NCBI RefSeq assembly: GCF_026626335.1
Contig: NZ_JAPNTZ010000001.1
Span: 868,001 to 932,000 of the forward strand
DNA from: Paractinoplanes pyxinae
GTDB lineage: Bacteria > Actinomycetota > Actinomycetes > Mycobacteriales > Micromonosporaceae
Length of the DNA stretch: 64,000 nt
Direction of reading: 5' to 3'
A model generated the notes under the pieces. The model saw nothing but the letters and a program-made list of their open reading frames with translations, did not search any database and was not told the origin of the DNA. The position numbers and the translations under genes were made by a program. Shown piece after piece: positions 1 through 64,000 of the stretch. Within the stretch, counting starts at the first letter, position 1; each line of letters opens with the position of its first letter.

Positions 1-289
1 CGAGGACCCGCCGCCACGGCAGCAGCCGCGAGTCCTGGAACACCACCGACACGCTGGCCGGCACCTCGATCTCGCCGTGGCCGGCGACGTCCCGGTCGAG
101 CCCGGCCAGCGCCCGCAGCAGCGTGCTCTTACCGGTGCCGGACCGCCCGATCAGCGCCACGAACTCGCCCGGCGCGATGTCCAGATCCAGCCCGTTGAGC
201 ACGCCGCCGCTCTCGCTGAAGCTGCGGTGCAGATCCCGGACGCGCACCGCCGGTTCGGTGGCGGTCAGTCCTCGAGTGTCCGTCGCCAT
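1..289 (-). CDS. ABC transporter ATP-binding protein, 3' part outside window
   Basis: This is the N-terminal 96 residues of a nucleotide-binding subunit of the SsuB/TauB/NrtD type, which energises sulfonate, taurine or nitrate import from the cytoplasmic side. The Walker A motif GRSGTGKST lies near residues 49-57, and a Q-loop ([11 protein letters not shown]) near residue 85 has the form typical of this subfamily. The signature and Walker B motifs lie beyond the window. The chosen ATG at 289 follows GGAGGGTG. It overlaps the end of the permease gene by 25 bases, so the order is binding protein, permease, ATPase in one leftward operon. The substrate cannot be read from sequence. Confidence 0.88.
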
Positions 290-1095
290 GCCAGCACCCT
301 CCTTCCGACCAGGCGCACGGCGCTGTCCGCGCAGTAGCCGAAGATCCCGTAGATGACCAGGCCGACCACGATGACGTCGGTCTGCCCGTACTGCTCGGCC
401 AGCGTGATCATGTGACCGATGCCGGCCGTCGCGTTGTACTGCTCGACGACGACCAGGCCCAGCAGCGACGAGGTGACCGCGAACCGCATGCCGAGCAGGA
501 AGCCGGGCAGCGCGCCCGGCAGCACGACGTGCCGCACGAACTCGCCGCGCCCGATGTCCAAGGTCTCGGCCAGTTCGGCGTACTTGCCGTCGATGCCGCG
601 CAGCCCGTTGTGCGTGTGCACATAGATCGGGACCAGGCTGATCAGCGCGATGGTCACGATCTTCATCTCCTGGCCGATGCCGAACCAGGCGATGAACAGC
701 GGGATCAGGGCCAGCGTGGGCACCGACCGCTTGATCTGGATCGGCCCGTCGATCAGCGACTCGCCGAACCGGGACAGCCCCGAGATCACGGCCAGCACGC
801 CACCGGCGGCGACCCCGAAACCGAGGCCGAGGGCCGCCCGCTGCAGCGAGGAGAGGATGTTGCCGAGCAGGTCGTGGTCGGTCCACTGCTCGCCGAACGC
901 GACCACCACGTCCCACGGCGCGGTCAGGATGGCCGGGCTGATCAGGCCGGTGGCCGAGCCGGCCGACCAGACGGCCAGCAGCAGGAGCGGGCCGATCCAG
1001 AACGCGTACGGGATGCGGCGTCCCGGTCCGAGCCGGCGGCGCACGACCCGGACGTCGGCTGTGACCGTTCGCGGACGGGCCTCGGTGACGGTCAT
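265..1095 (-). CDS. ABC transporter permease, SsuC/TauC-like
   Basis: Membrane subunit of 276 residues with about six hydrophobic segments, the usual size for BPD_transp_1 permeases of sulfonate/nitrate/taurine importers. The cytoplasmic coupling loop is recognisable around residues 175-200, where a run ending [10 protein letters not shown] matches the EAA-loop consensus that contacts the ATPase. The N-terminal 30 residues are basic and cytoplasmic. It starts with ATG overlapping the stop of the binding-protein gene by four bases and itself overlaps the ATPase gene, so the three are translationally coupled. It would form the channel as a homodimer. Family call is secure, substrate is not. Confidence 0.9.
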
Positions 1096-2150
1096 GCCGC
1101 ATCACCGGTGACCACGTCGGCTCCCGCGGCGGCCGTCTCGACCGGCTCGAAGCGGCGGTCGACCAGCGTGCTCACGTCGAGCTTGTCGCGGTCCTGCTGC
1201 TCGGCCAGCAGATCGGCCGTCTCCTGCAGCCGCTTGAGAGCGTTGTCCCAAGTCGCCGGGATGCCCTTCCGGCCATCGACGGCCACCACGTCCTTGGCGT
1301 CTTCCGCGCTGAGCCCCTGCACGTCCTGCAGATAGGCCTTGGCGTACCCGTCGGGGTTGGCGTTCTGCCAGAGCAGGGCCTTCGCGCGCACGCCGACATA
1401 GACCTTGAGCGCGGCCGCCTTGTCCGCGTCCTGCACGGATTTGGTCAGGCAGTACAACGTCGACGCGTCGTCCCGGATCCCGGTCAGGATCGCCCCGCCG
1501 CCGGGATACTTGGTCTTGTAGATCTTGACGTTGGCCGCCCCGATCGGCGCCACGTCCACCGCCTTGCTTCCCAGAGCGGTCACGTACGAGTCACCGGTGC
1601 TGGTCAGCTCGACGAGGGTCACGTCGTCCTTGCTCAGACCCGCCTTCTGCAGCACCCGCAGCACCAGGGCACCCTGGGCCTGGCCGGCGCTGTAGGCGAT
1701 CTTCTTGCCCCGCAGATCGGCCAGCGAGCTGACGTTGACGCCCGGCGCGACGCCGAGCTGATAGATCGGGTGGTTGATCGGGTCGACGATGACCGACTGG
1801 AACACGATCTTCGTGGAGGTGCCGGTCCACGCGGCGAACAGCGAGGGGATGTCGGCCACCGCGCTGCAGTCCAGCTTGTCGCCCCGGAAGGCCTGGATGC
1901 TCTGCGGGCCGCCGCTGATGTTGGCCCACTCGACCTGAACGCCGGCGTCGGCCAGTTCTTTGTCGAGCCCGGACGCCTGCACGATGGCCTGGATGGCCGG
2001 GTCGCCGATGCGGATCTCGGTGCCGCCGGCCACCTGGTCGGGCAGGGCCGCGGTCAGCTCAAGCGGCGCCCCGGCGTCGTCGCCGCAGGCACTGAGTGCG
2101 AAAAGGGCTCCCGCCAGAGCAGCGGCGAGGAGCGGGGGTGGGGTTCTCAT
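1092..2150 (-). CDS. ABC transporter substrate-binding lipoprotein, sulfonate/nitrate type
   Basis: Extracellular binding protein of 352 residues. A hydrophobic signal ends in the lipobox LSAC near residues 18-21, so it should be a lipid-anchored protein on the outer face of the membrane. The body has the type II binding-protein pattern of the SsuA/TauA/NrtA group: a segment on insufficient data for the first lobe, then a loop [18 protein letters not shown] typical of NMT1-like folds near residues 155-172. It is the first gene of a leftward three-gene importer operon. No Shine-Dalgarno is obvious before the ATG. Ligand is unknown; aliphatic sulfonates or nitrilotriacetate-like compounds are family possibilities. 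Confidence 0.85.
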
Positions 2151-2153
2151 GAA

Positions 2154-2189
2154 TGCATGCTATGCAGATAGGAATTGTGGGGTAACAAT
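2154..2189 (-). promoter_or_regulatory. Putative operators upstream of the sulfonate-type ABC operon
   Basis: The 52-base gap between the ROK gene and the binding-protein gene holds two perfect inverted repeats: TGCAT-GCT-ATGCA at 2154-2166, just before the ATG, and ATTGT-GGGGTA-ACAAT at 2174-2189. Their position fits a promoter/operator. Which protein binds is unknown; the adjacent ROK regulator is the obvious candidate. Short palindromes arise by chance, so confidence is low. Confidence 0.3.
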
Positions 2190-2202
2190 GCACCGAGCTG
2201 AA

Positions 2203-3387
2203 TTAAGTACGCCCTAGTGGCGCCGCGAACACCCGGTCGAGCGCGACCGCCCCGCCCGCCACGCCGAGCACGTCCGCGCCGAAGCTGCTGGCGCGCACGG
2301 TCGCGGGCACGTCGGCGCTGCCGGAGGACCACTCCGCCGCCTCGGCTCGCAGCGTCGCCAGGCACCCGGGCAGCCGATTGGCGCCCGCCTCGGAGACGAC
2401 CAGCACCTCGGGGTCGAACAGGTCGAGCAGCAACGCGGCGGCCCGGCCGACCAGGCGAGCGCGCTCGGTGAACAGGGCGCTCGCCCCGGCGTTGCCGTTC
2501 TGCGCGGCCTCGATCAGGGCGCCCAGCTCGGGGCGGTCGATCAGGCCGGCGGCCAGCGCGCGCCGGACGAGCGTGCGCTCCGAGACGGCCGCCTGCAAAC
2601 ACCCCGTACGGCCGCAAGCGCAAGCCTCGCAATGGCCCTCGACCGGAAGGTGGGCGACCGCGCCCGCCGCCGACCGCGGGCCGTGGTGGATCTCGCCGCC
2701 GGCCGCGAACGCGACGTCGACGACGTTGCCCACGAACAGATGCACCGCACTTTCCCGCGCCCGCCCGGCCGCCGCGCCGAACAGCTGCTCGGCCCGCAGC
2801 AGCGCCCGCGAGTTGCTGTCGACCCGCGTGGGCAGGCCGGTCGACTCGGCCAGAGCCGCGCCGACCGGCACGTCACGCCAGCCGAGCAGGGGATGGTCGA
2901 CGACGGTGCCGTTCGCGGTGTCGACCCAGCCGCCGGTGGCCACGCCGAGCCCCAGGATCCGCCGCCGTTTACGACGCAACGCGGCGATGCGGGCGGTGAG
3001 CGCGGCCAGCACCGCATCCGGGTCGCGGGCGCCGTGCGGGTCGCGGTGCTGAGCGAGAATCTGGCCGCGCAGGTCGAGCAGGGCGACAGTGGTGTGCGGG
3101 ACGGCGATGTGCGCGCCGATCACAGCGACCCGGTCCGGCTCGAGGTCGAGCGGCACGTGCGGGCGGCCGATGCCGGGCGGTCCGGCCGCCTCGGGCACCT
3201 CGCGGACCAGGCCGCGGTCGAGCAGCGAGGTCACCACGCCGCTGACCGAGGCGGCGGAGAGCTGTGTGGCCCGCGCGACCGTGCTGCGGGCGATCGGGCC
3301 GTGGTCGAGGACGGCGCGCAGCACCACTCCGGCCGAGTCGCGCGATCGCCGCGGACCGGCCGGCGGCAGATCGCCACGCCGGGTCAT
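2203..3387 (-). CDS. ROK family transcriptional regulator
   Basis: A protein of 394 residues with an N-terminal winged helix (about residues 20-75; the segment STVARATQLSAASVSGVV is the HTH) followed by a ROK sugar-kinase-like fold. The ROK zinc motif is present as HCEACACGRTGC near residues 252-263. The kinase catalytic Asp expected in the xND motif is replaced (DSNSRA near residue 190), so this should be a regulator of the NagC/Mlc/XylR type and not a sugar kinase. Such proteins sense a sugar or sugar phosphate. It lies just upstream of the sulfonate-type ABC operon on the same strand and about 1.2 kb from the sugar operon; it could control either. Confidence 0.88.
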   Translation of the reverse strand: MTRRGDLPPAGPRRSRDSAGVVLRAVLDHGPIARSTVARATQLSAASVSGVVTSLLDRGLVREVPEAAGPPGIGRPHVPLDLEPDRVAVIGAHIAVPHTTVALLDLRGQILAQHRDPHGARDPDAVLAALTARIAALRRKRRRILGLGVATGGWVDTANGTVVDHPLLGWRDVPVGAALAESTGLPTRVDSNSRALLRAEQLFGAAAGRARESAVHLFVGNVVDVAFAAGGEIHHGPRSAAGAVAHLPVEGHCEACACGRTGCLQAAVSERTLVRRALAAGLIDRPELGALIEAAQNGNAGASALFTERARLVGRAAALLLDLFDPEVLVVSEAGANRLPGCLATLRAEAAEWSSGSADVPATVRASSFGADVLGVAGGAVALDRVFAAPLGRT

Positions 3388-3450
3388 GCTGGGAGGCTAC
3401 GGCCCGATCGGCGCGAAGCCGTAGCGAAGTAATTGGTCGGTAACAGGCCC

Positions 3451-4272
3451 TTATCGGGCGCTGGTGGGCGTGATGAGCTCGACCCCGCTGGCCTCGAGGG
3501 CGTCACGCAGCTCGCGGGCCGGCATGGCGTCGGTGATCAGGTAGTCGGCGCTGCCCAGCTCGGAGACCTGGGCGAACAGGCGGCGGTCGAACTTCGACGA
3601 GTCGGCCAGGATGGCCACCCGGGCCGCCCGCGAGATCATCTCTTGCATCATGGCCGCCTCGGCCAGGTTGCTCGTCGTGTAGCCGGCGTCGGCCGCGATC
3701 GCGCCCACGCCGATCAGGGCCAGGTCGCAGCTGATGTCGAGCTCGGTGCCGCCGTTGGCCCGGAAACTGACCGGCCCTATGGTGGCCAGGGTCAGCGACC
3801 GTACGGCGCCCCCGAACACATAGATGTCGCGCACCGCCGAGGTCGGCAGGGCGGCCGGGACCAGCAGGTTGTTGGTGGCCACGGTGAGGTCGCGGTGCTG
3901 GCCGAGCTGGCGGGCCAGGGCCAGCGTCGTCGTGCCGCCGTTGATCATGATCGTGGAGCCGTCCTCGACCAGCGAGGCGGCCAGCGCCGCGATCTTCTCC
4001 TTCTCCTGCTCCTGGATCGAGAGGCGCTGGTCGACGGCTCGGTCGGTGCGGGTGATCGTCGAACGGCTGACCGCCCCGCCGTACGTGCGGACGAGAACCC
4101 CGTCCGCGCTGAGCTGGTCGAGGTCGCGCCGCACGGTGTCGATCGAGACCCCGAAACGCTCGGCCAGCGCGCTGACCGTGACCTGCCCGGCCTCGGTCAC
4201 GTACGCGGCCAGCTGGGCTTTGCGGCCCGCCGGCAGGTGACGTTGCCGCTCGTCTCTGTCGACGTTCACCAC
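3451..4272 (-). CDS. DeoR/GlpR family transcriptional regulator
   Basis: A DeoR-type repressor of 273 residues from the GTG at 4272, which follows GAGGGGGG; a longer reading frame exists upstream but lacks homology to the family start. The N-terminal HTH has the signature VSALAERFGVSIDTVRRDL near residues 27-45. The C-terminal DeoRC sensor domain has the phosphosugar-binding pattern INGGTTT near residue 110 and ADSSKFD near residue 223. DeoR proteins usually release DNA on binding a phosphorylated sugar. It is divergent from the sugar operon starting at 4561, whose intergenic region carries palindromes, so it is the likely local repressor, sensing an intermediate of that pathway. Confidence 0.9.
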   Translation of the reverse strand: MVNVDRDERQRHLPAGRKAQLAAYVTEAGQVTVSALAERFGVSIDTVRRDLDQLSADGVLVRTYGGAVSRSTITRTDRAVDQRLSIQEQEKEKIAALAASLVEDGSTIMINGGTTTLALARQLGQHRDLTVATNNLLVPAALPTSAVRDIYVFGGAVRSLTLATIGPVSFRANGGTELDISCDLALIGVGAIAADAGYTTSNLAEAAMMQEMISRAARVAILADSSKFDRRLFAQVSELGSADYLITDAMPARELRDALEASGVELITPTSAR

Positions 4273-4441
4273 TGCGTCCCCCCTCGTTGTGTGCGGCAGT
4301 ATGCCACACCTGTGCAGCTCCTTGCTTAGAGTGGCGAAGAGCCGCATAGTTGGGCAACTGCCCGATCGGATGGCCTTGACCAGCACTTCTCCAAGGTGGA
4401 CGGCGCCGGCGGGCCGAGGCAAGTGTGCACCCTCCCGCAGT

Positions 4442-4510
4442 ATCTTGCCGAACTTCGCAAGATTCTGCGGTTCTTGCTCTTGTTAACTCGCGTAACACGT
4501 TGCTAACGTG
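4442..4510 (+). promoter_or_regulatory. Palindromes in the DeoR / sugar operon intergenic region
   Basis: The 288-base divergent region between the DeoR gene and the sugar operon contains ATCTTGC-CGAACTTC-GCAAGAT at 4442-4463 (7-bp arms) and CACGTT-GCT-AACGTG at 4496-4510 (6-bp arms), with a further GTTA...TAAC pair at 4482-4496. Perfect arms this close to the operon start are good candidate repressor sites. I infer, but cannot show, that the DeoR protein binds one or both. The rest of the gap, 4273-4441, shows nothing clear. Confidence 0.45.
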
Positions 4511-4560
4511 ACGACAATCTCGCAGAGAACAGAGGAACCTCTCTATAGAAGGAGTCCGCG

Positions 4561-5847
4561 ATGGCGGCACGTTCCACCCGGTTGAGGCGATTCACAGCAA
4601 TAGCGGCGGCGGTCGGTTTGACTGCGGTCATGGGAGCCTGCGGGGGCGGCTCGGACGAGGCGAGCTCGGACGGAACGGTGACGCTGGAGTTCGCCCAGTG
4701 GTGGGCGCCCGAGCTGCCGTCCGGGTCGTTCGACAAGATCATCAACGACTTCCAGACGGCCAACCCGACCATCAAGGTCAAGCTGCTCAGCGCGCCCTAC
4801 GCGTCGACCAAGCAGCAGCTGGTCACCGGGGCTGCCTCGAAGACGCTGCCCGACGTGGTCGGCCTCGACGGCGCCTGGGTCAACGACTTCGCCAAGCAGG
4901 GCGCCATCGCCGACATGTCCAAGCTGATGACCGACGCCGGCTACGACGCCTCCCAGCTGGCCAGCCAGGTGCAGGTCGAGGGCAAGACCTACATGGTCCC
5001 GGTCGTCAACTTCGTCTACCCGCTGTTCGTCAACCAGGACCTGCTCACCAAGGCCGGCGTCAGCAAGGTGCCGAGCACCCGCACCGAGTTCGCCGACGCG
5101 GCCAAGAAGATCAGCGCCACCGGCGGCAACGTCAAGGGCTGGGCGCTCCCGCTCGACACCGCCGTCCCCAACGGCATCCAGAACGACGTCATGTCGTGGC
5201 TGTGGGCCTCCGGCGGCAGCATGCTGGCCGACGGCAAGCCGGCCCTGCAGACCCCGCAGGTCAAGAGCGTCGTCGAGTACGTGAAGAGCCTGAACGACGC
5301 CGGCGTCATCGCGCCCGGCTCGCTCACCATGAAAGAGCAGGACAAGGTCGAGAAGTTCACCACCGGCCAGGTCGGCATGGTGGTCGACTCGCTCGCCCAC
5401 ATCAACCTGGTCAAGAAGAACAACCCCGACCTCAAGTTCACCGTCGCGCCCATCCCGGCCGAGGACGGCTACACCGGCAAGCGCGGCATCCCGTACGCGT
5501 CCTGGGGCATCGGCGTCGCCAACTCCTCGGAGCACAAGGCCGAGGCGTTCAAGCTCGTCCAGTTCCTGATGGACGCCAAGGCCAACGCCGAACTGGCCAC
5601 GCTGGCCAACGGCTTCCCCGGCAACAAGACCGCGAAGCCCGACTTCACCGACAGCGACCCGCTGTTCAAGCAGGCCTTCGACATCTACTCCGAGGGCACC
5701 CCGGCCAACGAGTTCGTCGGCCTGCCCAAGTCGGAAGACCTCATGCGCAGCTTCGACGAGCAGCTCCAGCTGGTGCTGACCGGCAAGGGCTCGGTCGACG
5801 ACGCCCTCGCCAAGTCCCAGGAGAACTGGTCCTCGGTTATCGAATAG
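4561..5847 (+). CDS. Sugar ABC transporter substrate-binding lipoprotein
   Basis: Family 1 extracellular solute-binding protein of 428 residues. The signal peptide has an N-terminal arginine stretch and a lipobox VMGAC ending near residue 26, so it is a lipoprotein. The mature part shows the family-1 pattern with FAQWWAPE near residue 50 and LPDVVGLDGAWV near residue 100, as in UgpB/MalE-like proteins. The ATG is preceded by AAGGAG at good spacing. It leads a six-gene rightward operon with two permeases and three sugar-metabolic enzymes. No ATPase gene is present, as is usual where a shared MsiK-type ATPase serves several importers. The sugar is unknown. Confidence 0.9.
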   Translation: MAARSTRLRRFTAIAAAVGLTAVMGACGGGSDEASSDGTVTLEFAQWWAPELPSGSFDKIINDFQTANPTIKVKLLSAPYASTKQQLVTGAASKTLPDVVGLDGAWVNDFAKQGAIADMSKLMTDAGYDASQLASQVQVEGKTYMVPVVNFVYPLFVNQDLLTKAGVSKVPSTRTEFADAAKKISATGGNVKGWALPLDTAVPNGIQNDVMSWLWASGGSMLADGKPALQTPQVKSVVEYVKSLNDAGVIAPGSLTMKEQDKVEKFTTGQVGMVVDSLAHINLVKKNNPDLKFTVAPIPAEDGYTGKRGIPYASWGIGVANSSEHKAEAFKLVQFLMDAKANAELATLANGFPGNKTAKPDFTDSDPLFKQAFDIYSEGTPANEFVGLPKSEDLMRSFDEQLQLVLTGKGSVDDALAKSQENWSSVIE

Positions 5848-5854
5848 GCCGCCC

Positions 5855-5887
5855 GGGCGCCGTGCCGGCCTGACCGGCGCGGCGCCC
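5855..5887 (+). terminator. Intra-operon hairpin after the binding-protein gene
   Basis: A GC-rich inverted repeat with 14-bp arms (one G-U pair) and a CCTGA loop lies between the binding-protein stop and the first permease. There is no T-run, so it is better read as an RNA stabiliser or partial terminator that lets the binding protein be made in excess over the membrane subunits, a common arrangement in sugar ABC operons. Confidence 0.6.
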
Positions 5888-5903
5888 GACCAAGGAGACT
5901 GCA

Positions 5904-6857
5904 ATGACAACCGCGCCCGCGGACCCCATCATCAAGCAGGACCGCGTACCGCCGTCCGAGCCGCCCGCCCCCGCGGCGAAGCGCTCCACGGTGGCCCGGC
6001 GCCTGATCCCGTTCGGCTATCTGTCCCCGACGATCGTGCTGATCGCGCTCCTGATGATCGTCCCGATCGTCATGGTGATCAGCTACTCGTTCCGGGACAA
6101 CGTGATCGTCCAGGAGAACTCGGTCTTCGCCGGCCTGGCCAACTACACCGAGGTCTTGACCGACCCCGACTTCCTGGCCGCCATCAAGAACACCGGCATC
6201 TTCATCACCGTCAGCATGGTGGCCCACCTGCTGCTCGGCCTGGGCTTCGCGATGATGCTGAACAGCCCCCTGCTGGGCAACGTCACCAAGAGCCTGTTCC
6301 GGGTCGTCTACGTGCTGCCGTGGCTGTTCACCATCGCCGTGATCGCCGTCATCTGGCGGCTGCTGCTCGACCCGTCCGGCGTGGTCAACTACGTGCTGAA
6401 CGCGCTGGGCCTGATCGACCAGGGGGTGGACTGGCTCGGCAGCCCCAGCACGGCGCTGTGGGTCGTCACGTTCGCCAACATCTGGTCCGGCTACCCGTTC
6501 TTCATGATCAGCCTGCTGGCCGGCTTGCAGGGCATCCCCGGCGAGCTGTACGAGGCGGCCTCGGTCGACGGGGCCAGCCCGTGGCGCAAGTTCGTCCACG
6601 TGACCCTGCCCCAGCTGCGCCCGGTGATCATCAGCATGGCCGTGCTCGACCTGATCTGGACGTCCCAGCAGTTCGCCCTCATCTGGATGATGACCGGCGG
6701 CGGGCCGCTGAACTCCACCGAGATGCTCAGCACCTTCACCTACAAGCTGGCCTTCAGCGAGTACGAGTTCGCGACCGCCTCGGCCAGCGCCGTGATCGTG
6801 CTGCTGCTGACGATGATCCTGGCCTTCTTCTACGTCCGTCAGCAAAGGGAGCGGTGA
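5904..6857 (+). CDS. Sugar ABC transporter permease, MalF/UgpA type
   Basis: Permease of 317 residues with a proline-rich cytoplasmic N-terminus (about 30 residues) and six predicted membrane segments, starting with FGYLSPTIVLIALLMIVPIV near residue 35. The EAA coupling loop is clear near residues 215-240 (YEAASVDGASPWRKF, then VTLPQLRP). It pairs with the next permease to form the membrane channel for the sugar bound by the upstream lipoprotein. AAGGAG precedes the ATG. The downstream permease begins one base after this stop codon. Confidence 0.93.
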   Translation: MTTAPADPIIKQDRVPPSEPPAPAAKRSTVARRLIPFGYLSPTIVLIALLMIVPIVMVISYSFRDNVIVQENSVFAGLANYTEVLTDPDFLAAIKNTGIFITVSMVAHLLLGLGFAMMLNSPLLGNVTKSLFRVVYVLPWLFTIAVIAVIWRLLLDPSGVVNYVLNALGLIDQGVDWLGSPSTALWVVTFANIWSGYPFFMISLLAGLQGIPGELYEAASVDGASPWRKFVHVTLPQLRPVIISMAVLDLIWTSQQFALIWMMTGGGPLNSTEMLSTFTYKLAFSEYEFATASASAVIVLLLTMILAFFYVRQQRER

Positions 6858-6858
6858 C

Positions 6859-7734
6859 ATGGCGACAGTGATGCCCGACAAGGCCGCGCCCGGCATGACC
6901 CCGCGTACGCGCCGCATCCTGATGAAGACCGCGCTGTTCCTCGGCCTGGCCCTCGGCGCGATCTTCGCCGGCGCCCCGGTGCTGTGGATGCTCTCGACCT
7001 CGTTCAAGAGCAACGGCGAGGTGTTCGAGAACCCGCCCAAGCTGATCACCGAGAACTTCTCGCTCGACGCCTACACGGCCATCCTGACCAACGGCGCGCA
7101 GCTGCGGTTCTTCCTGAACAGCTACATCGTGGCCATCGCGGTGACGGTGCTGACCCTGCTGGTGGCTCTGCTGGCCGCCTACGCGTTCAGCCGGTTCACC
7201 TTCCCGTTCTCGAAGACCATCAACGCCGTGATCGTCAGCGTCCAGGCGGTGCCGCCGATCACGCTGGTGATTCCCTACTTCGGTCTCGTGGTGGGGCTGG
7301 GCCTCTACAACACGTACCCGGGCCTGATCCTGACCCACATGGTCTTCACCCTGCCCTACGCGATCATCATGCTGACCGCGTACTTCAACACCCTGCCCAA
7401 AGAGCTGGACGAATCCGTCAAGGTCGACGGAGGAAGCAGCTGGACGGCGCTGTGGCGGATCCTCGTGCCCATCTCGGTGCCCGGCATGATCGCGGTCGGG
7501 GTCTACACGTTCATGATCTCGTGGAACGAGTACCTGTTCGCGCTCTCGCTGACCCGCACCGACGACATGCGGACGGTCCCGATCGGCATCCAGCTGCTCA
7601 TGGGCCAGCACTCCTACGAGTGGAACCAGATGATGGCGATGAGCATCCTCGGGTCCATCCCGGTCCTCATCCTCTTCCTGGTCTTCCAGCGGCGCTTCAT
7701 CGGAGGCCTCACCTCCGGCGCCGTCAAAGCCTGA
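6859..7734 (+). CDS. Sugar ABC transporter permease, MalG/UgpE type
   Basis: Permease of 291 residues with six hydrophobic segments and the EAA loop near residues 188-210 (ELDESVKVDGGSSWTALW, then ILVPISVPG), matching the MalG/LacG/UgpE group. AAAGGGAGCGG precedes the ATG. It is the partner subunit of the preceding permease. The ATPase that should dock on both EAA loops is not encoded here; a multi-use MsiK-like ATPase elsewhere in the genome is the likely answer. Confidence 0.93.
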   Translation: MATVMPDKAAPGMTPRTRRILMKTALFLGLALGAIFAGAPVLWMLSTSFKSNGEVFENPPKLITENFSLDAYTAILTNGAQLRFFLNSYIVAIAVTVLTLLVALLAAYAFSRFTFPFSKTINAVIVSVQAVPPITLVIPYFGLVVGLGLYNTYPGLILTHMVFTLPYAIIMLTAYFNTLPKELDESVKVDGGSSWTALWRILVPISVPGMIAVGVYTFMISWNEYLFALSLTRTDDMRTVPIGIQLLMGQHSYEWNQMMAMSILGSIPVLILFLVFQRRFIGGLTSGAVKA

Positions 7735-7786
7735 ATCACCCCCTGTTTATTGCGGAGATCCCGCAACCAAGAAGGAGAAACCCGTA

Positions 7787-8650
7787 ATGCTGGTAACCGG
7801 AAAGCGGATCCTCGACGTCGCGAACGAGCACAGCTTCGCCGTGCCCGCCTTCAACATCAGCGACTGGGCGATGCTCAAGGGCATCGTGGAGATCAGCGAG
7901 GAGACCAACGCCCCCCTCATCGTGGCCATCCACCCCGACGAGGTGGCCCACATCGGCCGCGAGATGATCGCCGGCATCATCGCCCGGGCCCACACCGCGC
8001 GGGTGCCCGTCGCGATCCACTGGGACCACGGCGCCACCTACGAGCAGGCCCTCACGGCCGCCCAGTTCGGCTTCACCTCGGTGATGATCGACGCCTCGAT
8101 GAAGCCGTTCGACGAGAACCTGGCCATCACGCGCAAGGTCACGGAGTCGGCCCACGTGCTCGGCATCTCGGTCGAGGGTGAGCTCGGCACGATCGGTGGC
8201 AATGACACGTACGCCGAAGGTGGCTCGGACACGATCATCTACACCGACCCCGACGACGCCGTCACCTACGTCGAGCAGACCGGCGTGGACAGCCTCGCCA
8301 TCGCCATCGGCACCTTCCACGGCATGTACCCGGCCAACATGAAGCCCGAACTCAAGCTCGACCTGCTCAAGGAGATCAAGGGCCGGGTCGGCATCCCGCT
8401 GGTGCTGCACGGCGGCTCCGGCAACCCGGACGACGAGATCCGCGAGGCCGCCCGCATCGGCATCAACAAAATCAACATCTCGACCGACATCAAGGTCGCC
8501 TACCACAACAAGATGCGCGAGGTTCTCGGCAACGACCCCAAGACCCGCGAGCCCAACGCGATCCAGCCGGCCTGCATCGAGGCCATGAACGTGGTCGCCG
8601 CCCAGAAGATCGAGCTGTTCGGCGCCGCCGGCAAGGCCTCGCTGTACTGA
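7787..8650 (+). CDS. Class II fructose/tagatose-bisphosphate aldolase
   Basis: Zinc-dependent ketose-bisphosphate aldolase of 287 residues. Visible class II features are the catalytic Asp-His pair in HWDHG (Asp80, zinc His81), EGELGTIGG near residue 130, the zinc ligand His178 in GTFHGMY, His208 in LHGGSG, and the phosphate-binding INKINISTDI near residue 226. It should cleave fructose 1,6-bisphosphate, tagatose 1,6-bisphosphate or a related ketose phosphate to triose phosphates in the cytoplasm. Sequence style (GatY/KbaY/FbaA-like) does not settle the epimer. A small hairpin (TTGCGG/CCGCAA at 7750-7766) and GAAGGAG lie before the ATG. The kinase gene follows by one base, so the two enzymes should be made together. 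Confidence 0.9.
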   Translation: MLVTGKRILDVANEHSFAVPAFNISDWAMLKGIVEISEETNAPLIVAIHPDEVAHIGREMIAGIIARAHTARVPVAIHWDHGATYEQALTAAQFGFTSVMIDASMKPFDENLAITRKVTESAHVLGISVEGELGTIGGNDTYAEGGSDTIIYTDPDDAVTYVEQTGVDSLAIAIGTFHGMYPANMKPELKLDLLKEIKGRVGIPLVLHGGSGNPDDEIREAARIGINKINISTDIKVAYHNKMREVLGNDPKTREPNAIQPACIEAMNVVAAQKIELFGAAGKASLY

Positions 8651-8651
8651 C

Positions 8652-9848
8652 ATGAGCGACGCGTCCCGTGTACTCCTGGGCCTCGGCGGTTGCGTCGACT
8701 ACGAGCTGAAGCTGACCGCGGGTGTTCTGGAGGAGCTTGTCGCCTCGTACGGCATCGGCTTCGCGGAACTCGGTTCGGCGGGGCCGGTGGCGAGCGAGCG
8801 GGACCTGGTCGTGTCGATTCTCGGGTACGTCGCGCGGGGCGGGGGAGGCGAGCACTACGTCGCCTCCGCCCCGGCGCTCGAGAGCTTCGCCGACCGGTTC
8901 CCGCACCGCCAGACGCTGGGCGGAACGTCGGTGCGGGCGGGGATCCTCATGGACCGGCTCGGCATCCCGTCGACGTGGCACCTGGTGAGCGTCAACGACA
9001 CCGTACGGCGGTTGGCGCCCGCCTCGACGGCGTACTTCTCGTCGAGTTCTGAGGACACCACGTACCCGCACCTGATCGTGCAGTACGACAAGGGGCTTCG
9101 GGTGGCGGTGGGGGACGTCGTGATCGAGGCGCCGTTCCCGAACCGGCTGATCTACGTGAACGACCCGGCCAACGACACGATGGTGCTCGATTCCACCCTC
9201 GGGGAGCGGCTGGGGCAAGCCGAGGTCTTCCTCATCTCCGGCTTCAACGCCATGCGGGACAAGGAATTGCTGGACCGGCGCTTGGCCGAACTACGCGAGC
9301 ACATGCGCCAGCTGCCTTCCTCCGCGGTCACGTATTTCGAGGATGCCGCCTATCACGAGCCGTCGTTCAGCGGCCGCGTCCGGGAAGCGCTGCTCGACCG
9401 GATCGACATCTACGGGCTCAACGAGGACGAACTGCAGTCCTACCTCGACCGGTCGGTGGACCTTCTTTCCGTACGCGAAACAGTGGCCGCCCTGGCCGAT
9501 GTCCGCACGTTGATCCCGGCGCCGACGCTCGTGTTGCACACGAAGTATTGGGCGCTCGCCGTGGGGGACGAGGCTTCGGCGTACGCGTCGGCACTGGACA
9601 TGGGGACTGTCATGGCGGCGACCCGGTACGTGCACGGTGATGCGTTCACCGAATCCGACGTGGCGGCGCTGCGGACCCGTCCACGCCGGCGGTCAGCGGT
9701 CGAGTTCGCGGCGGCACTAGAGGCCCGGCTCGGAGCGTCGGTGCGGTGCATTCCCGGCTTCTCGCTGGACGTCGCCAACCCCACGACGGTCGGGTTGGGC
9801 GACACTTTCGTCGGTGGCTTTCTCTCCGCACTCGCTAAGGACGCTTGA
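8652..9848 (+). CDS. ADP-dependent phosphofructokinase/glucokinase family protein
   Basis: A ribokinase-fold sugar kinase of 398 residues that I assign to the ADP-dependent glucokinase/phosphofructokinase family. Family marks in order: GLGGCVDYEL near residues 10-19 (substrate Asp), GGTSVRAG near 90-97, LISGFNAM near 194-201, GLNEDEL near 255-261, HTKYWAL near 296-302 and the catalytic GLGD motif with Asp384. Such enzymes transfer phosphate from ADP, leaving AMP, and are best known from archaea. The length is slightly below the archaeal proteins (about 450). Set between an aldolase and phosphomannose isomerase, it probably makes a hexose phosphate or bisphosphate. Nucleotide preference in this lineage is untested by sequence. 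Confidence 0.82.
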   Translation: MSDASRVLLGLGGCVDYELKLTAGVLEELVASYGIGFAELGSAGPVASERDLVVSILGYVARGGGGEHYVASAPALESFADRFPHRQTLGGTSVRAGILMDRLGIPSTWHLVSVNDTVRRLAPASTAYFSSSSEDTTYPHLIVQYDKGLRVAVGDVVIEAPFPNRLIYVNDPANDTMVLDSTLGERLGQAEVFLISGFNAMRDKELLDRRLAELREHMRQLPSSAVTYFEDAAYHEPSFSGRVREALLDRIDIYGLNEDELQSYLDRSVDLLSVRETVAALADVRTLIPAPTLVLHTKYWALAVGDEASAYASALDMGTVMAATRYVHGDAFTESDVAALRTRPRRRSAVEFAAALEARLGASVRCIPGFSLDVANPTTVGLGDTFVGGFLSALAKDA

Positions 9849-10795
9849 TGACGGTCGTAACACTGCCAGCCAACCAACCTTCGACGTTTTATCGCGGCGC
9901 GGGGCGGATCGCCGAGTTCCGCAACGTGCCGGCGAACCCTGATCGGCCCGAGGACTGGGTGGGGTCGGTGTCGACCCGGTTCGACCTCGCGCCGTCCGGG
10001 CTGTCGGCGCTGCCGGACGGGCGGCTGCTGATCGACGCGATCACGGCCGAGCCGCGCTACTGGCTCGGACCGGATCGGGCGGACACGGGGGTGCTGGTAA
10101 AGCTGCTCGACGCGGGGCAGCGGCTGCCGTTACACGTACACCCGGACCGGAGTTTTGCGAACGCGCACTTGGCGTCGCCGTACGGCAAGACCGAGGCCTG
10201 GGTGATCGTGTCGGCTCGGCCGGACGCGTTCGTGCACCTGGGGTTCGCCCGCGATGTCCAACCGGATGAGCTGGCGGGCTGGGTTTCGGCCCAGAAAACC
10301 GACGAGATGCTGGCGGCGACGAATCGCATCCCGGTGGCGGCCGGCGACGCGATCCTGTGCCCGGCGGGCGTGCCGCACGCGATCGGCGACGGGATCCTGC
10401 TCGTGGAGATCCAGGAGCCGACGGACTTCTCGGTGCTGCTCGAGTACGAGGGGTTCGGGCTCAGCGACGGACACCTGAACCTGGGGTACGACCTGGCGCT
10501 TCAGTGCGTGGACCGCAAGGCGTGGTCGCCGGCGCGGCTCGAAGAACTGCGAGGAGCGCCCGACCGCCTGCTACCGGCCGCAGCCGACGAGTTCTTCAAA
10601 GCCGAGCGCCTGTACGGAGGAGACCGGGTGGCCCGAGGCTTCAGCGTGCTCGTGGTGGTCTCCGGGGAAGGCACACTCGCGGGGGAGAACGACAACCTGC
10701 AGGTCCGCCGAGGGGACACGCTGCTCATCCCGTACGAGGCAGGGCAGCTGCAGCTCAGCGGCTCAGCCGAAGCGATCCGCCTGACGGGCAACTGA
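9848..10795 (+). CDS. Type I mannose-6-phosphate isomerase
   Basis: Phosphomannose isomerase of 315 residues from the ATG overlapping the kinase stop (ATGA). The cupin zinc site is visible: His96 and His98 in LHVHPD and Glu116 in YGKTEAW, with a C-terminal cupin half near residues 255-310. It should interconvert mannose 6-phosphate and fructose 6-phosphate in the cytoplasm; some relatives act on other aldose/ketose phosphates. As last gene of the sugar operon it could feed fructose 6-phosphate to the upstream kinase and aldolase. The QVHP motif of classical enzymes reads HVHP here. It ends one base short of a convergent gene. Confidence 0.85.
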   Translation: MTVVTLPANQPSTFYRGAGRIAEFRNVPANPDRPEDWVGSVSTRFDLAPSGLSALPDGRLLIDAITAEPRYWLGPDRADTGVLVKLLDAGQRLPLHVHPDRSFANAHLASPYGKTEAWVIVSARPDAFVHLGFARDVQPDELAGWVSAQKTDEMLAATNRIPVAAGDAILCPAGVPHAIGDGILLVEIQEPTDFSVLLEYEGFGLSDGHLNLGYDLALQCVDRKAWSPARLEELRGAPDRLLPAAADEFFKAERLYGGDRVARGFSVLVVVSGEGTLAGENDNLQVRRGDTLLIPYEAGQLQLSGSAEAIRLTGN

Positions 10796-10796
10796 G

Positions 10797-11243
10797 TCAG
10801 CGGAACCAGTCGGCCAGGCGGCGCGGCATGTCGTTCGTACGGACCTCAGCGTCCGGCGCCGCCCGGCCGACCGCATCGGCGAACTCCTCGAAGCCGCTGC
10901 CGGTCAGCACGTAGAAGACGCGCCCGTCCCGCCGGACCACGACGGACGACCCCTGGTCGGCGGGAAAACCGATCTCCTCCACCTCAGCCAGAGGGATGCG
11001 GTAGAGCGCCAGAGGAGCGCGGAGCCGCAGCTCGGTGTCGGTGAGGGTCAGCTTGTAAATCATGTGCCGGGAGGCCCACCACCAGCCCATGGGGATGGCG
11101 ATAAGCAGGAACAGGGTCTCAGCCCACCAAGGGGCGGCATCGATGAAAATCGCAAAGATCGGGAACGCGACCGTGGCTACGGCCATCAGCGGGAAGATGA
11201 GCCAGGCGCCCCGATAGCGGTATGTTCGCTCCACCATGGACAT
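10797..11243 (-). CDS. Small membrane protein with bacterial PH-like domain
   Basis: Protein of 148 residues. Two hydrophobic segments (about residues 13-33 and 38-56) are followed by a beta-rich region with the bacterial PH-domain look: MIYKLTLTDTELRLRAP near 63-79, then VEEIGFP and the late RDGRVFYVLTGSG. This order (two transmembrane helices then PH domain) is common in actinobacterial membrane proteins of unknown role. Two in-frame ATGs at the start are close together. It converges with the isomerase gene, one base apart, and its upstream side faces the gene-poor 11.2-12.2 kb stretch. No function can be assigned. Confidence 0.7.
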   Translation of the reverse strand: MSMVERTYRYRGAWLIFPLMAVATVAFPIFAIFIDAAPWWAETLFLLIAIPMGWWWASRHMIYKLTLTDTELRLRAPLALYRIPLAEVEEIGFPADQGSSVVVRRDGRVFYVLTGSGFEEFADAVGRAAPDAEVRTNDMPRRLADWFR

Positions 11244-11318
11244 GGTCTTTACCCAGCTGCTTGGTGTCTTGCACCCGGATTGTTGTGGGTGAAAACCGCT
11301 TATTTCTTGCGCTTTGAC

Positions 11319-11392
11319 GGCCGGGGACGAGGGCGCTCACGCAAGCTGGAAAACCGTCTCTATGCTTTGCGTGAGCGCCCTCGTCCCCGGCC
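11319..11392. repeat. Perfect 26-bp inverted repeat with 22-base spacer
   Basis: Arms at 11319-11344 and 11367-11392 are exact reverse complements (GGCCGGGGACGAGGGC... against ...GCCCTCGTCCCCGGCC). One bulged base allows two more pairs inside, leaving a loop of about 17 bases. There is no T-run, and it lies upstream of the leftward PH-domain gene and far from any rightward gene end, so it is not an obvious terminator. It could be a MITE-like element, a repetitive palindrome or an integration target. Confidence 0.85.
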
Positions 11393-11803
11393 TTGCCGGG
11401 GGAATACCTTGATCTAGCGTCGTGGTCGGCGCCTCTCTGATTGCATGGCTGGGCTGGGGAAACCCGCTGCGGGTTGGTGGTCTGGCTTCCGCGTTGTGGT
11501 CGCAACTGGGCGGTCTCGTCACCCGGGCGGGCCTGGGTGGTGGGTCTCGCGTTCGCACCGTGCCGGTTGCGCTTGTGGGTGGTTGCGGTCTTCTTGCGGC
11601 CTTCGGCCGCTGACACGAAGCCCGGCGGCTTCGGCCGTTGGTCGGGGCGGTAGGCCGGTACAACGCCTGGGTTTGAGCTGCTGCTTGTAGGTGACAGACA
11701 ATTCACGACCGGCACGGGTCACGATCAGATCATGCTGGCGAAGCAACCGGATGAGTCGGCACGACCCTGCCATGCCGTACTCCCGCGTTAAGCTGGTTCT
11801 CTG

Positions 11804-12151
11804 ACGCAATCGGCTGATCCGAAGAAGGATCGCCGGCCTTCAGATGCGCCCGAATGGCATCCGCCAGTTGATCTGCAGGGGGAGTCGGTCCGTCGCGGTC
11901 GATCGCAGCCGGACCGGCTGCCCGCCGTCGCCGCGGCAGACGAGCAGTGGGCCATCCGGGATGCGCAACTAAGGTGCCTCAGCAGGCCGGTTTTGGTCCT
12001 TTTGGTACGTTGCATCGCAATCGTGCCGCTGGAGAAGGTCAGCACTCTTTCATCGGTTGAAGGCATGCTCGATATATTTTTGTTGGGGCTGGTCAAGAGC
12101 CCACAGTCCACTTGGGTCTTGGGCGTTCGAGACGGCTCGGACGGGCAGTGA
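11804..12151 (+). pseudogene. Possible gene remnant without a start codon
   Basis: An open frame of 115 codons ends at TGA 12149-12151. It opens after a TAA near 11791 and has no ATG until 12065. The composition is protein-like: charged and polar (PEWHPPVDLQGESVRRG, ADEQWAIRDAQLR) then a hydrophobic stretch around VLVLLVRCIAIVPLEKV, with moderate GC at third positions. I do not recognise the family. It may be the tail of a gene truncated when the downstream DNA arrived, or chance. It ends 84 bases before the ATPase-TOPRIM gene. Confidence 0.3.
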
Positions 12152-12235
12152 TCCGAGTATGCCCGCAACTAAGATCCAAAGTGGTGTGTACCATACTGGT
12201 CCTCATGCTCATTGCTTGAACCGATGTGAGGGCGA

Positions 12236-14425
12236 ATGAAGCTCACCACCCTGGCACTCAATAACTATCGCAGCATTACTACCACTGCGATGAACGACTG
12301 CAGTTCACTCAACGTTCTAATTGGACGAAATAATTCAGGTAAATCAAATTTGCTTTCAGCTTTAGTCTTCTTCTTTCGGCACATCAATCCTGAAAGCGGA
12401 TTGGCGGAGATTGCGCGGTCGCGTAACAACTTCTACACCACCACCTCTAGTGCTGCCGAACATGCACTCGTTTCAGCAACCTTCCGGTTATCGGCGGCCG
12501 AACAGGTGCAGCTCGCTGAAGAAATCGCGAATGAGGCGCCGCAGGTAAGGAATACCCTTGATGGGCTGACAAGTTTCGTGAACCTCCGAATTAAGCTACA
12601 TCTAATTAGGAGCCTAAGTGTTGCATACATCGAGTCAATCTACCTTAGTGATCCTGAGGCTGAAAGTGAAAGGAGCCTTTTAGGCGTTTCCGCGGCGTCA
12701 GCTGCCGAACTTGCTAAGCAGCATTTTGACGTTCGAAAGATTCAGTCGGCGATCGATGGGCTAAAGAAGGCGGTGGAGCGAGCCAACGCCGACGCCGAGC
12801 GGTTCGCTTCGGCAGATAGGGAAGGTGTTCGCAGTTTGCTATTGAATCGCGTCCTCGAGGAAGTTCCTCAAGGCGAAAGAGCCGAGCTGCGGAGTCGGCT
12901 TAGTGTTTCGCCGCCGTCCAAATGGCGTACCGAAATAGAGGAAGTTCAAGCCGCTTATGTCGAGCGTTTGCAAGCCGAAAAATCGCGTGAATTAAGGAAC
13001 AGCCTCGACACTTTTGCTGGGGCGGCTAACACACTGCCCGGCTACATCAAGAATCTTCTCCAGCGCGTACGAGACATAAAGGTGCTTTACCTTAACGAAC
13101 AACGCATGCCTGTGGGTCCACGTGAAGCAGCGCAGCTGCTGCTACTCAAGGTCCGACGAGGTGGCACAAACGAACTCCAAACAATCCAGAGTACCGTCGC
13201 AGGCCTTCTAGGTGTGCAGATTGATGCTTTCGAGAGTGGCGAGACGGGAGCGCGCATAGCCGGCCGAGAGGCGACTGCAGAGATGGATGTTGACAACTTC
13301 CTAGTTCAAGTTAACGGTTCTGGCGTTCGCGAAGCCCTGCGACTTATTCTTGATGTACGATTCAATAGTCCAGATATTCTACTGGTCGAAGAACCGGAAG
13401 TGCATCTGCATCCTGCTCTCGAACTTAACATGTTGCAATTCTTAAGCCAACAGAGCACTACGGCGCAAGTTTTCTTAACCACTCATTCGACGAATTTTCT
13501 GGACGCTGCTGATACGAGCAATATCTATCTCGTTACGAGAGGAGACTCCACCTCTGTGCGGCAGCTAACGCAGGATGAGTCGGAAGCCGAGATTCCGAAA
13601 GAGCTAGGTTTACGGCTTAGTTCTGTTTTTATGTATGACCGCTTAGTTTTCGTAGAAGGCCCATCTGATGAGGCGATTCTCCGTGAATTCGCCTTCAAGC
13701 TTGGCCTTAATTTGAGCAAGCGCAGTATCGGCTTCGTCTCGATGGGCGGCGCGCGGAACTCCGCTCATTTCGCGAATTCATCCACAATGGAGCTACTGTC
13801 GCGGCGGCAAGTCAGGTCGTGGTTCGTAATCGACCGAGATGAACGCAGCGAAAGCGAAGTAGAGCGGTTACTGCGTATGTCTCCTGAAACCGCAACGTTG
13901 CACGTTCTTGCTCGTCGGGAGCTTGAGAACTTTCTCCTAGACGAGGAAGCGCTTGCCGCCTTCATTAGCTTGAAAAGCAGTGGCAGAGCTGCACCCGACC
14001 CTGCTGAAATTTCCCAAGTTCTTAACGAGGTTGCCGAAGAGCTTAGGGATGTGGCGGTTGGCAAAGCGATTGCGCAGCGATTTTGTGCTCCGTTGTACTT
14101 TGATAGGAGCCAGCTGGGTGCGGCCGGAGGTCGGGCGGCGGCCGTTGCCTTGGAGCAGCTTTCCAGAATGAACGAGCGGATATCTGAAATGATTGGTCAG
14201 GTGGACGTCGAGGCAGCTGAAATAGCCGCCGATATCGACGCGAAATGGGCGCTAATAAAGTTCAACATCATACCAGGAACTGAGCTGCTGGATGCGGTTC
14301 TCAAAAGATACAATCTCCGGTACAGAAAGGATCGGGATGGCGCTGCAATTGCGTCGCTTATCGCGGAAGGTAAGGTGGACCCGTCAGTGGCCGAATTGTT
14401 GCGAAGTATCGTTTATGCAGAATGA
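12236..14425 (+). CDS. ABC-type ATPase with C-terminal TOPRIM nuclease domain (OLD family or fused PARIS-like)
   Basis: A 729-residue protein. Walker A is GRNNSGKS (30-37), a long helical middle follows (about 150-290), Walker B is ILLVEEPEVHLHP (381-393) and the switch His is in TTHST (415-419). The C-terminal TOPRIM domain has FVEGPSDE (472-479, Glu474) and an acidic pair in DRDE (533-536), then RELENFLLD (561-569), a pattern I associate with DUF4435-type TOPRIM domains. OLD-family proteins are ATP-regulated nucleases, several of them antiphage. A Gabija helicase partner is absent. The gene is clearly AT-richer than its neighbours, with A/T-ending codons (TTT, AAT, TTA, AGT), which suggests transfer. 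GAGGG precedes the ATG. Confidence 0.85.
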   Translation: MKLTTLALNNYRSITTTAMNDCSSLNVLIGRNNSGKSNLLSALVFFFRHINPESGLAEIARSRNNFYTTTSSAAEHALVSATFRLSAAEQVQLAEEIANEAPQVRNTLDGLTSFVNLRIKLHLIRSLSVAYIESIYLSDPEAESERSLLGVSAASAAELAKQHFDVRKIQSAIDGLKKAVERANADAERFASADREGVRSLLLNRVLEEVPQGERAELRSRLSVSPPSKWRTEIEEVQAAYVERLQAEKSRELRNSLDTFAGAANTLPGYIKNLLQRVRDIKVLYLNEQRMPVGPREAAQLLLLKVRRGGTNELQTIQSTVAGLLGVQIDAFESGETGARIAGREATAEMDVDNFLVQVNGSGVREALRLILDVRFNSPDILLVEEPEVHLHPALELNMLQFLSQQSTTAQVFLTTHSTNFLDAADTSNIYLVTRGDSTSVRQLTQDESEAEIPKELGLRLSSVFMYDRLVFVEGPSDEAILREFAFKLGLNLSKRSIGFVSMGGARNSAHFANSSTMELLSRRQVRSWFVIDRDERSESEVERLLRMSPETATLHVLARRELENFLLDEEALAAFISLKSSGRAAPDPAEISQVLNEVAEELRDVAVGKAIAQRFCAPLYFDRSQLGAAGGRAAAVALEQLSRMNERISEMIGQVDVEAAEIAADIDAKWALIKFNIIPGTELLDAVLKRYNLRYRKDRDGAAIASLIAEGKVDPSVAELLRSIVYAE

Positions 14426-14637
14426 AGTGAACTATCTCCTGCTCACCTCGCGTGTTGGCAGTATGGGTAATCGCGCCCATGGCTGCCAGCGATCGCGCTG
14501 CACAGCAAGCTGCTTTGAAGAAATTATGACCGTCATGACGAACTTTTGTCGAGACGGTGTACTTCATGGACGTCCCAGCCTTTAAGTGAACTGTTGCGTG
14601 GCATACAGCGGCCCAAACTGGGATGGTGGTGATAGGG

Positions 14638-15018
14638 CTAGAGCTGCTGGGTCAGGTTGAGCATGTTGCCGTCGGGGTCTTGTACGTGGGCTACTCGTTG
14701 GCCCCAGGGCATGTTGTTGGGTGGGCTGGGTGCGAGGCCGCCGGCGGAAATCACTACGGGGAGCAGGGCGTCTACGTCTTCTACGTCGGCTGTGAGGGTG
14801 ATTCTGACGGGAGCGCCGATCTGGGTGTCGGCCTCCTGCGTCAGCCCCAGCTTGGTTTCGCCGATTGTCAGCTCTGCGTAGAAGTCGGGGACGCTGAGGG
14901 TTTGGGTTGCGCCTAGGACCTGCTCGTAGAAGGTGCGCAGGCGGGGGAGGTCGGGCGTGCTGATGATGGGCTGGATCGAGGTCATAGGGGGTTGACCTTG
15001 TCGGGGCCCGGAACTCAT
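14638..15018 (-). CDS. VOC/glyoxalase-like protein
   Basis: A small single-domain VOC-fold protein of 126 residues from the ATG at 15018, or 115 from the ATG at 14985 where family similarity begins (MTSIQPIISTPDLPRLRTFY). The beta-alpha-beta pattern, the Glu in FYAELTIG and the terminal VQDPDGNMLNLTQ are typical. VOC proteins bind a metal or act as resistance or isomerase enzymes; the function cannot be read here. It follows the nitrilase gene by three bases and is the last gene of the long leftward operon that begins with the LacI regulator. Confidence 0.75.
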   Translation of the reverse strand: MSSGPRQGQPPMTSIQPIISTPDLPRLRTFYEQVLGATQTLSVPDFYAELTIGETKLGLTQEADTQIGAPVRITLTADVEDVDALLPVVISAGGLAPSPPNNMPWGQRVAHVQDPDGNMLNLTQQL

Positions 15019-15021
15019 CGG

Positions 15022-15873
15022 TCAGTCGGTGGTGGAGCGGTTGGTGCTGCGAGGGTCGGTGACTCGGTGAGCGGCGTAGATGTCGCCGCGGCGGGCTTTG
15101 GTGCGCCAGGGCAGGGCCTTGTTGAGGGCGACGTCCAGGGCTGGGTCGGTGCGGTCCAGGTCGATGCAGATCAGGTCGGGGGCGTCGGGTTGGGCTCGTT
15201 GTAAGACGTAGCCGTGCGGGCCGATCAGGGTTGACGAGGTGGTGGGGGCGCACTGCGCGGGGACTGCCATGCTGACCCAGAAGCTGTTGGTGGCGGCGTA
15301 AGCCCTCGCTATGACTTCGAAGATGGGGTCTTCGGAGTAGGTGGAGAAGAGGACGCAGTCGACGTCCAGGGCGCGCTGCTCCAGCCACAGCTCGGGGAAG
15401 TTGACCTCTATGCAGAGCAGGCAGCCGAAGCGGAAGCCGTCCACCTCGAAGGTGCAAGGGTGGTCGCCGGGGGTGTAGAAGCCGGTGATCTCGGAGTGGG
15501 AGAGCCAGCGCTTGTCGTAGCGCTCGGTCAAGGCACCGCGGTCGTTGATTACCCATAGTGAGTTGTGGGGGCGATGGGGCGCGGACAGGCGGTGGTTGCC
15601 GCCTACCACGGTCCAGATGCGAAGCTCGGCGGCCAGGGCCATCGTCTGGTGCAGCTCTTCAGTGACCGGCGCCCAGTCGATGTGCCAGCCGGCGAAGTGT
15701 GGCTTGGCGGGGCCCACGTAGCCGGACAGGGCGCCCTCGCTGAAGTGGATCAGGCGGGCGCCCTGGTCGGCGGCCTGGCGCATCGCGGTGCGGATCGCTG
15801 GGCCGTTCGCTCGGGGGTCGGTGGTGACCTCGGTCTGGGCCACTGCGATGCGGATCTTGTCGGCTGTGGTCAT
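15022..15873 (-). CDS. Carbon-nitrogen hydrolase (nitrilase superfamily)
   Basis: Cytoplasmic amidohydrolase of 283 residues with the complete Glu-Lys-Cys triad: Glu46 in FSEGALSG, Lys121 in RYDKRWLSH and Cys154 in CLLCIEVNFPE. Members hydrolyse amides, nitriles or N-carbamoyl compounds through a thioester on the Cys. Its start overlaps the stop of the TPR gene (ATGA), tying it to the upstream ABC importer. The context suggests that the imported compound, or a product of it, carries an amide, carbamoyl or nitrile nitrogen that this enzyme releases; that is inference. Confidence 0.87.
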   Translation of the reverse strand: MTTADKIRIAVAQTEVTTDPRANGPAIRTAMRQAADQGARLIHFSEGALSGYVGPAKPHFAGWHIDWAPVTEELHQTMALAAELRIWTVVGGNHRLSAPHRPHNSLWVINDRGALTERYDKRWLSHSEITGFYTPGDHPCTFEVDGFRFGCLLCIEVNFPELWLEQRALDVDCVLFSTYSEDPIFEVIARAYAATNSFWVSMAVPAQCAPTTSSTLIGPHGYVLQRAQPDAPDLICIDLDRTDPALDVALNKALPWRTKARRGDIYAAHRVTDPRSTNRSTTD

Positions 15874-16523
15874 GGCCGCACGATTGCTGTTCGTGCCTGG
15901 TTGATGTGGTGCAGGATGGCGTGGGCCTCGTGGGCCTGGGCGATGGCCTGCGCCTCGTCGAGTGTGGCTATGGCGTCGGGGCGGCGGTTCTGGGCGGCGG
16001 CGATGTAGGCCAGGCCGACCATGTTGGAGGCCAGGCCGGGGTAGTTGCCTGTCTCGCGGCGCAGGCGGGACGACTCCTCCAGCTGGTCGCGGGCCGCGTC
16101 GAGGCGGCCGGCGGAGTGGGAGGCGATGCCCAGGTGCCGCAGCGCCTCGGACTGCGTCGCCTTGTCGCCGGTTTCGGCGGCCAGCCGGTTCGACTGCTCC
16201 AGGTACGGCAGGGCAGTCTCGTTGTCGCGCCGGATGTACTGGTGGAGGCAGCCGATCCAGAACAGGGCTTCGGCCTCGCCGCGGTTGTCGCCCGCGGCCC
16301 GGTACAACTCGAGGGCGCGTTCGAACAGCGGCAGCTCGGTCGGATCCTCCACCGGCGAGGAGCCGGGGGCGCTCTGGAATCGCGCGTGGGCGATCTTGCC
16401 GCGGGCCAGCGCCGTGTCGGCCTCGACCGCGTTCAGGGCCGACTCGGCGTCGGCGAGCGAGCTCGCGTCGCCCGCATAGACGGCTCGCTCGTACGCTTCT
16501 CGGGCTTGCTGGAATCGGTTCAG
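15870..16523 (-). CDS. Tetratricopeptide-repeat protein, unusual start
   Basis: About 217 residues of helical repeats: visible TPR-like units include ALELYRAAGDNRGEAEALFWIG, ALPYLEQSNRLAAETGD, ARDQLEESSRLRRETG and AIATLDEAQAIA (split across residues 70-200). There is no signal peptide, so it should be a cytoplasmic adaptor. The reading frame has no in-frame ATG, GTG or TTG near its start: it emerges from inside the permease stop region, where the best candidate is CTG at 16523, overlapping the permease stop and preceded by AAGGAAG. Translation may therefore depend on re-initiation. It lies between importer and nitrilase genes in the same operon; a role there is not known. Confidence 0.65.
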   Translation of the reverse strand: MNRFQQAREAYERAVYAGDASSLADAESALNAVEADTALARGKIAHARFQSAPGSSPVEDPTELPLFERALELYRAAGDNRGEAEALFWIGCLHQYIRRDNETALPYLEQSNRLAAETGDKATQSEALRHLGIASHSAGRLDAARDQLEESSRLRRETGNYPGLASNMVGLAYIAAAQNRRPDAIATLDEAQAIAQAHEAHAILHHINQARTAIVRP

Positions 16524-17386
16524 TCCGGGTCTTCCTTCACTCGGGCCACCAACTGGGTGGGGTTGACGAAGCGCAGGGCAATGACCAGCAGGACGAGCAT
16601 AGAGCTTGTGTAGAGGACGGCCATGGCGTCGACCGACTGCTGGGCTCGGATGCCGGCGGCGGACATGGAGTAGTAGAGAGCCACCACCAGCGTCTGGGAA
16701 TCGGGGCCGGCGGTCAGGAAAGTCAGCTCGAACATTCCCACCGTACGGACCAGGACCAGGATCGAGGCGGCCAGAATTCCGGGGACCAGGAGCGGGGCCA
16801 GGATCCGGGCGAAGATTTGCCAGGTGCGGGCGCCGCACATGCGGGCTGCTCGTTCGATCGCCGGGTCGATCTGTTCGATGAAGGGAGTCATCGTGAGGAT
16901 GACGAAGGGGATGGACGGCACCAGGTTGGCCAGCACCACGCCGGTCAGGTGGCCGGCAAAGCCGTACTTGTAAAGGACTGTGGCGAGGGGGATGCCGTAC
17001 GTGATCGGTGGCATCAAAATCGGGAGCAGGAACAGCAGGTAGACCAGGCGGCGGCCGGGGAAAGAGCGGCGGGCCAAGACGTACGAGGCGGGGACGCCGA
17101 CCAGGACGGAGATCGCGACCACCAGGACCGCGACTTCGAGGGTGACCAGCATGACGTCGAGCAGGCCGAATTCGGTCCAGGCGGTGGCGTACCACTTGGT
17201 CGTCCAGCCTTGGGGTAGCCAGGTGTCGAACCAGCGCTCGCCGAACGAGTTGACCACCACCGAGGCGATGACGCCGGCCAGGTTGATGAGGAAGAACGCG
17301 ACCGCGCCCCAGATGAGCCACGAGGTGGGGGAGGCGACGATGCGGCGGCGCGGCGGTGCCTCCGGGCGGGATAGAACAGCAGTCAT
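16520..17386 (-). CDS. ABC transporter permease, PotC-like second subunit
   Basis: Permease of 288 residues with six hydrophobic segments (first near residues 24-46) and an EAA coupling loop near residues 185-210 (IERAARMCGARTWQIF, then ILAPLLVPG). It belongs to the spermidine/putrescine, iron(III) and phosphonate group of two-permease importers. The ATG overlaps the stop of the partner permease (ATGA). It is the fourth importer gene in the leftward operon. Confidence 0.88.
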   Translation of the reverse strand: MTAVLSRPEAPPRRRIVASPTSWLIWGAVAFFLINLAGVIASVVVNSFGERWFDTWLPQGWTTKWYATAWTEFGLLDVMLVTLEVAVLVVAISVLVGVPASYVLARRSFPGRRLVYLLFLLPILMPPITYGIPLATVLYKYGFAGHLTGVVLANLVPSIPFVILTMTPFIEQIDPAIERAARMCGARTWQIFARILAPLLVPGILAASILVLVRTVGMFELTFLTAGPDSQTLVVALYYSMSAAGIRAQQSVDAMAVLYTSSMLVLLVIALRFVNPTQLVARVKEDPD

Positions 17387-18252
17387 CCCTTGCCTCCAGT
17401 TGAGCCGGTGTAGAGCAGGGAACGCAGGCCGAGCACGATGGCCACGACCAGCAGCTCGACCACGCCCATGACTACGGCGATGGCGCTGCCCAAGGGATAG
17501 TCGTAGACCTCGTACGCGGCGTGGTAGGCGGCGATCGAGATGACCCGGGTCGAGCCGGCGGGGTCGCCGACCAGGACGGCGGACGGGAAGACGCTGAAGG
17601 CCAGCACGAACGTGAGGCAGAACGTGGTGGCCAGGCCGGGCGCCAGCAGGGGCAGGGTGATGCGCTGGAAGCGTTGGCGGCGGCCGGCTCCGAGGGTGGC
17701 GGCGGCGCGTTCCAACGTCGGGTCGATGCCGGAGAGGTACGACAGGATGAGCAGGAACGCGAACGGGAAACCGGTGATGACGAGCGAGAAGAAGACGCCC
17801 CAGTAGTTGTTGGTGAGGCGGATCGGCTCGTCGACGAAGAACAGCAGGCGGTTGAACCAGCCCGTGGGACCGAGATAGTTGAGCAGGCCCTCGGCGGTGA
17901 GCACGGTGCCCAGGGTGATCGGCACGACCAGAACTGTTGTCAGCAAACGCTTTCCGCGGAAGCGGCCGCGCATACGGTAGGCGATCGGCACCGAGGCGGC
18001 AACGTTGAGGATGGCAGCGGGCAGGGCCAGCCCCAGCGTCGTGGCGATGGTGTCGCGCTGGTAGGCGTCGGCGAAGAACGTGCGGTACGCGCCGAACACG
18101 CCACCCTCGGCCGGTTGGAACGACAGGCCTATCCCGTACGCGAAGGGGTAGACGAACAAGGCCAGCACACAGGCCAATCCCGGTACGAGCAACCACAGCT
18201 GCCGGTCGATGCCGCGCTCGGCCAGGCGATGCCGCCACGCCACCTGACTCAT
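17383..18252 (-). CDS. ABC transporter permease, PotB-like first subunit
   Basis: Permease of 289 residues with six hydrophobic segments. The first follows the basic stretch RHRLAERGIDRQ near residue 18. The EAA loop is near residues 180-205 (LERAAATLGAGRRQRF, then ITLPLLAPG). It pairs with the next permease as a heterodimeric channel. The start overlaps the end of the ATPase gene by four bases. Substrate class as for the binding protein, not determinable from these subunits. Confidence 0.88.
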   Translation of the reverse strand: MSQVAWRHRLAERGIDRQLWLLVPGLACVLALFVYPFAYGIGLSFQPAEGGVFGAYRTFFADAYQRDTIATTLGLALPAAILNVAASVPIAYRMRGRFRGKRLLTTVLVVPITLGTVLTAEGLLNYLGPTGWFNRLLFFVDEPIRLTNNYWGVFFSLVITGFPFAFLLILSYLSGIDPTLERAAATLGAGRRQRFQRITLPLLAPGLATTFCLTFVLAFSVFPSAVLVGDPAGSTRVISIAAYHAAYEVYDYPLGSAIAVVMGVVELLVVAIVLGLRSLLYTGSTGGKG

Positions 18253-19295
18253 GACGGGAACACCAGCACCCGCGAAGGGGTGGCCGTGACCGTGATCTGG
18301 TCGCCCGGGGAGGGGCGCGTGGCCGCCCGCAGGTGCACCGCGACGCCGGACTGCGTGCGGGCCTCGACGGCCAGCTCGCGGCCCTGGTACTCGACCACCT
18401 CGACGGTGACCGGCACGCCGTTTCCGCCCTCGTGCAGGTCTTCGGGGCGGATGCCGGCGACCACGTCGTCGCCGGGGGAGACGGGGCCGGCGGGGGTGCC
18501 TTCGAGAGTGAGGCCCGAGCCCTCGACGGCCACGACCTCGCCGTGCACCGCCTTCACCTTCATGGGCAGCAGGTTGCGGTAGCCCATGAAGTCGGCGACG
18601 TGGCGGTTGGCCGGGCGCTCGTGCAGCTCCTCGGGGGTGCCGATCTGTTCGACGCGGCCGTCGCGCAGCACGACCAGGCGGTCGGCCAGGGACAGCGCCT
18701 CCTCCTGGTCGTGCGTCACGTAAACCGTGGTGAGGCCCAGGGTCTGGTGCAGGCGACGGATTTCGGTGCGCATCTCGAGGCGGAGCTTGGCGTCCAGGTT
18801 GGACAAGGGCTCGTCCATCAGGACCAGAGAAGGCTCGAGCACCACCGCCCGGGCGATGGCCACACGTTGCTGCTGGCCGCCGGAGAGCTGACCTGGCAGC
18901 TTCTTCGCGTGCTCCTCCAGGCGTACGAGGGAAATGGCCTGATCGGTTCGGCGGCGCACCTCATCGCGGGGAAGCCGGCGCATCTGCAGGCCGAAGGCGA
19001 TGTTCTTGCGCACCGAGAGGTGCGGGAACAGCGCGTAGCTCTGGAACACCATGCCGAAGCCGCGACGCTCCGGGGGCAGGGTGTCGAGCCGGGCGCCGTC
19101 CTGCCAGATGCTGCCTTCCGAGAGCGGCAGCAGGCCGGCCAGGCAGTTCAGGGCGGTCGACTTGCCGCAGCCGGACGGACCGAGCAGGGCGATGAACTCG
19201 CCCCGCCGGATCGTCAGGCTCAGGCCGGCCAGCGCGTCCTTGCCGCCGAAGCGCCGGCGCACGCCGTCGAGGCGCAGTTCCTCGAAGCCGGTCAC
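18249..19295 (-). CDS. ABC transporter ATP-binding protein with TOBE domain, PotA-like
   Basis: Nucleotide-binding subunit of 348 residues from the GTG at 19295, which overlaps the binding-protein stop (GTGA). Motifs: Walker A GPSGCGKST near residues 36-44, the signature LSGGQQQRVAIARA near 135, Walker B LVLMDEPLSNLD near 158, the switch His in VTHDQEEA near 193, and a C-terminal TOBE domain (about 240-345) ending in VTATPSRVLVF. This is the CUT2/PotA/FbpC type. It powers the two adjacent permeases. Confidence 0.93.
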   Translation of the reverse strand: MTGFEELRLDGVRRRFGGKDALAGLSLTIRRGEFIALLGPSGCGKSTALNCLAGLLPLSEGSIWQDGARLDTLPPERRGFGMVFQSYALFPHLSVRKNIAFGLQMRRLPRDEVRRRTDQAISLVRLEEHAKKLPGQLSGGQQQRVAIARAVVLEPSLVLMDEPLSNLDAKLRLEMRTEIRRLHQTLGLTTVYVTHDQEEALSLADRLVVLRDGRVEQIGTPEELHERPANRHVADFMGYRNLLPMKVKAVHGEVVAVEGSGLTLEGTPAGPVSPGDDVVAGIRPEDLHEGGNGVPVTVEVVEYQGRELAVEARTQSGVAVHLRAATRPSPGDQITVTATPSRVLVFPS

Positions 19296-20494
19296 TTCTT
19301 CACCTTCGCGCCGCCGATCTCGCGGTCCCAGCGGTCGAACGCGGTCACCAGGGACTTGGCGTCCAGCGGGACCTCGACGGGGTGGTCGGCGATGAGCTGT
19401 TCGTACTCGGGACGGCCGAACTCGGCGAGCGCCTGCTGGCTGTCGGCGGGGGCCATGCTCAGCGTCACGTCTTTGACGGCCGGGCCGGGGTAGAAGTAGC
19501 CCTTGTCGTACGCCTTGGCCTGCTGCTCGGGCGTGAGCATGTCTTTCAGCAGGTTGAGGATGGCGGCCTGCTTGGCCACGGGCACGCCGCGCGGGATGAC
19601 GGCGTAGTGCGCGTCGGTGACCCAGTGGAAGCCCTCGAGCGTGCCGACCTTCGCCTCTTTGGGGACGGTGCCGAGGACGCGGGGGTTGATGTCCCAGCCG
19701 GTGGTGGTGGCGATGATTTTGGCCGAGCCGTTGGCCAGGTTCTTCATCGTCTCGGAGGTGCTGGACGGGTAGAGGGTCACGTACTTGTTGAGCTCGGCCA
19801 GGTACGCCCACGTCTTGGACCAGCCGTTGACCGGGTCTTTCGGGTCGCTGTCGCCGAGCAGGTAGGGCAGGCCCATGAGGAAGGTGCGGCCCGGTCCGGA
19901 GTTCGACGGGCGGGCGTACTGCACTGCCCCGGGGTTCGCTTTCGCGTACGCGAGAAGCTCTTCAGCCGTCTTCGGGGGATTCTGCAGAGTGGGCAGGTAT
20001 TCGATGAGCGGACCGGACGGGTAGTAGGTGACCGTCACGCCGTAGTCGCCGGCCAGTTTCTGCATGGCGGCCGCGCCGGGCAGGTAGTTGCTCATGCCGG
20101 GCAGCCGCGCCGACTGCGCGGGCAGCAGCGTCGTCCACAGGCCCTGGTCGATGCCGGCGGCCAGGCCGTCCACGCCGGTCAGCACGAGGTCGATGTCGAC
20201 CCGGTTGGCCGCCTGCTGCGCCTTCACCTTGCCGACCAGTTCGGGCGCGGTGGCCTTGGAGTAGGTGACCTTCTGGATCTGGTCTTTGTTCTTGGCGGCG
20301 AAGCCGTCGATCATGCCCTGGGTCAGCTGCAGGTTGCCGGCGACGTCAAGAACGTTGAGGGTGACGGCGCTGTCCGGCTTCTCGGGCACCGGGCCGTCGG
20401 TGGCGCCGCTGCTGCTGTTGGGACTGTCGGGAGCGCCGCAGGCGGCGACGAGCAGGGTGGCGGCGGCTGCGATGACGATTCTCGTACGAGCCAT
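19292..20494 (-). CDS. ABC transporter substrate-binding lipoprotein, spermidine/iron/thiamine type
   Basis: Binding protein of 400 residues from the ATG at 20494. The signal peptide ends in the lipobox LVAAC near residue 19, so it is lipid-anchored outside the cell, followed by a low-complexity Ser/Gly linker. The fold is type II; visible stretches such as GVTVTYYPSGPLIEYLP and a late AVIPRGVPVAKQAAI resemble PotD/AfuA-like proteins. It sits 13 bases after the LacI regulator gene and leads the importer genes. The ligand is unknown; with a nitrilase downstream a nitrogenous small molecule is a reasonable guess. Confidence 0.83.
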   Translation of the reverse strand: MARTRIVIAAAATLLVAACGAPDSPNSSSGATDGPVPEKPDSAVTLNVLDVAGNLQLTQGMIDGFAAKNKDQIQKVTYSKATAPELVGKVKAQQAANRVDIDLVLTGVDGLAAGIDQGLWTTLLPAQSARLPGMSNYLPGAAAMQKLAGDYGVTVTYYPSGPLIEYLPTLQNPPKTAEELLAYAKANPGAVQYARPSNSGPGRTFLMGLPYLLGDSDPKDPVNGWSKTWAYLAELNKYVTLYPSSTSETMKNLANGSAKIIATTTGWDINPRVLGTVPKEAKVGTLEGFHWVTDAHYAVIPRGVPVAKQAAILNLLKDMLTPEQQAKAYDKGYFYPGPAVKDVTLSMAPADSQQALAEFGRPEYEQLIADHPVEVPLDAKSLVTAFDRWDREIGGAKVKK

Positions 20495-20507
20495 GGGGTG
20501 CCCTTCG

Positions 20508-21476
20508 TCAGCGGGCGGGACCGGTGGAGCCCCGCACCATGAGGTGGGTGGGCAGTTCACGCCGGACTTCCTGGTGGCTGTCCAGCAGGCGCAGCAGGAG
20601 GTCCACGCCGGCCTGGCCGGCCTCCTCCTTGGGCAGGGCGACGGTGGTGAGGGCGGGATGGACCATCTCGGCCAGGGGGATGTCGTCGAAGCCGAGCACG
20701 CTGAGGTCGTCCGGCACGGCGACCCCGCGGGCCGCGAACCGGTGCAGCAGGCCGAGCGCGACCAGGTCGTTGTAGGCGATCACCGCGGTGACCTCGGTGG
20801 CCAGCACCCGGTCGGCGATCGAGACGCCGCCGTGGAACTGGGGCGCCACGTTGCCCATCTCGCAGAGCTCGACGCCGGACTTGCGCGCGACCGCCCGCAG
20901 CGAGCGCACCCGCTCGCGGTTGGCCCACGACCGGCGCGGCCCGGCCACGTACGCGATCCGCTGGTGTCCGAGAGCAACCAGGTGACTGATCGCCTGGCGC
21001 ATCCCGTCGAGAAATTCGGCGGTCACCGACGGAACGCCCGCGATGCGGCGGTAGACCAGCACGGTCGGCACCTCGGCGGCCAACGTGCGCAGCTCGGGCT
21101 CGGCCATCCGCGGCGAGCACAGCACGATGCCGTCGACCTGCTTGGCCAGCTTGCGCACGAGCCCGGCCTCGGCCGCCGGATCCTCGTCGGTGTCGGCCAG
21201 GAAGACGGCGTGGTCGGCCTCGTGCGCGCGGCCCTGCACACCCTTGACGATGCTGGGGAAGAACGGGTTGGCCAGGTCGGGCACGAGCAGCCCGAGGTTG
21301 CCGGTGCGGCCGGTGATCAGGCCGCGGGCGGCCCGGTTGGGGTGGTAGCCGAGGCTGGCCGCGACCTCGCGCACCCGCTCGCGGGTGGTAGGCCGGACGA
21401 CCTCGGGATTCGACAGCGCCCGGGTCACCGTGGCCGTCGACACGCCGGCCACGCGTGCCACCTCTTTGATGGTCAC
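20508..21476 (-). CDS. LacI family transcriptional regulator
   Basis: Repressor of 322 residues from the GTG at 21476, the position where LacI proteins normally start (VTIKEVARVAGVSTATVTRA). A GTG at 21506 would add ten residues (TDHKLGHVA region) but runs through an apparent operator. The HTH occupies residues 2-22 and the hinge about 45-60. The periplasmic-binding-like sensor domain follows, ending with the STGPAR tail. It is the first gene of the ABC-TPR-nitrilase operon, so it probably autoregulates this operon in response to the imported compound. The divergent gene is the flavoprotein at 21592. Confidence 0.88.
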   Translation of the reverse strand: MTIKEVARVAGVSTATVTRALSNPEVVRPTTRERVREVAASLGYHPNRAARGLITGRTGNLGLLVPDLANPFFPSIVKGVQGRAHEADHAVFLADTDEDPAAEAGLVRKLAKQVDGIVLCSPRMAEPELRTLAAEVPTVLVYRRIAGVPSVTAEFLDGMRQAISHLVALGHQRIAYVAGPRRSWANRERVRSLRAVARKSGVELCEMGNVAPQFHGGVSIADRVLATEVTAVIAYNDLVALGLLHRFAARGVAVPDDLSVLGFDDIPLAEMVHPALTTVALPKEEAGQAGVDLLLRLLDSHQEVRRELPTHLMVRGSTGPAR

Positions 21477-21495
21477 TGCCACGTGGCCCAGCTTG

Positions 21496-21551
21496 TGATC
21501 TGTCACGAGATCAAGTCAAGGCATCGAGCATGATCACTGTAAACCTTTTCA
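21496..21551. promoter_or_regulatory. Putative operators upstream of the LacI regulator
   Basis: Two sites lie between the LacI gene and the divergent flavoprotein gene. TGATCT-GTCACG-AGATCA at 21496-21513 has perfect 6-bp arms and sits 20-37 bases before the preferred LacI start. TGTAAACCTTTTCA at 21538-21551 is one or two changes from the usual LacI-family 14-mer (TG-AA-CG-TT-CA pattern). Either could mediate autoregulation. Confidence 0.45.
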
Positions 21552-21591
21552 TCGAGCGACAAAGGTGGGCGGCGCTGTGCATGCTGGTGGC

Positions 21592-23154
21592 ATGAACGCG
21601 TACCCGGACTTCACCGACGAACAGCTGGCCGTCCTCCGCACGTACGGGACGGAGCGGGCGACGACCGTCGGCGAGGTCGTCTACTCGCCCGCCGATGCGC
21701 GCAACCCGCTGGTGGTCGTGCTGGCCGGCGAGATCGAGGTGCGCGACGAGTCGCAGGGCCACGACGTCGAATTCGCGCGGTTCGGGGCGGGCACGTTCGT
21801 GGGCGAGCTCAACCTGCTGACCGGGCAGCGGCCGTACGTGACCGCGCGCGTCACGGTCGCGGGCCGGGTGGTGCCGATCGAGGCCGAACAGCTGCGCACG
21901 TTGCTGGAGCGCGAGACGGAGCTGGCTGACCTGCTGGTCAATGCGATGATCGCCCGGCGCAAGCTGCGGCTGGCCGACAGCGCCGACCATGCGGTCATCG
22001 AGATCGTCGGGACGGCGCGGTCGGAGGCGACGCTGGCGCTGCGCACCTTCCTGGGCCGCAACTCGGTGCCGTACCGGTACGTCGAGGCCGAGGCGCCGGG
22101 CGACGACCTGCCGGTCGCGGTGACGCCGGATGTGGTTCTGCCTCGGGCCACGCCGGGGCGGCTCGCCGAAGCGCTCGGGCTCACCCTGGCCGCGGGCGAC
22201 GACCGGCCGTACGACGTGGCCGTGGTCGGCGCCGGGCCGGCCGGGCTGGCCGCGGCCGTCTACGGCGCCTCGGAAGGGTTGCGGGTGGTGGTGTTCGACG
22301 CGACCGCACCCGGCGGGCAGGCCGGCACGAGCTCGCGCATCGAGAACTACCTCGGCTTCCCGGGCGGCATCTCGGGGGCCGAACTGACCACGCGGGCCAC
22401 GTTCCAGGCCCAGCGGTTCGGCGCCCGGCTGGTCAGCCCGTGCCGGGTGGCCGCGGTCGAGCCGTCGGACGCGGGTTTCGTGGTGACACTGACCGACGGT
22501 GCGCGCACCTCCGCCCGTACGGTCGTGGTCGCCGCCGGGGCCGAATACCGCCGACTGCCGTTGGCCGGGTGGGATCAGCTCGAAGGGGCGGGCATCTACT
22601 TCGCGGCGACCGAGCTGGAGGCCGAACTGTGCGCGGGCGCCGACGCGATCGTGCTCGGGGGCGGCAACTCGGCCGGGCAGGCGGCCATCTATCTGGCCCG
22701 GCGCTGCCGTCGCGTCACGATCGTCATCCGGCGGGAATCGCTCAGCGAATCGATGTCGCAGTATCTGATCGACCGCATCGAGGGCCACGAGCGCATCGAC
22801 GTGGCCGCCAATACCGAGATCAGTGCGCTGCGCGGCGAGGATCACCTGGACGGGGTGGAATTGCGTGACACCCGTACGGACGTCAGGCGCGAAAGCGAGG
22901 CCAGGGCGCTGTTCTGCTTCATCGGCGCCCGCCCCGCCACCACCTGGCTGCCGGCCGAGGTCCAGCGCGACGAGGACGGCTTCGTGCTCACCGACGTGGC
23001 CCTCGACCGCAAGCGCCTGCCCTACGAGACCTCGCTCGACGGCGTGTTCGCGGCCGGCGACGTGCGGCTCGGCTCGATGAAACGCGTGGCCGCCGCGGTG
23101 GGCGAGGGCTCGTCGGTGATCCGCTCGGTGCACGAATATCTCGAACCGCGCTGA
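21592..23154 (+). CDS. Cyclic-nucleotide-binding domain fused to thioredoxin-reductase-like flavoprotein
   Basis: A 520-residue three-part protein. Residues about 10-125 form a CRP-like cyclic-nucleotide-binding domain (FGAGTFVGELNLLTG near 64-78). Residues about 133-200 look like a glutaredoxin/thioredoxin-fold linker (TLALRTFLGRNSVPYRYVE, no CxxC). Residues 205-520 are a thioredoxin-reductase-like flavoprotein with FAD site VVGAGPAGLA (211-220) and NAD(P) site VLGGGNSAGQAA (354-365). The redox CxxC expected before the second dinucleotide site is absent; YFAAT stands there (336-340). So electrons should go to another acceptor. The ATG at 21592 is preferred over an upstream GTG-less extension. 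Substrate unknown. Confidence 0.85.
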   Translation: MNAYPDFTDEQLAVLRTYGTERATTVGEVVYSPADARNPLVVVLAGEIEVRDESQGHDVEFARFGAGTFVGELNLLTGQRPYVTARVTVAGRVVPIEAEQLRTLLERETELADLLVNAMIARRKLRLADSADHAVIEIVGTARSEATLALRTFLGRNSVPYRYVEAEAPGDDLPVAVTPDVVLPRATPGRLAEALGLTLAAGDDRPYDVAVVGAGPAGLAAAVYGASEGLRVVVFDATAPGGQAGTSSRIENYLGFPGGISGAELTTRATFQAQRFGARLVSPCRVAAVEPSDAGFVVTLTDGARTSARTVVVAAGAEYRRLPLAGWDQLEGAGIYFAATELEAELCAGADAIVLGGGNSAGQAAIYLARRCRRVTIVIRRESLSESMSQYLIDRIEGHERIDVAANTEISALRGEDHLDGVELRDTRTDVRRESEARALFCFIGARPATTWLPAEVQRDEDGFVLTDVALDRKRLPYETSLDGVFAAGDVRLGSMKRVAAAVGEGSSVIRSVHEYLEPR

Positions 23155-23233
23155 GGGCTGTCACAGAACTGTCATGCGTAGCGAGCGAGCCCTCCGGGGA
23201 AGGTCAAGGCGACAACGACCTTGGGAGAAACGC

Positions 23234-23506
23234 ATGACTGTCACGGGAATCATCACCGCCATCGTCGTCGGGCTCATCGTGGGCGCGCTGGGGCGGCTCG
23301 TCGTGCCGGGGCGGCAGAACATCGCGCTCTGGCTGACGATGCTCATCGGTGTCGTGGCCGCGCTGCTGGGCACGGCGCTGGCCCGCGCGGCCGGGATCGG
23401 CACGGACGGCTTCAGCCTGCTCGAGCTGGTCATCCAGGTGGCGCTGGCCGCCGTGGGCGTCGCCCTCGTGGCCGGCACCTACGGTCGCCGGCGCGCGGTG
23501 CGCTGA
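23234..23506 (+). CDS. GlsB/YeaQ/YmgE-family small membrane protein
   Basis: A 90-residue, almost entirely hydrophobic protein with three predicted membrane helices and the family glycine pattern (IIVGLIVGALGRLVVPG near residues 8-24). These transglycosylase-associated small proteins are widespread stress-induced inner-membrane proteins of unclear activity. The ATG at 23234 follows GGGAGAAACGC. It stands alone, 79 bases after the flavoprotein gene, and is closed by a strong terminator. Confidence 0.85.
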   Translation: MTVTGIITAIVVGLIVGALGRLVVPGRQNIALWLTMLIGVVAALLGTALARAAGIGTDGFSLLELVIQVALAAVGVALVAGTYGRRRAVR

Positions 23507-23591
23507 CCGTCATCGGATCGTCATGCGCTCGGGGCGGCGCCGCCACATGAGGCGATCATCCTGAGGGCGAGGGGCACCAGCCGCACCACCG

Positions 23592-23625
23592 GGCGGCGTC
23601 CGCGGGGAGCGCCGCGGACGCCGCC
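23592..23625. terminator. Bidirectional transcription terminator
   Basis: Perfect 14-bp GC arms (GGCGGCGTCCGCGG at 23592-23605 and its complement at 23612-23625) with a 6-base loop lie between two convergent genes. The right side continues TTCTCTCGTC on the plus strand, a weak pyrimidine tail. Placement and strength make it a likely terminator for both directions. Confidence 0.8.
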
Positions 23626-23634
23626 TTCTCTCGT

Positions 23635-24846
23635 CTAACGGCAGGTCCACTTGAGGGGGCGGTTGGCCGCGACCTCGGAGTCGGTGTTGTCGTAGCTGTA
23701 GCCGGCCGCCGTTTTGCCGTCCGCGCTGTAGGCGGTGATCATGTACTCCCGCATCTTCTGGTATCTCGGCAGGTCGACGACCTTCTTGCCGGCGATGATG
23801 ACCGGGCCCACGGCCACGCCGGCCACCCAGCCGTTCTCGGCGCCGTACGCGCTGGGAGAGAGCTCGGTCGCCAGCTTCTCGTACTTGCCGGTGGCGATCG
23901 AGTAGCGGTACGACGTGAAGTCGCGGGTGCGGTCGCTGTCGTACACGGCCCGGCCGTACAGCCAGCCGTTGCTGATGGTGTCGGTCCAGAAGTAGTCGGC
24001 GCCCTTGGGACGGGGCAGCAGGCGTCCGGTGCCGTCCGGCCGCCACAGGTAGGTGGTGCCTTCGCCGACGCCCTGGTAGACCGCGCCGACGATCGTGCCG
24101 TCCTCGCCGATGAGGTTGGCGTCGGCATGGGGGTAACCGGACGGCAGCTTGAGCTTCTCCGGTGTCGCGCGGGACGACGCCCACTTGACCGGTGTGCCCT
24201 CCATGGAGGGGTCGCCCAGTGAACCGACGATGAGGCCGCTGTCGTCGATGGCGGAGGGGGCGCCCGGTCCGCCCTTCAGCCGCGTCACCGTGCCGCCCTC
24301 CAGCACGTACCCGTACTGCTGGTCGCCCTCGAAGCTGGAGCCGACCGCTACACCGGACGAGTTGATGGCGCGGAAGCCGGCGTCGTCGCCCGGCATCTTC
24401 GGCACGGGCTGGAGCACGCCGTCCTTCCACAGCACCGTGTGCACCCCGCTGGGCGGATAGACCCGCCCGGCGAAGTAGCGCCCGGTCGGGTCGCCCGCCG
24501 TGACCAGCGCCTTCTTGATCCCGCCACTCGGCAGCAGGGTCACCTTGCAGTTCTTCGGCACGGGCGCCGGCGCCTTCGAGGCAACGGTGACCGGCGGGAC
24601 CGGCTTGACCGGGGCCGGCTCGTCGCGCAGGGCCGCCGTGGCCAGGGTGCCGCCGCCCGCCGCGACCGCGGTCACCGCGACCAGGGCCACCCCGCCCGAC
24701 CAGCGCCGGGTGCGGCGCCGTCGCCGGCCCTCGGCCATGGTGCGCTCGACGTCCACGGTCGACGGCAGCGGTGGCTCGTCGGGCATCGTGCGCAGGATCC
24801 GCACCGCGGGGTCGTCCTCGGTCATGTCTCTCTTCTCCTCCGTCAT
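23635..24846 (-). CDS. Membrane-anchored protein with HAF-like repeats, partner of SigE-family sigma factor
   Basis: Protein of 403 residues. A cytoplasmic N-terminus of about 50 residues (with VERTMAEGRRRRRTRR) precedes one membrane helix (about residues 51-75), then a Pro/Ala linker and a large extracellular part. That part contains repeats of the HAF type: INSSGVAVGS, IDDSGLIVGS, IGEDGTIVGA, each followed by beta-strand-like sequence, suggesting a beta-propeller. The start overlaps the sigma-factor stop (ATGA), the arrangement of sigma/anti-sigma pairs. No zinc-binding anti-sigma motif is visible, so an anti-sigma or sensor role is inferred from position only. Confidence 0.72.
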   Translation of the reverse strand: MTEEKRDMTEDDPAVRILRTMPDEPPLPSTVDVERTMAEGRRRRRTRRWSGGVALVAVTAVAAGGGTLATAALRDEPAPVKPVPPVTVASKAPAPVPKNCKVTLLPSGGIKKALVTAGDPTGRYFAGRVYPPSGVHTVLWKDGVLQPVPKMPGDDAGFRAINSSGVAVGSSFEGDQQYGYVLEGGTVTRLKGGPGAPSAIDDSGLIVGSLGDPSMEGTPVKWASSRATPEKLKLPSGYPHADANLIGEDGTIVGAVYQGVGEGTTYLWRPDGTGRLLPRPKGADYFWTDTISNGWLYGRAVYDSDRTRDFTSYRYSIATGKYEKLATELSPSAYGAENGWVAGVAVGPVIIAGKKVVDLPRYQKMREYMITAYSADGKTAAGYSYDNTDSEVAANRPLKWTCR

Positions 24847-25361
24847 CGCCGGTCCTGGACGGTGGCGGCGGGCAGGTCGTCGAAGATCAGGCGGAGCCGG
24901 TCGAGCGCGTGCGCGGACTGGCTCTTCACCGTGCCCTCGGAGCAGCCGAGGACCTGGGCCACCTCTTTGACCGGCTGGTCGCACAGGAACCGCAGCACCA
25001 CGACCGCGCGCTGCCGGGGCGGCAGGCTCATCAGGGCTGTGCGCACCACCGACTGCTCCTCGACCTCGCCGGCCGGCGGCGTGCCCGCGGCCCGCTCGGG
25101 CAGCCAGTCGAGCAGCGCGACCTTCCACCAGCCGCGCCGGCGCTCGTCCAGGAAGACCCGGACCAGCATCGTGTTGACGTAGGCGTCGATGTTCTCGACG
25201 TGGCTGATCCGCGGCCAGCGCGAGTACAGCTTGGTCAGCGTCTCCTGCACGATGTCGTCGGCGCCGTGCGAGTCACCGCACAACAGGTAGGCCGCCCGTC
25301 GCAGGCCGCCCACCCGGCCCCGCACGAAGGACAGGTATTCGCTGTCGGTTCTCCTCGGCAT
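24843..25361 (-). CDS. SigE-family RNA polymerase sigma-70 factor
   Basis: An ECF-like sigma factor of 172 residues of the actinobacterial SigE family. Region 2 covers about residues 12-75 (YLLCGDSHGADDIVQETL; then DAYVNTMLVRVFLDERR) and region 4 about 105-160 (SLPPRQRAVVVLRFLCDQPV, with the HTH EVAQVLGCSEGTVKSQSAHAL). It directs RNA polymerase to a small regulon, usually for surface or stress responses. It is translationally coupled to the membrane protein downstream, which may control its activity. ATG start with GGGAGCGG upstream. Confidence 0.9.
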   Translation of the reverse strand: MPRRTDSEYLSFVRGRVGGLRRAAYLLCGDSHGADDIVQETLTKLYSRWPRISHVENIDAYVNTMLVRVFLDERRRGWWKVALLDWLPERAAGTPPAGEVEEQSVVRTALMSLPPRQRAVVVLRFLCDQPVKEVAQVLGCSEGTVKSQSAHALDRLRLIFDDLPAATVQDRR

Positions 25362-25420
25362 CCCCGCTCCCTGTCACCGTCACTGCGTACCCGACGCGGA
25401 ATCGACGGCGATCGGTTGGG

Positions 25421-26074
25421 TCAGGCGGGAAGATTTCTTCGGGCCAGCATGTAGCCGTACGGAGGTTCGGAGCCCTCGGCCGGTGTGCTGCCCTGGAAGA
25501 CCAGCGTGTAGCCGGCCGCGGTGAGCAGGTCTTCCATCTCGCGCGGGGAGAGCCAGTACCGGTCGAAGTCGATGCCCAGTTCGGCCACCCGGCCGCCGGG
25601 GAGGTTGCGACGCCGGGTGCCGTCGCCGTGCTTGAAGGCCGCGATCAGGTAGCCGCCCGGCCGGACGACCCGGGCCAGCTCGGTGAAGGCGGGCGTGCGG
25701 GCGTCCGGGGCCAGGAAGATCAGCGAGTACCAGCACACCACCCCGGCCAGCGAGGCGTCGGCGAAGGGCAGCGCGCGCACGTCGGCCACCTCGTAGGCGA
25801 AGCCCGGGTTGTCCCGCCGCGCCACCTCGACCATCTTCGGCGAGAGGTCGACCCCGCGCGGGGACAGGCCCCGGCTCGCCAGGTAGGGCAGGAGCCGGCC
25901 GGTGCCGCAGCCGACGTCCGCCACCTCGGGCCCCACGGCCGCGGTCACCTCGGCGAACAGGTCGAGCATGGCGCGCTCGACCGGCATGCTTTCGAGCAGC
26001 CCGGTCAGGTTCTTCGCGTACCACTCGGAAAGCACGTCGTGCGCGTCCCGCAGTTCCTCGGTGCCGGCATCCAT
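25421..26074 (-). CDS. Class I SAM-dependent methyltransferase
   Basis: Methyltransferase of 217 residues with the Rossmann-type motif I VADVGCGTGRLLPYL near residues 48-62, the acidic residue after beta-2 (GVDLSPKMVEVAR) and a post-motif stretch CWYSLIFLAPD near 112-122. The acceptor substrate cannot be deduced. It lies nine bases after azlD on the same strand and may be co-transcribed with the exporter, without an evident functional link. Confidence 0.85.
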   Translation of the reverse strand: MDAGTEELRDAHDVLSEWYAKNLTGLLESMPVERAMLDLFAEVTAAVGPEVADVGCGTGRLLPYLASRGLSPRGVDLSPKMVEVARRDNPGFAYEVADVRALPFADASLAGVVCWYSLIFLAPDARTPAFTELARVVRPGGYLIAAFKHGDGTRRRNLPGGRVAELGIDFDRYWLSPREMEDLLTAAGYTLVFQGSTPAEGSEPPYGYMLARRNLPA

Positions 26075-26083
26075 TGGCGCAAT

Positions 26084-26416
26084 CTACGGGGTGCCCGCCG
26101 CGAACGCGACGGCGATCAGCCCCGTCACGAACACAGTGGCCAGTCCGGCGCCCATCGCGAGCAGGATCGAGCGGCCGCGCCGGGCGATCAGCCCGGTCAC
26201 GACCATCCCGGCCAGCAGCGCCACGAAATCGCCGAGGCCGCCGGTCGCCACGCCGCGCAGGGTCGCGCCGAGCAGGGCCGCGATGGCCACCGGGAACACC
26301 AGATCGGTGATCCGGGTCGTCCAGGCGGGCAGCTTGAGATGGCGCCCGGCGACCAGGAACGACAGCCGCAGGGCGAGCGTGCCGGCCGCCGCGGCCAGGA
26401 TGACCAGCCACATCAT
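26084..26416 (-). CDS. azlD: AzlD-family branched-chain amino acid exporter small subunit
   Basis: A 110-residue membrane protein with four hydrophobic segments. The N-terminal ALRLSFLVAG and the central FPVAIAALLGATL are typical of AzlD. With AzlC it forms an exporter of branched-chain amino acids or their analogues (the BrnFE/AzlCD type). The start overlaps the azlC stop by four bases. Two adjacent ATGs are possible, the first being used here. Confidence 0.85.
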   Translation of the reverse strand: MMWLVILAAAAGTLALRLSFLVAGRHLKLPAWTTRITDLVFPVAIAALLGATLRGVATGGLGDFVALLAGMVVTGLIARRGRSILLAMGAGLATVFVTGLIAVAFAAGTP

Positions 26417-27108
26417 GACGAGACCTTCTTTCCCGTACGGATGACGGACCCGGCCGCCACCCCGGCGATCATGGCGACGGCCAGCCCGGCGCTGCCCGGC
26501 AAGGTGGCCAGCGCCGCCCCGCCGACCGCGGCGGTCCCGGCCGCGGTCAGGCTCCGCCGGTCCTTGACGGCGCCCGTCAGCAGCGCGACGAAGCACAACG
26601 GGGCGGCCGCCGACAACACCTTCAGATCCGGCACCACGGACGGCATGAGCACCCCGGCCCCGGTGACGAGCTGCCACCAAATCCACAGCACAACCGCCCC
26701 GCCGAGGTAATAGGCGGGCTCTCGCCGTTTCTCCTGAGCCAGCACGTAGGACGGGTCGATCAGCAGGTAGCCGGCCAGCACGCGCCAGCCGAGCGGCCGG
26801 TCCCGCCACAGCGGAGCCATGGCCGCGCTGTAGAACAGCAGCCGCGCGTTGATGACGAGCGCGACGACGATGGCCGTGAGCCCGGCGCCGCCCACGTACG
26901 CGCTTACGAGGGCGAGCTGAGCCGAGCCGGAGTAGATCAGCGACGAAGTGGCCCAGGCGGCGAGGCGGCCGGTCGGCATCTGCCCGAGAGCCAGGCCCAG
27001 GGTGAGGCCCTGCGGAGTCACCGCCAGCATCAGCGGCACCATCGCCTGGGCGCCCGCGCGCCACGCCGGGGTCTCCGGGACGGGCGGTGAGATCAGTGTG
27101 GTGGTCAT
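26413..27108 (-). CDS. azlC: AzlC-family branched-chain amino acid exporter large subunit
   Basis: A 231-residue membrane protein with seven or so hydrophobic segments. The AzlC marks are TPQGLTLGLALGQM near residues 31-44, SGSAQLALVSAYVGGAG near 60-76 and ALVINARLLFYSAAMAP near 83-99. It pairs with the coupled AzlD protein to export branched-chain amino acids. It starts 88 bases from the divergent HTH-hydrolase fusion gene, which could in principle regulate it; no operator is obvious. Confidence 0.88.
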   Translation of the reverse strand: MTTTLISPPVPETPAWRAGAQAMVPLMLAVTPQGLTLGLALGQMPTGRLAAWATSSLIYSGSAQLALVSAYVGGAGLTAIVVALVINARLLFYSAAMAPLWRDRPLGWRVLAGYLLIDPSYVLAQEKRREPAYYLGGAVVLWIWWQLVTGAGVLMPSVVPDLKVLSAAAPLCFVALLTGAVKDRRSLTAAGTAAVGGAALATLPGSAGLAVAMIAGVAAGSVIRTGKKVSS

Positions 27109-27195
27109 GCCGAGGACTCTTCCGGGGCGGGCCGGCTCAACCTTGGCGACGATGTGGCGATTACCTGGAGAAGCTCGCGGGGTTATGGTCCGGGC

Positions 27196-28707
27196 GTGAC
27201 CTTCGTCTTCGAGGATCTGGAGCTCGATCTCGGCACCGTCGAGCTGCGCCGGGCCGGCGTGCGCGTGCCGATGGAGCCGCAGACCTTCGAGGTGCTCGGC
27301 TATCTGGTGACCCACCGGGAGAGGGTGGTGTCCAAGGAGGAGCTGATGGACGCCGTCTGGGGCGGGCGGTTCGTCAGCGAGTCGGCCGTGACCAGCCGGA
27401 TCAAGCAGGCGCGGCAGGCGGTCGGGGACAACGGGCAGGCGCAGCGGCTGATCCGGACCGTGCACGGCAAGGGCTATCGCTTCGTGGGTACGGTCGCGGC
27501 GGCCGCGCCTGTGTCGGTGCGGCACGATCCGGTGCGGTACGCGGTCAGCGACGGGCTGCACCTGGCCTATCAGGTGACCGGGGGCGGCGAGCGGGACATC
27601 GTGCTGGTGCCCGGCTTCGTCTCGCACCTCGAGCTGGACTGGGCCGAGCCCCGGCACGCCGCCTTCCTCGATCGGCTGGGCTCGATGGGGCGGCTCATCA
27701 GGTTCGACAAGCGGGGCACCGGCCTGTCCGACCGGCCCAGCGGCGTGCCGGACCTGGAGACCCGCATGCACGACGTGCTCGCCGTCATGGACGCGGCCGG
27801 GTCACGCCGGGCCGTGCTGTTCGGGTATTCCGAGGGCGGGCCGATGGCGGCTCTGCTGGCGGCCATGCACCCGGATCGGGTCGAGGCGCTGATCCTGTAC
27901 GGCTCGTACGCCAAGCGGGAGCGGTCGGCCGACTATCCGTGGGCGCCGACCCGGGCCGAGCGCGAGGCCTACGTGGACCGGCTCGCGGGGGAGTGGAGCT
28001 GGGAGGCCGACATGCGGGTCATGGCGCCCTCGGCCGACGAGGCGATGGCGCGCTGGTGGGGGCAGCGGGCGCGGGCCTCGGCCACCCCGTCCACGGTGCG
28101 GGCCCTGATCGCCATGAACACGCTGGTCGACGTGCGGGACGCGCTCGGCTCGATCCGGGTGCCCACGCTGGTGCTGCACCGCCGGGGCGACCAGGACAGC
28201 CGGGTCGAGGAGGGCCGCTACCTGGCCCGCAACATTCCGGGGGCGGCCTTCGCCGAGCTGCCGGGCACGGACCACTTCGTGGCGGTCGACTCGGACCAGA
28301 TCCTGGACCAGGTCGCGGAGTTCCTGGCCGGGGCGCGGGCGGCGGAATTGCCCCCGCTGGCGCTGGGCGCGGTTCTGGCCGTACGCGGGCCGGCGCCGGA
28401 GCTGTCGGCGGTGCGCACGGCTCGCACCCCCGGGGGCACGACGATCGCCGTCTACGACGGGCCGGCCACCGCCATCCGGGACGTGCTCGGCGTCCGGCGG
28501 CGGGAAGGTGTGCGCTTCGGACTGCACATCGCGGAATTAGCTCGTACGGGGAACGTGGTTGACGGCCCCGGAGTGCGGGTGGCGGAGGCGCTGGCCGAGC
28601 GGGCCGAACCGGGCGAACTGCTCGTCTCGGCGACCGTGCGCGATCTGGTGGCCGCCTCCGGAATCACGCTGGAGCGGGCCGGCGACGACGCCTACCGGCC
28701 CGGTTGA
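27196..28707 (+). CDS. Winged-helix DNA-binding domain fused to alpha/beta hydrolase and cyclase-like tail
   Basis: A 503-residue three-domain protein. Residues 1-95 are an OmpR-type winged helix (SKEELMDAVWGGRFVSESAV, then IRTVHGKGYRFVGTV). Residues about 105-385 are an alpha/beta hydrolase: nucleophile Ser212 in GYSEGG, an Asp in HRRGDQDS and His in GTDHFVAVD. Residues about 400-503 resemble the end of class III adenylate cyclases (GVRFGLHIAEL, then GPGVRVAEALAERAEPGEL) but lack the early metal-binding half. It probably binds a small ligand in the hydrolase pocket and regulates transcription. The GTG start at 27196 puts the winged helix at the terminus. Confidence 0.82.
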   Translation: MTFVFEDLELDLGTVELRRAGVRVPMEPQTFEVLGYLVTHRERVVSKEELMDAVWGGRFVSESAVTSRIKQARQAVGDNGQAQRLIRTVHGKGYRFVGTVAAAAPVSVRHDPVRYAVSDGLHLAYQVTGGGERDIVLVPGFVSHLELDWAEPRHAAFLDRLGSMGRLIRFDKRGTGLSDRPSGVPDLETRMHDVLAVMDAAGSRRAVLFGYSEGGPMAALLAAMHPDRVEALILYGSYAKRERSADYPWAPTRAEREAYVDRLAGEWSWEADMRVMAPSADEAMARWWGQRARASATPSTVRALIAMNTLVDVRDALGSIRVPTLVLHRRGDQDSRVEEGRYLARNIPGAAFAELPGTDHFVAVDSDQILDQVAEFLAGARAAELPPLALGAVLAVRGPAPELSAVRTARTPGGTTIAVYDGPATAIRDVLGVRRREGVRFGLHIAELARTGNVVDGPGVRVAEALAERAEPGELLVSATVRDLVAASGITLERAGDDAYRPG

Positions 28708-28763
28708 GCGGAGTCGCCGTCCTTGGATTCGACCTGGGTGGTGGCGGGGTGACCTGGCGATAA

Positions 28764-30350
28764 TCACGTGGCGACGTAGCGGTTCTTGCCCGCGTTCTTC
28801 GCGGCGTACATGGCGGCGTCGGCCTGACCGACCAGGTCGTCGGCCGTGCTGTCGCGGTCGCTGACGGCGATGCCGATGCTGGCCGAGACCCGCGCCTCTT
28901 CGCCGTTGACGTCGATGGGAGCGCGGACCCCGGCGATGACGCGTTCGGCGGCCGAACGGGCGTCGGCCGGACTCTCGATGTCCTCCAGGATCACGGCGAA
29001 CTCGTCGCCGCCGAACCGGGCCACCGTGTCGGCCGCGCGCAGCGAGGTGCGCAGCCGGTCGCCGACCGTGCGCAGCACCAGGTCGCCCGCGTTGTGGCCG
29101 AGCCGGTCGTTGACCTCCTTGAAGCCGTCGAGGTCGATGAACAGCACCGCGAGCCGCCCGCCGGTGCGGCCGCGGGTGGCCACGGCGTGGGTCAGCCGGT
29201 CGTAGAACAGCAGGCGGTTGGCCAGGCCGGTGAGCGGGTCGTGGAACGCCAGATGGTGCAGTTCCTGCTCGCGCTCGCGCAACCGGGCCTCGACGTCCTC
29301 GCGGCGGGCGATGTCCTTGCGCAGGGCCGTGGTGGCCTGGTCGACCTGGAGCAGGGCGCGGTTGCGGCTGCCGGTGAGCACGGCGGTCATCAGGCACAGC
29401 AGCACGGTCAGGGCGGCCCCGGCGGCCAGGGTGAAGCGGCTCATCCCGCGGTCGGTGGCGTTGATCAGGCGGGTCGTGGGCCACAGGGTGAGCTCCCAGT
29501 GGCGCTGGCCCACGGTGAGCGCGCGCTGCCGCACCAGCGACTCGTCGGCCACCCGGCGGCCCGGGGCGGCCGTGGCCAGCACGGCGTGGGCCCCGGTGCC
29601 CTCGGCCAGGCTGGTCTGCACGGCGCCCTGTCCCCGGTCGTGCAGCGTCCGAGCCACGAAGTCCTGGCCGCGGACGGGCATCACGATCCAGCCCCGGAAC
29701 ACGTCGGGGGCCGACGAGCCGAGCCCGGAGTAGACCGGCGCGACGAACGAGATGGAGGTCTGGCGGGCGCCGGGGGCGAGATTGTCGTCGCGGATCAGGT
29801 AGTAGGCCGGGCTGATCGCGGTGCGGCCGCTGGCCTGTGCGGTGCGCAGAGCCTCGCCGGCCTGGGGGCGCTGGGCCAGGTCGACGCCGACGATGTTGGT
29901 GACGCTGTCGAACGTGCGCTCGAAGACCACGAAGTCGTGCGTCGAGGTGCCCGTGGCCGGCAGCAACTTGAGCTCGGAGGCGCCCCGGGCGCGCCAGAAG
30001 CGCTGCAGGGCGGGCACCTCGGGCCCGGTGGCGGCCACCACGAAGCTGATGCCGGCCGCCCCGGGCAGCCGGGCGCCGTCGAGCGTGGCGGTCATCCGGA
30101 CGAAGTCGTCGCCGCGCAGGTCGGACTGGGCGCCCACGGCCGCCGCGAGGTCGCTGACGGTCTCGGTGTAGCGGGCGGCCCGATCGCCGACCGCGGCCGA
30201 CAGCTCGGCCGCGTACCGGTCCATGACCTGCCCGGCGTACCGGTCCTCGCCGTCGTCGACGATGTCGTACGCGGCCACCGTCACCGCGCCGCCGGTGATC
30301 AGGACGGCGACCACCAGCAGCAGGCCGGCCCAGCCGCGTCCCCTCCGCAC
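28764..30350 (-). CDS. CHASE-domain diguanylate cyclase
   Basis: Membrane-bound GGDEF protein of 528 residues. An N-terminal helix (about 8-28) and a second near 300-325 flank an extracellular CHASE sensor domain (about 55-250; FERTFDSVTNIVG, then YYLIRDDNLAPGARQ). A short coiled coil leads to the GGDEF domain with intact GGDEF at 447-451 and an RxxD inhibitory site at 438-441 (RAAD). It should make cyclic di-GMP from GTP and be product-inhibited. No EAL domain is present. GTG start. It is 27 bases after the DUF418 gene on the same strand. Confidence 0.9.
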   Translation of the reverse strand: MRRGRGWAGLLLVVAVLITGGAVTVAAYDIVDDGEDRYAGQVMDRYAAELSAAVGDRAARYTETVSDLAAAVGAQSDLRGDDFVRMTATLDGARLPGAAGISFVVAATGPEVPALQRFWRARGASELKLLPATGTSTHDFVVFERTFDSVTNIVGVDLAQRPQAGEALRTAQASGRTAISPAYYLIRDDNLAPGARQTSISFVAPVYSGLGSSAPDVFRGWIVMPVRGQDFVARTLHDRGQGAVQTSLAEGTGAHAVLATAAPGRRVADESLVRQRALTVGQRHWELTLWPTTRLINATDRGMSRFTLAAGAALTVLLCLMTAVLTGSRNRALLQVDQATTALRKDIARREDVEARLREREQELHHLAFHDPLTGLANRLLFYDRLTHAVATRGRTGGRLAVLFIDLDGFKEVNDRLGHNAGDLVLRTVGDRLRTSLRAADTVARFGGDEFAVILEDIESPADARSAAERVIAGVRAPIDVNGEEARVSASIGIAVSDRDSTADDLVGQADAAMYAAKNAGKNRYVAT

Positions 30351-30377
30351 ATAAGGCTGATCGGCACGAGCGTCCCG

Positions 30378-31340
30378 TCACTGAACCGCCCGGATCGGCA
30401 CGGGCCGCCACCAGGTCAGGGCCCGCCACAGCCACTCGAGCGGCCCGTAGCGGAAGTGCCGCAGCCAGACGATGCTGAGCGCCGCCTGGATCACCCCGAT
30501 CGCGAGGCCGGTCCACACGATCGGGGCAAAGCCCGACGCGTGGCCCAGGTCGAACAGGCGGTCGGCGAGCAGGATCAGCACCGACGCGAGCACGTAGTTG
30601 GTGAGGGCCATGCGCCCCATCGGGCCGAGCACCGCGTCGAGCGGGCGGCGGAGGCCCGTACGCATAAGCAAGAGAAACCCCACGGTGATCAGGAACGCGC
30701 AGACGGTGCCGGCCGGGAGGATCCGGTAGTTGGCAGGGTGGCCGACCCCCGCCTGCCACTGCAGCCACAGCATCACCGCGGTCACCGGCACCGCGCCGGC
30801 GAAGGCGATCCCCAGCTGCCGGGTCCGCTGGTCGAGGGTGTCGGGGATGCCGTACTGCGCGGTGGCCAGGCCCAGCAGGAACAGGCCGGGGATGATGAAC
30901 AGCCCGTTGAACGTCAGGCTGGCGGCCAGGGTCAGCACGACGCCGAGCCCGAGCACCCAGCGCCGCGAGAGATAGGACGCGGGCAGCAGCACCACGATGC
31001 CGAACGCCGCGTAGAACTTCAGCACCTCGCCCGGCTGCAGCAGCGTGTGCAGGGCCGAGAAGACGCCGAGCCACAGCAGCCGGCGCAGCAGCACCAGCCG
31101 CGGCCGATCGGTGCGGTTGCCCGCGGTGCGCAGGAACAGCGCGAAGCTGATGCCGAACAGGAACGAGAAGATGGGGAACGGCCGCTGGATGAACAGCGCC
31201 TCCCACACGTACGCCCCGGGGTGGTCGGCCGCGGGGCCCTCGGGCCGGGGGAAACCGGTCATCTGGACGATGTTGAACTCGACGATGCCGGCCAGCGCGA
31301 GGCCGCGGAGGGCGTCGAGTTCATGAATGCGACGAGCCAT
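30378..31340 (-). CDS. DUF418-family membrane protein
   Basis: An integral membrane protein of 320 residues with about eight hydrophobic segments. The N-terminal motif RIHELDALRGLALAGIV and the C-terminal DUF418 region (FRYGPLEWLWRALTWW near residues 292-307) mark the YeiB/DUF418 family, related to acyltransferase-like heparan N-acetyltransferase folds. Its function is unknown. It is the upstream neighbour of the diguanylate cyclase gene and divergent from a histidine kinase. Confidence 0.85.
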   Translation of the reverse strand: MARRIHELDALRGLALAGIVEFNIVQMTGFPRPEGPAADHPGAYVWEALFIQRPFPIFSFLFGISFALFLRTAGNRTDRPRLVLLRRLLWLGVFSALHTLLQPGEVLKFYAAFGIVVLLPASYLSRRWVLGLGVVLTLAASLTFNGLFIIPGLFLLGLATAQYGIPDTLDQRTRQLGIAFAGAVPVTAVMLWLQWQAGVGHPANYRILPAGTVCAFLITVGFLLLMRTGLRRPLDAVLGPMGRMALTNYVLASVLILLADRLFDLGHASGFAPIVWTGLAIGVIQAALSIVWLRHFRYGPLEWLWRALTWWRPVPIRAVQ

Positions 31341-31421
31341 GCATCAAGGGTTCCGAGTGCTGCCTGCCCGCCGATAGCGCCGCGAGTCGTGACCGGAACC
31401 TACTTTCGTATGCTCCAGGGC

Positions 31422-32483
31422 ATGCGGCGGCGCCGGGTCCTCGACAGCGCGATCGACGTGGCGCTCGCGCTGACCGCCGCGGTGGCCGGCGTCGTGCTCG
31501 AACTGCGCGATCCCGGCTGGTTCCCGGTCGCCGCGCAGATCGCCGGGGCCGGTTCCCTTCTCGTACGCCGCCGGTGGCCCTACGTGACGGCCGGGGTCCT
31601 GGTCGTCCTCAACGTGTTCGTGCCGGTGTGGGCGACCGTGCTGGCGCCGTACGCGCTGGTGGCCTTCACCGGCGAGCGGGCCCGCTGGCGTCCGTGGGCG
31701 GCCACCGGCCTGCTCGTCGTGACGTTCCTGATCGGGGCGCGGGCGTGGCAGATCGCCGACCCGTTCTCGGCGCCGCTCGTTCTCCTGTGCTCGGCGCTGC
31801 TGGGTCTCTACGCCCGGGCCCGGGCCTCGCTGGCCGCCGAGGCGACCCGGCGGGCGACCGAGCAGGCGCGGGCCGACGAGCGGGTGCGGCTGGCCGGCGA
31901 GATGCACGACGTGGTCACCCACCGGCTCAACCTGATGGTGCTGCAGGCGGGCGCCATGCGGATGACCGCGCCCGACGACACGACCCGCGAGGCCGCCGAC
32001 GAGCTGCGGACGGCCGGGGTGCAGGCACTGGCCGAGCTGCGCGACCTGGTCGGGGTGCTGCGCGACGGCGCCGATCCGGCCCGGGCCGAGGGCGGGGACG
32101 TGGCGGAACTGGTCGAACAGTCGCGGGCGGTCGGCCTGCCGGTGCGGCTGACCATCACGGGCGACGAAAGCACGCCGTCCCCCGCGGTACAGCGCACGGT
32201 CGTCCGGGTAGTGCAGGAGGCACTGACAAACGTCCACAAGCATGCGCCGGGCGCCGCGACCGAGGTGACGCTGGCCTACGCCGACGAGGGGATCAGCGTG
32301 GAAGTCGTCAACGAGCGCTCCGGCCGGAGCCCGCGCGAGCTGCCGTCGGGCGGGGCCGGCCTCACCGGGCTGCGGTACCGGGTCGAGATGGTCGGCGGAT
32401 CGTTCGCCGCGGGCCCGGCCGCCGGGGGCGGGTTCCGGGTGAGCGTGCGGCTTCCCGCGTACGTTCCGACGGCGCAGCCGTGA
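31422..32483 (+). CDS. NarL-type sensor histidine kinase
   Basis: Membrane histidine kinase of 353 residues. Four to five hydrophobic segments fill residues about 8-125 with no sizeable extracellular domain, so it probably senses a membrane or envelope signal. The HisKA_3 box contains phospho-acceptor His162 in GEMHDVVTHRL. The ATPase domain has the N box VQEALTNVHKH near residue 265 and the terminal G box GAGLTGLRYRVEMVGG near 325. ATG at 31422 is preferred; an in-frame ATG 12 bases upstream is possible. The stop overlaps the response-regulator start (GTGA), forming a two-component pair. Confidence 0.88.
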   Translation: MRRRRVLDSAIDVALALTAAVAGVVLELRDPGWFPVAAQIAGAGSLLVRRRWPYVTAGVLVVLNVFVPVWATVLAPYALVAFTGERARWRPWAATGLLVVTFLIGARAWQIADPFSAPLVLLCSALLGLYARARASLAAEATRRATEQARADERVRLAGEMHDVVTHRLNLMVLQAGAMRMTAPDDTTREAADELRTAGVQALAELRDLVGVLRDGADPARAEGGDVAELVEQSRAVGLPVRLTITGDESTPSPAVQRTVVRVVQEALTNVHKHAPGAATEVTLAYADEGISVEVVNERSGRSPRELPSGGAGLTGLRYRVEMVGGSFAAGPAAGGGFRVSVRLPAYVPTAQP

Positions 32484-33115
32484 TCCGGGTGCTCCTGGTC
32501 GACGACGAGCGGATGGTCTGCGCCCACCTGCGCACCATCCTCGGCACGGCGGCCGACATCGAGGTGGTCGGCGAGGCGTACGACGGCGCCGAGGCGGTCG
32601 AGGCGGTGGTGCGGCTGCGCCCCGACCTGGTGCTGATCGACGTCCGGATGCCCGGCGTCGACGGCCTCACGGCGATCGAGCGGATCGCCGGCTTCCCCGA
32701 CCCGCCGCGGCTGGTCGTGCTGACAACGTTCGACCACGACGAGTACGTGCTGCGGGCGTTGCAGGCCGGTGCGGCCGGCTTCCTGGTGAAGTCGACCGAC
32801 CCGGAGGACCTGGTCGATTTGGTGCGGGCCGCGGCCGGCGGCGGGACCGTGCTGTCCCCGGTGGCCGCGCAACGCCTGCTGGGCGCGGCCGGCGAGCGGC
32901 AGCGGGTGCGCGAGCGCCTGGGCCGGCTGAGCGAGCGCGAGACCGAGGTGCTGGCCGGCCTGGGCGCGGGCGACTCGAACCTGCGCATCGCCCGCCGCCT
33001 GAGCCTGTCTGAGGCGACGGTCAAGGGTTACGTCTCCCGGCTGCTGGTCAAGCTCGACTGCGACAACCGCACCCAGGCCGGCCTGCTGGCCCAGCAAGCC
33101 GGCCTGCGGCCGTAG
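32480..33115 (+). CDS. NarL/LuxR-family response regulator
   Basis: Response regulator of 211 residues. The receiver has the acidic pair Asp8-Asp9, phospho-acceptor Asp54 in LIDVRMPG and Lys in FLVKST near 104. The C-terminal LuxR-type HTH (about 148-205) includes LSERETEVLAGLGAGDSNLRIA, split at residue 160 by the scaffold turn. GTG start overlapping the kinase stop. It is the partner of the upstream kinase. Target genes are unknown; neighbours are the DUF418 gene and the LuxR ATPase regulator. Confidence 0.9.
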   Translation: MIRVLLVDDERMVCAHLRTILGTAADIEVVGEAYDGAEAVEAVVRLRPDLVLIDVRMPGVDGLTAIERIAGFPDPPRLVVLTTFDHDEYVLRALQAGAAGFLVKSTDPEDLVDLVRAAAGGGTVLSPVAAQRLLGAAGERQRVRERLGRLSERETEVLAGLGAGDSNLRIARRLSLSEATVKGYVSRLLVKLDCDNRTQAGLLAQQAGLRP

Positions 33116-33118
33116 CCA

Positions 33119-35788
33119 CTAGCCGCCGTTGTCGCGCAGCAGGTGGGCCAGCTGGACGCGGGACGTGACGCCCAGCTTGGTGAAGACGTGGCGGACGTGG
33201 GTGTTGACCGTGTGCGGCGAGAGGGAAAGTTGCTCGGCGGCGCGGCGGTTGGTGGTGCCGGTCGCGATGAGGCGTACGACCTTCAGCTCGGACGTGGTCA
33301 GGCTCGCCCAGCCGCTGTCCGGGCGCGCCGGTCGCCGCCGGCCCTGCTCGCGCAGCGACTTGCGCACCCGCTGGGCGTCGCCGGCGGCGCCCGCCTCCTC
33401 GTAGATCTCGAGGGCCTGCGTCAGGTGGTCGGCGCCGCCGGCGTCCTCGATGGCGCTCGCGGCCAGCAGCGGGCGGCCGGCGGCGTTCTGCAGCTTCGCG
33501 GCCGTCAGCAGTTGTTCGGCGTCGCCCGCGATCATGCCGTGGATCTGGGCGGCGGCCGCGGCGAAGGCGGGAGCGTCGGCTGCGCCCTGCTCGAGGGTCA
33601 CGGCGGCCGCGGTGCAGCGCTCCAGCAGGCCGGCGTCGGCGGCGGTCAGGGCGACCCGGGTGGCCATGGTCAGGAAGGCCAGGTCGGTGGGGAGCGGGGG
33701 AGCGGCGGGCAGCAACGGATCGTCGCGCAGCAGGCGGGCGGCCGTTCCGGCGTCGGCGCGGGCGGCGGCGTCGGCGGCCAGGACGCGGGTCGCCCAGCGC
33801 CGTTCGACGAGGCCTTCCCCCGTACGCAATTGTTTGGCGAGCGAGACGGCGGTGCGGGCCAGGCCGGGGTCGCCGAGATAATGCGCGAGCGCGGCGATCG
33901 TCGTCATGCGCAGCGCGGGCGCCAGATCGGCGGCCGAGCCGAGAGCCAGCGCGCGTGACTCGTCGAGCCGGCCGCTCATCAGGTGGGCCATCGCCGAGAG
34001 CTGGGTGCACAGGCCTTGCAGCGGCCCGTCGTGGTCGCGGCGGGCCTGGCGCAGGCTCTCGGTGAAGGCGGCCGTCGCGTCCCCGGTACGGCCGAGGTGG
34101 TGCAGCAGATTGGCGGTGAGCAACCCGTGCAGGCCGGCGTGCGGGTCGTCCGGCTCCGGCGGTTCGCTCAGCAACCGGTCCAGTTCGGCCGAGGCCAGGG
34201 TTCCGGCGCCGCGGGCGGCGTGCACGCTGGCCACCACCAGCCGGGCCAGTCCGGCCCCGGCGCCGGTCGAGGCGGCCCGCGCGAGCCGGTCGGCCTCGGC
34301 CAGGTCGCCGTCGAGCACCAGGTTGCAGGCCAGCCAGGCGTGGTGCCGGCCGCGCAGCCGCGGGGTGGTGCCGCGCAGCGCGAGCGCGGCCCGGTTGTCG
34401 GCCGCCCGCTCGCCGGCCGGGCGATCGGCCATCGTGGACAGGTGAAGCAGGAGCTCCGCGTTCTGCTCGGCCGGCAGCAGCTCGGCCCGGGCCCGGCCGG
34501 CCAGCTCCCGGGTGCGCTCGAAGCGGGCCGCCCGGTGCGACTGCACCAGCGCCTCCACGATCACCGGACCGCGGGCCTCGTCGTCCGGGGGCAGCACGTC
34601 CAGCGTACGAACCAGAAGGTCCGAAGCCGCCGCCGGATCCCGCGCCGTCCGGGCCGCCGCCCGCAGCGTGTCGATCGCGGCGCGGTCGCCCGGCAGGACC
34701 GTGCGGGCCAGCAGGGCTGCCGCCTCGGCCGGGGCGTCACCGGTCCGCAGCAGCACGTCGGCCGCCTCCCGTTCCAGCGCTCGCCGCAGCGAGCCCGGCA
34801 GGGCCGCCCGCGCACCCCGCCGCAGCAGGTCGTGCCCGAACCGGAGGTTCCTTCCATCCACGGTCAGCAGGTCGGCCCGCACCGCCTCGTCCAGCGGCTC
34901 GATCAGGTCGGCCGGCCACGCGCGCAGCATCGCCGCCAGGTGCGCCGTGGTGAACCGGCGCGGCAGCACCGCGGCCATCCGCACCAGCTTGCGGGCGATC
35001 GGGCTCAGCGCGTGCACCCGGTCGCCGACCGCCGTCGCAACCCGCCGCGGCAGGCCGGCCCCGGTCACCGTGGCCGTGCCGCCCGCCACCGGCAGACGGC
35101 CCTCCTCGTCCAGGCCGCGCAGAAGTTCCAGAATCCAGTACGGGTTCCCGCCGGCCGCCCCGGCCAGCTCCAGCAGCGGCGGCCGGGCGATCGCCCGCAC
35201 GAAGTCCTCGACCACCCGCACGCTGGCCGCCCCGCCCAGTGTGGACAGCGTCATCGCCTCGGCGCCGTCCCGTTCCAGCTGGGCCCACAGCTCGCGCACG
35301 TGCGGCCGGGCCTGCGCCCGCCGCCCGGACAGCACCCAGAGGAGGGCCGGGTCGGCGGCCAGGGTCCGGATCGCCGCGGTCGTGTCCGCGTCCGCCCCGT
35401 GCATGTCGTCGAGGACGATGACCAGGGGACCGGCCGCCCGCAGCGCCGACCGCAGGCCGTCGAGAACCCAGAAGGCCGCGCCCGGCCGCTCGCTGAGCGC
35501 CCGCAGGGTCCGCGCGTCGCCGACCGGCGGGTCAGCGCCCAGAGTGGCCGCCAGGAGCGGTGCGAACGGCGCGCCGGGACCGGTGACGGCGTCTGCCCGC
35601 AGGGTCCGCACGCTCGACGGCCCGGCCCGCCGCACGAGTTCGGCGATCAGCCGCGACTTGCCGACGCCGGCCGGCCCGTCCAGCAGCAGGACGCCGCGGC
35701 CGCCACCCGCGACGGCCGACATCCGGCGGTCGGCCACGGCCAGCTGAGCCTCGCGTCCCCGCAGCGGTGCGGTGTGTCCCTGATGCAT
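33119..35788 (-). CDS. Large ATP-binding LuxR-family regulator (LAL type)
   Basis: A regulator of 889 residues. An AAA-type ATPase lies at the N-terminus (Walker A GPAGVGKS at 38-45, Walker B PLVIVLDDMHGAD near 115-127), followed by a long helical TPR-like middle (about 350-800) and a C-terminal LuxR HTH (about 830-885; LTTSELKVVRLIATGTTNRRAA split at residue 840). LAL proteins are ATP-dependent activators that often respond to sugars or control secondary metabolism. It ends three bases from the convergent response regulator and is divergent from another two-component pair. Confidence 0.88.
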   Translation of the reverse strand: MHQGHTAPLRGREAQLAVADRRMSAVAGGGRGVLLLDGPAGVGKSRLIAELVRRAGPSSVRTLRADAVTGPGAPFAPLLAATLGADPPVGDARTLRALSERPGAAFWVLDGLRSALRAAGPLVIVLDDMHGADADTTAAIRTLAADPALLWVLSGRRAQARPHVRELWAQLERDGAEAMTLSTLGGAASVRVVEDFVRAIARPPLLELAGAAGGNPYWILELLRGLDEEGRLPVAGGTATVTGAGLPRRVATAVGDRVHALSPIARKLVRMAAVLPRRFTTAHLAAMLRAWPADLIEPLDEAVRADLLTVDGRNLRFGHDLLRRGARAALPGSLRRALEREAADVLLRTGDAPAEAAALLARTVLPGDRAAIDTLRAAARTARDPAAASDLLVRTLDVLPPDDEARGPVIVEALVQSHRAARFERTRELAGRARAELLPAEQNAELLLHLSTMADRPAGERAADNRAALALRGTTPRLRGRHHAWLACNLVLDGDLAEADRLARAASTGAGAGLARLVVASVHAARGAGTLASAELDRLLSEPPEPDDPHAGLHGLLTANLLHHLGRTGDATAAFTESLRQARRDHDGPLQGLCTQLSAMAHLMSGRLDESRALALGSAADLAPALRMTTIAALAHYLGDPGLARTAVSLAKQLRTGEGLVERRWATRVLAADAAARADAGTAARLLRDDPLLPAAPPLPTDLAFLTMATRVALTAADAGLLERCTAAAVTLEQGAADAPAFAAAAAQIHGMIAGDAEQLLTAAKLQNAAGRPLLAASAIEDAGGADHLTQALEIYEEAGAAGDAQRVRKSLREQGRRRPARPDSGWASLTTSELKVVRLIATGTTNRRAAEQLSLSPHTVNTHVRHVFTKLGVTSRVQLAHLLRDNGG

Positions 35789-35917
35789 AACCCATCCTGT
35801 TCGGCGGCCGGGCGTCCTGTCGTCAATGCCTGCGGGTATCCCGATCTACCGGCTAGCAGGGGGACGTGGTTGCCCGGCCCGGCCCCCGGCGGGCACGATG
35901 AGCGCGGGGGTGAGGGG

Positions 35918-36562
35918 ATGCGGGTGGTCGTGGCCGACGACGACGTCCTCATGCGCGAGGGCGTGGCCAGCCTTCTCACCGGTCAGGGCTTCGACGTGGC
36001 GGGCAAGGCCGGCACCGGTCCCGAGGCCATCGAGCTGGCCCGGGCGGTCAAGCCCGGCCTGGTCATCCTCGACATCCGGATGCCGCCCACGCACACCACC
36101 GAGGGGCTCGACGTGGCCCGGCAGATCCGGGCCGAGCTGCCCGGCACCGGCATCGTGCTGCTGTCCGCCTTCGCCGAGGTCGACCACGCGACCGAGCTGC
36201 TGCGCAGCGGCGGCGGGGTCGGCTACCTGCTCAAGAGCCGGGTGACCGAGGTCGACGAGTTCTTCGACGCGCTCGACCGGGTCGGCCGGGGCGGCTGGGT
36301 GGTCGACCCGGAACTGGTCACCGAGCTCATCGAGGCGCCGCGCCGCTCGCACCCGCTGGCCGGGCTCACCGAGCGGGAACGCGACGTGCTCAACCTGGTC
36401 GCCGAGGGCCGCTCCAACGCGGGCATCGCGCATCAGCTGTTCATCAGCGAGGGCACTGTCGAGAAGCACGTCCGCAGCATCCTGACCAAGCTCGGGCTCA
36501 GTGATTCGGCCGAGGATCATCGCCGGGTGCTGGCGGTCCTGCGCTATCTGGACGCATCATGA
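35918..36562 (+). CDS. NarL/LuxR-family response regulator
   Basis: Response regulator of 214 residues from the ATG at 35918, which follows GAGGGG. The receiver has the acidic Asp7-9 cluster and phospho-acceptor Asp52 in VILDIRMPP, with Lys in YLLKSRV near 105. The LuxR HTH covers about 150-205 (LTERERDVLNLVAEGRSNAG; SEGTVEKHVRSILTKLG). The kinase gene with three GAF domains begins four bases downstream, so the two form a pair. Confidence 0.9.
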   Translation: MRVVVADDDVLMREGVASLLTGQGFDVAGKAGTGPEAIELARAVKPGLVILDIRMPPTHTTEGLDVARQIRAELPGTGIVLLSAFAEVDHATELLRSGGGVGYLLKSRVTEVDEFFDALDRVGRGGWVVDPELVTELIEAPRRSHPLAGLTERERDVLNLVAEGRSNAGIAHQLFISEGTVEKHVRSILTKLGLSDSAEDHRRVLAVLRYLDAS

Positions 36563-36566
36563 GCGC

Positions 36567-38798
36567 GTGAAGCCGTTCGCCTGGCGCACCCCTCTCCGTC
36601 CGCGGGCCTTTCCTTGGCCGTGGCGCGGGCGGCGCCGCGCGGCGCGGATCGACCGCATGATCCTCGAATCCGAGCGCCGGGCCCTGCTACGGCTGGGCGC
36701 GCTGGTCGGCAACGCGCCGATCCAGGAGGTGTTCGACGCCATCAGCGAGGAGCTCGGCCGCATCATCGACACCGAGACCGGCGAGACGTTCGAGGACATG
36801 GCCGGGCTGTCCCGCTTCGACCCGGACGGCATGATGACGTTCATCTCGTCGTTCGGCCCCCGGCCCGACTGGCCCTCGCCGATCGGCTCGCGCTGGCCGC
36901 TGGCCGACGGGGACAGCGCCAACGCCCGCGTCTACCGCACCGGGAAGCCGGCCCGGCTCGAGGGCGGCATCCCGGTCACCGGCAGCATCTCGCGCCGGCT
37001 GAGCACGATCAAGGCCATCTCGTCCATCGCGGTGCCGATCTTTGTGGACGACAAGCTGTGGGGCTCGGCGACGGTGGTCTCCGACCGGCCCCGGCGGCTG
37101 CCCGCGACCACCGAGTCCCGCCTGCTCGAGTTCGCCGCGCTGGCCTCGACCGCCATCTCCAGCGCCCAGCGCCGCGAGCAGGTCGAGCGGCTGGCCGACG
37201 AGCAGGCCGCGCTGCGCCGGGTGGCCACGCTGGTCGCCGCGGGCGCGCAGCCCGAGCAGGTCTGGGAAAGCGTCGTCTCCGAGGTGGGCGTGTTGTGCGG
37301 GGCCAGCCGTACGGGTCTCATCCGCTACGTCTCGGCCGACGCCATCGCCGTCCTGGCACTGTGGGCCGACGAGGGCGATCACGAAGAAGTCGCCGCGCGC
37401 TGGCCGATGGCCGGGGGCAGCCTGTCGGCCCGGGTCGCCGCCGAACGCACGGTCGTCCGCATCGACGACTGGTCGGAGGTGGACGGTGAGATCGCGGCCA
37501 CGATCCGCGAGACGATGTCGGTCGGCGCGTCGATCATGGCGCCGGTGTTCAGCGACCACGAGCTGTGGGGCGGGCTGGTCGTCCACTCGGCGGCGGGCGA
37601 GTCGCCGGCCGACGACACGGAACGGCGGCTGGTCGCGTTCGCCGACCTGGTGAGCACCGCCATCGCCGGGGCCGAGGCCCGTACGCAGGCTCGCCGCCTG
37701 GCCGACGAGCAGTCGGCCATCCGCCGGGTGGCCACGCTGACCGCCCGCCAGGCCCCCGTGCCCGTCCTCTGCCAGGCGGTGGCCGACGAGCTGCACGACC
37801 TGCTCGAGGTCGAGGACGTCAAGGTGTCCCGCTTCGACGACGGCAAGGTGGTGATCGTGGGCGGGCGCGGCCTGCTCGACGAGCTCTACCCGGCCGGGTT
37901 CACCTCGCTGATCCTGCCCGACACGGCCGTCGGCCAGGTGTTCCGCGATCACCGGCCGGTCCGCGTCGATGGCTACGAGCAGGCCACCAGCGAGGTCGGC
38001 CGGGCCGTGCGCGGGCGCGGCGTCCGCTCGACCATCGCGTTGCCGATCCTGCTCGGCGAGCGGCTGTGGGGCGCCCTCAGCGTCTCGTCACTGCAGCCGG
38101 GCCGCATCCCGGAAAGGGTCGTCCAGCCGATCTCGGACTGCATCGACCTGATCGCCACGGCGATCCGCAACGCCGAGGCCGAGGAGAGCCTGCGGGCCTC
38201 CCGCGAGCGCATCGTGACCGCCACCGACGCCGCCCGCCGCCGCTTCGAGCGCGATCTGCACGACGGCGCCCAGCAGCGGCTCGTCGCCCTGGCCCTGGAG
38301 CTGCGGGCGATGCCCGGCCTGGACGGCGAGGAGCTGGCCGCGACCGCGGACGAGGTCGACTCGATCCTGACCGACCTGCGGACGTTGTCGCGCGGCCTGC
38401 ACCCGGCGGTGCTGTCCGAGGGCGGGCTGGGCACGGCCATCCGGTCGCTGGCCCGGCGGTGCCCGACGCCGGTCGAGCTCACCTTCCCGTCGGACTGGCC
38501 GGGAGCGGACGACATGGCCGAGCTCGCCTTCTACTACTTCGTGGCCGAGTCGCTGACCAATGTGGCCAAGCACGCCCTGGCCACGCGGGTGACGGTCGAC
38601 GTGGTGCGGGACGACGAGTCGATCCGGGTCACGGTGGCCGACGACGGGCTGGGCGGGGCCGACACCGCCGACGGCTCGGGGCTGCTGGGGATCGCGGACC
38701 GGATGGAGGCGCTCGGGGGCTCGCTGAGCGTGTCCAGTCCGCCCGGCGCCGGCACGACGCTGGTGGCGACCGTCCCGGTCAGGGCAGGTCAGGAATGA
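36567..38798 (+). CDS. Three-GAF-domain sensor histidine kinase
   Basis: A soluble histidine kinase of 743 residues from GTG 36567 (an ATG at 36657 would remove a basic 30-residue leader). Three GAF domains follow in tandem, each ended by a similar linker (RLADEQAALRRVATL near 208-222 and RLADEQSAIRRVATL near 377-391). The HisKA_3 box holds His565 in ERDLHDGAQQRLV. The ATPase domain has VAESLTNVAKHA near 656 and GLLGIADRMEALGG near 706-719. GAF domains bind small ligands, haem or oxygen-sensing cofactors; which is unclear. It is partnered with the response regulator upstream and overlaps a convergent receiver gene by 20 bases. Confidence 0.9.
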   Translation: MKPFAWRTPLRPRAFPWPWRGRRRAARIDRMILESERRALLRLGALVGNAPIQEVFDAISEELGRIIDTETGETFEDMAGLSRFDPDGMMTFISSFGPRPDWPSPIGSRWPLADGDSANARVYRTGKPARLEGGIPVTGSISRRLSTIKAISSIAVPIFVDDKLWGSATVVSDRPRRLPATTESRLLEFAALASTAISSAQRREQVERLADEQAALRRVATLVAAGAQPEQVWESVVSEVGVLCGASRTGLIRYVSADAIAVLALWADEGDHEEVAARWPMAGGSLSARVAAERTVVRIDDWSEVDGEIAATIRETMSVGASIMAPVFSDHELWGGLVVHSAAGESPADDTERRLVAFADLVSTAIAGAEARTQARRLADEQSAIRRVATLTARQAPVPVLCQAVADELHDLLEVEDVKVSRFDDGKVVIVGGRGLLDELYPAGFTSLILPDTAVGQVFRDHRPVRVDGYEQATSEVGRAVRGRGVRSTIALPILLGERLWGALSVSSLQPGRIPERVVQPISDCIDLIATAIRNAEAEESLRASRERIVTATDAARRRFERDLHDGAQQRLVALALELRAMPGLDGEELAATADEVDSILTDLRTLSRGLHPAVLSEGGLGTAIRSLARRCPTPVELTFPSDWPGADDMAELAFYYFVAESLTNVAKHALATRVTVDVVRDDESIRVTVADDGLGGADTADGSGLLGIADRMEALGGSLSVSSPPGAGTTLVATVPVRAGQE

Positions 38799-39147
38799 GC
38801 TCGCGGATGGCCCGCACCGAGAGCGCCGACTTGGCCAGGAAGCCGGCGGCCGGGGTGCCCTCCATCAGCTCGGCGTAGTCCTCCTCGGCCCGGGTCGAGA
38901 TCATGATGATCCGGCCGGTCAGCTCCGGGAACCGGGCGGCCAGCAGGCGGACCAGCTCGAAGCCGCTCTCGCCGCCCAGCGAGACGTCGACCAGCACCAC
39001 GTCGGGGTGGTCGGCCTCGGTCGCGGCGAGGGCGGTCTCGATGGTCTCCGCGGTGCCGACGGACTCCAGGCCCTGCCACTCGAGGCTGCGCCGGGCGACG
39101 TCCAGGAACCGCTGGTTGTCGTCGACCACGAGGCAACGGAACTGCAC
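38779..39147 (-). CDS. Receiver-only response regulator
   Basis: A 122-residue single receiver domain from GTG 39147. All active residues are present: Asp9-Asp10, phospho-acceptor Asp54 in LVDVSLGG, Ser in MISTRAEED near 86 and Lys in FLAKSALS near 110. There is no output domain, so it acts by protein contact or as a phosphate sink. It lies 41 bases after the degenerate kinase gene on the same strand and converges with the three-GAF kinase gene, overlapping its end. It may be phosphorylated by that kinase or by its small neighbour. Confidence 0.82.
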   Translation of the reverse strand: MQFRCLVVDDNQRFLDVARRSLEWQGLESVGTAETIETALAATEADHPDVVLVDVSLGGESGFELVRLLAARFPELTGRIIMISTRAEEDYAELMEGTPAAGFLAKSALSVRAIRELIPDLP

Positions 39148-39188
39148 GGCCCGACTGTGCCAAACCGGCGGCTGATCCCGCACTCCGG

Positions 39189-39746
39189 CTAGCCGGTATG
39201 GAGTTCGGCCGGAATCAGTGCTATGCCGCCGTCAAGGGTGCCGCCCAGGGCCTCGACGCGGTCACGACCGACGGGACTGACGTGGGGCGCGCCGTCCGTG
39301 GTCAGGGTCAGCCGCAGCGCTTCGCCCAGGTCGTCCAGCTGTACGGTCAGATGCTCCCGGGCCTGGCCGGCGGCGTCGGCCACAAGGCGGTAGACCGTGG
39401 TCTCGATCAACGCGTCGAAGCGCCGCAGCGGCGGCAGGTCGAGCTCGACCGGGACGGTGGCGTGGCGGGCCAGGGAGCGCAGGGCGGGGGCGAGGCCGGC
39501 CTCGGTGAGGATGGCGGGAAACGTACGGAAAGAAAGGGTTCTGACCCCGGCCGCCATTTCTCGCAGCTGCCGTCCGAGGGCGGCCAGATCGTCGCGCGCG
39601 GGATCGCCCTCGGGCAGCCGGGCCCGGATCAGTTCGAGCTCCAGGCCGGTGGTGGTCAGGCGCTGCTGGATGCCGTCGTGCAGCTCGCGTTCGACGCGGG
39701 CGAAGATGTCGTCGGCCTCGGCCATGAGCCGCCGCTGGGCGTCCAT
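39189..39746 (-). CDS. Small degenerate NarL-type histidine kinase
   Basis: A 185-residue protein with no sensor and no membrane segment. The HisKA_3 box is intact (His23 in ERELHDGIQQRL). The ATPase half is eroded: the N-box Glu and Asn are replaced (VADAAGQAREH near residue 133) and the glycine-rich G boxes are largely missing, leaving only RVEALGG near the end. It therefore probably dimerises and offers a phospho-His without binding ATP well, acting as a phosphotransfer or regulatory partner. ATG 39746 follows GGTGG. A GTG nine bases upstream is an alternative. Upstream of the receiver-only gene. Confidence 0.75.
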   Translation of the reverse strand: MDAQRRLMAEADDIFARVERELHDGIQQRLTTTGLELELIRARLPEGDPARDDLAALGRQLREMAAGVRTLSFRTFPAILTEAGLAPALRSLARHATVPVELDLPPLRRFDALIETTVYRLVADAAGQAREHLTVQLDDLGEALRLTLTTDGAPHVSPVGRDRVEALGGTLDGGIALIPAELHTG

Positions 39747-39865
39747 GGGCTCCACCTTCGCCGGGCACCGCGCGGCGCCGCAAGACCTTCCGCCCGGTGA
39801 TCGACCTGTGATAGACCGGGATCACTGTGTCAATCCGTAACGGGGTCGCAACAGGGAGGCCACAC

Positions 39866-41122
39866 ATGGCCACGCCGATCAGTCGCCGATCAATCCTGGC
39901 CGCCGGAGCGGGGGCGGCCGCCGGCCTGGCTCTGCCCGCCGCCGCGCAGGCCACGGGCGGTCACGCCGGAACGCGGATCCGCTTCACCTTGAACGCCGTC
40001 ACGCTCGACGGCGGTGAGCAGGTGGTGGCGGTGACGCTGAAGACGGGGCGGCTCGGCCGCATCGATCCGGCCAGCCTGACCCCCGCGTCGTTCTCCGTGC
40101 ACGCCAAGGCCACGAGCCCCATCCCGATCGCGCCCGGGGACCAGATCTTCAGCGAGTACGACCTGGACCGGACGGTCACCGCGGCCCGGCTGAACCGCGA
40201 CGGCGACATCGTGCTCGAACTGGCGTACGCCGAAGGGGTGACCGGCGGCGGGACGCTCGGGTACATCGCCGGCAAGGGGCGCAACGTCCAACTCGACCTG
40301 GTCTACACGATCACGCAGAACGCGCCGGTCGTCGTGCGGGGCCGGCCGGTCACCTTCGCCGCGTTCGCGCAGGGGCGGCTGTCGAACCCCGAGGTCGACG
40401 CGTTCAGCTACCACGTCTCCGGGACGGGCATGAAGTACCGGCTGTTCTCGCCCGGCCGCCACCACGGCAAGCGGCCGCTGGTCGTCTGGCTGCACGGCGG
40501 CGGCGAGGGCGCGTCCCTGCCCGACAACTACTACGACAACGAGACGACGCTGCGGGCCAACCGGGGCGCGCTCGGCTTCGCCACCCGCGAGGCGCAGCAG
40601 ATCTTCGGCGGGGCGTATGTGGTGGCCCCGCAGAGCCAGTCGTTCTGGCTCGAGGACGGCGACCGCTTCGCCCCGCAGATCCGCCAGATCATCCGGGACG
40701 TGGCCCGCCGGCACGACGTCGACCGCGATCGCATCTCGGTCGTGGGCTGCAGCAACGGCGGCTACATGAGCCTGAAGATGACCGTCGAATACCCGGACCT
40801 GTTCGCCTCGTCGGTGCCGATCTGCGGGGTGGTGCAGTCGCTGGACCCGGGCGGCCCGCGCCAGATCACCGACGATGAGCTGAAAGCCATCGACACGCCG
40901 ACGTGGCTGGTGGCGTCACGCGACGACGACACGGTGCCGCCGGAGCCGAACACGGTGCACGCCCACGACCTGATCCCGGGCTCGCGGCTCAGTCTCTACG
41001 ACCACGTGATCTGGAACGGTCACCAGTTCCCGGGCCACTGGTCGTGGATCTACGTGGCCCGCAACGACCCCCGGCAGAACGGCGAAACCATCTGGCAGTG
41101 GATGGCCCGCCAGCGGAACTGA
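39866..41122 (+). CDS. Tat-exported alpha/beta hydrolase (esterase/peptidase-like)
   Basis: A secreted hydrolase of 418 residues. The N-terminus carries a twin-arginine signal (ISRRSILAAG near residues 4-13, then an Ala-rich core ending about residue 35). An immunoglobulin-like domain (about 40-185) precedes the catalytic domain with oxyanion LHGGGEG near 211 and nucleophile Ser296 in GCSNGG, Asp in SRDDDTVPPEP near 365 and a His near the end. This matches Ig-fold plus Esterase/PHB-depolymerase-like predicted peptidases. GGGAGG precedes the ATG. Natural substrate unknown. Confidence 0.83.
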   Translation: MATPISRRSILAAGAGAAAGLALPAAAQATGGHAGTRIRFTLNAVTLDGGEQVVAVTLKTGRLGRIDPASLTPASFSVHAKATSPIPIAPGDQIFSEYDLDRTVTAARLNRDGDIVLELAYAEGVTGGGTLGYIAGKGRNVQLDLVYTITQNAPVVVRGRPVTFAAFAQGRLSNPEVDAFSYHVSGTGMKYRLFSPGRHHGKRPLVVWLHGGGEGASLPDNYYDNETTLRANRGALGFATREAQQIFGGAYVVAPQSQSFWLEDGDRFAPQIRQIIRDVARRHDVDRDRISVVGCSNGGYMSLKMTVEYPDLFASSVPICGVVQSLDPGGPRQITDDELKAIDTPTWLVASRDDDTVPPEPNTVHAHDLIPGSRLSLYDHVIWNGHQFPGHWSWIYVARNDPRQNGETIWQWMARQRN

Positions 41123-41137
41123 CCATACTGGTCGACC

Positions 41138-41467
41138 ATGGAGTTGGACGAGTACCAGCGCGGCGCCCTGCGGACGGCGGCGCCGCGCGACAAGAAGAAC
41201 GAACTGCTGCACCTGGTGCTCGGCCTGGTCGGCGAATCGGGTGAGGTCGCCGAGAAGTTCAAGAAGTGGGTGCGCGACCTCGACAGCGACGAGGCGCTGA
41301 TCGACCGGCCCGGCATCGCCAAGGAACTCGGCGACGTGCTCTGGTACGTGGCGGTGCTGGCCGACTACCTGGACCTGTCGATGAACGACATCGCCAAGGG
41401 AAACCTCGACAAGCTGGCCAGCCGGCAGGGGAGGGGCGTGCTGGGCGGCAGCGGCGACAACCGCTGA
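41138..41467 (+). CDS. MazG-like nucleotide pyrophosphohydrolase
   Basis: A 109-residue all-helical protein with the MazG metal-binding pattern: GESGEVAEKFKKW near residues 31-43 (ExxE) and KELGDVLWYVAVLADYLD near 63-80 (ExxD). Such proteins hydrolyse nucleoside triphosphates, often damaged ones, to monophosphates plus pyrophosphate. It starts 15 bases after the hydrolase gene and ends five bases before a convergent regulator. Single-domain length is normal for the short MazG-like group. Confidence 0.82.
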   Translation: MELDEYQRGALRTAAPRDKKNELLHLVLGLVGESGEVAEKFKKWVRDLDSDEALIDRPGIAKELGDVLWYVAVLADYLDLSMNDIAKGNLDKLASRQGRGVLGGSGDNR

Positions 41468-41472
41468 CGCCT

Positions 41473-42447
41473 TTACGGGCGGCGGAGGGCTCGGCGGATG
41501 GCCAGGGCCAGGTGCAGGCGGAAGCGGCCGTGCGGGTCGCGGATGGGCCAGCCGAGCAGCGCCTCCAGGTGCTTGATGCGTTCCTGCAGCGTCGAGTGAT
41601 GCAGGCGCAGGGCGCGGGCGGCGTCGCGCATGCTGGGGGCGCCGGCCAGCGTGTCCAGGGTGTGCAGCGCCCAGGGGGCGGCGGTGGCGGCGCGGTTCAG
41701 GGCCTCGACGTCCGGCACCGGGCCGGCGGTGGTGTCGGCCGCGCGGATCAGCAGCGCGAGCGTGCCGAGGTCGTCGGCGTGCACCACCCGGGGGCCGGGG
41801 TCGGCCTCGGTGCCCTCCGCGGTCAGGCGCAGCGCGAGCTGGGCCTCCGTCCACGAGGCGGGCAGGTCGGCGACCGGCGAGCACGGGCCCACGCCGGCGC
41901 GGCGTCCGGCCGGTGGCCCGGCGTCCGGGGGCAGGATCAGAGCCTCGCCGTCGGCTAGAGCTACAGCCCGCGCCGTTGGGGGCAGGCCCAGGCGGCGGGC
42001 CGCGCTCAGGCGGTCGGACAGCGCGGCGTGCGGGTCGAGCACCAACTCGACCGAGGCGGCGTCGGTGCCGGTGACCGCCGAGCGGGTGCGTTCCAGCACG
42101 GCGCGGACGGCCGCGGCCGCCCGTTCCAGCACCACCGCTTCGTGCGTGCTCGGTGCGGCCGTGGTTTCGAGCCACAGCGTGGCGCCCGGGCCAATGGACG
42201 CCGACGGCCAAGCGGGGTCGAACTCGTCCGGCGGCGTCTCGACGATGCCGTCGGGGGTGGCGCGGATGGTCAGGTGGCGGGTGGTGTCGCTCAGGCGGGC
42301 CGGGCGGCCGGACAGCGTGGCGGCGCCGGCGACGATGGTCCGCAGGCCGGCTCGGGCGGCCACCAGGGCGTCGAAGTGGCCGATCACCCGTACGGCCGCG
42401 CCGGCCTCGGGGTCGACGGCGGCCAGCCGCAGCGCTAGCTCGTTCAC
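41473..42447 (-). CDS. PucR/CdaR-type helix-turn-helix regulator
   Basis: A 324-residue protein from GTG 42447 whose C-terminal 60 residues are a PucR-type HTH (DAARALRLHHSTLQERIKHLE, split at residue 290; then IRDPHGRFRLHLAL). The middle contains a GGDEF-like degenerate domain usual in this family. The N-terminal part (about 1-120) may bind ligand. PucR-family regulators often control catabolic or hydrolase genes; the divergent alpha/beta hydrolase at 42586 is the likely target. Confidence 0.8.
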   Translation of the reverse strand: MNELALRLAAVDPEAGAAVRVIGHFDALVAARAGLRTIVAGAATLSGRPARLSDTTRHLTIRATPDGIVETPPDEFDPAWPSASIGPGATLWLETTAAPSTHEAVVLERAAAAVRAVLERTRSAVTGTDAASVELVLDPHAALSDRLSAARRLGLPPTARAVALADGEALILPPDAGPPAGRRAGVGPCSPVADLPASWTEAQLALRLTAEGTEADPGPRVVHADDLGTLALLIRAADTTAGPVPDVEALNRAATAAPWALHTLDTLAGAPSMRDAARALRLHHSTLQERIKHLEALLGWPIRDPHGRFRLHLALAIRRALRRP

Positions 42448-42585
42448 CTCGCCATTCTCAACCCGGGAGCACGGCCGCGACCAGCGCCTGGTCGGCGGGG
42501 AGCGTCCGCCACCCGGCGGGTGCCGCCGCCGGCCGCGGGCGGGCAGGATCGGTGTGACCTGGACAACAACGAGGCGGGAGACACC

Positions 42586-43506
42586 ATGATTCCGACCAGC
42601 GTCAGCGAAGGTGCGCGGCAGATCCTCGCCGTGCCCCGGATCGAGGCGTCGTGGCCCGCGCCGGACGACGTCGAGGGCTGGGAGAAGCACATCGCGCAGG
42701 CCGACGCCGGGCTGCTGGAGCGGTTCGCGTCGGTCGGGCAGCTGCCGGTGGCCGTGGACGACCGCGAGATCGCCGGTGTGCGCACCTTCGTGGCCCGCAT
42801 GGAAGAAGACGACTCCGGGCCCATCTACCTGGACATTCATGGTGGGGCCCTGATCATGGGCGGCGGCGAGCTGTGCCGGGCCTTCACGGTGGTCACCGCG
42901 ATGACCAACGGGATGGTCACCTGGGGTGTCGACTATCGGATGCCGCCCCACCACCCGTACCCGGCCGGTCTCGACGACTGTGTCGCCGTCTATCGGGCGC
43001 TGCTCGAGGCTCGCTCCCCGGACCAGGTCTTCGTGGGCGGCGCCTCGGCCGGCGGCAACCTGGCGGCGGCGCTGATGGTGCGCGCCCGCGAGGAAGGCCT
43101 GCCCATGCCGGCCGCGCTCGTGCTGAACACGCCCGAGCTCGACCTCACGGAGTCCGGCGACTCGTTCCACATCAATCTCGCGTACGACAATGTCCTCGGG
43201 CCGCTGCTCGAGGTGAACCGCCTGTACGCCGCCGGGCACGATCTGGCCGACCCGCACCTGTCGCCGCTGTTCGCCGACGTGTCCGGGTTCCCGCCCACCT
43301 TCCTGCAGGCGGGCACGCGCGACCTGTTCCTGTCCAACGCCGTACGCATGCACCGCAAGCTCCGCAACGCCGGCGTCGACGCCGAACTGCACATCGGCGA
43401 GGCCATGCCGCACGGCGGATTCACCGGAAACACACCGGAAGATCTGGATCTGGCCGCCGAACGGAGGAGGTTCCTGGACAAGCATCGCCGGGAGGCCGCA
43501 GCCTGA
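42586..43506 (+). CDS. Alpha/beta hydrolase, hormone-sensitive-lipase type
   Basis: A cytoplasmic esterase of 306 residues of the HSL/BFAE family: oxyanion motif DIHGGAL near residues 84-90, nucleophile Ser154 in GGASAGGN, acid residue in AGTRDLFLSN near 246, and the catalytic His in MPHGGF near 281. It should hydrolyse small acyl or alkyl esters. It is divergent from the PucR-type regulator and followed by another hydrolase after four bases. ATG at 42586 with GGCGGGAG upstream. Confidence 0.87.
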   Translation: MIPTSVSEGARQILAVPRIEASWPAPDDVEGWEKHIAQADAGLLERFASVGQLPVAVDDREIAGVRTFVARMEEDDSGPIYLDIHGGALIMGGGELCRAFTVVTAMTNGMVTWGVDYRMPPHHPYPAGLDDCVAVYRALLEARSPDQVFVGGASAGGNLAAALMVRAREEGLPMPAALVLNTPELDLTESGDSFHINLAYDNVLGPLLEVNRLYAAGHDLADPHLSPLFADVSGFPPTFLQAGTRDLFLSNAVRMHRKLRNAGVDAELHIGEAMPHGGFTGNTPEDLDLAAERRRFLDKHRREAAA

Positions 43507-43510
43507 TCGC

Positions 43511-44365
43511 ATGCGCCGGTTCGGACTCGCGAGTGTGATCGGGGTGGCCGCGCTCCTGCTGCTGAGCGCGGCGCCCGGTCACGCCACGACGCCCGGCCGG
43601 ACGATGGAGTACGCCCCGGGCCGCCTGCTCGACCTCTATCTGCCGCCGCCGAGCGCCCGGCCCGCGCCGGTGGTCATCTGGTCGCACGGGTCGGGCTGGA
43701 TGGCCGACAACGGCCGCGACGGCGCCGAGGTGGTCGCGGCGCACTTCAACCGGCGCGGGTACGCGGTGGCCGGGCTGGCCGTGCGTTCCAGCTCTCAGGC
43801 CCGCTTCCCGGGCCAGCTGGACGACCTGCGGGCGGCCATCCAGTTCCTGAAGGGCCAGGCCGGCCTCGACCCGGACCGGATCGGCATCATGGGCGAGTCG
43901 TCCGGCGGCTGGCTGGCCGCGATGGGCGCCGTGACCGGTCAGGTGCGGGCGGCGGTGGCGTTCTATCCGCCGACCGACTTCCTGCGCATGGACGAGTTCA
44001 TGCTCGACGGGTGCGCGCCGTTCAACCGGTCGCTCGGCCTGACCGGCTGCCACGCCGACCCCCGCTCACCCGAGTCGCTGCTGCTCGGCTGCCCCATCGA
44101 GCAGTGCCCCGACAAGGTCGCCGAGGCCAACCCCATCACGTACGCGAGCAGCACGTCCGCCCCGCTGCTGATCATTCACGGTCAACGCGACATCCTCGTG
44201 CCCTGGCAGCAGGGCGAAATGCTCTTCCACGCCGTACGCGGAACCGGCGGCGACGCGACCCTGGTGCTCCTGCCGCACGGCGAGCACGGCCAATGGAACG
44301 ACTACCTGAACGGCTCGGAGGCGAGCTGGGACTACGTGCTCGACTTCTTCGACTCCCGCACCTGA
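43511..44365 (+). CDS. Secreted alpha/beta hydrolase
   Basis: A 284-residue hydrolase with a Sec signal peptide (hydrophobic residues about 7-25, cleavage near GHATT). Nucleophile Ser130 is in GESSGG; the acid is in GQRDILVPWQQ near 234 and His in LPHGEHGQW near 258. The cysteines near 167, 178, 196 and 202 could form disulfides, suiting an extracellular enzyme. It follows the HSL-type esterase by four bases, probably one transcript under the PucR regulator, and overlaps a convergent HAD gene by 34 bases. Confidence 0.83.
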   Translation: MRRFGLASVIGVAALLLLSAAPGHATTPGRTMEYAPGRLLDLYLPPPSARPAPVVIWSHGSGWMADNGRDGAEVVAAHFNRRGYAVAGLAVRSSSQARFPGQLDDLRAAIQFLKGQAGLDPDRIGIMGESSGGWLAAMGAVTGQVRAAVAFYPPTDFLRMDEFMLDGCAPFNRSLGLTGCHADPRSPESLLLGCPIEQCPDKVAEANPITYASSTSAPLLIIHGQRDILVPWQQGEMLFHAVRGTGGDATLVLLPHGEHGQWNDYLNGSEASWDYVLDFFDSRT

Positions 44366-45009
44366 CCGGCCCACCGGACCAGCACCGGATCGGCCAGCGT
44401 GGCGAAGACGACGTCTACCTCGAGCTCAACCCCGGCCAGCGACGGCACGCCGACGACAACCGTGCCCGCCGCCCGCGCCGAGGCAGCCCCGGTGCGGGAA
44501 TCCTCGAAGGTCACCGTGCGCGCGGGCCGGGCGTCCAGCCGTGCGCAGGCGGCCAGATAGAGGTCGGGCGCCGGCTTGGGCTGCTCGACGTCGCCCGCGC
44601 TGAGCACGACCGCGAACAGGTCGTCGAGCCCGGCCGAGGCAAGGGCGGCGTCCACGAACGCTCGCGGGCTGTTGCTGGCCACCGCGACCGGCACCCGGTC
44701 GCGCAGCATCAGCACGAGCTCACGCGCGCCCGGCAGGGGGTCGGCCCCGCCGGCGAGCTCGACCGCCACCAGATCGTGCAGTCGCCGGGCGAGCGCCGGC
44801 CCCTCGCCGGGCCGCCCGAAGTAGCCGGCCATGGCCGTCCCGGCCGCCTCCAGCGTCTTGCCGATGACGATCTGCTTCTGCTCGGGCCCGAAGCCGTGCC
44901 CGTGCTCGGCGAAGATGGCGGTCTCGGCGCGCGTCCAGCTCGTCTCGGTGTCGACGAGCAGGCCGTCGCAATCGAAGACCACGGCGTCCACGTACGCGGG
45001 CAGTTCCAT
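44332..45009 (-). CDS. HAD-family phosphatase, beta-phosphoglucomutase-like
   Basis: A HAD hydrolase of 225 residues with all motifs: FDCDGLLVDTE (motif I, near 12-22), ASNSPRAF (motif II Ser, near 110-117), the Lys in QPKPAPDLY near 145 and FEDSRTG (motif IV, near 167). The helical cap between residues 20 and 90 makes it a subfamily I enzyme such as beta-phosphoglucomutase or a sugar-phosphate phosphatase. Substrate unknown. It converges on the secreted hydrolase gene, overlapping it at the 3' end. Confidence 0.86.
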   Translation of the reverse strand: MELPAYVDAVVFDCDGLLVDTETSWTRAETAIFAEHGHGFGPEQKQIVIGKTLEAAGTAMAGYFGRPGEGPALARRLHDLVAVELAGGADPLPGARELVLMLRDRVPVAVASNSPRAFVDAALASAGLDDLFAVVLSAGDVEQPKPAPDLYLAACARLDARPARTVTFEDSRTGAASARAAGTVVVGVPSLAGVELEVDVVFATLADPVLVRWAGQVRESKKSST

Positions 45010-45046
45010 CCGCCCGATCCTGCCATCACGGCCACAGCGGGCTCCC

Positions 45047-45796
45047 TCACGGCCGGCCCACGATCAGGCGCAGGGAACCCGGGAACTCGGGCTGAGTGCG
45101 CAAATGGCCATGGCGTACGTCCCAAGCCCCCGAGCCAAGGTCGGCCCGCAGCCGTTCGACGGCCCGTTCCGCCACCGGCTCGTCGACGAAGCCCCAGGCG
45201 GACTGCGCGGCCCGCACCCGTGGATCGAGGAACTGCTCGGGTCGCGCGTAATAGGTCTCGGTGAACCCGTCCACACAATCGATCGGGACGGGCACGTCGA
45301 TCACCTCGGACGTCCCGCCGATCAGTTTGGCGATGGTGTCGATCGGTAGGTAGCGCCGCCTTTCGGCCGCGATCAGTTCCGGCACGTAGTCGGCCAGCCA
45401 GAACCGGTCGAGCGCGTCCCCGTCGAAGGTCAGCACCGCCACCGGGCCGCGCGCCACCCGCCGTAGTTCGCCCAGCCCGAGCGTGACATCGGCCCATTGA
45501 TGGACCGTGACGGTGGCCATCGCCGCGTCGAACGAGTCGTCGTCGAACGGCAGGTTCTCGGCCGTCGCGTCCAGCGCCGGAACCGACGGGGCCGGTCGTT
45601 GGGCGCGCATCCGGGCCGACGGCTCGACCGCCACCACGTACCGGTCGTCCGGCTCGTAGGACCCGGCCCCGGCCCCGACGTTCAGGACCGTACGGGCGTC
45701 GCCCAGCGCGGCATGAATGAGGCTCGCGATCCGCGGATCGGGCCGCCGCTGGATCGCGTACCCGTGTCCCTTGCTCTCGTAGTCGAAATCTCCCAC
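45047..45796 (-). CDS. Class I SAM-dependent methyltransferase
   Basis: A methyltransferase of 249 residues with motif I VLNVGAGAGSYEP near residues 37-49 and the UbiE-like post-motifs LPFDDDSFDAAMA near 83-95. The substrate is unknown. The ATG at 45796 is divergent from the SDR gene, with a shared palindrome (45838-45858) between them. That site may regulate this gene as well as the SDR-dehydrogenase unit. Confidence 0.82.
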   Translation of the reverse strand: MGDFDYESKGHGYAIQRRPDPRIASLIHAALGDARTVLNVGAGAGSYEPDDRYVVAVEPSARMRAQRPAPSVPALDATAENLPFDDDSFDAAMATVTVHQWADVTLGLGELRRVARGPVAVLTFDGDALDRFWLADYVPELIAAERRRYLPIDTIAKLIGGTSEVIDVPVPIDCVDGFTETYYARPEQFLDPRVRAAQSAWGFVDEPVAERAVERLRADLGSGAWDVRHGHLRTQPEFPGSLRLIVGRP

Positions 45797-45837
45797 GCGG
45801 CGACGCTAAACCCGTACCCCGGGGTCCAGGTCAAGAC

Positions 45838-45858
45838 GGGTGTACCGCGGGTACACCC
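45838..45858. promoter_or_regulatory. Operator 1 of the XRE-linked palindrome family
   Basis: Perfect palindrome with 9-bp arms GGGTGTACC and GGTACACCC separated by GCG, 48 bases upstream of the SDR gene. Related sites occur at 48518-48538 and 49028-49048, each ending in the same GGTACACCC half. I infer binding by the XRE regulator encoded at 47604-48485. Confidence 0.7.
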
Positions 45859-45905
45859 ATCGTCAGAGACTTCTGCCGATCAGGAAAAGCGAGTGTGCTG
45901 AAGAC

Positions 45906-46562
45906 ATGACCACGATTGCCATCATCGGAGCCGGGCCGGGCCTGGGGGCCGCGGTCGCCCGGCGGTTCGGAGCGGAAGGCTTCGACGTCGCCCTCGTCGC
46001 GCGCGGGCGCGAACACCTCGACAAGCTCGTCGCCGAGCTGACTGGAATCAACGCCCGGGGATACGTGGCGGACGTGCGGGACGCCCGGGCGCTCGGCGCG
46101 GCTCTCGACCAGGCGGCCCAGGAGCTCGGGCCGATCGAGGTGCTGCAGTACAGCCCGATCCCGCAGAAGGAATTCCTGAAGCCCGTCCTCGAGACCACCA
46201 CCGACGACGTACGCGCCGCTTTCGAGTTCTCCGTTCTCGGGCCGGTGACCGCCGTCCAGGCGGTGCTGGGCGGGATGCGGGAGCTGGGCCGCGGTTCGGT
46301 GCTGTTCGTCAACGGCGGCAGCGGCGCCCGGCCCAATCCGAAGGTGGCCGGCACGTCGATCGCCTTCGCCGGCGAGGGCGCCTACGGCTCGATGCTGCAC
46401 GACACCCTGGCCGCCGAGGGCATCCACGCCGGCCAGCTGATCGTGCCCGGCGCCATCACGCCCGGCCACCCGACGCACGACCCGGACGTCCTGGCCGAGC
46501 GTCTGTGGCAGATGCACACGAGCCGCGGCGAGTTCCGCGTGTATGCCGAACCTCTGCCGTAG
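45906..46562 (+). CDS. SDR-fold protein with incomplete catalytic motif
   Basis: A Rossmann-fold short-chain dehydrogenase-like protein of 218 residues. The cofactor motif [15 protein letters not shown] is near residues 8-22, and an NNAG-like position reads YSPIPQ. The usual YxxxK is not seen: the stretch [10 protein letters not shown] has the Tyr but no Lys four residues on. It may therefore bind a nucleotide without normal dehydrogenase chemistry. ATG at 45906 is chosen because the upstream extension runs into the operator. The dehydrogenase gene follows on the same strand. Confidence 0.78.
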
Positions 46563-46596
46563 TTCTTCGTTGTACCGAAAGATCAAAGGAGCCATC

Positions 46597-47640
46597 ATTC
46601 TCACCGTCAACGCCATCGCCGCGCCCTCGGCCACCGAGCCGCTCGTCCGCACCACCATCGAGCGCCGCGACCTCGGGCCGCGCGACATCCTCATCGAGAT
46701 CCGCTACGCCGGCATCTGCCACTCGGACATCCACACCGTGCGCGGGGAGTGGGGCGAGGTGGCCTACCCGCTGACCGTCGGGCACGAGATCGTCGGGTCG
46801 GTCACCGAGGTCGGCTCGGAGGTCAGCAGGCACGCCGTGGGCGACCGGGTCGGGGTCGGCTGCATGGTCAACTCGTGCCGCGAGTGCCCGAACTGCCGCG
46901 CCGGCCAGGAGCAGTACTGCGAGAACGGCAACACCGGCACGTACGCGAGCGTCGACCGGGACGGCACCACCACCCAGGGCGGCTACTCGACCCACGTCGT
47001 GGTCGACGAGGACTTCGTGCTGCGGGTTCCCGAGGCCATCCCGTACGAGGCGGCGGCCCCGCTGCTGTGTGCGGGCATCACCACGTACTCGCCGCTGGCG
47101 CACTGGAACGCCGGGCCGGGCAAGAAGGTCGCCGTGGTGGGCATGGGCGGCCTCGGGCACATGGCGGTCAAGATCGCCGTGGCCATGGGGGCCGAGGTGA
47201 CCGTGCTGTCGCAGACGCTCGGCAAGAAGGACGACGGGCTGGCCTTCGGCGCCGAGAACTACCACGCCACCCGGGACGCGGCCACGTTCGAGGCGCTGAA
47301 GAACACCTTCGACCTGATCATCAACACGGTCAGCGCGCCCATCGACATGGCCGCCTACCTGGGCCTGCTGCGGCTGGACGGCACGCTGGTCAGCGTGGGC
47401 GCGCCGCCGGAGCCGCTGGCCGTGCCGGTGTTCGCGCTGTTCGGCAACCGGCGCTCGTTCGCCGGCTCGGGCATCGGCAGCATCGGTGAGACGCAGGAGA
47501 TGCTGGACTTCTGCGCCGAGCGCGGCATCGCCCCCGAGGTCGAGCTCATCACGGCCGACCAGGTCAATGAGGCGTACGAGCGGGTTCTGAAGTCCGACGT
47601 GCGCTACCGGTTCGTGATCGACATCGACTCGTTGCGCTGA
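46597..47640 (+). CDS. Zinc-dependent alcohol dehydrogenase, YahK/AdhB-like; non-AUG start likely
   Basis: A medium-chain dehydrogenase of about 347 residues with catalytic zinc ligands in [10 protein letters not shown] and GHEIVG, a full structural zinc site [15 protein letters not shown], and the cofactor site [13 protein letters not shown]. Relatives reduce aldehydes with NADPH. The start is odd: the strong AAAGGAG at 46585-46591 is followed by ATC ATT, not ATG, and homologous sequence begins at the TVNA residues just after. ATT at 46597 (or ATC at 46594) fits best. TTG 46570 and ATG 46543 are in frame but lack a good ribosome site, and the latter overlaps the SDR gene. Confidence 0.85.
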
Positions 47641-48485
47641 GTCGTCGCGGCCCAGGACTCCAGGAGTTTGAGCGCCTGGGCCGTCGGCGACGCGGGCTCG
47701 GCCGAATAGATCGTCAGCGTGAGGTCGGCCTCGGCCCGGAGATCCATGCTTTCGTACGCGAGAACGAGCTCACCCACGGCATGGTGGTGGAAGACCTTGA
47801 CGCCGGTGCCGTGGGTGCGCACGTTGTGCGACCCCCACCGCCGCCGGAACTCGTCGCTGCGGGTCGACAGCTCGCCTACCAGGTCGTGGATGCCCTTGTC
47901 GTGCGGGTCCTTGCCGGCCGCGGTGCGCAGGTTGGCCACGAACATGTCGGCGAACAGGTTCCAGTCCGGATAGAACCGGCGGGCGCCGGCGTCGAGGAAC
48001 GTGAACAGCCCGAAGTTCGGCACCGCGTCCGGATCGGTGAACAGGTCGCTGTGCATGGCCCGGCCCAGGTGGTTGGTGGCCACGAGGTCCTGGCGGTTGT
48101 TGACCAGGATCGCCGGCGTGTGGATGGCATCCAGGGACCACTGCACATTCGGCCGGACGGTCCACTGCTTGGGCCGGCGGGCGGGCCGCACCAGGTTGCT
48201 GCTGCCGTTGGCCGAGCTGGCCAGCCGGAACAGGTGAGTCCGCTCCGCCTCGTCCAGCTGCAACGCCCGCGCGATCGCGTCGAGCACCCCGGCCGACACG
48301 CCCGCCAGCGAGCCCCGCTCGAGTTTGGCGTAGTACTCGACGCTCATCCCGGCCAGCGCGGCCACCTCGCTGCGCCGCAGCCCCGGCACCCGCCGCTGCC
48401 CGGCGCTGGGAATGCCCGCCCGCTCCGGCGTGATCTTCGCTCGGCGGGTGGTCAGGAAGTCCCGCACCTCGGCTCGGTTGTCCAC
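47604..48485 (-). CDS. XRE-family regulator, MmyB-type
   Basis: A 293-residue regulator from GTG 48485 (GAGGAG upstream). The N-terminal HTH contains [21 protein letters not shown], broken here at residue 45, the usual form of actinobacterial XRE/MmyB proteins. A C-terminal MmyB-like ligand-binding domain (about 100-270) follows, with [17 protein letters not shown] near 170. These regulators often respond to fatty acids or other small molecules and control adjacent dehydrogenase or transporter genes. It lies in the middle of the palindrome-bearing block and is divergent from the small membrane protein. It overlaps the dehydrogenase gene's end by 37 bases. Confidence 0.87.
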
Positions 48486-48517
48486 TCCTCGACGGTACGA
48501 CGCGCACCGGCCGCCAG

Positions 48518-48538
48518 GGATGCACTGCCGGTACACCC
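48518..48538. promoter_or_regulatory. Operator 2 of the XRE-linked palindrome family
   Basis: Left arm GGATGCACT, spacer GCC, right arm GGTACACCC; the right arm is identical to operator 1 and the left arm matches six of nine bases. It lies between the XRE gene start (48485) and the divergent membrane-protein gene (48559), just upstream of a -10-like TAAGAT. Confidence 0.65.
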
Positions 48539-48545
48539 CACCTCC

Positions 48546-48551
48546 TAAGAT
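48546..48551 (+). promoter_or_regulatory. Putative -10 element, near-leaderless transcript
   Basis: TAAGAT lies seven bases before the GTG start at 48559, so a transcript starting just after it would have almost no leader. The GTG has no Shine-Dalgarno. Operator 2 would cover the -35 region, consistent with repression. Inferred only. Confidence 0.4.
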
Positions 48552-48558
48552 CACCCCG

Positions 48559-49023
48559 GTGCGCACAGAACCGATCACCATCGATGGTGTGGCCGGCCCG
48601 GTCGTGGTCACCACCGGCCGCTTCGGCGGCGCGGCCCGGGTCGAGGTGAACGGGGAGGTCGTACCCCAGTTGGGTGACCGCCACCACCGGCTGCCGGCCA
48701 CCGGCGGCGGCACTGTCGAGGCCGTGGTGCGGGGCGGCACGTTCGACCCGTACCCGACCGTCGAGGTCGGCGGGGTGAAGCACCGCACCGGGCCGAAGGT
48801 GAACGGCGTCGTGCAGGCCCTGGCCTTCGCGCCGATGATCATGGCGATCACCAGCGGCCTGGTCGGCGGGCTGGTCGGCCTGGCCGGCGTCCTGGCCAAC
48901 GCGACGCTGCTGCGGTCCCGCCTGCGCCCCGGCGCCAAGGTGCTCGCCGTCATCGGGGTCGACCTGGCCGTGATCGTCGTGGCCGTCGCCCTGGCTATGG
49001 CCGTCCGGCACGCGATCGACTGA
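48559..49023 (+). CDS. Small membrane protein of unknown function
   Basis: A 154-residue protein from GTG 48559. Residues 1-75 form a beta-rich soluble part (VVVTTGRFGGAARVEVNGE; VVRGGTFDPYPTVEVGG), followed by two hydrophobic helices (about residues 90-115 and 130-150). I do not recognise the family. It lies between operators 2 and 3, the first gene of its unit, and may be leaderless. The context (XRE regulator, efflux pump, dehydrogenases) suggests an accessory role in the same regulon. Confidence 0.6.
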   Translation: MRTEPITIDGVAGPVVVTTGRFGGAARVEVNGEVVPQLGDRHHRLPATGGGTVEAVVRGGTFDPYPTVEVGGVKHRTGPKVNGVVQALAFAPMIMAITSGLVGGLVGLAGVLANATLLRSRLRPGAKVLAVIGVDLAVIVVAVALAMAVRHAID

Positions 49024-49027
49024 GCTG

Positions 49028-49048
49028 CGGGGTACTGCCGGTACACCC
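49028..49048. promoter_or_regulatory. Operator 3 of the XRE-linked palindrome family
   Basis: Left arm CGGGGTACT, spacer GCC, right arm GGTACACCC. It is followed at 49050 by TTGACA, a consensus -35 hexamer, in front of the MFS exporter gene. The right arm is identical in all three sites, and the left arm matches operator 1 at six of nine positions. Confidence 0.65.
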
Positions 49049-49095
49049 CTTGACAGGAACTCCCCGGGGCGGCCGGGACGCGCTGTGATGGGTGG

Positions 49096-50310
49096 GTGAA
49101 GCTCTCCGCCGGCGTCGTCGGCACCGTCGTCTTCCTCACCGCCATCGCCCCGCTGGCCACCGACATGTACGTGCCGGCGTTCCCGCGGGTGGCCGGTGAG
49201 CTGGCGGCGTCGGCGACCCAGGTGCAGCTTACTTTGACGACGTTCTTCGTCGGGATGGCGCTGGGCCAGCTGATCGGCGGCCCGGTGTCGGACCAGCGGG
49301 GACGCCGCCGGCCGCTGCTGGCGGCGATCGTGCTGATGACCGTGGCCTCGGTGGTGTGCGCGCTCACGCCGTCGATCGGGGTGCTGATGGCGGCCCGGTT
49401 CGTGCAGGGGTTCAGCGGCGGCTGGGCGATGGTGATCGGCCGGGCCGTGATCGTCGACCTGGCCTCCGGGCCCCGGCTCGTACGGGTGTTGAACGTGATC
49501 GCCGGAGTGGGCGGGGTGGCGCCGATCGCCGGGCCGCTGCTGGGCGCGGTCATCCTGCAGGTGTCGGACTGGCGGATGTCGTTCTGGGCGGTGGCCGCCC
49601 TCGGCGTCGCGATGCTGGTGGCGGTGCTGGTCGCCGTGCCGGAATCGCTGCCCGTGGAGCGGCGGCACGGCGGTGGGCTGCGGGCCTTCGCAGTGGCCGG
49701 GCGGCAGGTGCTCTCGCGGCGCCGCTACGTCGGGTATCTGCTGGTCAGCGGCTCGGCGATGGGAGCCCTGTTCGCGTACGTGGCGACGTCGGCCTTCGTC
49801 CTGCAGTCGATGAATGGCCTGTCGCCGATCGGGTACTCGGTCGACTTCGCGGCCAACGCGGCCGGCATGACCGTGGCCGCGCTCGTGGCGGCGCGGCTGG
49901 CCGGGCGCGTGTCCACCCGCCGGGTGATCCTGACCGGGCAGATCGCGGCCCTGGCGGCCGGGGTGGCGATGCTGGCCGGGGCGCTGTGGTTCGGCACCCC
50001 GCTGCTGCTGGCGATCGTCTGCTTCCTGGTGCTCATGACGGCGCAGGGGCTGATCGGGCCCAACGGCGGCGCGCTGGCGTCGGCCGAGGTGCCCGAGCAC
50101 CCCGGCACCGGGTCGGCGCTGCTCGGGTTCGTGCAGTGGGTGGCCGCCGGCACCATCGCCCCGATCGCCGGGCTCGGCGGGGAGCACACCGCCGTACCGA
50201 TGGCCCTGTTGATGGTCGGCGGGGCTGTTCTTTCGATGGCCGGGCTCGCCCTGGCCGGATCAAGTGAGAGGAACAACTATGCGTGGCGTAGTTATGCACG
50301 CGCCCGGTGA
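49096..50310 (+). CDS. Bcr/CflA-type MFS multidrug exporter
   Basis: A 404-residue major-facilitator protein with about twelve hydrophobic segments. Marks include an acidic motif with TDMYVPAFP in helix 1 (near residues 21-29) and the cytoplasmic GGPVSDQRGRRRPLL loop (near 60-74), typical of Bcr/CflA drug:proton antiporters. GTG start with GGGTGG upstream. The stop lies 32 bases inside the next dehydrogenase gene. Operator 3 precedes it, so it should be co-regulated with the dehydrogenase units. Substrate unknown. Confidence 0.87.
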   Translation: MKLSAGVVGTVVFLTAIAPLATDMYVPAFPRVAGELAASATQVQLTLTTFFVGMALGQLIGGPVSDQRGRRRPLLAAIVLMTVASVVCALTPSIGVLMAARFVQGFSGGWAMVIGRAVIVDLASGPRLVRVLNVIAGVGGVAPIAGPLLGAVILQVSDWRMSFWAVAALGVAMLVAVLVAVPESLPVERRHGGGLRAFAVAGRQVLSRRRYVGYLLVSGSAMGALFAYVATSAFVLQSMNGLSPIGYSVDFAANAAGMTVAALVAARLAGRVSTRRVILTGQIAALAAGVAMLAGALWFGTPLLLAIVCFLVLMTAQGLIGPNGGALASAEVPEHPGTGSALLGFVQWVAAGTIAPIAGLGGEHTAVPMALLMVGGAVLSMAGLALAGSSERNNYAWRSYARAR

Positions 50311-51301
50311 CGTCCGGGTGGAGAACCGTGAGGACCCGCGGATCGAGGCGCCCACGGACGCGATCCTGCGGCTGTCGGCGACCTGCGTCTGCGGGTCCGA
50401 CCTGTGGCCGTACCGCGGTGTCGACAAGGTCGAGGGCCCGTCCCCGATGGGCCACGAGTACGTCGGTGTCGTCGAGGCCGTGGGCAGCGAGGTCACCACG
50501 GTCAAGCCGGGGCAGTTCGTGGTCGGCTCGTTCTGGGCGTCCGACAACACCTGTGAGGTCTGCCGGGCCGGCTACCAGAGCGCCTGCGTGCACCGCCAGC
50601 CGATGGGCCAGTTCGGCTCACAGGCCGAGTACCTGCGGGTGCCGCTGGCCGACGGCACGCTGGTCGGCACGCCCGAGGTGCCGTCGGACGACCTGATCCC
50701 GAGCTACCTGGCCGCCTCGGACGTGCTCGGCACGGGCTGGTTCGCCGCTACGGCGGCCGAGGTGGGGCCGGGCAAGACGGTGGCCGTCGTCGGTGACGGC
50801 GCGGTCGGCCTGCTCGGTGTGCTCGCGGCCCGGCAGCTGGGCGCGGAGCGGATCATCGCGATGAGCCGGCACGAGTCGCGGCAGCAGTTGGCCCGGCAGT
50901 TCGGGGCGACCGACATCGTCACCGAGCGCGGCGACGAGGGCATCGCCCGGATCAAGGAACTGACGAACGGGCTGGGCGCGCACTCGGTGATCGAGGCGGT
51001 CGGCACCCAGGAGTCGATGATGCAGGCGCTGCACTCGACGCGGCCCGGCGGCAACGTCGGCTTCGTCGGCGTCACCCACGACGTGAGCCTGCCCGGCATG
51101 GACATGTTCTGGTCGCTGGTCAAGGTGCAGGGCGGCCCGGCCTCCGTACGCCGGTTCCTGCCCCACCTGATGGAGCTGATCGGCAACCGGACGATCAACC
51201 CCGGCCTGGTCTTCGACCTCGACCTGCCCCTCGACCAGGCCGCCGAGGGCTACCGCGCCATGGACGAGCGCCGCGCGATCAAGACCCTGCTGCGGCCGTG
51301 A
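50279..51301 (+). CDS. Zinc-type alcohol dehydrogenase with incomplete structural zinc site
   Basis: A medium-chain dehydrogenase of 340 residues from ATG 50279, preceded by GAGAGGAAC. Catalytic zinc residues are in CVCGSDLWPYRG and GHEYVG; the cofactor site is VVGDGAVGLLGVLAA near residue 168. The structural zinc motif is CEVCRAGYQSAC, in which one of the four usual cysteines (third position) is replaced by Gly. Such variants exist, and the protein may still fold. It overlaps the exporter gene by 32 bases, so the pair is translationally linked. Confidence 0.86.
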   Translation: MRGVVMHAPGDVRVENREDPRIEAPTDAILRLSATCVCGSDLWPYRGVDKVEGPSPMGHEYVGVVEAVGSEVTTVKPGQFVVGSFWASDNTCEVCRAGYQSACVHRQPMGQFGSQAEYLRVPLADGTLVGTPEVPSDDLIPSYLAASDVLGTGWFAATAAEVGPGKTVAVVGDGAVGLLGVLAARQLGAERIIAMSRHESRQQLARQFGATDIVTERGDEGIARIKELTNGLGAHSVIEAVGTQESMMQALHSTRPGGNVGFVGVTHDVSLPGMDMFWSLVKVQGGPASVRRFLPHLMELIGNRTINPGLVFDLDLPLDQAAEGYRAMDERRAIKTLLRP

Positions 51302-51376
51302 CGGATCACGCCCCCCTCCGGTCTACCGCGGGAGCCTGATCGGCTCTAGCCTCGGACCGGGGGAGGGGTTTGAGCC

Positions 51377-54115
51377 ATGACCAGCGGTTCCGCCGCGCGT
51401 GAGGTCCGTGGCCGGCGCTCGGAGTGCGCGTCCCTCGACCGGTTGGTCAGCGACGTGCGCTCCGGCCGCGGCCAGACCTTGCTTCTGCGCGGCGAACCGG
51501 GGATCGGGAAGTCCGCTTTATTGCGGTACGCCGGTCGGCGCGCGGCCGGATTCCGGGTGGCGCAGGCGGCCGGTGTCGAGTCCGAGGTGGAGCTGCCGTT
51601 CGCGGGCCTGCACCAGCTGTGCGCGCCCATGCTCGACCAGCGCGCCCGGCTGCCCCAACCGCAGCGCGAGGCGCTGGGCGTCGTCTTCGGCTACAGCGCC
51701 GGCTCCCCGCCCGACCGGCTGCTGGTCGGCGTGGCGGTGCTGAGCCTGCTGGCGGCGGTGTCCGAAGAGAAGCCGCTGCTCTGCCTCATCGACGACGCGC
51801 AATGGCTGGACGAGACATCGGTGCAGGCGCTGACGTTCGTCTCGCGCCGGCTGCTGGCCGAGCGGGTCGGGGTGGTCTTCGCCATCCGCGAGTCGGCGGC
51901 CGGTCGCGCCTGGCGGGGCCTGCCCGACCTGCCGGTGGGTGGCCTCGGTAACGACGACGCGCGCGCCCTGCTCGAGTCGGCCGTGCCGGGGCGGCTCGAC
52001 GAACGCGTGCGGGACAGGATCGTCGCCGAGACCCGCGGCAATCCGCTGGCCCTGATCGAACTGCCCCGGGGGCTGACGGCGGCCGAGCTGGCCGGCGGCT
52101 TCGGGTTGCCGGACGCGCGGCCGCTGGCCGGCAAGATCGAGCAGAGCTTCGCCCAGCGCGTGCGTTCGCTGCCCGCGGCGACCCAGCAGCTGCTGCTGAC
52201 CGCCGCGGCCGAACCGCTCGGCGACGCCGGGCTGCTGCGCGACGCGGCCACGCTGCTCGGCGTGCCGATGCGGGCGCTGGCGGCGGCCGAGCAGGCCGGT
52301 CTGATCGAGGTGGACTCCCGGGTGCGGTTCCGGCATCCGCTGGTCCGTACGGCGGTGTACCGGGCGGCGACGCCGGCCGACCGCCGCGAGGTGCACGAGG
52401 CCCTGGCCCGGGCGACCGACCCGGCCGAGGAGCCCGACCGGCGGGCCTGGCACCGGGCGCACGCGGCCGAGGAGGCCGACGAGGCGGTCGCGGCCGATCT
52501 GGTCGGCTCGGCCGAGCGGGCCCAGCGCCGCGGCGGCATCGCGGCCGCGGCCGAGTTCCTGCGGCGGGCCACCGAGCTGACCCCCGACCCGGCAACGCGG
52601 GCGGCCCGGGCGCTGACCGCTGCCGAGGCTGAGCTGCGTTGCGGCGCCTTCGAGACCGCGTCGAAGCTGCTGCTCACCGCGGAGGGACCGGCCGACGAGC
52701 TGCATCAGGCCCGGGTCGCCCTGGTGCGGGCCCAGATCGCCTTCGCCTCCGGGCACGACATGGCCGCGCCCCGGCTGCTGCTCGACGCGGCCCGCCGGCT
52801 CGAACCGCTCGACCTGGAGCTGGCCCGGGACACGTACCGCGACGCGCTGGGCGCGGCGCTGCTGGCGGGCGGGCTCAGCGAGGGCGTGGGGATGACCGAG
52901 GTGGCCCGGGCGGTGCTGGCCGCGCCCGAGCCCTCGCCCCGCCGGCCGGGCGACCTGCTGCTGAACAGCCTGGCCGTGCTCTACACCGACGGCTACGCGG
53001 CTGCCGTGCCGCTCGCCCAGCAGGCCCTGCGGGCGTTCCGCGCCGACGGGCAGTCCGATCAGCCCTGGCTGTGGCTGGCCGTGGTCACCAGCGCCATGAT
53101 GTTCGACGAGGCGACCTGGGCCGTGCTGAACCAGCGGCACGTCCGGGCGGCCCGCGCGCTCGGCGATCTGAGCGCGCTTCCGCTCACGCTCAACTCGCTC
53201 GTGTGCCTGCAGATGTTCGGCGGCGAGCTGGCCGCCGCGGCGGCGGCCGTCGCCGAGATCCACGCCATCGGGGACGCCACGGCCGTCGCCCTCGCGCCGT
53301 ACGGCGCCCTGACCGTGGCCGCCTTCAAGGGTGACGAGGCCGTCGCCGGCCCGCTGATCGAGGCGGCCGCGGCCGATGTGGCCGCCCGCGGCGAGGACAG
53401 CGGCGTCATGGTCACCCATTGGAGCCGGGCGGTGCTGCTGAACGGTCTCGCCCGTTATCACGAGGCGCTGCCGGCGGCGCTGGCCGCGATGGAGCACCCG
53501 AACGAGTCGGGCGTCTGGTACTGGTCGCACGCCGAGCTGATCGAGGCGGCCGTCCGCACCGACCAGCCCCAACTCGCCGCTGCGGCCTACGAGAGCCTGG
53601 CCGTGCGGCTGCGCGCGGCCGGCACCGACTGGGCGCTCGGGATGCTGGCCCGGTGCACCGCGCTGCTGCGCACCGGCCCCGAGGCCGAGGCGTGCTTCCG
53701 GCAGGCGATCGACCATCTCGGCCGGACGAGGATGCGGCTGGAACTGGCTCGCGCGCATCTGCTGTACGGCGAATGGCTGCGCCGCGAGAACCGGCGCCGG
53801 GACGCCCGCGGCCACCTGCGGACCGCGCACGACATGCTCACCGCGGCCGGCGCGGGCGCCTTCGCCGACCGGGCCCGCCGCGAGCTGGCCGCCGCCGGCG
53901 AGGTGATCGCCGACCCGGCCGTGCGGGCCAGCGACAGCCTGACCGCGCAGGAGGCGACCATCGCCGCCCTGGCCGGCACCGGCCTGACCAACGCCGAGAT
54001 CGGCGCCCAGCTGTTCCTGAGCCAGCACACCGTCGAGTGGCACCTGCGCAAGGTCTTCACCAAGCTCGGCATCACCTCGCGCAAACAGCTCCGCCCGCCG
54101 TCACAGATCGGTTGA
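51377..54115 (+). CDS. Large ATP-binding LuxR-family regulator (LAL type)
   Basis: A 912-residue regulator with N-terminal ATPase (Walker A GEPGIGKS at 39-46, Walker B LLCLIDDAQWLDE near 135-147), a helical repeat middle and a C-terminal LuxR HTH (about 850-905; LTNAEIGAQLFLSQHTVEWHL). It is similar in type to, but distinct from, the one at 33-36 kb. GGGAGGGG precedes the ATG. It is 18 bases before a patatin gene on the same strand, so it may activate or be co-transcribed with the lipid operon. Confidence 0.88.
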   Translation: MTSGSAAREVRGRRSECASLDRLVSDVRSGRGQTLLLRGEPGIGKSALLRYAGRRAAGFRVAQAAGVESEVELPFAGLHQLCAPMLDQRARLPQPQREALGVVFGYSAGSPPDRLLVGVAVLSLLAAVSEEKPLLCLIDDAQWLDETSVQALTFVSRRLLAERVGVVFAIRESAAGRAWRGLPDLPVGGLGNDDARALLESAVPGRLDERVRDRIVAETRGNPLALIELPRGLTAAELAGGFGLPDARPLAGKIEQSFAQRVRSLPAATQQLLLTAAAEPLGDAGLLRDAATLLGVPMRALAAAEQAGLIEVDSRVRFRHPLVRTAVYRAATPADRREVHEALARATDPAEEPDRRAWHRAHAAEEADEAVAADLVGSAERAQRRGGIAAAAEFLRRATELTPDPATRAARALTAAEAELRCGAFETASKLLLTAEGPADELHQARVALVRAQIAFASGHDMAAPRLLLDAARRLEPLDLELARDTYRDALGAALLAGGLSEGVGMTEVARAVLAAPEPSPRRPGDLLLNSLAVLYTDGYAAAVPLAQQALRAFRADGQSDQPWLWLAVVTSAMMFDEATWAVLNQRHVRAARALGDLSALPLTLNSLVCLQMFGGELAAAAAAVAEIHAIGDATAVALAPYGALTVAAFKGDEAVAGPLIEAAAADVAARGEDSGVMVTHWSRAVLLNGLARYHEALPAALAAMEHPNESGVWYWSHAELIEAAVRTDQPQLAAAAYESLAVRLRAAGTDWALGMLARCTALLRTGPEAEACFRQAIDHLGRTRMRLELARAHLLYGEWLRRENRRRDARGHLRTAHDMLTAAGAGAFADRARRELAAAGEVIADPAVRASDSLTAQEATIAALAGTGLTNAEIGAQLFLSQHTVEWHLRKVFTKLGITSRKQLRPPSQIG

Positions 54116-54133
54116 TCAGCTTGTCTGGCTGAT
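54115..54133. promoter_or_regulatory. Inverted repeat before the patatin gene
   Basis: ATCAGC-TTGTCTG-GCTGAT at 54115-54133 has perfect 6-bp arms ending at the patatin ATG, which lacks a Shine-Dalgarno. It could be an operator for the LuxR-type regulator upstream or a translation-limiting hairpin. Confidence 0.3.
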
Positions 54134-54997
54134 ATGAGCCCGATCAGCCTGCCCCGACCCGTCGCCGTGGCGGTGGGTGGCGGGGGCGTGCTGGGCGCGG
54201 CCCACGTGGGCGCCGGCTACGCGCTCGAGCATCGGGGATTCGTACCGGACCTGATCGTCGGCACCTCGGTCGGCGCCCTCACCGGGGCGATCGCGGCCGC
54301 CCACCCCGACGACGCGGCGCCCTGGCTCGACCAGGTGTGGACGAGGTTGCGCCGCCGCGACGTCTTCCCGCTCGGCTATCTGTCCTCGCGGGCCAGCGTC
54401 TTCGCCGACCGCGGCCTGCGCAAGCTGATCGCCGGGGCCGGGCTGCCCGAGCGGATCGAGCAGCTGCCCATCCCGTTCATCGCGGTCGCCACCGATCTCA
54501 CGACCGGCGACCCGGTGCTGCTCGACCACGGTGACCTCGAGTCGGCCCTGCTGGCCAGCGCGGCCATCCCGGGCGTGCTGCCCCCGGTCGTGCGGGACGG
54601 GCGGACGCTGATCGACGGCGGCGTGGTCGCGTACGTGCCGGTGCTGGCGGCGTGGCAGGCCGGGGCGGCCAGCGTGCTGGCCCTCTCGATCGTGCCGGAG
54701 AGCAGCCCGCTGCCGGCCGCCGTGCCGCGCCGCCGGGCCGGGGCCATCGCCGCCCGGGCCGGGATCCTGATGTTCCGGCACCAGATCGAGCGGGATCTGC
54801 GCGAGGTGGCCCGGAACATCCCCACCGTGGTGCTGCCCACCGGCATCGAGGCCTGGCCCTCGCCGTGGGACTTCGGGCAGACGCGCCGCCTGATCACCAC
54901 CGCCGCCGTCGCGGCGGGCGCCTTCCTCGACCGGCTGGACGTCGACGGGCCCGGTCTGTACCGAGTCGCTGAGCCATCACTGGAGGTCGAACGATGA
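54134..54997 (+). CDS. Patatin-like phospholipase
   Basis: A 287-residue patatin-fold lipid acylhydrolase with the oxyanion loop VGGGGVLGAAH near residues 14-24, nucleophile Ser45 in GTSVG and the paired catalytic Asp161 in DGGVVAYVP. No signal peptide is clear, so it should act in the cytoplasm or at the membrane face. It should release fatty acids from phospholipids or glycolipids. It leads a four-gene coupled run with a glycosyltransferase and two membrane proteins (overlapping starts), a likely lipid-modification unit. Confidence 0.87.
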   Translation: MSPISLPRPVAVAVGGGGVLGAAHVGAGYALEHRGFVPDLIVGTSVGALTGAIAAAHPDDAAPWLDQVWTRLRRRDVFPLGYLSSRASVFADRGLRKLIAGAGLPERIEQLPIPFIAVATDLTTGDPVLLDHGDLESALLASAAIPGVLPPVVRDGRTLIDGGVVAYVPVLAAWQAGAASVLALSIVPESSPLPAAVPRRRAGAIAARAGILMFRHQIERDLREVARNIPTVVLPTGIEAWPSPWDFGQTRRLITTAAVAAGAFLDRLDVDGPGLYRVAEPSLEVER

Positions 54998-56169
54998 GCA
55001 CCATCGCGTTCCTCAACATCGCCATGCACGGGCGGGTCAACCCGACGTTGCCGATCGTGGCCGAGCTCGTCCGGCGTGGACACACCGTCAGCTATCACAC
55101 GTCGCCCGCCTTCGCGACCAAGGTGGAGGCGGCCGGCGCGACCGTGCGCCTCTATCCCGGCGTCGACCAGCCGCTGCCCGATCCGCCGATCCCTCTCACC
55201 CTGCTGCGCGGGCTGGCCGAGGCGGCCGTCGGGCTGCTGCCGGTCGTGGTGGGTGAATTGCGGCGCGTACGCCCGGACCTGATCGTCCATGACTCGGCCT
55301 GCCCGTGGGGCGCGCTGGCCGCCCGGGAGCTGGGCGTGCCGGCGGCGTCCTCGTTCACCACGTTCGCGTTCAACCGCGAGGCGCCGAGCCCGACCCGCCT
55401 CTCGCGCGAGCTGCTGGCCGAGGCGGTGGCCAACCCGGCCGCGGCGATCGGCTTCCTGCGGGCCCGGCTGAAGCTGGGCCGGGGACTGCCCCTGACCGAC
55501 CTGGGCAACCTGCGCCAGCCGCTCAACCTCGTCTACACCTCGCGCGCGTTCCAGATCGGCGCCGACGGCTTCGACCGCTCGTACCGCTTCGTCGGCCCCA
55601 GCATCGGCGCCCGGCCGCCCGACCCGTCCTTCCCCATCGACGAGCTGAAAGACCCCGTCCTGTACGCGTCACTGGGCACAGTCTTCGACGCTGACCCCAA
55701 GCTGCTGCGCACCTTCGCCGCCGCTTTGGCCCCACTGGGCGGAACTGTGGTCGTGGCGACCGGCGGCCACGACCCGGCCGAGCTGGGCCCGCTGCCCGGC
55801 AACGTGATCGCCCGGCAAAGCGTGCCGCAGCCCGAGGTGCTGGCCCGGGCGGCCCTGTTCATCACCCACGGCGGCATGAACGGCACCAACGAAGCCCTGT
55901 ACGCGGGCGTGCCCATGCTGGTCGTCCCGCAGGGCGCCGATCAGCCGCTGGTCGCCTCCCGCGTGGTCGCGCTCGGCGCCGGCCTCTCGCTGACCAACGC
56001 CGAGGTCAGCGAGGACGTCGTGCGCGACCGGGCCCGGCAGTTGCTCGACGATCCGAGATTCCGCGAGGCGGCCCAGATCATGAGCACCGCCCAGCAGCAG
56101 GCGGGCGGCCCGCTGCGGGCGGTCGACGAGCTCCAGCGGTACCTGAAGATCGTGCCGGCCGAGCGATGA
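54994..56169 (+). CDS. Family 1 (MGT-type) glycosyltransferase
   Basis: A 391-residue GT-B enzyme of the macrolide/UGT group: N-terminal start MSTIAFLNIAMHGRVNPTLP with HGRVNP acceptor-side loop, and the C-terminal donor signature HGGMNGTNEAL near residues 290-300 followed by GVPMLVVPQGADQPL near 305-319. It transfers a sugar from a nucleotide donor, often to small hydrophobic acceptors. Start overlaps the patatin stop (ATGA), GGAGG upstream. The acceptor may be a lipid, given the neighbours; no polyketide or peptide pathway is next to it. Confidence 0.87.
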   Translation: MSTIAFLNIAMHGRVNPTLPIVAELVRRGHTVSYHTSPAFATKVEAAGATVRLYPGVDQPLPDPPIPLTLLRGLAEAAVGLLPVVVGELRRVRPDLIVHDSACPWGALAARELGVPAASSFTTFAFNREAPSPTRLSRELLAEAVANPAAAIGFLRARLKLGRGLPLTDLGNLRQPLNLVYTSRAFQIGADGFDRSYRFVGPSIGARPPDPSFPIDELKDPVLYASLGTVFDADPKLLRTFAAALAPLGGTVVVATGGHDPAELGPLPGNVIARQSVPQPEVLARAALFITHGGMNGTNEALYAGVPMLVVPQGADQPLVASRVVALGAGLSLTNAEVSEDVVRDRARQLLDDPRFREAAQIMSTAQQQAGGPLRAVDELQRYLKIVPAER

Positions 56170-56621
56170 CCGCCGGGGTCGTCGTGCTGCTGGTGCTGGC
56201 CGGGCTGTCCGAGGCCGCCGGGCGCGTGCTGCCCGTGGTCGCGGGCCGGTCCGGGGCGACGCGGACGGGCACGGCCGGGCTGCTGCTGACCGGAACCGTG
56301 ATCGACGGCGTGATGATTGCGCTGTGGCCGGTGCTGGCGTCGGTGCTGGCCGGAGCCGACACGATGGTGTGGAGCGCGAGCCTGGTCGCGCCGCTGCTGC
56401 TGGCCGCGGTGCTGGCGTTCCCGCTGCTCGGGCCCGCGTTGCACGGGCTGCTGGTGGTCGGGGTGGGGGCCGGGCTGACCGGGGCGCTGGCCACTTCGGC
56501 CGGCATCGGCTGGTGGCAGGCGGCCGGGTGGGTGGCGCTGGCCGGCGTCGGGCTGGCCGCCGCCGTCACCGGGGTCCGCCGCCTGGTGATCAGCCTGCAT
56601 CGGGGGCGGTCCCATGGCTGA
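56166..56621 (+). CDS. Small integral membrane protein, unknown
   Basis: A 151-residue protein that is almost all hydrophobic, with four to five predicted membrane helices and a basic tail (RGRSHG). No recognised motif. Its ATG overlaps the glycosyltransferase stop, and its own end overlaps the next gene by eight bases. The tight coupling implies a shared role, perhaps membrane anchoring or export of the glycosylated product. Confidence 0.6.
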   Translation: MTAGVVVLLVLAGLSEAAGRVLPVVAGRSGATRTGTAGLLLTGTVIDGVMIALWPVLASVLAGADTMVWSASLVAPLLLAAVLAFPLLGPALHGLLVVGVGAGLTGALATSAGIGWWQAAGWVALAGVGLAAAVTGVRRLVISLHRGRSHG

Positions 56622-57546
56622 GTTCGGGCTCCTGCTGCTGCTGGCCGTGGTCGGCCCGGTCCTGCTGGCTGAGGGGTTGCTCGCCCGGTACGAGTTATTG
56701 ATCTACGCCGCGGGCTGGCGAGCACCGACGACAGCGTTGCCGGACGGGATGCCGTACGCACGAGGAGCGCAAGCGGACCGCCCGCCCGACGCCTATCTGG
56801 TCTATCTGGACGGCATCGGCAAGCGGCGGTTCCGCGACACCCGCGACGGCGGCCGGCTGGTCCAGGCGATCCTCGAGACCGCGCCCGAACTGCGGGTGCT
56901 GGGCCAGGTGCTGCCGTACTCGCCGCTGGCCGACCCGCTGGCCGACCGGCGCGTCTGGGCCTGGCTGCGGCGCCGGATCGGACTGGTGCTGTTCCTGCAC
57001 AACGTGATGCAGATCTTCATCGCGGCCGACCGCCGCTACCGCCCGCACTACAACCGCGCCGTGGGCGCGCAGATCGCCGCCCATCTGCGGCTCGGCGGCT
57101 ACCAGCCGGACAGCGGAGTGCCCGTCGTGCTGCTCAGCTACAGCGGCGGCGCGCAACTCGCGACGGGCGCGGTCGAGGGCCTGTGGGCCGAACTGCGGTG
57201 CCCGCTGCAACTCATCTCCATCGGCGGCTTCCACAACGGCGCCAACGACGTCACCCACGCCCGGCGCCTCGACGTGATCACCAGCTCGGAGGACTGGATC
57301 GAACGGCTCGGCTCGCGCATCTTCCCGCCCCGCTGGCCGCTGCTGCGCGCCAGCGCATGGAACCGGGCCGTCCGGGCCGGCCAGATCACCGTGCACCGGC
57401 TCGACCCGGCCACCCACGTCGGCCCGCGCAGCTACATCAGCCCGGAGGCCCGCATGCCGGACGGCCGGACCTACCTCGACCGGACGGCGGAAACGGTCAT
57501 TGCCCTGATCCGCGAGCAACGGCCTGTGCGACGACGGCTGCCCTGA
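56614..57546 (+). CDS. Membrane-anchored alpha/beta-hydrolase-like protein
   Basis: A 310-residue protein with one N-terminal membrane helix (about residues 3-35). The remainder looks like an alpha/beta hydrolase: a beta strand ending VVLLSYSGGAQLA near 171-183 places a Ser in a nucleophile-elbow-like position, and candidate acid and His lie in SSEDWIERL near 230 and HVGPRSY near 269. I do not know the family. As last gene of the patatin-glycosyltransferase run it could hydrolyse or transfer acyl groups at the membrane. Confidence 0.55.
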   Translation: MAEFGLLLLLAVVGPVLLAEGLLARYELLIYAAGWRAPTTALPDGMPYARGAQADRPPDAYLVYLDGIGKRRFRDTRDGGRLVQAILETAPELRVLGQVLPYSPLADPLADRRVWAWLRRRIGLVLFLHNVMQIFIAADRRYRPHYNRAVGAQIAAHLRLGGYQPDSGVPVVLLSYSGGAQLATGAVEGLWAELRCPLQLISIGGFHNGANDVTHARRLDVITSSEDWIERLGSRIFPPRWPLLRASAWNRAVRAGQITVHRLDPATHVGPRSYISPEARMPDGRTYLDRTAETVIALIREQRPVRRRLP

Positions 57547-57589
57547 ACGCGTGCGCCATACTTCGGTGCCTTTGTCGTGAGGAGAGCCG

Positions 57590-59131
57590 ATGGTCCGCGC
57601 ACGCCTGTCGGAGTGGACGCTGCGCCGCCGGGTGGCGGTGCTGTTCACCGTGGCCGGGATCCTGCTGGCCGGGATCGGCGCGCTGGCCGCGGTGACGGCG
57701 GTCGACAGCAACGACAACCTCGACGTGATCCTCGAGAAGACCGGGCCCATGCGCATCGCCGGGCAGGAGCTGTACTCGGCCTACCTCGACCAGGAGACCG
57801 GCGTACGCGGCTATGCGCTCAGCCGGTCCGCGAAGAACCTTCAGCCGTACGAGCAAGGGGCCACCGCCGAGCGCGACCTGCTCGCCCAGATCGAGACGCT
57901 GAACGACTCCGACGGCAACGCGGCGATCGCCGCCTCCATCGCGGCCGTGCGGGCGCGGGCCGCGGAATGGCGGCGGGCCGTCGCCGAGCCGGTCATCAAC
58001 GGCGACTCGGCCGGAACCATCGGCACCGCCCAGTTCGACGCGCTGCGGGCCGCGGTCGACCAGTTGCAGGCCGACATCCTCGACCTGCGCAACGAGGCGG
58101 TCGACGCGGCCCGCCGCACCGGTTCCGTCCTGGTCGCGCTCGAGATCGGGGCCGCGTTCATCGTCATCGTGGTCGGCGCCCTGATGCTGCTGCTGCTCAA
58201 CCGGCTGGTCGCGCGGCCCGTCACCGAGCTCGCGGCGCAGGTGCGGCAGGTGGCCGGCGGCGACTACGAGCGGCCCATCACCAGCGGCGGATCGCCCGAG
58301 CTGCGCAGCCTGGCCGGCGACGTCGACGGGATGCGGCGGCAGATCGCGCAGGAGCTGACCCAGGTGCGCGAGGCGCGGGCCGAGGTGGAGTCGGCCAACG
58401 AGCAGCTGGAGGCCAAGGCCGAGGAGCTGACCCGCTCCAACCGGGACCTCGAGCAGTTCGCCTACGTCGCCTCGCACGACCTGCAGGAGCCGTTGCGCAA
58501 GGTGGCCAGCTTCTGCCAGCTGCTCCAGCGGCGGTACGGCGGTCAGCTCGACGACCGGGCCGACCAGTACATCGCCTTCGCGGTGGACGGCGCCGAACGC
58601 ATGCAACGCCTGATCAACGACCTGCTCGCGTTCAGCCGGATCGGCCGCATCACCGCCGGCTTCAAGCAGGTCGAGCTGGGCCAGGTGCTGCCCGAGGTGA
58701 AGTCGCAGCTGGAGGCCCGGGCCGGGGCCGAGGCGAAGATCAGCTGGGGCGAGCTGCCGGCCGTCGAGGGCGAGGAGCCGCTGCTCACCACGCTGTTCGT
58801 CAACCTGATCGGCAATTCGCTCAAGTTCCGGCGGCCCGACGTGCCACCCGAGGTGCGGGTGACGGCGGAACGCGACGGCGACCAGTGGAAGATCAACGTA
58901 CGCGACAACGGGATCGGCATCGAGCGCGAGTTCGCCGACAAGGTCTTCGTCATCTTCCAGCGCCTGCACCCCCGCGACGCGTACGAGGGCACCGGCATCG
59001 GCCTGGCCATCGTCAAGAAGATCATCGAATACCACGGCGGCCGCATCTGGCTCGACCTCGACGTCGAGCAGGGCGCGTCGATCTGGTTCACGCTCCCGGT
59101 CCGGCCCGGCGCCGCCACTGCGACGGAGTGA
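57590..59131 (+). CDS. CHASE3-HAMP sensor histidine kinase
   Basis: A 513-residue membrane kinase. Two helices (about 13-37 and 183-208) flank an extracellular CHASE3 domain (LYSAYLDQETGVRGYALSR near 60-78 is its signature), then HAMP (about 208-262), a coiled coil and HisKA with His296 in ASHDLQEPLRK. The ATPase domain is complete (NLIGNSLKFR near 404; DNGIGIE; GTGIGLAIVKK near 465). This is the phytochrome-like bacterial kinase group. GTG/ATG choice is clear: ATG after GAGGAGAG. No cognate response regulator is adjacent. It overlaps a convergent AraC gene by 44 bases. Confidence 0.9.
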   Translation: MVRARLSEWTLRRRVAVLFTVAGILLAGIGALAAVTAVDSNDNLDVILEKTGPMRIAGQELYSAYLDQETGVRGYALSRSAKNLQPYEQGATAERDLLAQIETLNDSDGNAAIAASIAAVRARAAEWRRAVAEPVINGDSAGTIGTAQFDALRAAVDQLQADILDLRNEAVDAARRTGSVLVALEIGAAFIVIVVGALMLLLLNRLVARPVTELAAQVRQVAGGDYERPITSGGSPELRSLAGDVDGMRRQIAQELTQVREARAEVESANEQLEAKAEELTRSNRDLEQFAYVASHDLQEPLRKVASFCQLLQRRYGGQLDDRADQYIAFAVDGAERMQRLINDLLAFSRIGRITAGFKQVELGQVLPEVKSQLEARAGAEAKISWGELPAVEGEEPLLTTLFVNLIGNSLKFRRPDVPPEVRVTAERDGDQWKINVRDNGIGIEREFADKVFVIFQRLHPRDAYEGTGIGLAIVKKIIEYHGGRIWLDLDVEQGASIWFTLPVRPGAATATE

Positions 59132-60047
59132 GCCCGTACCGGGCCTTGAACCGGCGCGTGAAGTGGGTGGGATCGCGGAAACCCCAGCGCTGCGCGATGG
59201 TGGCGATGGGCAGGTGGCGGCGGTCGGGCCGGCTCAGTTCGTGGCCTACGCGGTGCAGGCGCTCGTTGATGATCCACTGCTCGAGGCTGAGGCCGGCGTC
59301 GGCGCACAACTTGTAGAGCTGCCGCACCGAGACGCCGTGCGCGGCCGCGATCATCGCCGGGCTGAGGTTGGGATCGGCCAGGCGCCGGCGGGTGAAGGCG
59401 CGCACCCGGGTCAGCAGCGTCTCGGCGAACACCTGCGGGGCGTGCCGGTGCGACCGGGCGGCCGAGACGAGCAGGGCGCGGACCAGGTCGATGCTGGCCG
59501 CCGCGGCCGCCGCCGAGGCCGGGTCGCCGGTGATGCCGGCCGGGTCGCGTCCGAGCTGCGCGATGTGCTCGGTGACGAGGCGGTAGAGCGGACTGGCGCC
59601 GGGCACGGCCGACGCCCGGCGCACGACATCGAGCGGAAGACCCAATTGGTCGTACGGAATCTGCAGCGCGGCCGCCCCGCCCGAGCCCGACCACGAGTAG
59701 TCGTACGGCGCCGACAGATCAACCACGACCAGCTCACCCGGCGCGACCAGGCGCTGGTGCCCGCCCTGCTCGATCCGCCCGTCGGCCCGCTGCTGCACGG
59801 CCAGCGCCACCACCGGCATGCTGTCCTGCCGGGCCTGCTTGGCCGTGCGCAGCAGCCGGATCCCCGACGACCGGTGCGTGAAGATGTTGGCGTCCCCGAA
59901 GTCCCACACCTCGAGCCGCGCGTGCACCGCCCCGGCCGGATCCTCGTGCACCACATGACAGGGCGCTGACGCGTACAGCATCGCCGTGTTCACGGCCTCG
60001 ACCCGCTGGTCGGCCGTCAGCTCAGCCGTGTCAAGCACGTACCCCAT
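59088..60047 (-). CDS. AraC-family transcriptional regulator
   Basis: A 319-residue regulator from ATG 60047. The N-terminal AraC-binding-like ligand domain (about 15-180) contains VVALAVQQRADGRIEQGG near 88, and the C-terminal double HTH (about 215-315) has LSPAMIAAAHGVSVRQLYKL and IAQRWGFRDPTHFTRRFK. This matches the FeaR-type AraC_binding_2 group. The gene is divergent from the unknown gene at 60191 across 143 bases; that may be its target. Confidence 0.87.
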   Translation of the reverse strand: MGYVLDTAELTADQRVEAVNTAMLYASAPCHVVHEDPAGAVHARLEVWDFGDANIFTHRSSGIRLLRTAKQARQDSMPVVALAVQQRADGRIEQGGHQRLVAPGELVVVDLSAPYDYSWSGSGGAAALQIPYDQLGLPLDVVRRASAVPGASPLYRLVTEHIAQLGRDPAGITGDPASAAAAAASIDLVRALLVSAARSHRHAPQVFAETLLTRVRAFTRRRLADPNLSPAMIAAAHGVSVRQLYKLCADAGLSLEQWIINERLHRVGHELSRPDRRHLPIATIAQRWGFRDPTHFTRRFKARYGLTPSQWRRRAGPGA

Positions 60048-60190
60048 GCACGTCAGTGTCGCACCGTGATCGATCTTCCCGACTCCTCCGAACAGTGCCG
60101 TAACTGTTGACGGGATGCGGTCATCGCGCCCGACTGACATTGACTCTGGCCGCCCACGTCGAATCTGCTGGCCGCAACCTAGGAGGCCGT

Positions 60191-61054
60191 ATGAGAAGCG
60201 TGTACGAGGGCCCGGCGGGCTGGCGGAAATGGCAGGAATACCTGGCCGGCGACGACCACGAAGACCTCGCCGAGGTGTTCACGCGCGTTCGCCGGCGCGG
60301 CACCGATGGAACAAGAATGCGCTGGTCGCGCGACTGGCGGACGCGCACCTTCTGCGATCTCGGGCTCTACCTGCTGTATCGGCACACGCTCAACCACACG
60401 GCCGGTGTCGAGCCCATGGAGATGAGGATCTTCGCCCGGCTGCAGGCCAGCGCGCTGGCCGACCTGGCCGCGGTTCTGATCGAGGACCCGTCCGAGGCCG
60501 AGGCGATGACCGTTCAGCGTTTCAACGACACCTGGGGACAACAGTCGGGCTATTGCGAAGATCTCGTCTGCTACCTGTTCCGGCCCGGCCCCTACATGCG
60601 CCGGTTGTCCCGGCTGCACCCCGAACTGCTGGCGATGACGCACAGGTTGACGCTCGGCGAATGGGTCCGGCAGTCAGCCGTCAAGGAACTCAACTCGGCC
60701 GTGGCCGACCCGCTCATCGCCATGCACACCCTCGTCGAGGCCGTCTTGCCCGCGACTCCGCTCGTGCGCTCCCTGGTGTCCAGGCTGCGGCGGGCCCGGC
60801 TGCGGAAATGGGCTCAACTGTACGAAGACGGGTTCGCTGCCTTCGGCGTGCAGCCCCGAGCCGACTTGGACTGGCTGGACATAGCCGAGCGTTTCTCCAC
60901 CATTGCCGGCGGCGCTTTCCTGCGCGCACAGACACGAATCGATCAGCAGGAGCCGGCCACGGACGGCGAGATGCTGGGTCAACTCGTCATCGAGGTTCTG
61001 CCCGCGCTGTGCGCGATCGAGGCTGGAGAAATCGGTGCGCGACGCGCAGTTTGA
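60191..61054 (+). CDS. Hypothetical alpha-helical protein
   Basis: A 287-residue protein starting at ATG 60191, preceded by the strong AGGAGG. It is rich in Trp, Arg and helices, with no signal or membrane segment. The long helical stretches (RLQASALADLAAVLIEDPSE; LIAMHTLVEAVLPATPLVR) recall the ligand-binding half of TetR-like proteins, but no HTH is visible. I cannot name a family. It is divergent from the AraC gene and 30 bases before another unknown gene, probably one transcript. Confidence 0.55.
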   Translation: MRSVYEGPAGWRKWQEYLAGDDHEDLAEVFTRVRRRGTDGTRMRWSRDWRTRTFCDLGLYLLYRHTLNHTAGVEPMEMRIFARLQASALADLAAVLIEDPSEAEAMTVQRFNDTWGQQSGYCEDLVCYLFRPGPYMRRLSRLHPELLAMTHRLTLGEWVRQSAVKELNSAVADPLIAMHTLVEAVLPATPLVRSLVSRLRRARLRKWAQLYEDGFAAFGVQPRADLDWLDIAERFSTIAGGAFLRAQTRIDQQEPATDGEMLGQLVIEVLPALCAIEAGEIGARRAV

Positions 61055-61084
61055 CGGTTCGGACACTCGGGAGCAGGGGGAGCG

Positions 61085-61777
61085 ATGAAAACTGCCTGGT
61101 ACATTCCACTCCTGGCGCCTGCTGCCTCGTTGGCGGCGGTATTCCTCACGCATTACTTGACCCTGCGAAGAGAGTCGAAAGCCTTTTCCCGCTCGAGCTC
61201 GGACGGCAGGGAGCACTACGGGCAGATCGCTGAATACATCGCCGGCCTTCGGCATCAGCGGCCCTCCGAAAAAGAAGTGAAGATCCTCGCCGGACTCTTC
61301 CCGGAGCCCCAGGCGTTACGCCGCCGGATCGAGCTGAGGGTGCGAGGCGAGCGGTTCGTTCTCGGTGCGGCCGCCGGCGGCGCACTTCTTTACCTTGCTC
61401 TGTATCCGTGGGGGAGTCTGGGCCGGACGACTGCCGACCCGGCCGGCGTGCCCGCCGCTCCAGTGCATGCCGGCGCGTCCGGTGCTGCCTCGGTGAAAGC
61501 GCCATGCCCGGGACTGGCGGTAACGGCTATTCGTGAGGCGACGAATGTGACGGGTTCACCGATGGTGGTCGAGATCCGTTACGCCTCCGGGCCGGATCGC
61601 GCCTATGTCTGCTCTCTGCCGTCTGGACAGGCATATTATTTCGGAATGAAATCCAACGGCAATCTGTCGAATGCGATCGCGCTGCCCGCGACGCCTCAGG
61701 GGAGCGGGTTCAAGGCGGCGAACGGGAAAACGATCTATTACGTCGAATCGAATCTTCTGCAAGTCGAGAACGGCTAG
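61085..61777 (+). CDS. Hypothetical membrane protein with extracytoplasmic domain
   Basis: A 230-residue protein. Two hydrophobic helices (about residues 6-26 and 92-108) flank a cytoplasmic loop (GREHYGQIAEYIAGLRHQRP). After a Pro/Ala linker, residues about 140-230 form a beta-rich outside domain with two cysteines (positions near 142 and 178). No family is recognised. GGGGGAGCG precedes the ATG. It probably forms a pair with the preceding gene and overlaps a convergent SRPBCC gene by four bases. Confidence 0.55.
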   Translation: MKTAWYIPLLAPAASLAAVFLTHYLTLRRESKAFSRSSSDGREHYGQIAEYIAGLRHQRPSEKEVKILAGLFPEPQALRRRIELRVRGERFVLGAAAGGALLYLALYPWGSLGRTTADPAGVPAAPVHAGASGAASVKAPCPGLAVTAIREATNVTGSPMVVEIRYASGPDRAYVCSLPSGQAYYFGMKSNGNLSNAIALPATPQGSGFKAANGKTIYYVESNLLQVENG

Positions 61778-62280
61778 GATTTCAAGCCGCCCTGACTGTC
61801 GGCCGTTGCGTCCGGCAGCTTGGACATCAATGTGCGCAGCTCGTACTTGATGCCTTCCCGGATGTCGCGCACGTCGGACACCGGAGCTCCCTTCGGAAGG
61901 TCGACCCAGAACTCCTGCGTCAGCCGGCAGGCGCCGGGCCCCAGCGGGTCGATCGTCAACGCCCCGTAGGCTGGATAGGCCGACGAGAGGTTGCGTGTCT
62001 GGGCATAGCGGCCGGCCTCGAACTTGACGACCTCGTGCAGGTGGCCGACCCGGCCGGCCGATGTCCGCTGGATGAAGACCTGGATCTCTCCCAGCCCTCG
62101 GGGACGGCTGGGAAGCAAGACTCCACTTTCCATGTCGTTGAGCCGGACAGCGGACGCCGGGTCCCACATGAAAGACCACACCGCTTCCGCGTCCCGGGCG
62201 AGTTCCACCGACGCCGCCTCCCTTACTTGGACGGGCTTGGTGGTGATCCTGGTGATCTTGAACAGTGCGGGCACGATCAA
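61774..62280 (-). CDS. SRPBCC-fold lipid/polyketide-cyclase-like protein
   Basis: A 168-residue START/SRPBCC-type protein with the usual beginning VQVREAASVELARDAEAVWSF (split at residue 30) and late strands RLTQEFWVDLPKG. Such proteins bind hydrophobic ligands in a cavity; enzyme activity is rarely predictable. It follows the CocE-type hydrolase gene on the same strand by ten bases, so they may be one unit. Confidence 0.78.
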   Translation of the reverse strand: MIVPALFKITRITTKPVQVREAASVELARDAEAVWSFMWDPASAVRLNDMESGVLLPSRPRGLGEIQVFIQRTSAGRVGHLHEVVKFEAGRYAQTRNLSSAYPAYGALTIDPLGPGACRLTQEFWVDLPKGAPVSDVRDIREGIKYELRTLMSKLPDATADSQGGLKS

Positions 62281-62290
62281 GATCCTGGCA

Positions 62291-63955
62291 TCACTCGTTC
62301 AGCACGGGAAGGACGATGTGCGAGGCGCGGCCGTCGTCGTGGAAGAGCTCGAAGTGGCAGGGGCGGCCGGCGGTGGCTGTCGCAAACGGTTCGTCTGTGC
62401 CCATGTTGCGGGCGTAACGCGGGAAAGCGCCCCCGCTGACCTGCACGCGCAGGCGGTGGCCGGCCTGGAAGCGGTACGCGGTGGGGAAGAGCTCGACCGG
62501 CACGGCCAGCACGCCGTCCTCGCCGCGGACCAGGTCGGGGGCGTCCGAGGTGCGCGGGTCGAGGCGGCGGATGCCGTCGACCACGTTGCGCGACACGTCC
62601 TTCTCGTCGACGTCGCACAAACGAACAAAGACATCCGCGTACGGGATGGAAGTGCGCACATGGACAGTTGCGCGCACCGAACCGACAACATCGAGCGCTC
62701 GTTCGAGCAGCGGGCCGGTGAAAACGAGCACATCGTCGCGCGCTTCGACCAGCCGGTTGTCCGCTTGCTTGCCCGGAGGCTGCAGCAGCGGGCCGCCGAC
62801 GGTCGGGGTCGGCCGGGCCGGGTCGTAGGTGAAACGGCTCGGATCGCCGCCCTCGGGCTCGGTCACCAGGCCACCGCCGCTTCCCAAGTTCAAGACCGTT
62901 TCCCGTACGGCGGAAGGCGGCCACTCCTCGAACTCGAGCCACTTGTTCGCCCGCTGCAGATGCACACGGACCGGCGCACCTTCGGGGGCGGGGCCGCCGC
63001 GCAGATGGTGGTCGAGCCACACACTGTCGGTCTGCACGATGGTGCGCAGTTCGCCCGGCTCGCCGTGCAGCCACGGGCCGACGACCAGCCGTGCCGGCAC
63101 CCCGGCCGCCCGCAGGGCCGTGTAGTCGGCCAGGTTCCCGCCCAGGAACAGGTCCCACCAGCCGGTGACCATGCTGACCGGCGGCATCCGGGTCAGGTCG
63201 GCCTGGTCGTGATCGGCCTGCGACCAGAAGTCGTCGCCCGGCTCGGCGTGCGCCACGAAGTCCCGCCAGAACGGCACCGGCGCCTCGGCCACCCGCACGT
63301 CGACAGCCTGCAGGGGCAGTTTGCCCAGCGCGCGCCGCACCTTGGTCTTCACCCGCGGGTCGGGCACGGAAGCCAGCAGACCCGGGCGTTCCTGGCGGCC
63401 GATCTGGGCCGACCAGCTCAGCGCCGTGTGGATCGACGGCACGCCGTGCTCGTAGAACAGCCGGTTGGTCACGTTGGCCGAGGTGATGTGCGGGGCGACG
63501 CAGGTCAGCGGGGGATCGGCGTACGGGGCGACGGCCCACTGGGTGTGCCCGAAATAGCTGCCGCCGGCCATGGCGATCCGGCCGTCGCACCACGGCTGCT
63601 TGCGGAGCCAGTCGACGGTGGCCAGGCCGTCGTCGCGCTCGGTGGTGAACGGGCGGAACTGCCCGCCCGACCCGAAGGTGCCGCGGGTGGCCTGCATGAA
63701 CACCTGGAACCCGCGGCGGGCCAGCGGGGCTGCGAACAGCTGGCCGAATGCGCCGTCACGCCCGTACGGGACCCGGATGAGCACCACCGGAAGCGGGCCC
63801 TCAGCCTCGACCGGGCGGTAGTGGTTGGCCAGTAGCGTCACGCCGTCGAGCATCGGCACGGGAACGTCCCTGCGAATCTCGTACGGTGTTGCTCGCACCG
63901 GCAATCCGAGCGCGACATCCGCGGCGATCCCGGCCAGCCTGCTGATCTTCGCCAT
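62291..63955 (-). CDS. CocE/NonD-family serine hydrolase
   Basis: A 554-residue X-Pro-dipeptidyl-peptidase-like hydrolase of the cocaine-esterase type. The nucleophile is Ser133 in AGGSYFG. A C-terminal beta-sandwich (about 330-550) ends with RHMG-type residues (ARNMGTDEPFATA near 515). There is no signal peptide. The family hydrolyses amides or esters of acyl groups. ATG at 63955 is chosen from the reading frame; an upstream GTG lies at 64000, the window end. Confidence 0.87.
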   Translation of the reverse strand: MAKISRLAGIAADVALGLPVRATPYEIRRDVPVPMLDGVTLLANHYRPVEAEGPLPVVLIRVPYGRDGAFGQLFAAPLARRGFQVFMQATRGTFGSGGQFRPFTTERDDGLATVDWLRKQPWCDGRIAMAGGSYFGHTQWAVAPYADPPLTCVAPHITSANVTNRLFYEHGVPSIHTALSWSAQIGRQERPGLLASVPDPRVKTKVRRALGKLPLQAVDVRVAEAPVPFWRDFVAHAEPGDDFWSQADHDQADLTRMPPVSMVTGWWDLFLGGNLADYTALRAAGVPARLVVGPWLHGEPGELRTIVQTDSVWLDHHLRGGPAPEGAPVRVHLQRANKWLEFEEWPPSAVRETVLNLGSGGGLVTEPEGGDPSRFTYDPARPTPTVGGPLLQPPGKQADNRLVEARDDVLVFTGPLLERALDVVGSVRATVHVRTSIPYADVFVRLCDVDEKDVSRNVVDGIRRLDPRTSDAPDLVRGEDGVLAVPVELFPTAYRFQAGHRLRVQVSGGAFPRYARNMGTDEPFATATAGRPCHFELFHDDGRASHIVLPVLNE

Positions 63956-64000
63956 GACGGCAACGTAACCCATGATGGGGTGATGGCGCTCAGGATGCAC

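Follow-up and report, generated by a model that had tools for sequence, protein, structure and literature searches.

A predicted 21-bp operator recurs beside an MmyB/MltR-like XRE regulator across actinobacteria, at a near-constant distance from differing enzyme and export genes, in a position that suggests that these are switched on

The window, the whole 64-kb stretch of DNA that was analysed, contains a gene for an MmyB/MltR-like XRE regulator together with genes for dehydrogenases and an exporter, and three related palindromes. The features are as follows, with operator scores in bits taken from a matrix built from 45 Actinoplanes operators:

45838..45858, no strand: site 1, predicted operator of the SDR-ADH operon, a perfect palindrome (24.5 bits)
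45864..45874, + strand: −35-like element CAGAGACTTCT of the target promoter at site 1
45894..45899, + strand: −10-like TGTGCT, 6 nt 5′ of the SDR ATG
45906..46562, + strand: SDR oxidoreductase (Pfam adh_short), ATG at +58, putatively a leaderless start
46597..47640, + strand: ADH1, zinc-dependent alcohol dehydrogenase (Pfam ADH_N/ADH_zinc_N), nearest model the aldehyde reductase Ahr
47604..48485, − strand: MmyB/MltR-like XRE regulator (HTH + MLTR_LBD), 293 aa, no cysteine, GTG start, probably leaderless
48492..48497, − strand: −10-like TACCGT, putatively of the XRE promoter
48518..48538, no strand: site 2, the regulator's own predicted operator (29.2 bits, centre 48528)
48559..49023, + strand: small membrane protein, between the regulator and the MFS gene
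49028..49048, no strand: site 3, predicted operator of the MFS-ADH2 pair (22.9 bits), left half degenerate
49054..49064, + strand: −35-like element CAGGAACTCCC at site 3
49084..49089, + strand: −10-like TGTGAT, 6 nt 5′ of the MFS GTG
49096..50310, + strand: Bcr/CflA-family MFS efflux transporter (TIGR00710, 231.3 bits, cut-off 200.9)
50279..51301, + strand: ADH2, zinc-binding dehydrogenase (Pfam, searched from the ORF start at 50264)

Site 1 (centre 45848) lies 58 bp 5′ of the SDR ATG at 45906, with a methyltransferase gene on the minus strand on its other side, and an operator before SDR-ADH is also present in three relatives (L065, L067 and L126). The start codon of ADH1 is probably ATT, as judged from a comparison in which 4 of 56 ADH1 rows were not located; the best NCBIfam model for the protein, AldhRedAhr, scored 307 bits, below the model cut-off of 470. 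Site 3 (centre 49038) is likewise 58 bp 5′ of the MFS GTG. Site 2 has its centre 43 bp from the start codon of the XRE gene and overlaps the expected −35 of that gene's promoter. The sequence-only reading had placed the sites before the SDR gene, before the MFS-dehydrogenase pair, and between the regulator and the small membrane protein; the first two contexts stand, whereas the last site is better described as the regulator's own operator. The small membrane protein, for which no match was found in Pfam or NCBIfam, occurs in only 1 of 67 genomes, that of the window, and its gene, which had been counted in the regulon, was rejected as a member or conserved target.

The pattern GGGTGTACC-N3-GGTACACCC, with up to three mismatches, matched exactly three times in the window, with no mismatch at site 1 and three each at sites 2 and 3. 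Shuffling the window 100 times gave a mean of 0.01 matches, and none of the 100 shuffles reached three. The half site GGTACACCC is present in four copies in the window, compared to 0.29 expected, and every copy falls inside the three palindromes. The identical search of the whole 10.18-Mb genome returned nine matches, three of these in the window, and the reversed pattern returned four. Five further matches were inspected, two of them from the genome-wide search, of which four more matches outside the window were left aside; four of the five lie inside long GC3-rich reading frames, and the fifth (L002) apparently stands directly 5′ of a start codon but lacks the promoter cassette described below. 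The earlier judgement that the three palindromes are hardly due to chance was thus upheld. That they are accidental similarities, or functionless relics of copied promoter DNA, is highly improbable. Site 3 may have arisen when the membrane gene was acquired, and its degenerate left half would suit a relic, but the expectation by chance is 0.01 per window, and among the sites compared conservation extends to the operator, the spacing and the −10 but not to the stretch from −35 to −10, which drifts. Very probably the neighbouring MmyB/MltR-type regulator uses the three palindromes as operators, and a dimer of it would bind one 21-bp palindrome with a consensus of about GGRTGYACT-GNC-RGTACACCC.

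The regulator matched PF17765 in Pfam with 178.5 bits (cut-off 26.3, E = 1.5e-52) and HTH_31 with 38.2 bits (cut-off 27), and has the N-terminal XRE HTH plus MLTR_LBD that characterize the MmyB/MltR family. A profile comparison with the MltR structure 3PXP gave an E value of 4.4e-6, and the predicted model of the regulator matched 3PXP with Z = 15.3 over 242 residues (rmsd 12.9), followed by the next-best structure with Z = 8.8 over 66 residues. A phmmer search with the regulator sequence alone gave no PDB match at 0.001. As for the fatty-acid or furan-type ligands of the family, inspection of the alignment by eye, with the chain numbering taken to include a one-residue tag, places a residue other than Asn opposite MltR Asn176, and Tyr227 within an insertion; the fatty-acid head-group residues of MltR are apparently not conserved. 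Forty-two of 47 copies of the regulator contain no cysteine, three contain one and two contain two. A thiol-based redox sensor of the MsrR type was rejected, since the window protein has no cysteine.

Of 47 Actinoplanes copies of the regulator, 45 have the operator next to them, as do 74 of 80 named actinobacterial relatives, and in most cases its centre is 43–45 bp from the start codon; at the other six relatives it was not found at 15 bits. The 28 named loci of the Actinoplanes group are largely the assemblies behind the matrix, and the 52 loci from other genera, which are independent of it, carry the operator in 49 cases. The genome of the window contains 28 PF17765 loci that score above the family cut-off. 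When 27 of 29 loci were scored (L242 and L243 were left out), two had the operator, one being the regulator itself, although sites could be missed at distant paralogues, where start codons were placed by extrapolation. A motif common to all PF17765 paralogues was consequently rejected. In part of the more distant paralogues, operator and recognition helix differ together, which suggests a code in which SVEYYAKLE would read ACACCC, and SPDYYTRLE varied half sites with ACA changed to ACC. The earlier proposal of a redox/efflux regulon under one MmyB-type XRE regulator with an operator at its own gene is supported.

Measured from the operator centre, the sites share a cassette in which the operator spans −10 to +10, the −35-like element +16 to +26 and the −10 +46 to +51. 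The −35-like element is at offset 16 in 49 of the 52 sites that match it with no more than three mismatches. Subtracting three regulator-facing sites (L084, L087 and L320) from a set of 105, which had supplied 95 references (94 distinct), left 102 target-facing sites; of these, T46 and T51 of the −10 occur together in 87 of 102 sites with the −35 element, compared to 2 of 39 without. A start codon is found at +58/59 at 40 of the 102 sites, compared to a mean of 3.3 and a maximum of 18 at other adjacent offsets; target genes were here chosen by GC3, a criterion that may select an incorrect frame, and only sites with a suitable reading frame were retained. At XRE-facing sites, T is found at offset 31 in 80 of 94 and at offset 36 likewise in 80 of 94. 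The starts of both targets and regulator are probably leaderless.

This geometry bears on the direction of control. An operator that lies upstream and clear of −35 and −10 is in the typical position for an activator. The classical promoter-occluding arrangement is absent from the targets, where the operator is clear of −35, −10 and start; the only promoter that it overlaps is the regulator's own. The earlier claim that the regulator represses at all three sites is therefore not supported, because the target operators lie about 58 bp 5′ of the probable leaderless starts. Activation of the targets combined with autorepression appears to fit better, and the position of the operator suggests that target genes are switched on rather than off, although position alone is no proof of activation. 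We regard as possible, but doubtful, a scheme with the same regulator and sites in which a dimer at −58 blocks the polymerase or bends the DNA until a ligand releases it. Autoregulated XRE proteins are often repressors, and the operator does overlap the regulator's own expected −35. The XRE protein MsrR of Corynebacterium glutamicum moreover represses its own gene and the divergent mfs gene, according to the parts of PMC7532634 covered. Such repression is harder to reconcile with a target-side operator that stops about 48 bp short of the start, on its 5′ side, without touching −35 or −10, with the rigid spacing between operator and −35, with the finding of no second operator of at least 12 bits in the window beyond sites 1–3, and with MmyB itself being an activator (PMC3406030, in the parts covered).

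Predicted targets include zinc dehydrogenases, exporters, cyclophilin-like proteins and SDRs. The genes divergent from 100 distinct regulators were ADH2 (25), cyclophilin-like (20), MFS (11), ADH1 (5), SDR (2), cupin (2) and hydrolase (1), and 34 had no class; the SDR query began at 45907 instead of 45906, which makes SDR hits unreliable and SDR targets under-called in the tree labels. In the window, the membrane gene intervenes between the regulator and its predicted MFS target. On a quick tree of the regulators, in which 38 of 97 inner branches have less than 80% support, at least 18 target exchanges were counted over 67 labelled rows, leaving out the 33 of 100 without a target label. If only the strongly supported branches are considered, fewer changes are required (ADH2 10, MFS 5, ADH1 3, cyclophilin-like 2). 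Targets thus appear to have been swapped repeatedly, while regulator, operator and spacing stayed near constant across actinobacteria.

Operators also occur away from the regulator. A separate operator precedes ADH1 in 19 of 32 rows from genomes with the regulator (a match of at least 69% identity), compared to 0 of 15 without (Fisher 6e-5); the upstream DNA covered 1.5 kb in 6 of the 15 negative rows and roughly one in four positive rows and 2.6 kb in the others, two of the positive rows represent second copies within a single genome, and the negative rows include two ADH1 relatives of 67–68% identity. No site of at least 15 bits was found in 13 of 41 ADH1 rows in regulator-positive genomes. 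The cassette pattern, with the regulator's own site included, occurs in 28 of 41 genomes with the regulator and 4 of 26 without, and the reversed pattern, used as a control, in none of the 67. The genomes are not independent samples, and many sites come from close relatives. The MFS gene was found in 10 of the 67 genomes, each of which also has the regulator. All 10 MFS loci carry a site scoring 21 bits or more, which in several is the operator of the regulator itself; in G005 and G054 the MFS operator and the regulator are on different contigs, and in G024 about 28 kb separates them. The checks proposed in the sequence-only reading, on conservation, co-occurrence and the scarcity of unrelated sites, are largely borne out, with exceptions that include two genomes without a close regulator orthologue: G015, with a full cassette before an ADH2 gene, and G004, with a perfect palindrome in another context. 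These two genomes would fit a different reader of the sites, such as an unrelated TetR-type protein or the second regulator in the genome of the window, a copy on contig 21 with 69% identity, a related operator scoring 16.1 bits and the same cassette. We consider this improbable, as the palindrome tracks the regulator's own promoter through many genera, and in part of the more distant paralogues the operator changes along with the recognition helix. Crosstalk or redundancy with the contig-21 copy is possible.

We favour, with moderate confidence, a model in which a regulator dimer on the three sites activates the SDR-ADH1 and MFS-ADH2 promoters and holds back its own gene. A small molecule, presumably an aldehyde/electrophile or a lipophilic compound, would fill the C-terminal pocket, and the ligand-filled dimer would most likely contact RNA polymerase from an operator 58 bp from the leaderless start and just 5′ of the conserved −35-like element. 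This would switch on the SDR and aldehyde reductase at site 1 and the Bcr/CflA exporter and dehydrogenase at site 3. Site 2, when occupied, would cover the −35 of the regulator's promoter, about 43 bp from its leaderless start, and restrain that gene. Sites, geometry, conservation and co-occurrence are read from sequence; binding by this protein, leaderless starts and activation we infer. More broadly, and with the chances about even, the arrangement may be a portable cassette, in which the 21-bp palindrome serves two leaderless promoters as a two-way switch that represses the regulator and activates a gene 58 bp away; the controlled gene would change from one detoxification enzyme or exporter to another, and the target half would be copied to unlinked operons, following the presence of the regulator.

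For most PF17765 regulators, no operators, regulons or signals were found in the literature. One subfamily now has a concrete predicted operator, a promoter map to the base and a predicted regulon of aldehyde reductases, dehydrogenases and Bcr/CflA exporters, as well as a rule for reading targets off genomes: if the mRNA is leaderless, the start codon lies 58 bp from the operator centre. We found no publication that prints this operator, supplements being outside the coverage. A catalogue of 223 XRE palindrome clusters (PMC12565409) also identified palindromes upstream of XRE genes by comparison; its main text, as covered, does not treat targets, spacing or unlinked sites, and its supplementary cluster table may list the present motif. 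The locus resembles that of MsrR, an autoregulated XRE protein beside a divergent mfs gene with its operator in the shared intergenic region, but MsrR has 240 aa and thiol-based redox sensing (PMC7532634, in the parts covered). The closest known system is the MmyB/MltR-like family described by Xu et al. (2012, PMC3406030), which, in the parts covered, shares with the window regulator the HTH plus MLTR_LBD and many paralogues per genome. There, MmyB switches its genes on and is suggested to act on pseudo-palindromic B-boxes, MltR is modelled as ligand-activated, and family members as dimers that are activated by a ligand and bind palindromes. Of 16 such regulators in S. coelicolor, 15 are transcribed away from their putative target, in many cases an SDR/MDR gene, and divergence from an SDR/MDR or related target was also found among the relatives of the window regulator. 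The parts of that paper covered give no operator sequence for the SDR/MDR-linked members; the present analysis describes the operator, the rigid promoter cassette, the unlinked targets and the target swapping.

The three 21-bp palindromes that the sequence-only reading had judged difficult to explain by chance were recovered at the positions it gave, and they are not due to chance: the pattern has three matches in the window, compared with an average of 0.01 over 100 shuffles. The sites and the genes around them are arranged as follows:

45838-45858, site 1, predicted operator before the SDR and ADH1 genes
46597-47640, plus strand, ADH1, aldehyde-reductase-like gene
47604-48485, minus strand, regulator, XRE protein with MmyB/MltR ligand-binding domain (PF17765, E 1.5e-52)
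48518-48538, site 2, predicted operator of the regulator itself
49028-49048, site 3, predicted operator before the MFS and ADH2 genes
50279-51301, plus strand, ADH2, zinc-binding dehydrogenase

Among 67 genomes of the genus (Actinoplanes in its wide sense), 46 further genes were at least 69% identical to the regulator, making 47 copies with the window gene. The predicted operator was found beside 45 of these, in 44 cases at a common position to within two bases. It was also present at 15 bits or more in 74 of the best 80 relatives from named genomes, where its center lies mostly 43-45 bp from the regulator start codon (58-59 bp in Kineococcus and Quadrisphaera). Genera outside the Actinoplanes group, which had no part in building the matrix, carried it at 49 of 52 loci (Nonomuraea, Mycolicibacterium, Streptomyces, Kribbella, Asanoa, Lentzea, Micromonospora and others). 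In the P. pyxinae genome, however, only two of 27 scored PF17765 loci have the motif, namely the window gene and a copy on contig 21 that is ≈69-70% identical. Together, these counts indicate that the motif is a property of this regulator subfamily. (The contig 21 copy, L110, at 53670-54503, is a second regulator with a related operator; the gene at +58 from that operator resembles the cyclophilin-like PF18050 targets described below.)

When the target-facing sequences were aligned on the operator center, a common -35-like element, CAGNGACTTCC, became apparent; with up to three mismatches, it fell at offset 16 in 49 of 52 sequences, although offsets of 11-23 were permitted. Sites bearing the element had T at both positions 46 and 51, corresponding to the -10, in 87 of 102 cases, compared with 2 of 39 sites lacking it. 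A start codon followed at 58 or 59 in 40 of the 102 (mean 3.3 and maximum 18 for other adjacent offsets), and at exactly +58 for both sites 1 and 3. On the regulator side, a TACCGT-like box occupies offsets 31-36, where T31 and T36 were each present in 80/94, and in 77/94 the first start codon comes at 43 or 44. By these positions, the mRNAs of the regulator and of many targets are probably leaderless. Other targets have their start at roughly +80 to +100, preceded by a ribosome-binding site, with the -10 position unchanged.

The ADH1 gene itself seems to start with ATT (46597-46599), judging from its orthologues. Of 56 ADH1 rows, 52 could be placed, and in these the codon at this position was ATT (28), ATC (11) or ATG/GTG/TTG (13). 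In the 39 ATT/ATC genes, a further canonical codon is reached only 16-68 codons into the conserved protein, and 23 of them have no canonical start between this position and the preceding in-frame stop; GGAG or GGAGG is usually found 5-7 nt upstream. The window ADH1 does have in-frame TTG and ATG codons 9 and 18 codons upstream. The orthologues concerned are L065-L184, L248, L329, L331, L332 and L334. Other genera of the family, as well as Micromonospora lupini, likewise show ATT/ATC. A literature search found no matching paper on an ATT/ATC start of an aldehyde-reductase gene.

Sites away from the regulator tend to accompany its presence. ADH1 is present in 54 of the 67 genomes, and a site of at least 15 bits lies upstream of it in 28 of 41 rows from regulator-positive genomes compared with 0 of 15 from regulator-negative ones. 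Leaving out nine rows in which the best site was the regulator's own operator gave 19/32 versus 0/15 (Fisher 6e-5). The MFS gene occurs in ten genomes, all among the 41 that are regulator-positive, and all ten loci have a site scoring 21 bits or more, which in several is the regulator's own operator; in G005 and G054 this site and the regulator are on different contigs, and in G024 they are ≈28 kb apart. The full cassette pattern (operator, -35-like element and -10) was found in 28/41 regulator-positive and 4/26 regulator-negative genomes (Fisher 4e-5, regulator's own sites counted), while the reversed cassette had no matches in any of the 67. Against co-occurrence stand 13 of the 41 ADH1 rows in regulator-positive genomes, which have no good site, and two loci in genomes without a close regulator orthologue. 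One of these loci (L191, G015) has the full cassette upstream of a dehydrogenase gene, and the other (L008, G004) has a perfect palindrome in a different setting. The genomes compared are also related and are thus not independent samples. The whole 10.18-Mb genome contains nine pattern matches, three of them in the window, and four to the reversed pattern. Of five further matches inspected, two from this genome search and three from another, four lie within GC3-rich reading frames; the other seems to stand before a start codon, but without the cassette.

G034 (L065), a near relative, has a single operator for both the regulator and the MFS gene and no membrane gene there. In the window, these two genes are separated by a 154-aa membrane gene, found in one of the 67 genomes and flanked on both sides by a 16-base direct repeat, ACTGCCGGTACACCCC (span 48540-49032). 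What remains at site 2 is the regulator half, and at site 3 the target half; the event that brought in the membrane gene may have duplicated the operator. The three sites are thus a locally elaborated form of a two-site regulon. For the membrane gene, a TAAGAT placed 7 nt ahead of its GTG suggests a leaderless promoter of its own.

Matches among the 95 predicted targets scanned included 42 to zinc dehydrogenases, 18 to MFS proteins, 17 to cyclophilin-like proteins (PF18050; several with lipoprotein-like signals, as judged by eye), six to SDRs, four to dienelactone-hydrolase-type proteins, two to aldo-keto reductases and two to DUF2255 proteins. The exporter in the window satisfies the Bcr/CflA model; for ADH1, the nearest model is that of aldehyde reductase Ahr, whose cut-off it does not reach. 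In a quick tree built from 100 regulators (67 labelled rows), the divergent-target class changed at least 18 times, although the well-supported branches on their own require fewer changes. We infer that the regulon provides general detoxification of aldehydes or other reactive or lipophilic compounds.

Among the paralogues with 54-58% identity, one set has the same operator (L111-L113, L120), and another has varied half sites with ACC instead of ACA in ACACCC (L116-L119, L121-L124). In the recognition helix, the same-operator group has E50 (49/49), A53 (48/49) and K54 (44/49), and the ACC group D50 (8/8), T53 (8/8) and R54 (7/8). The changes E50D, A53T and K54R, together with a one-residue loop insertion, thus accompany the ACA to ACC change (L111-L124, HTH residues 50-54). 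Since the two groups are related by descent, this is a lead rather than proof that these residues set half-site specificity.

The single regulator sequence had no match in the PDB at 0.001, while a profile of 19 relatives found MltR (3PXP, E 4.4e-6). The predicted regulator model (mean pLDDT 82, pTM 0.58) matched 3PXP over 242 residues (Z = 15.3), followed at some distance by an entry with Z = 8.8 over 66 residues. Cysteine-based sensing is unlikely, because 42 of the 47 copies have no Cys. A bound dimer would sit ≈58 bp upstream of the target transcription start, clear of the core promoter, and would cover the regulator's own -35. Operators at such a distance upstream are typical of activators, and one over the -35 permits autorepression. 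The sequence-only reading had proposed repression at all three sites; we prefer activation of the targets, because of these predicted operator positions and because, in PMC3406030, MmyB turns its genes on and MltR is modelled as ligand-activated.
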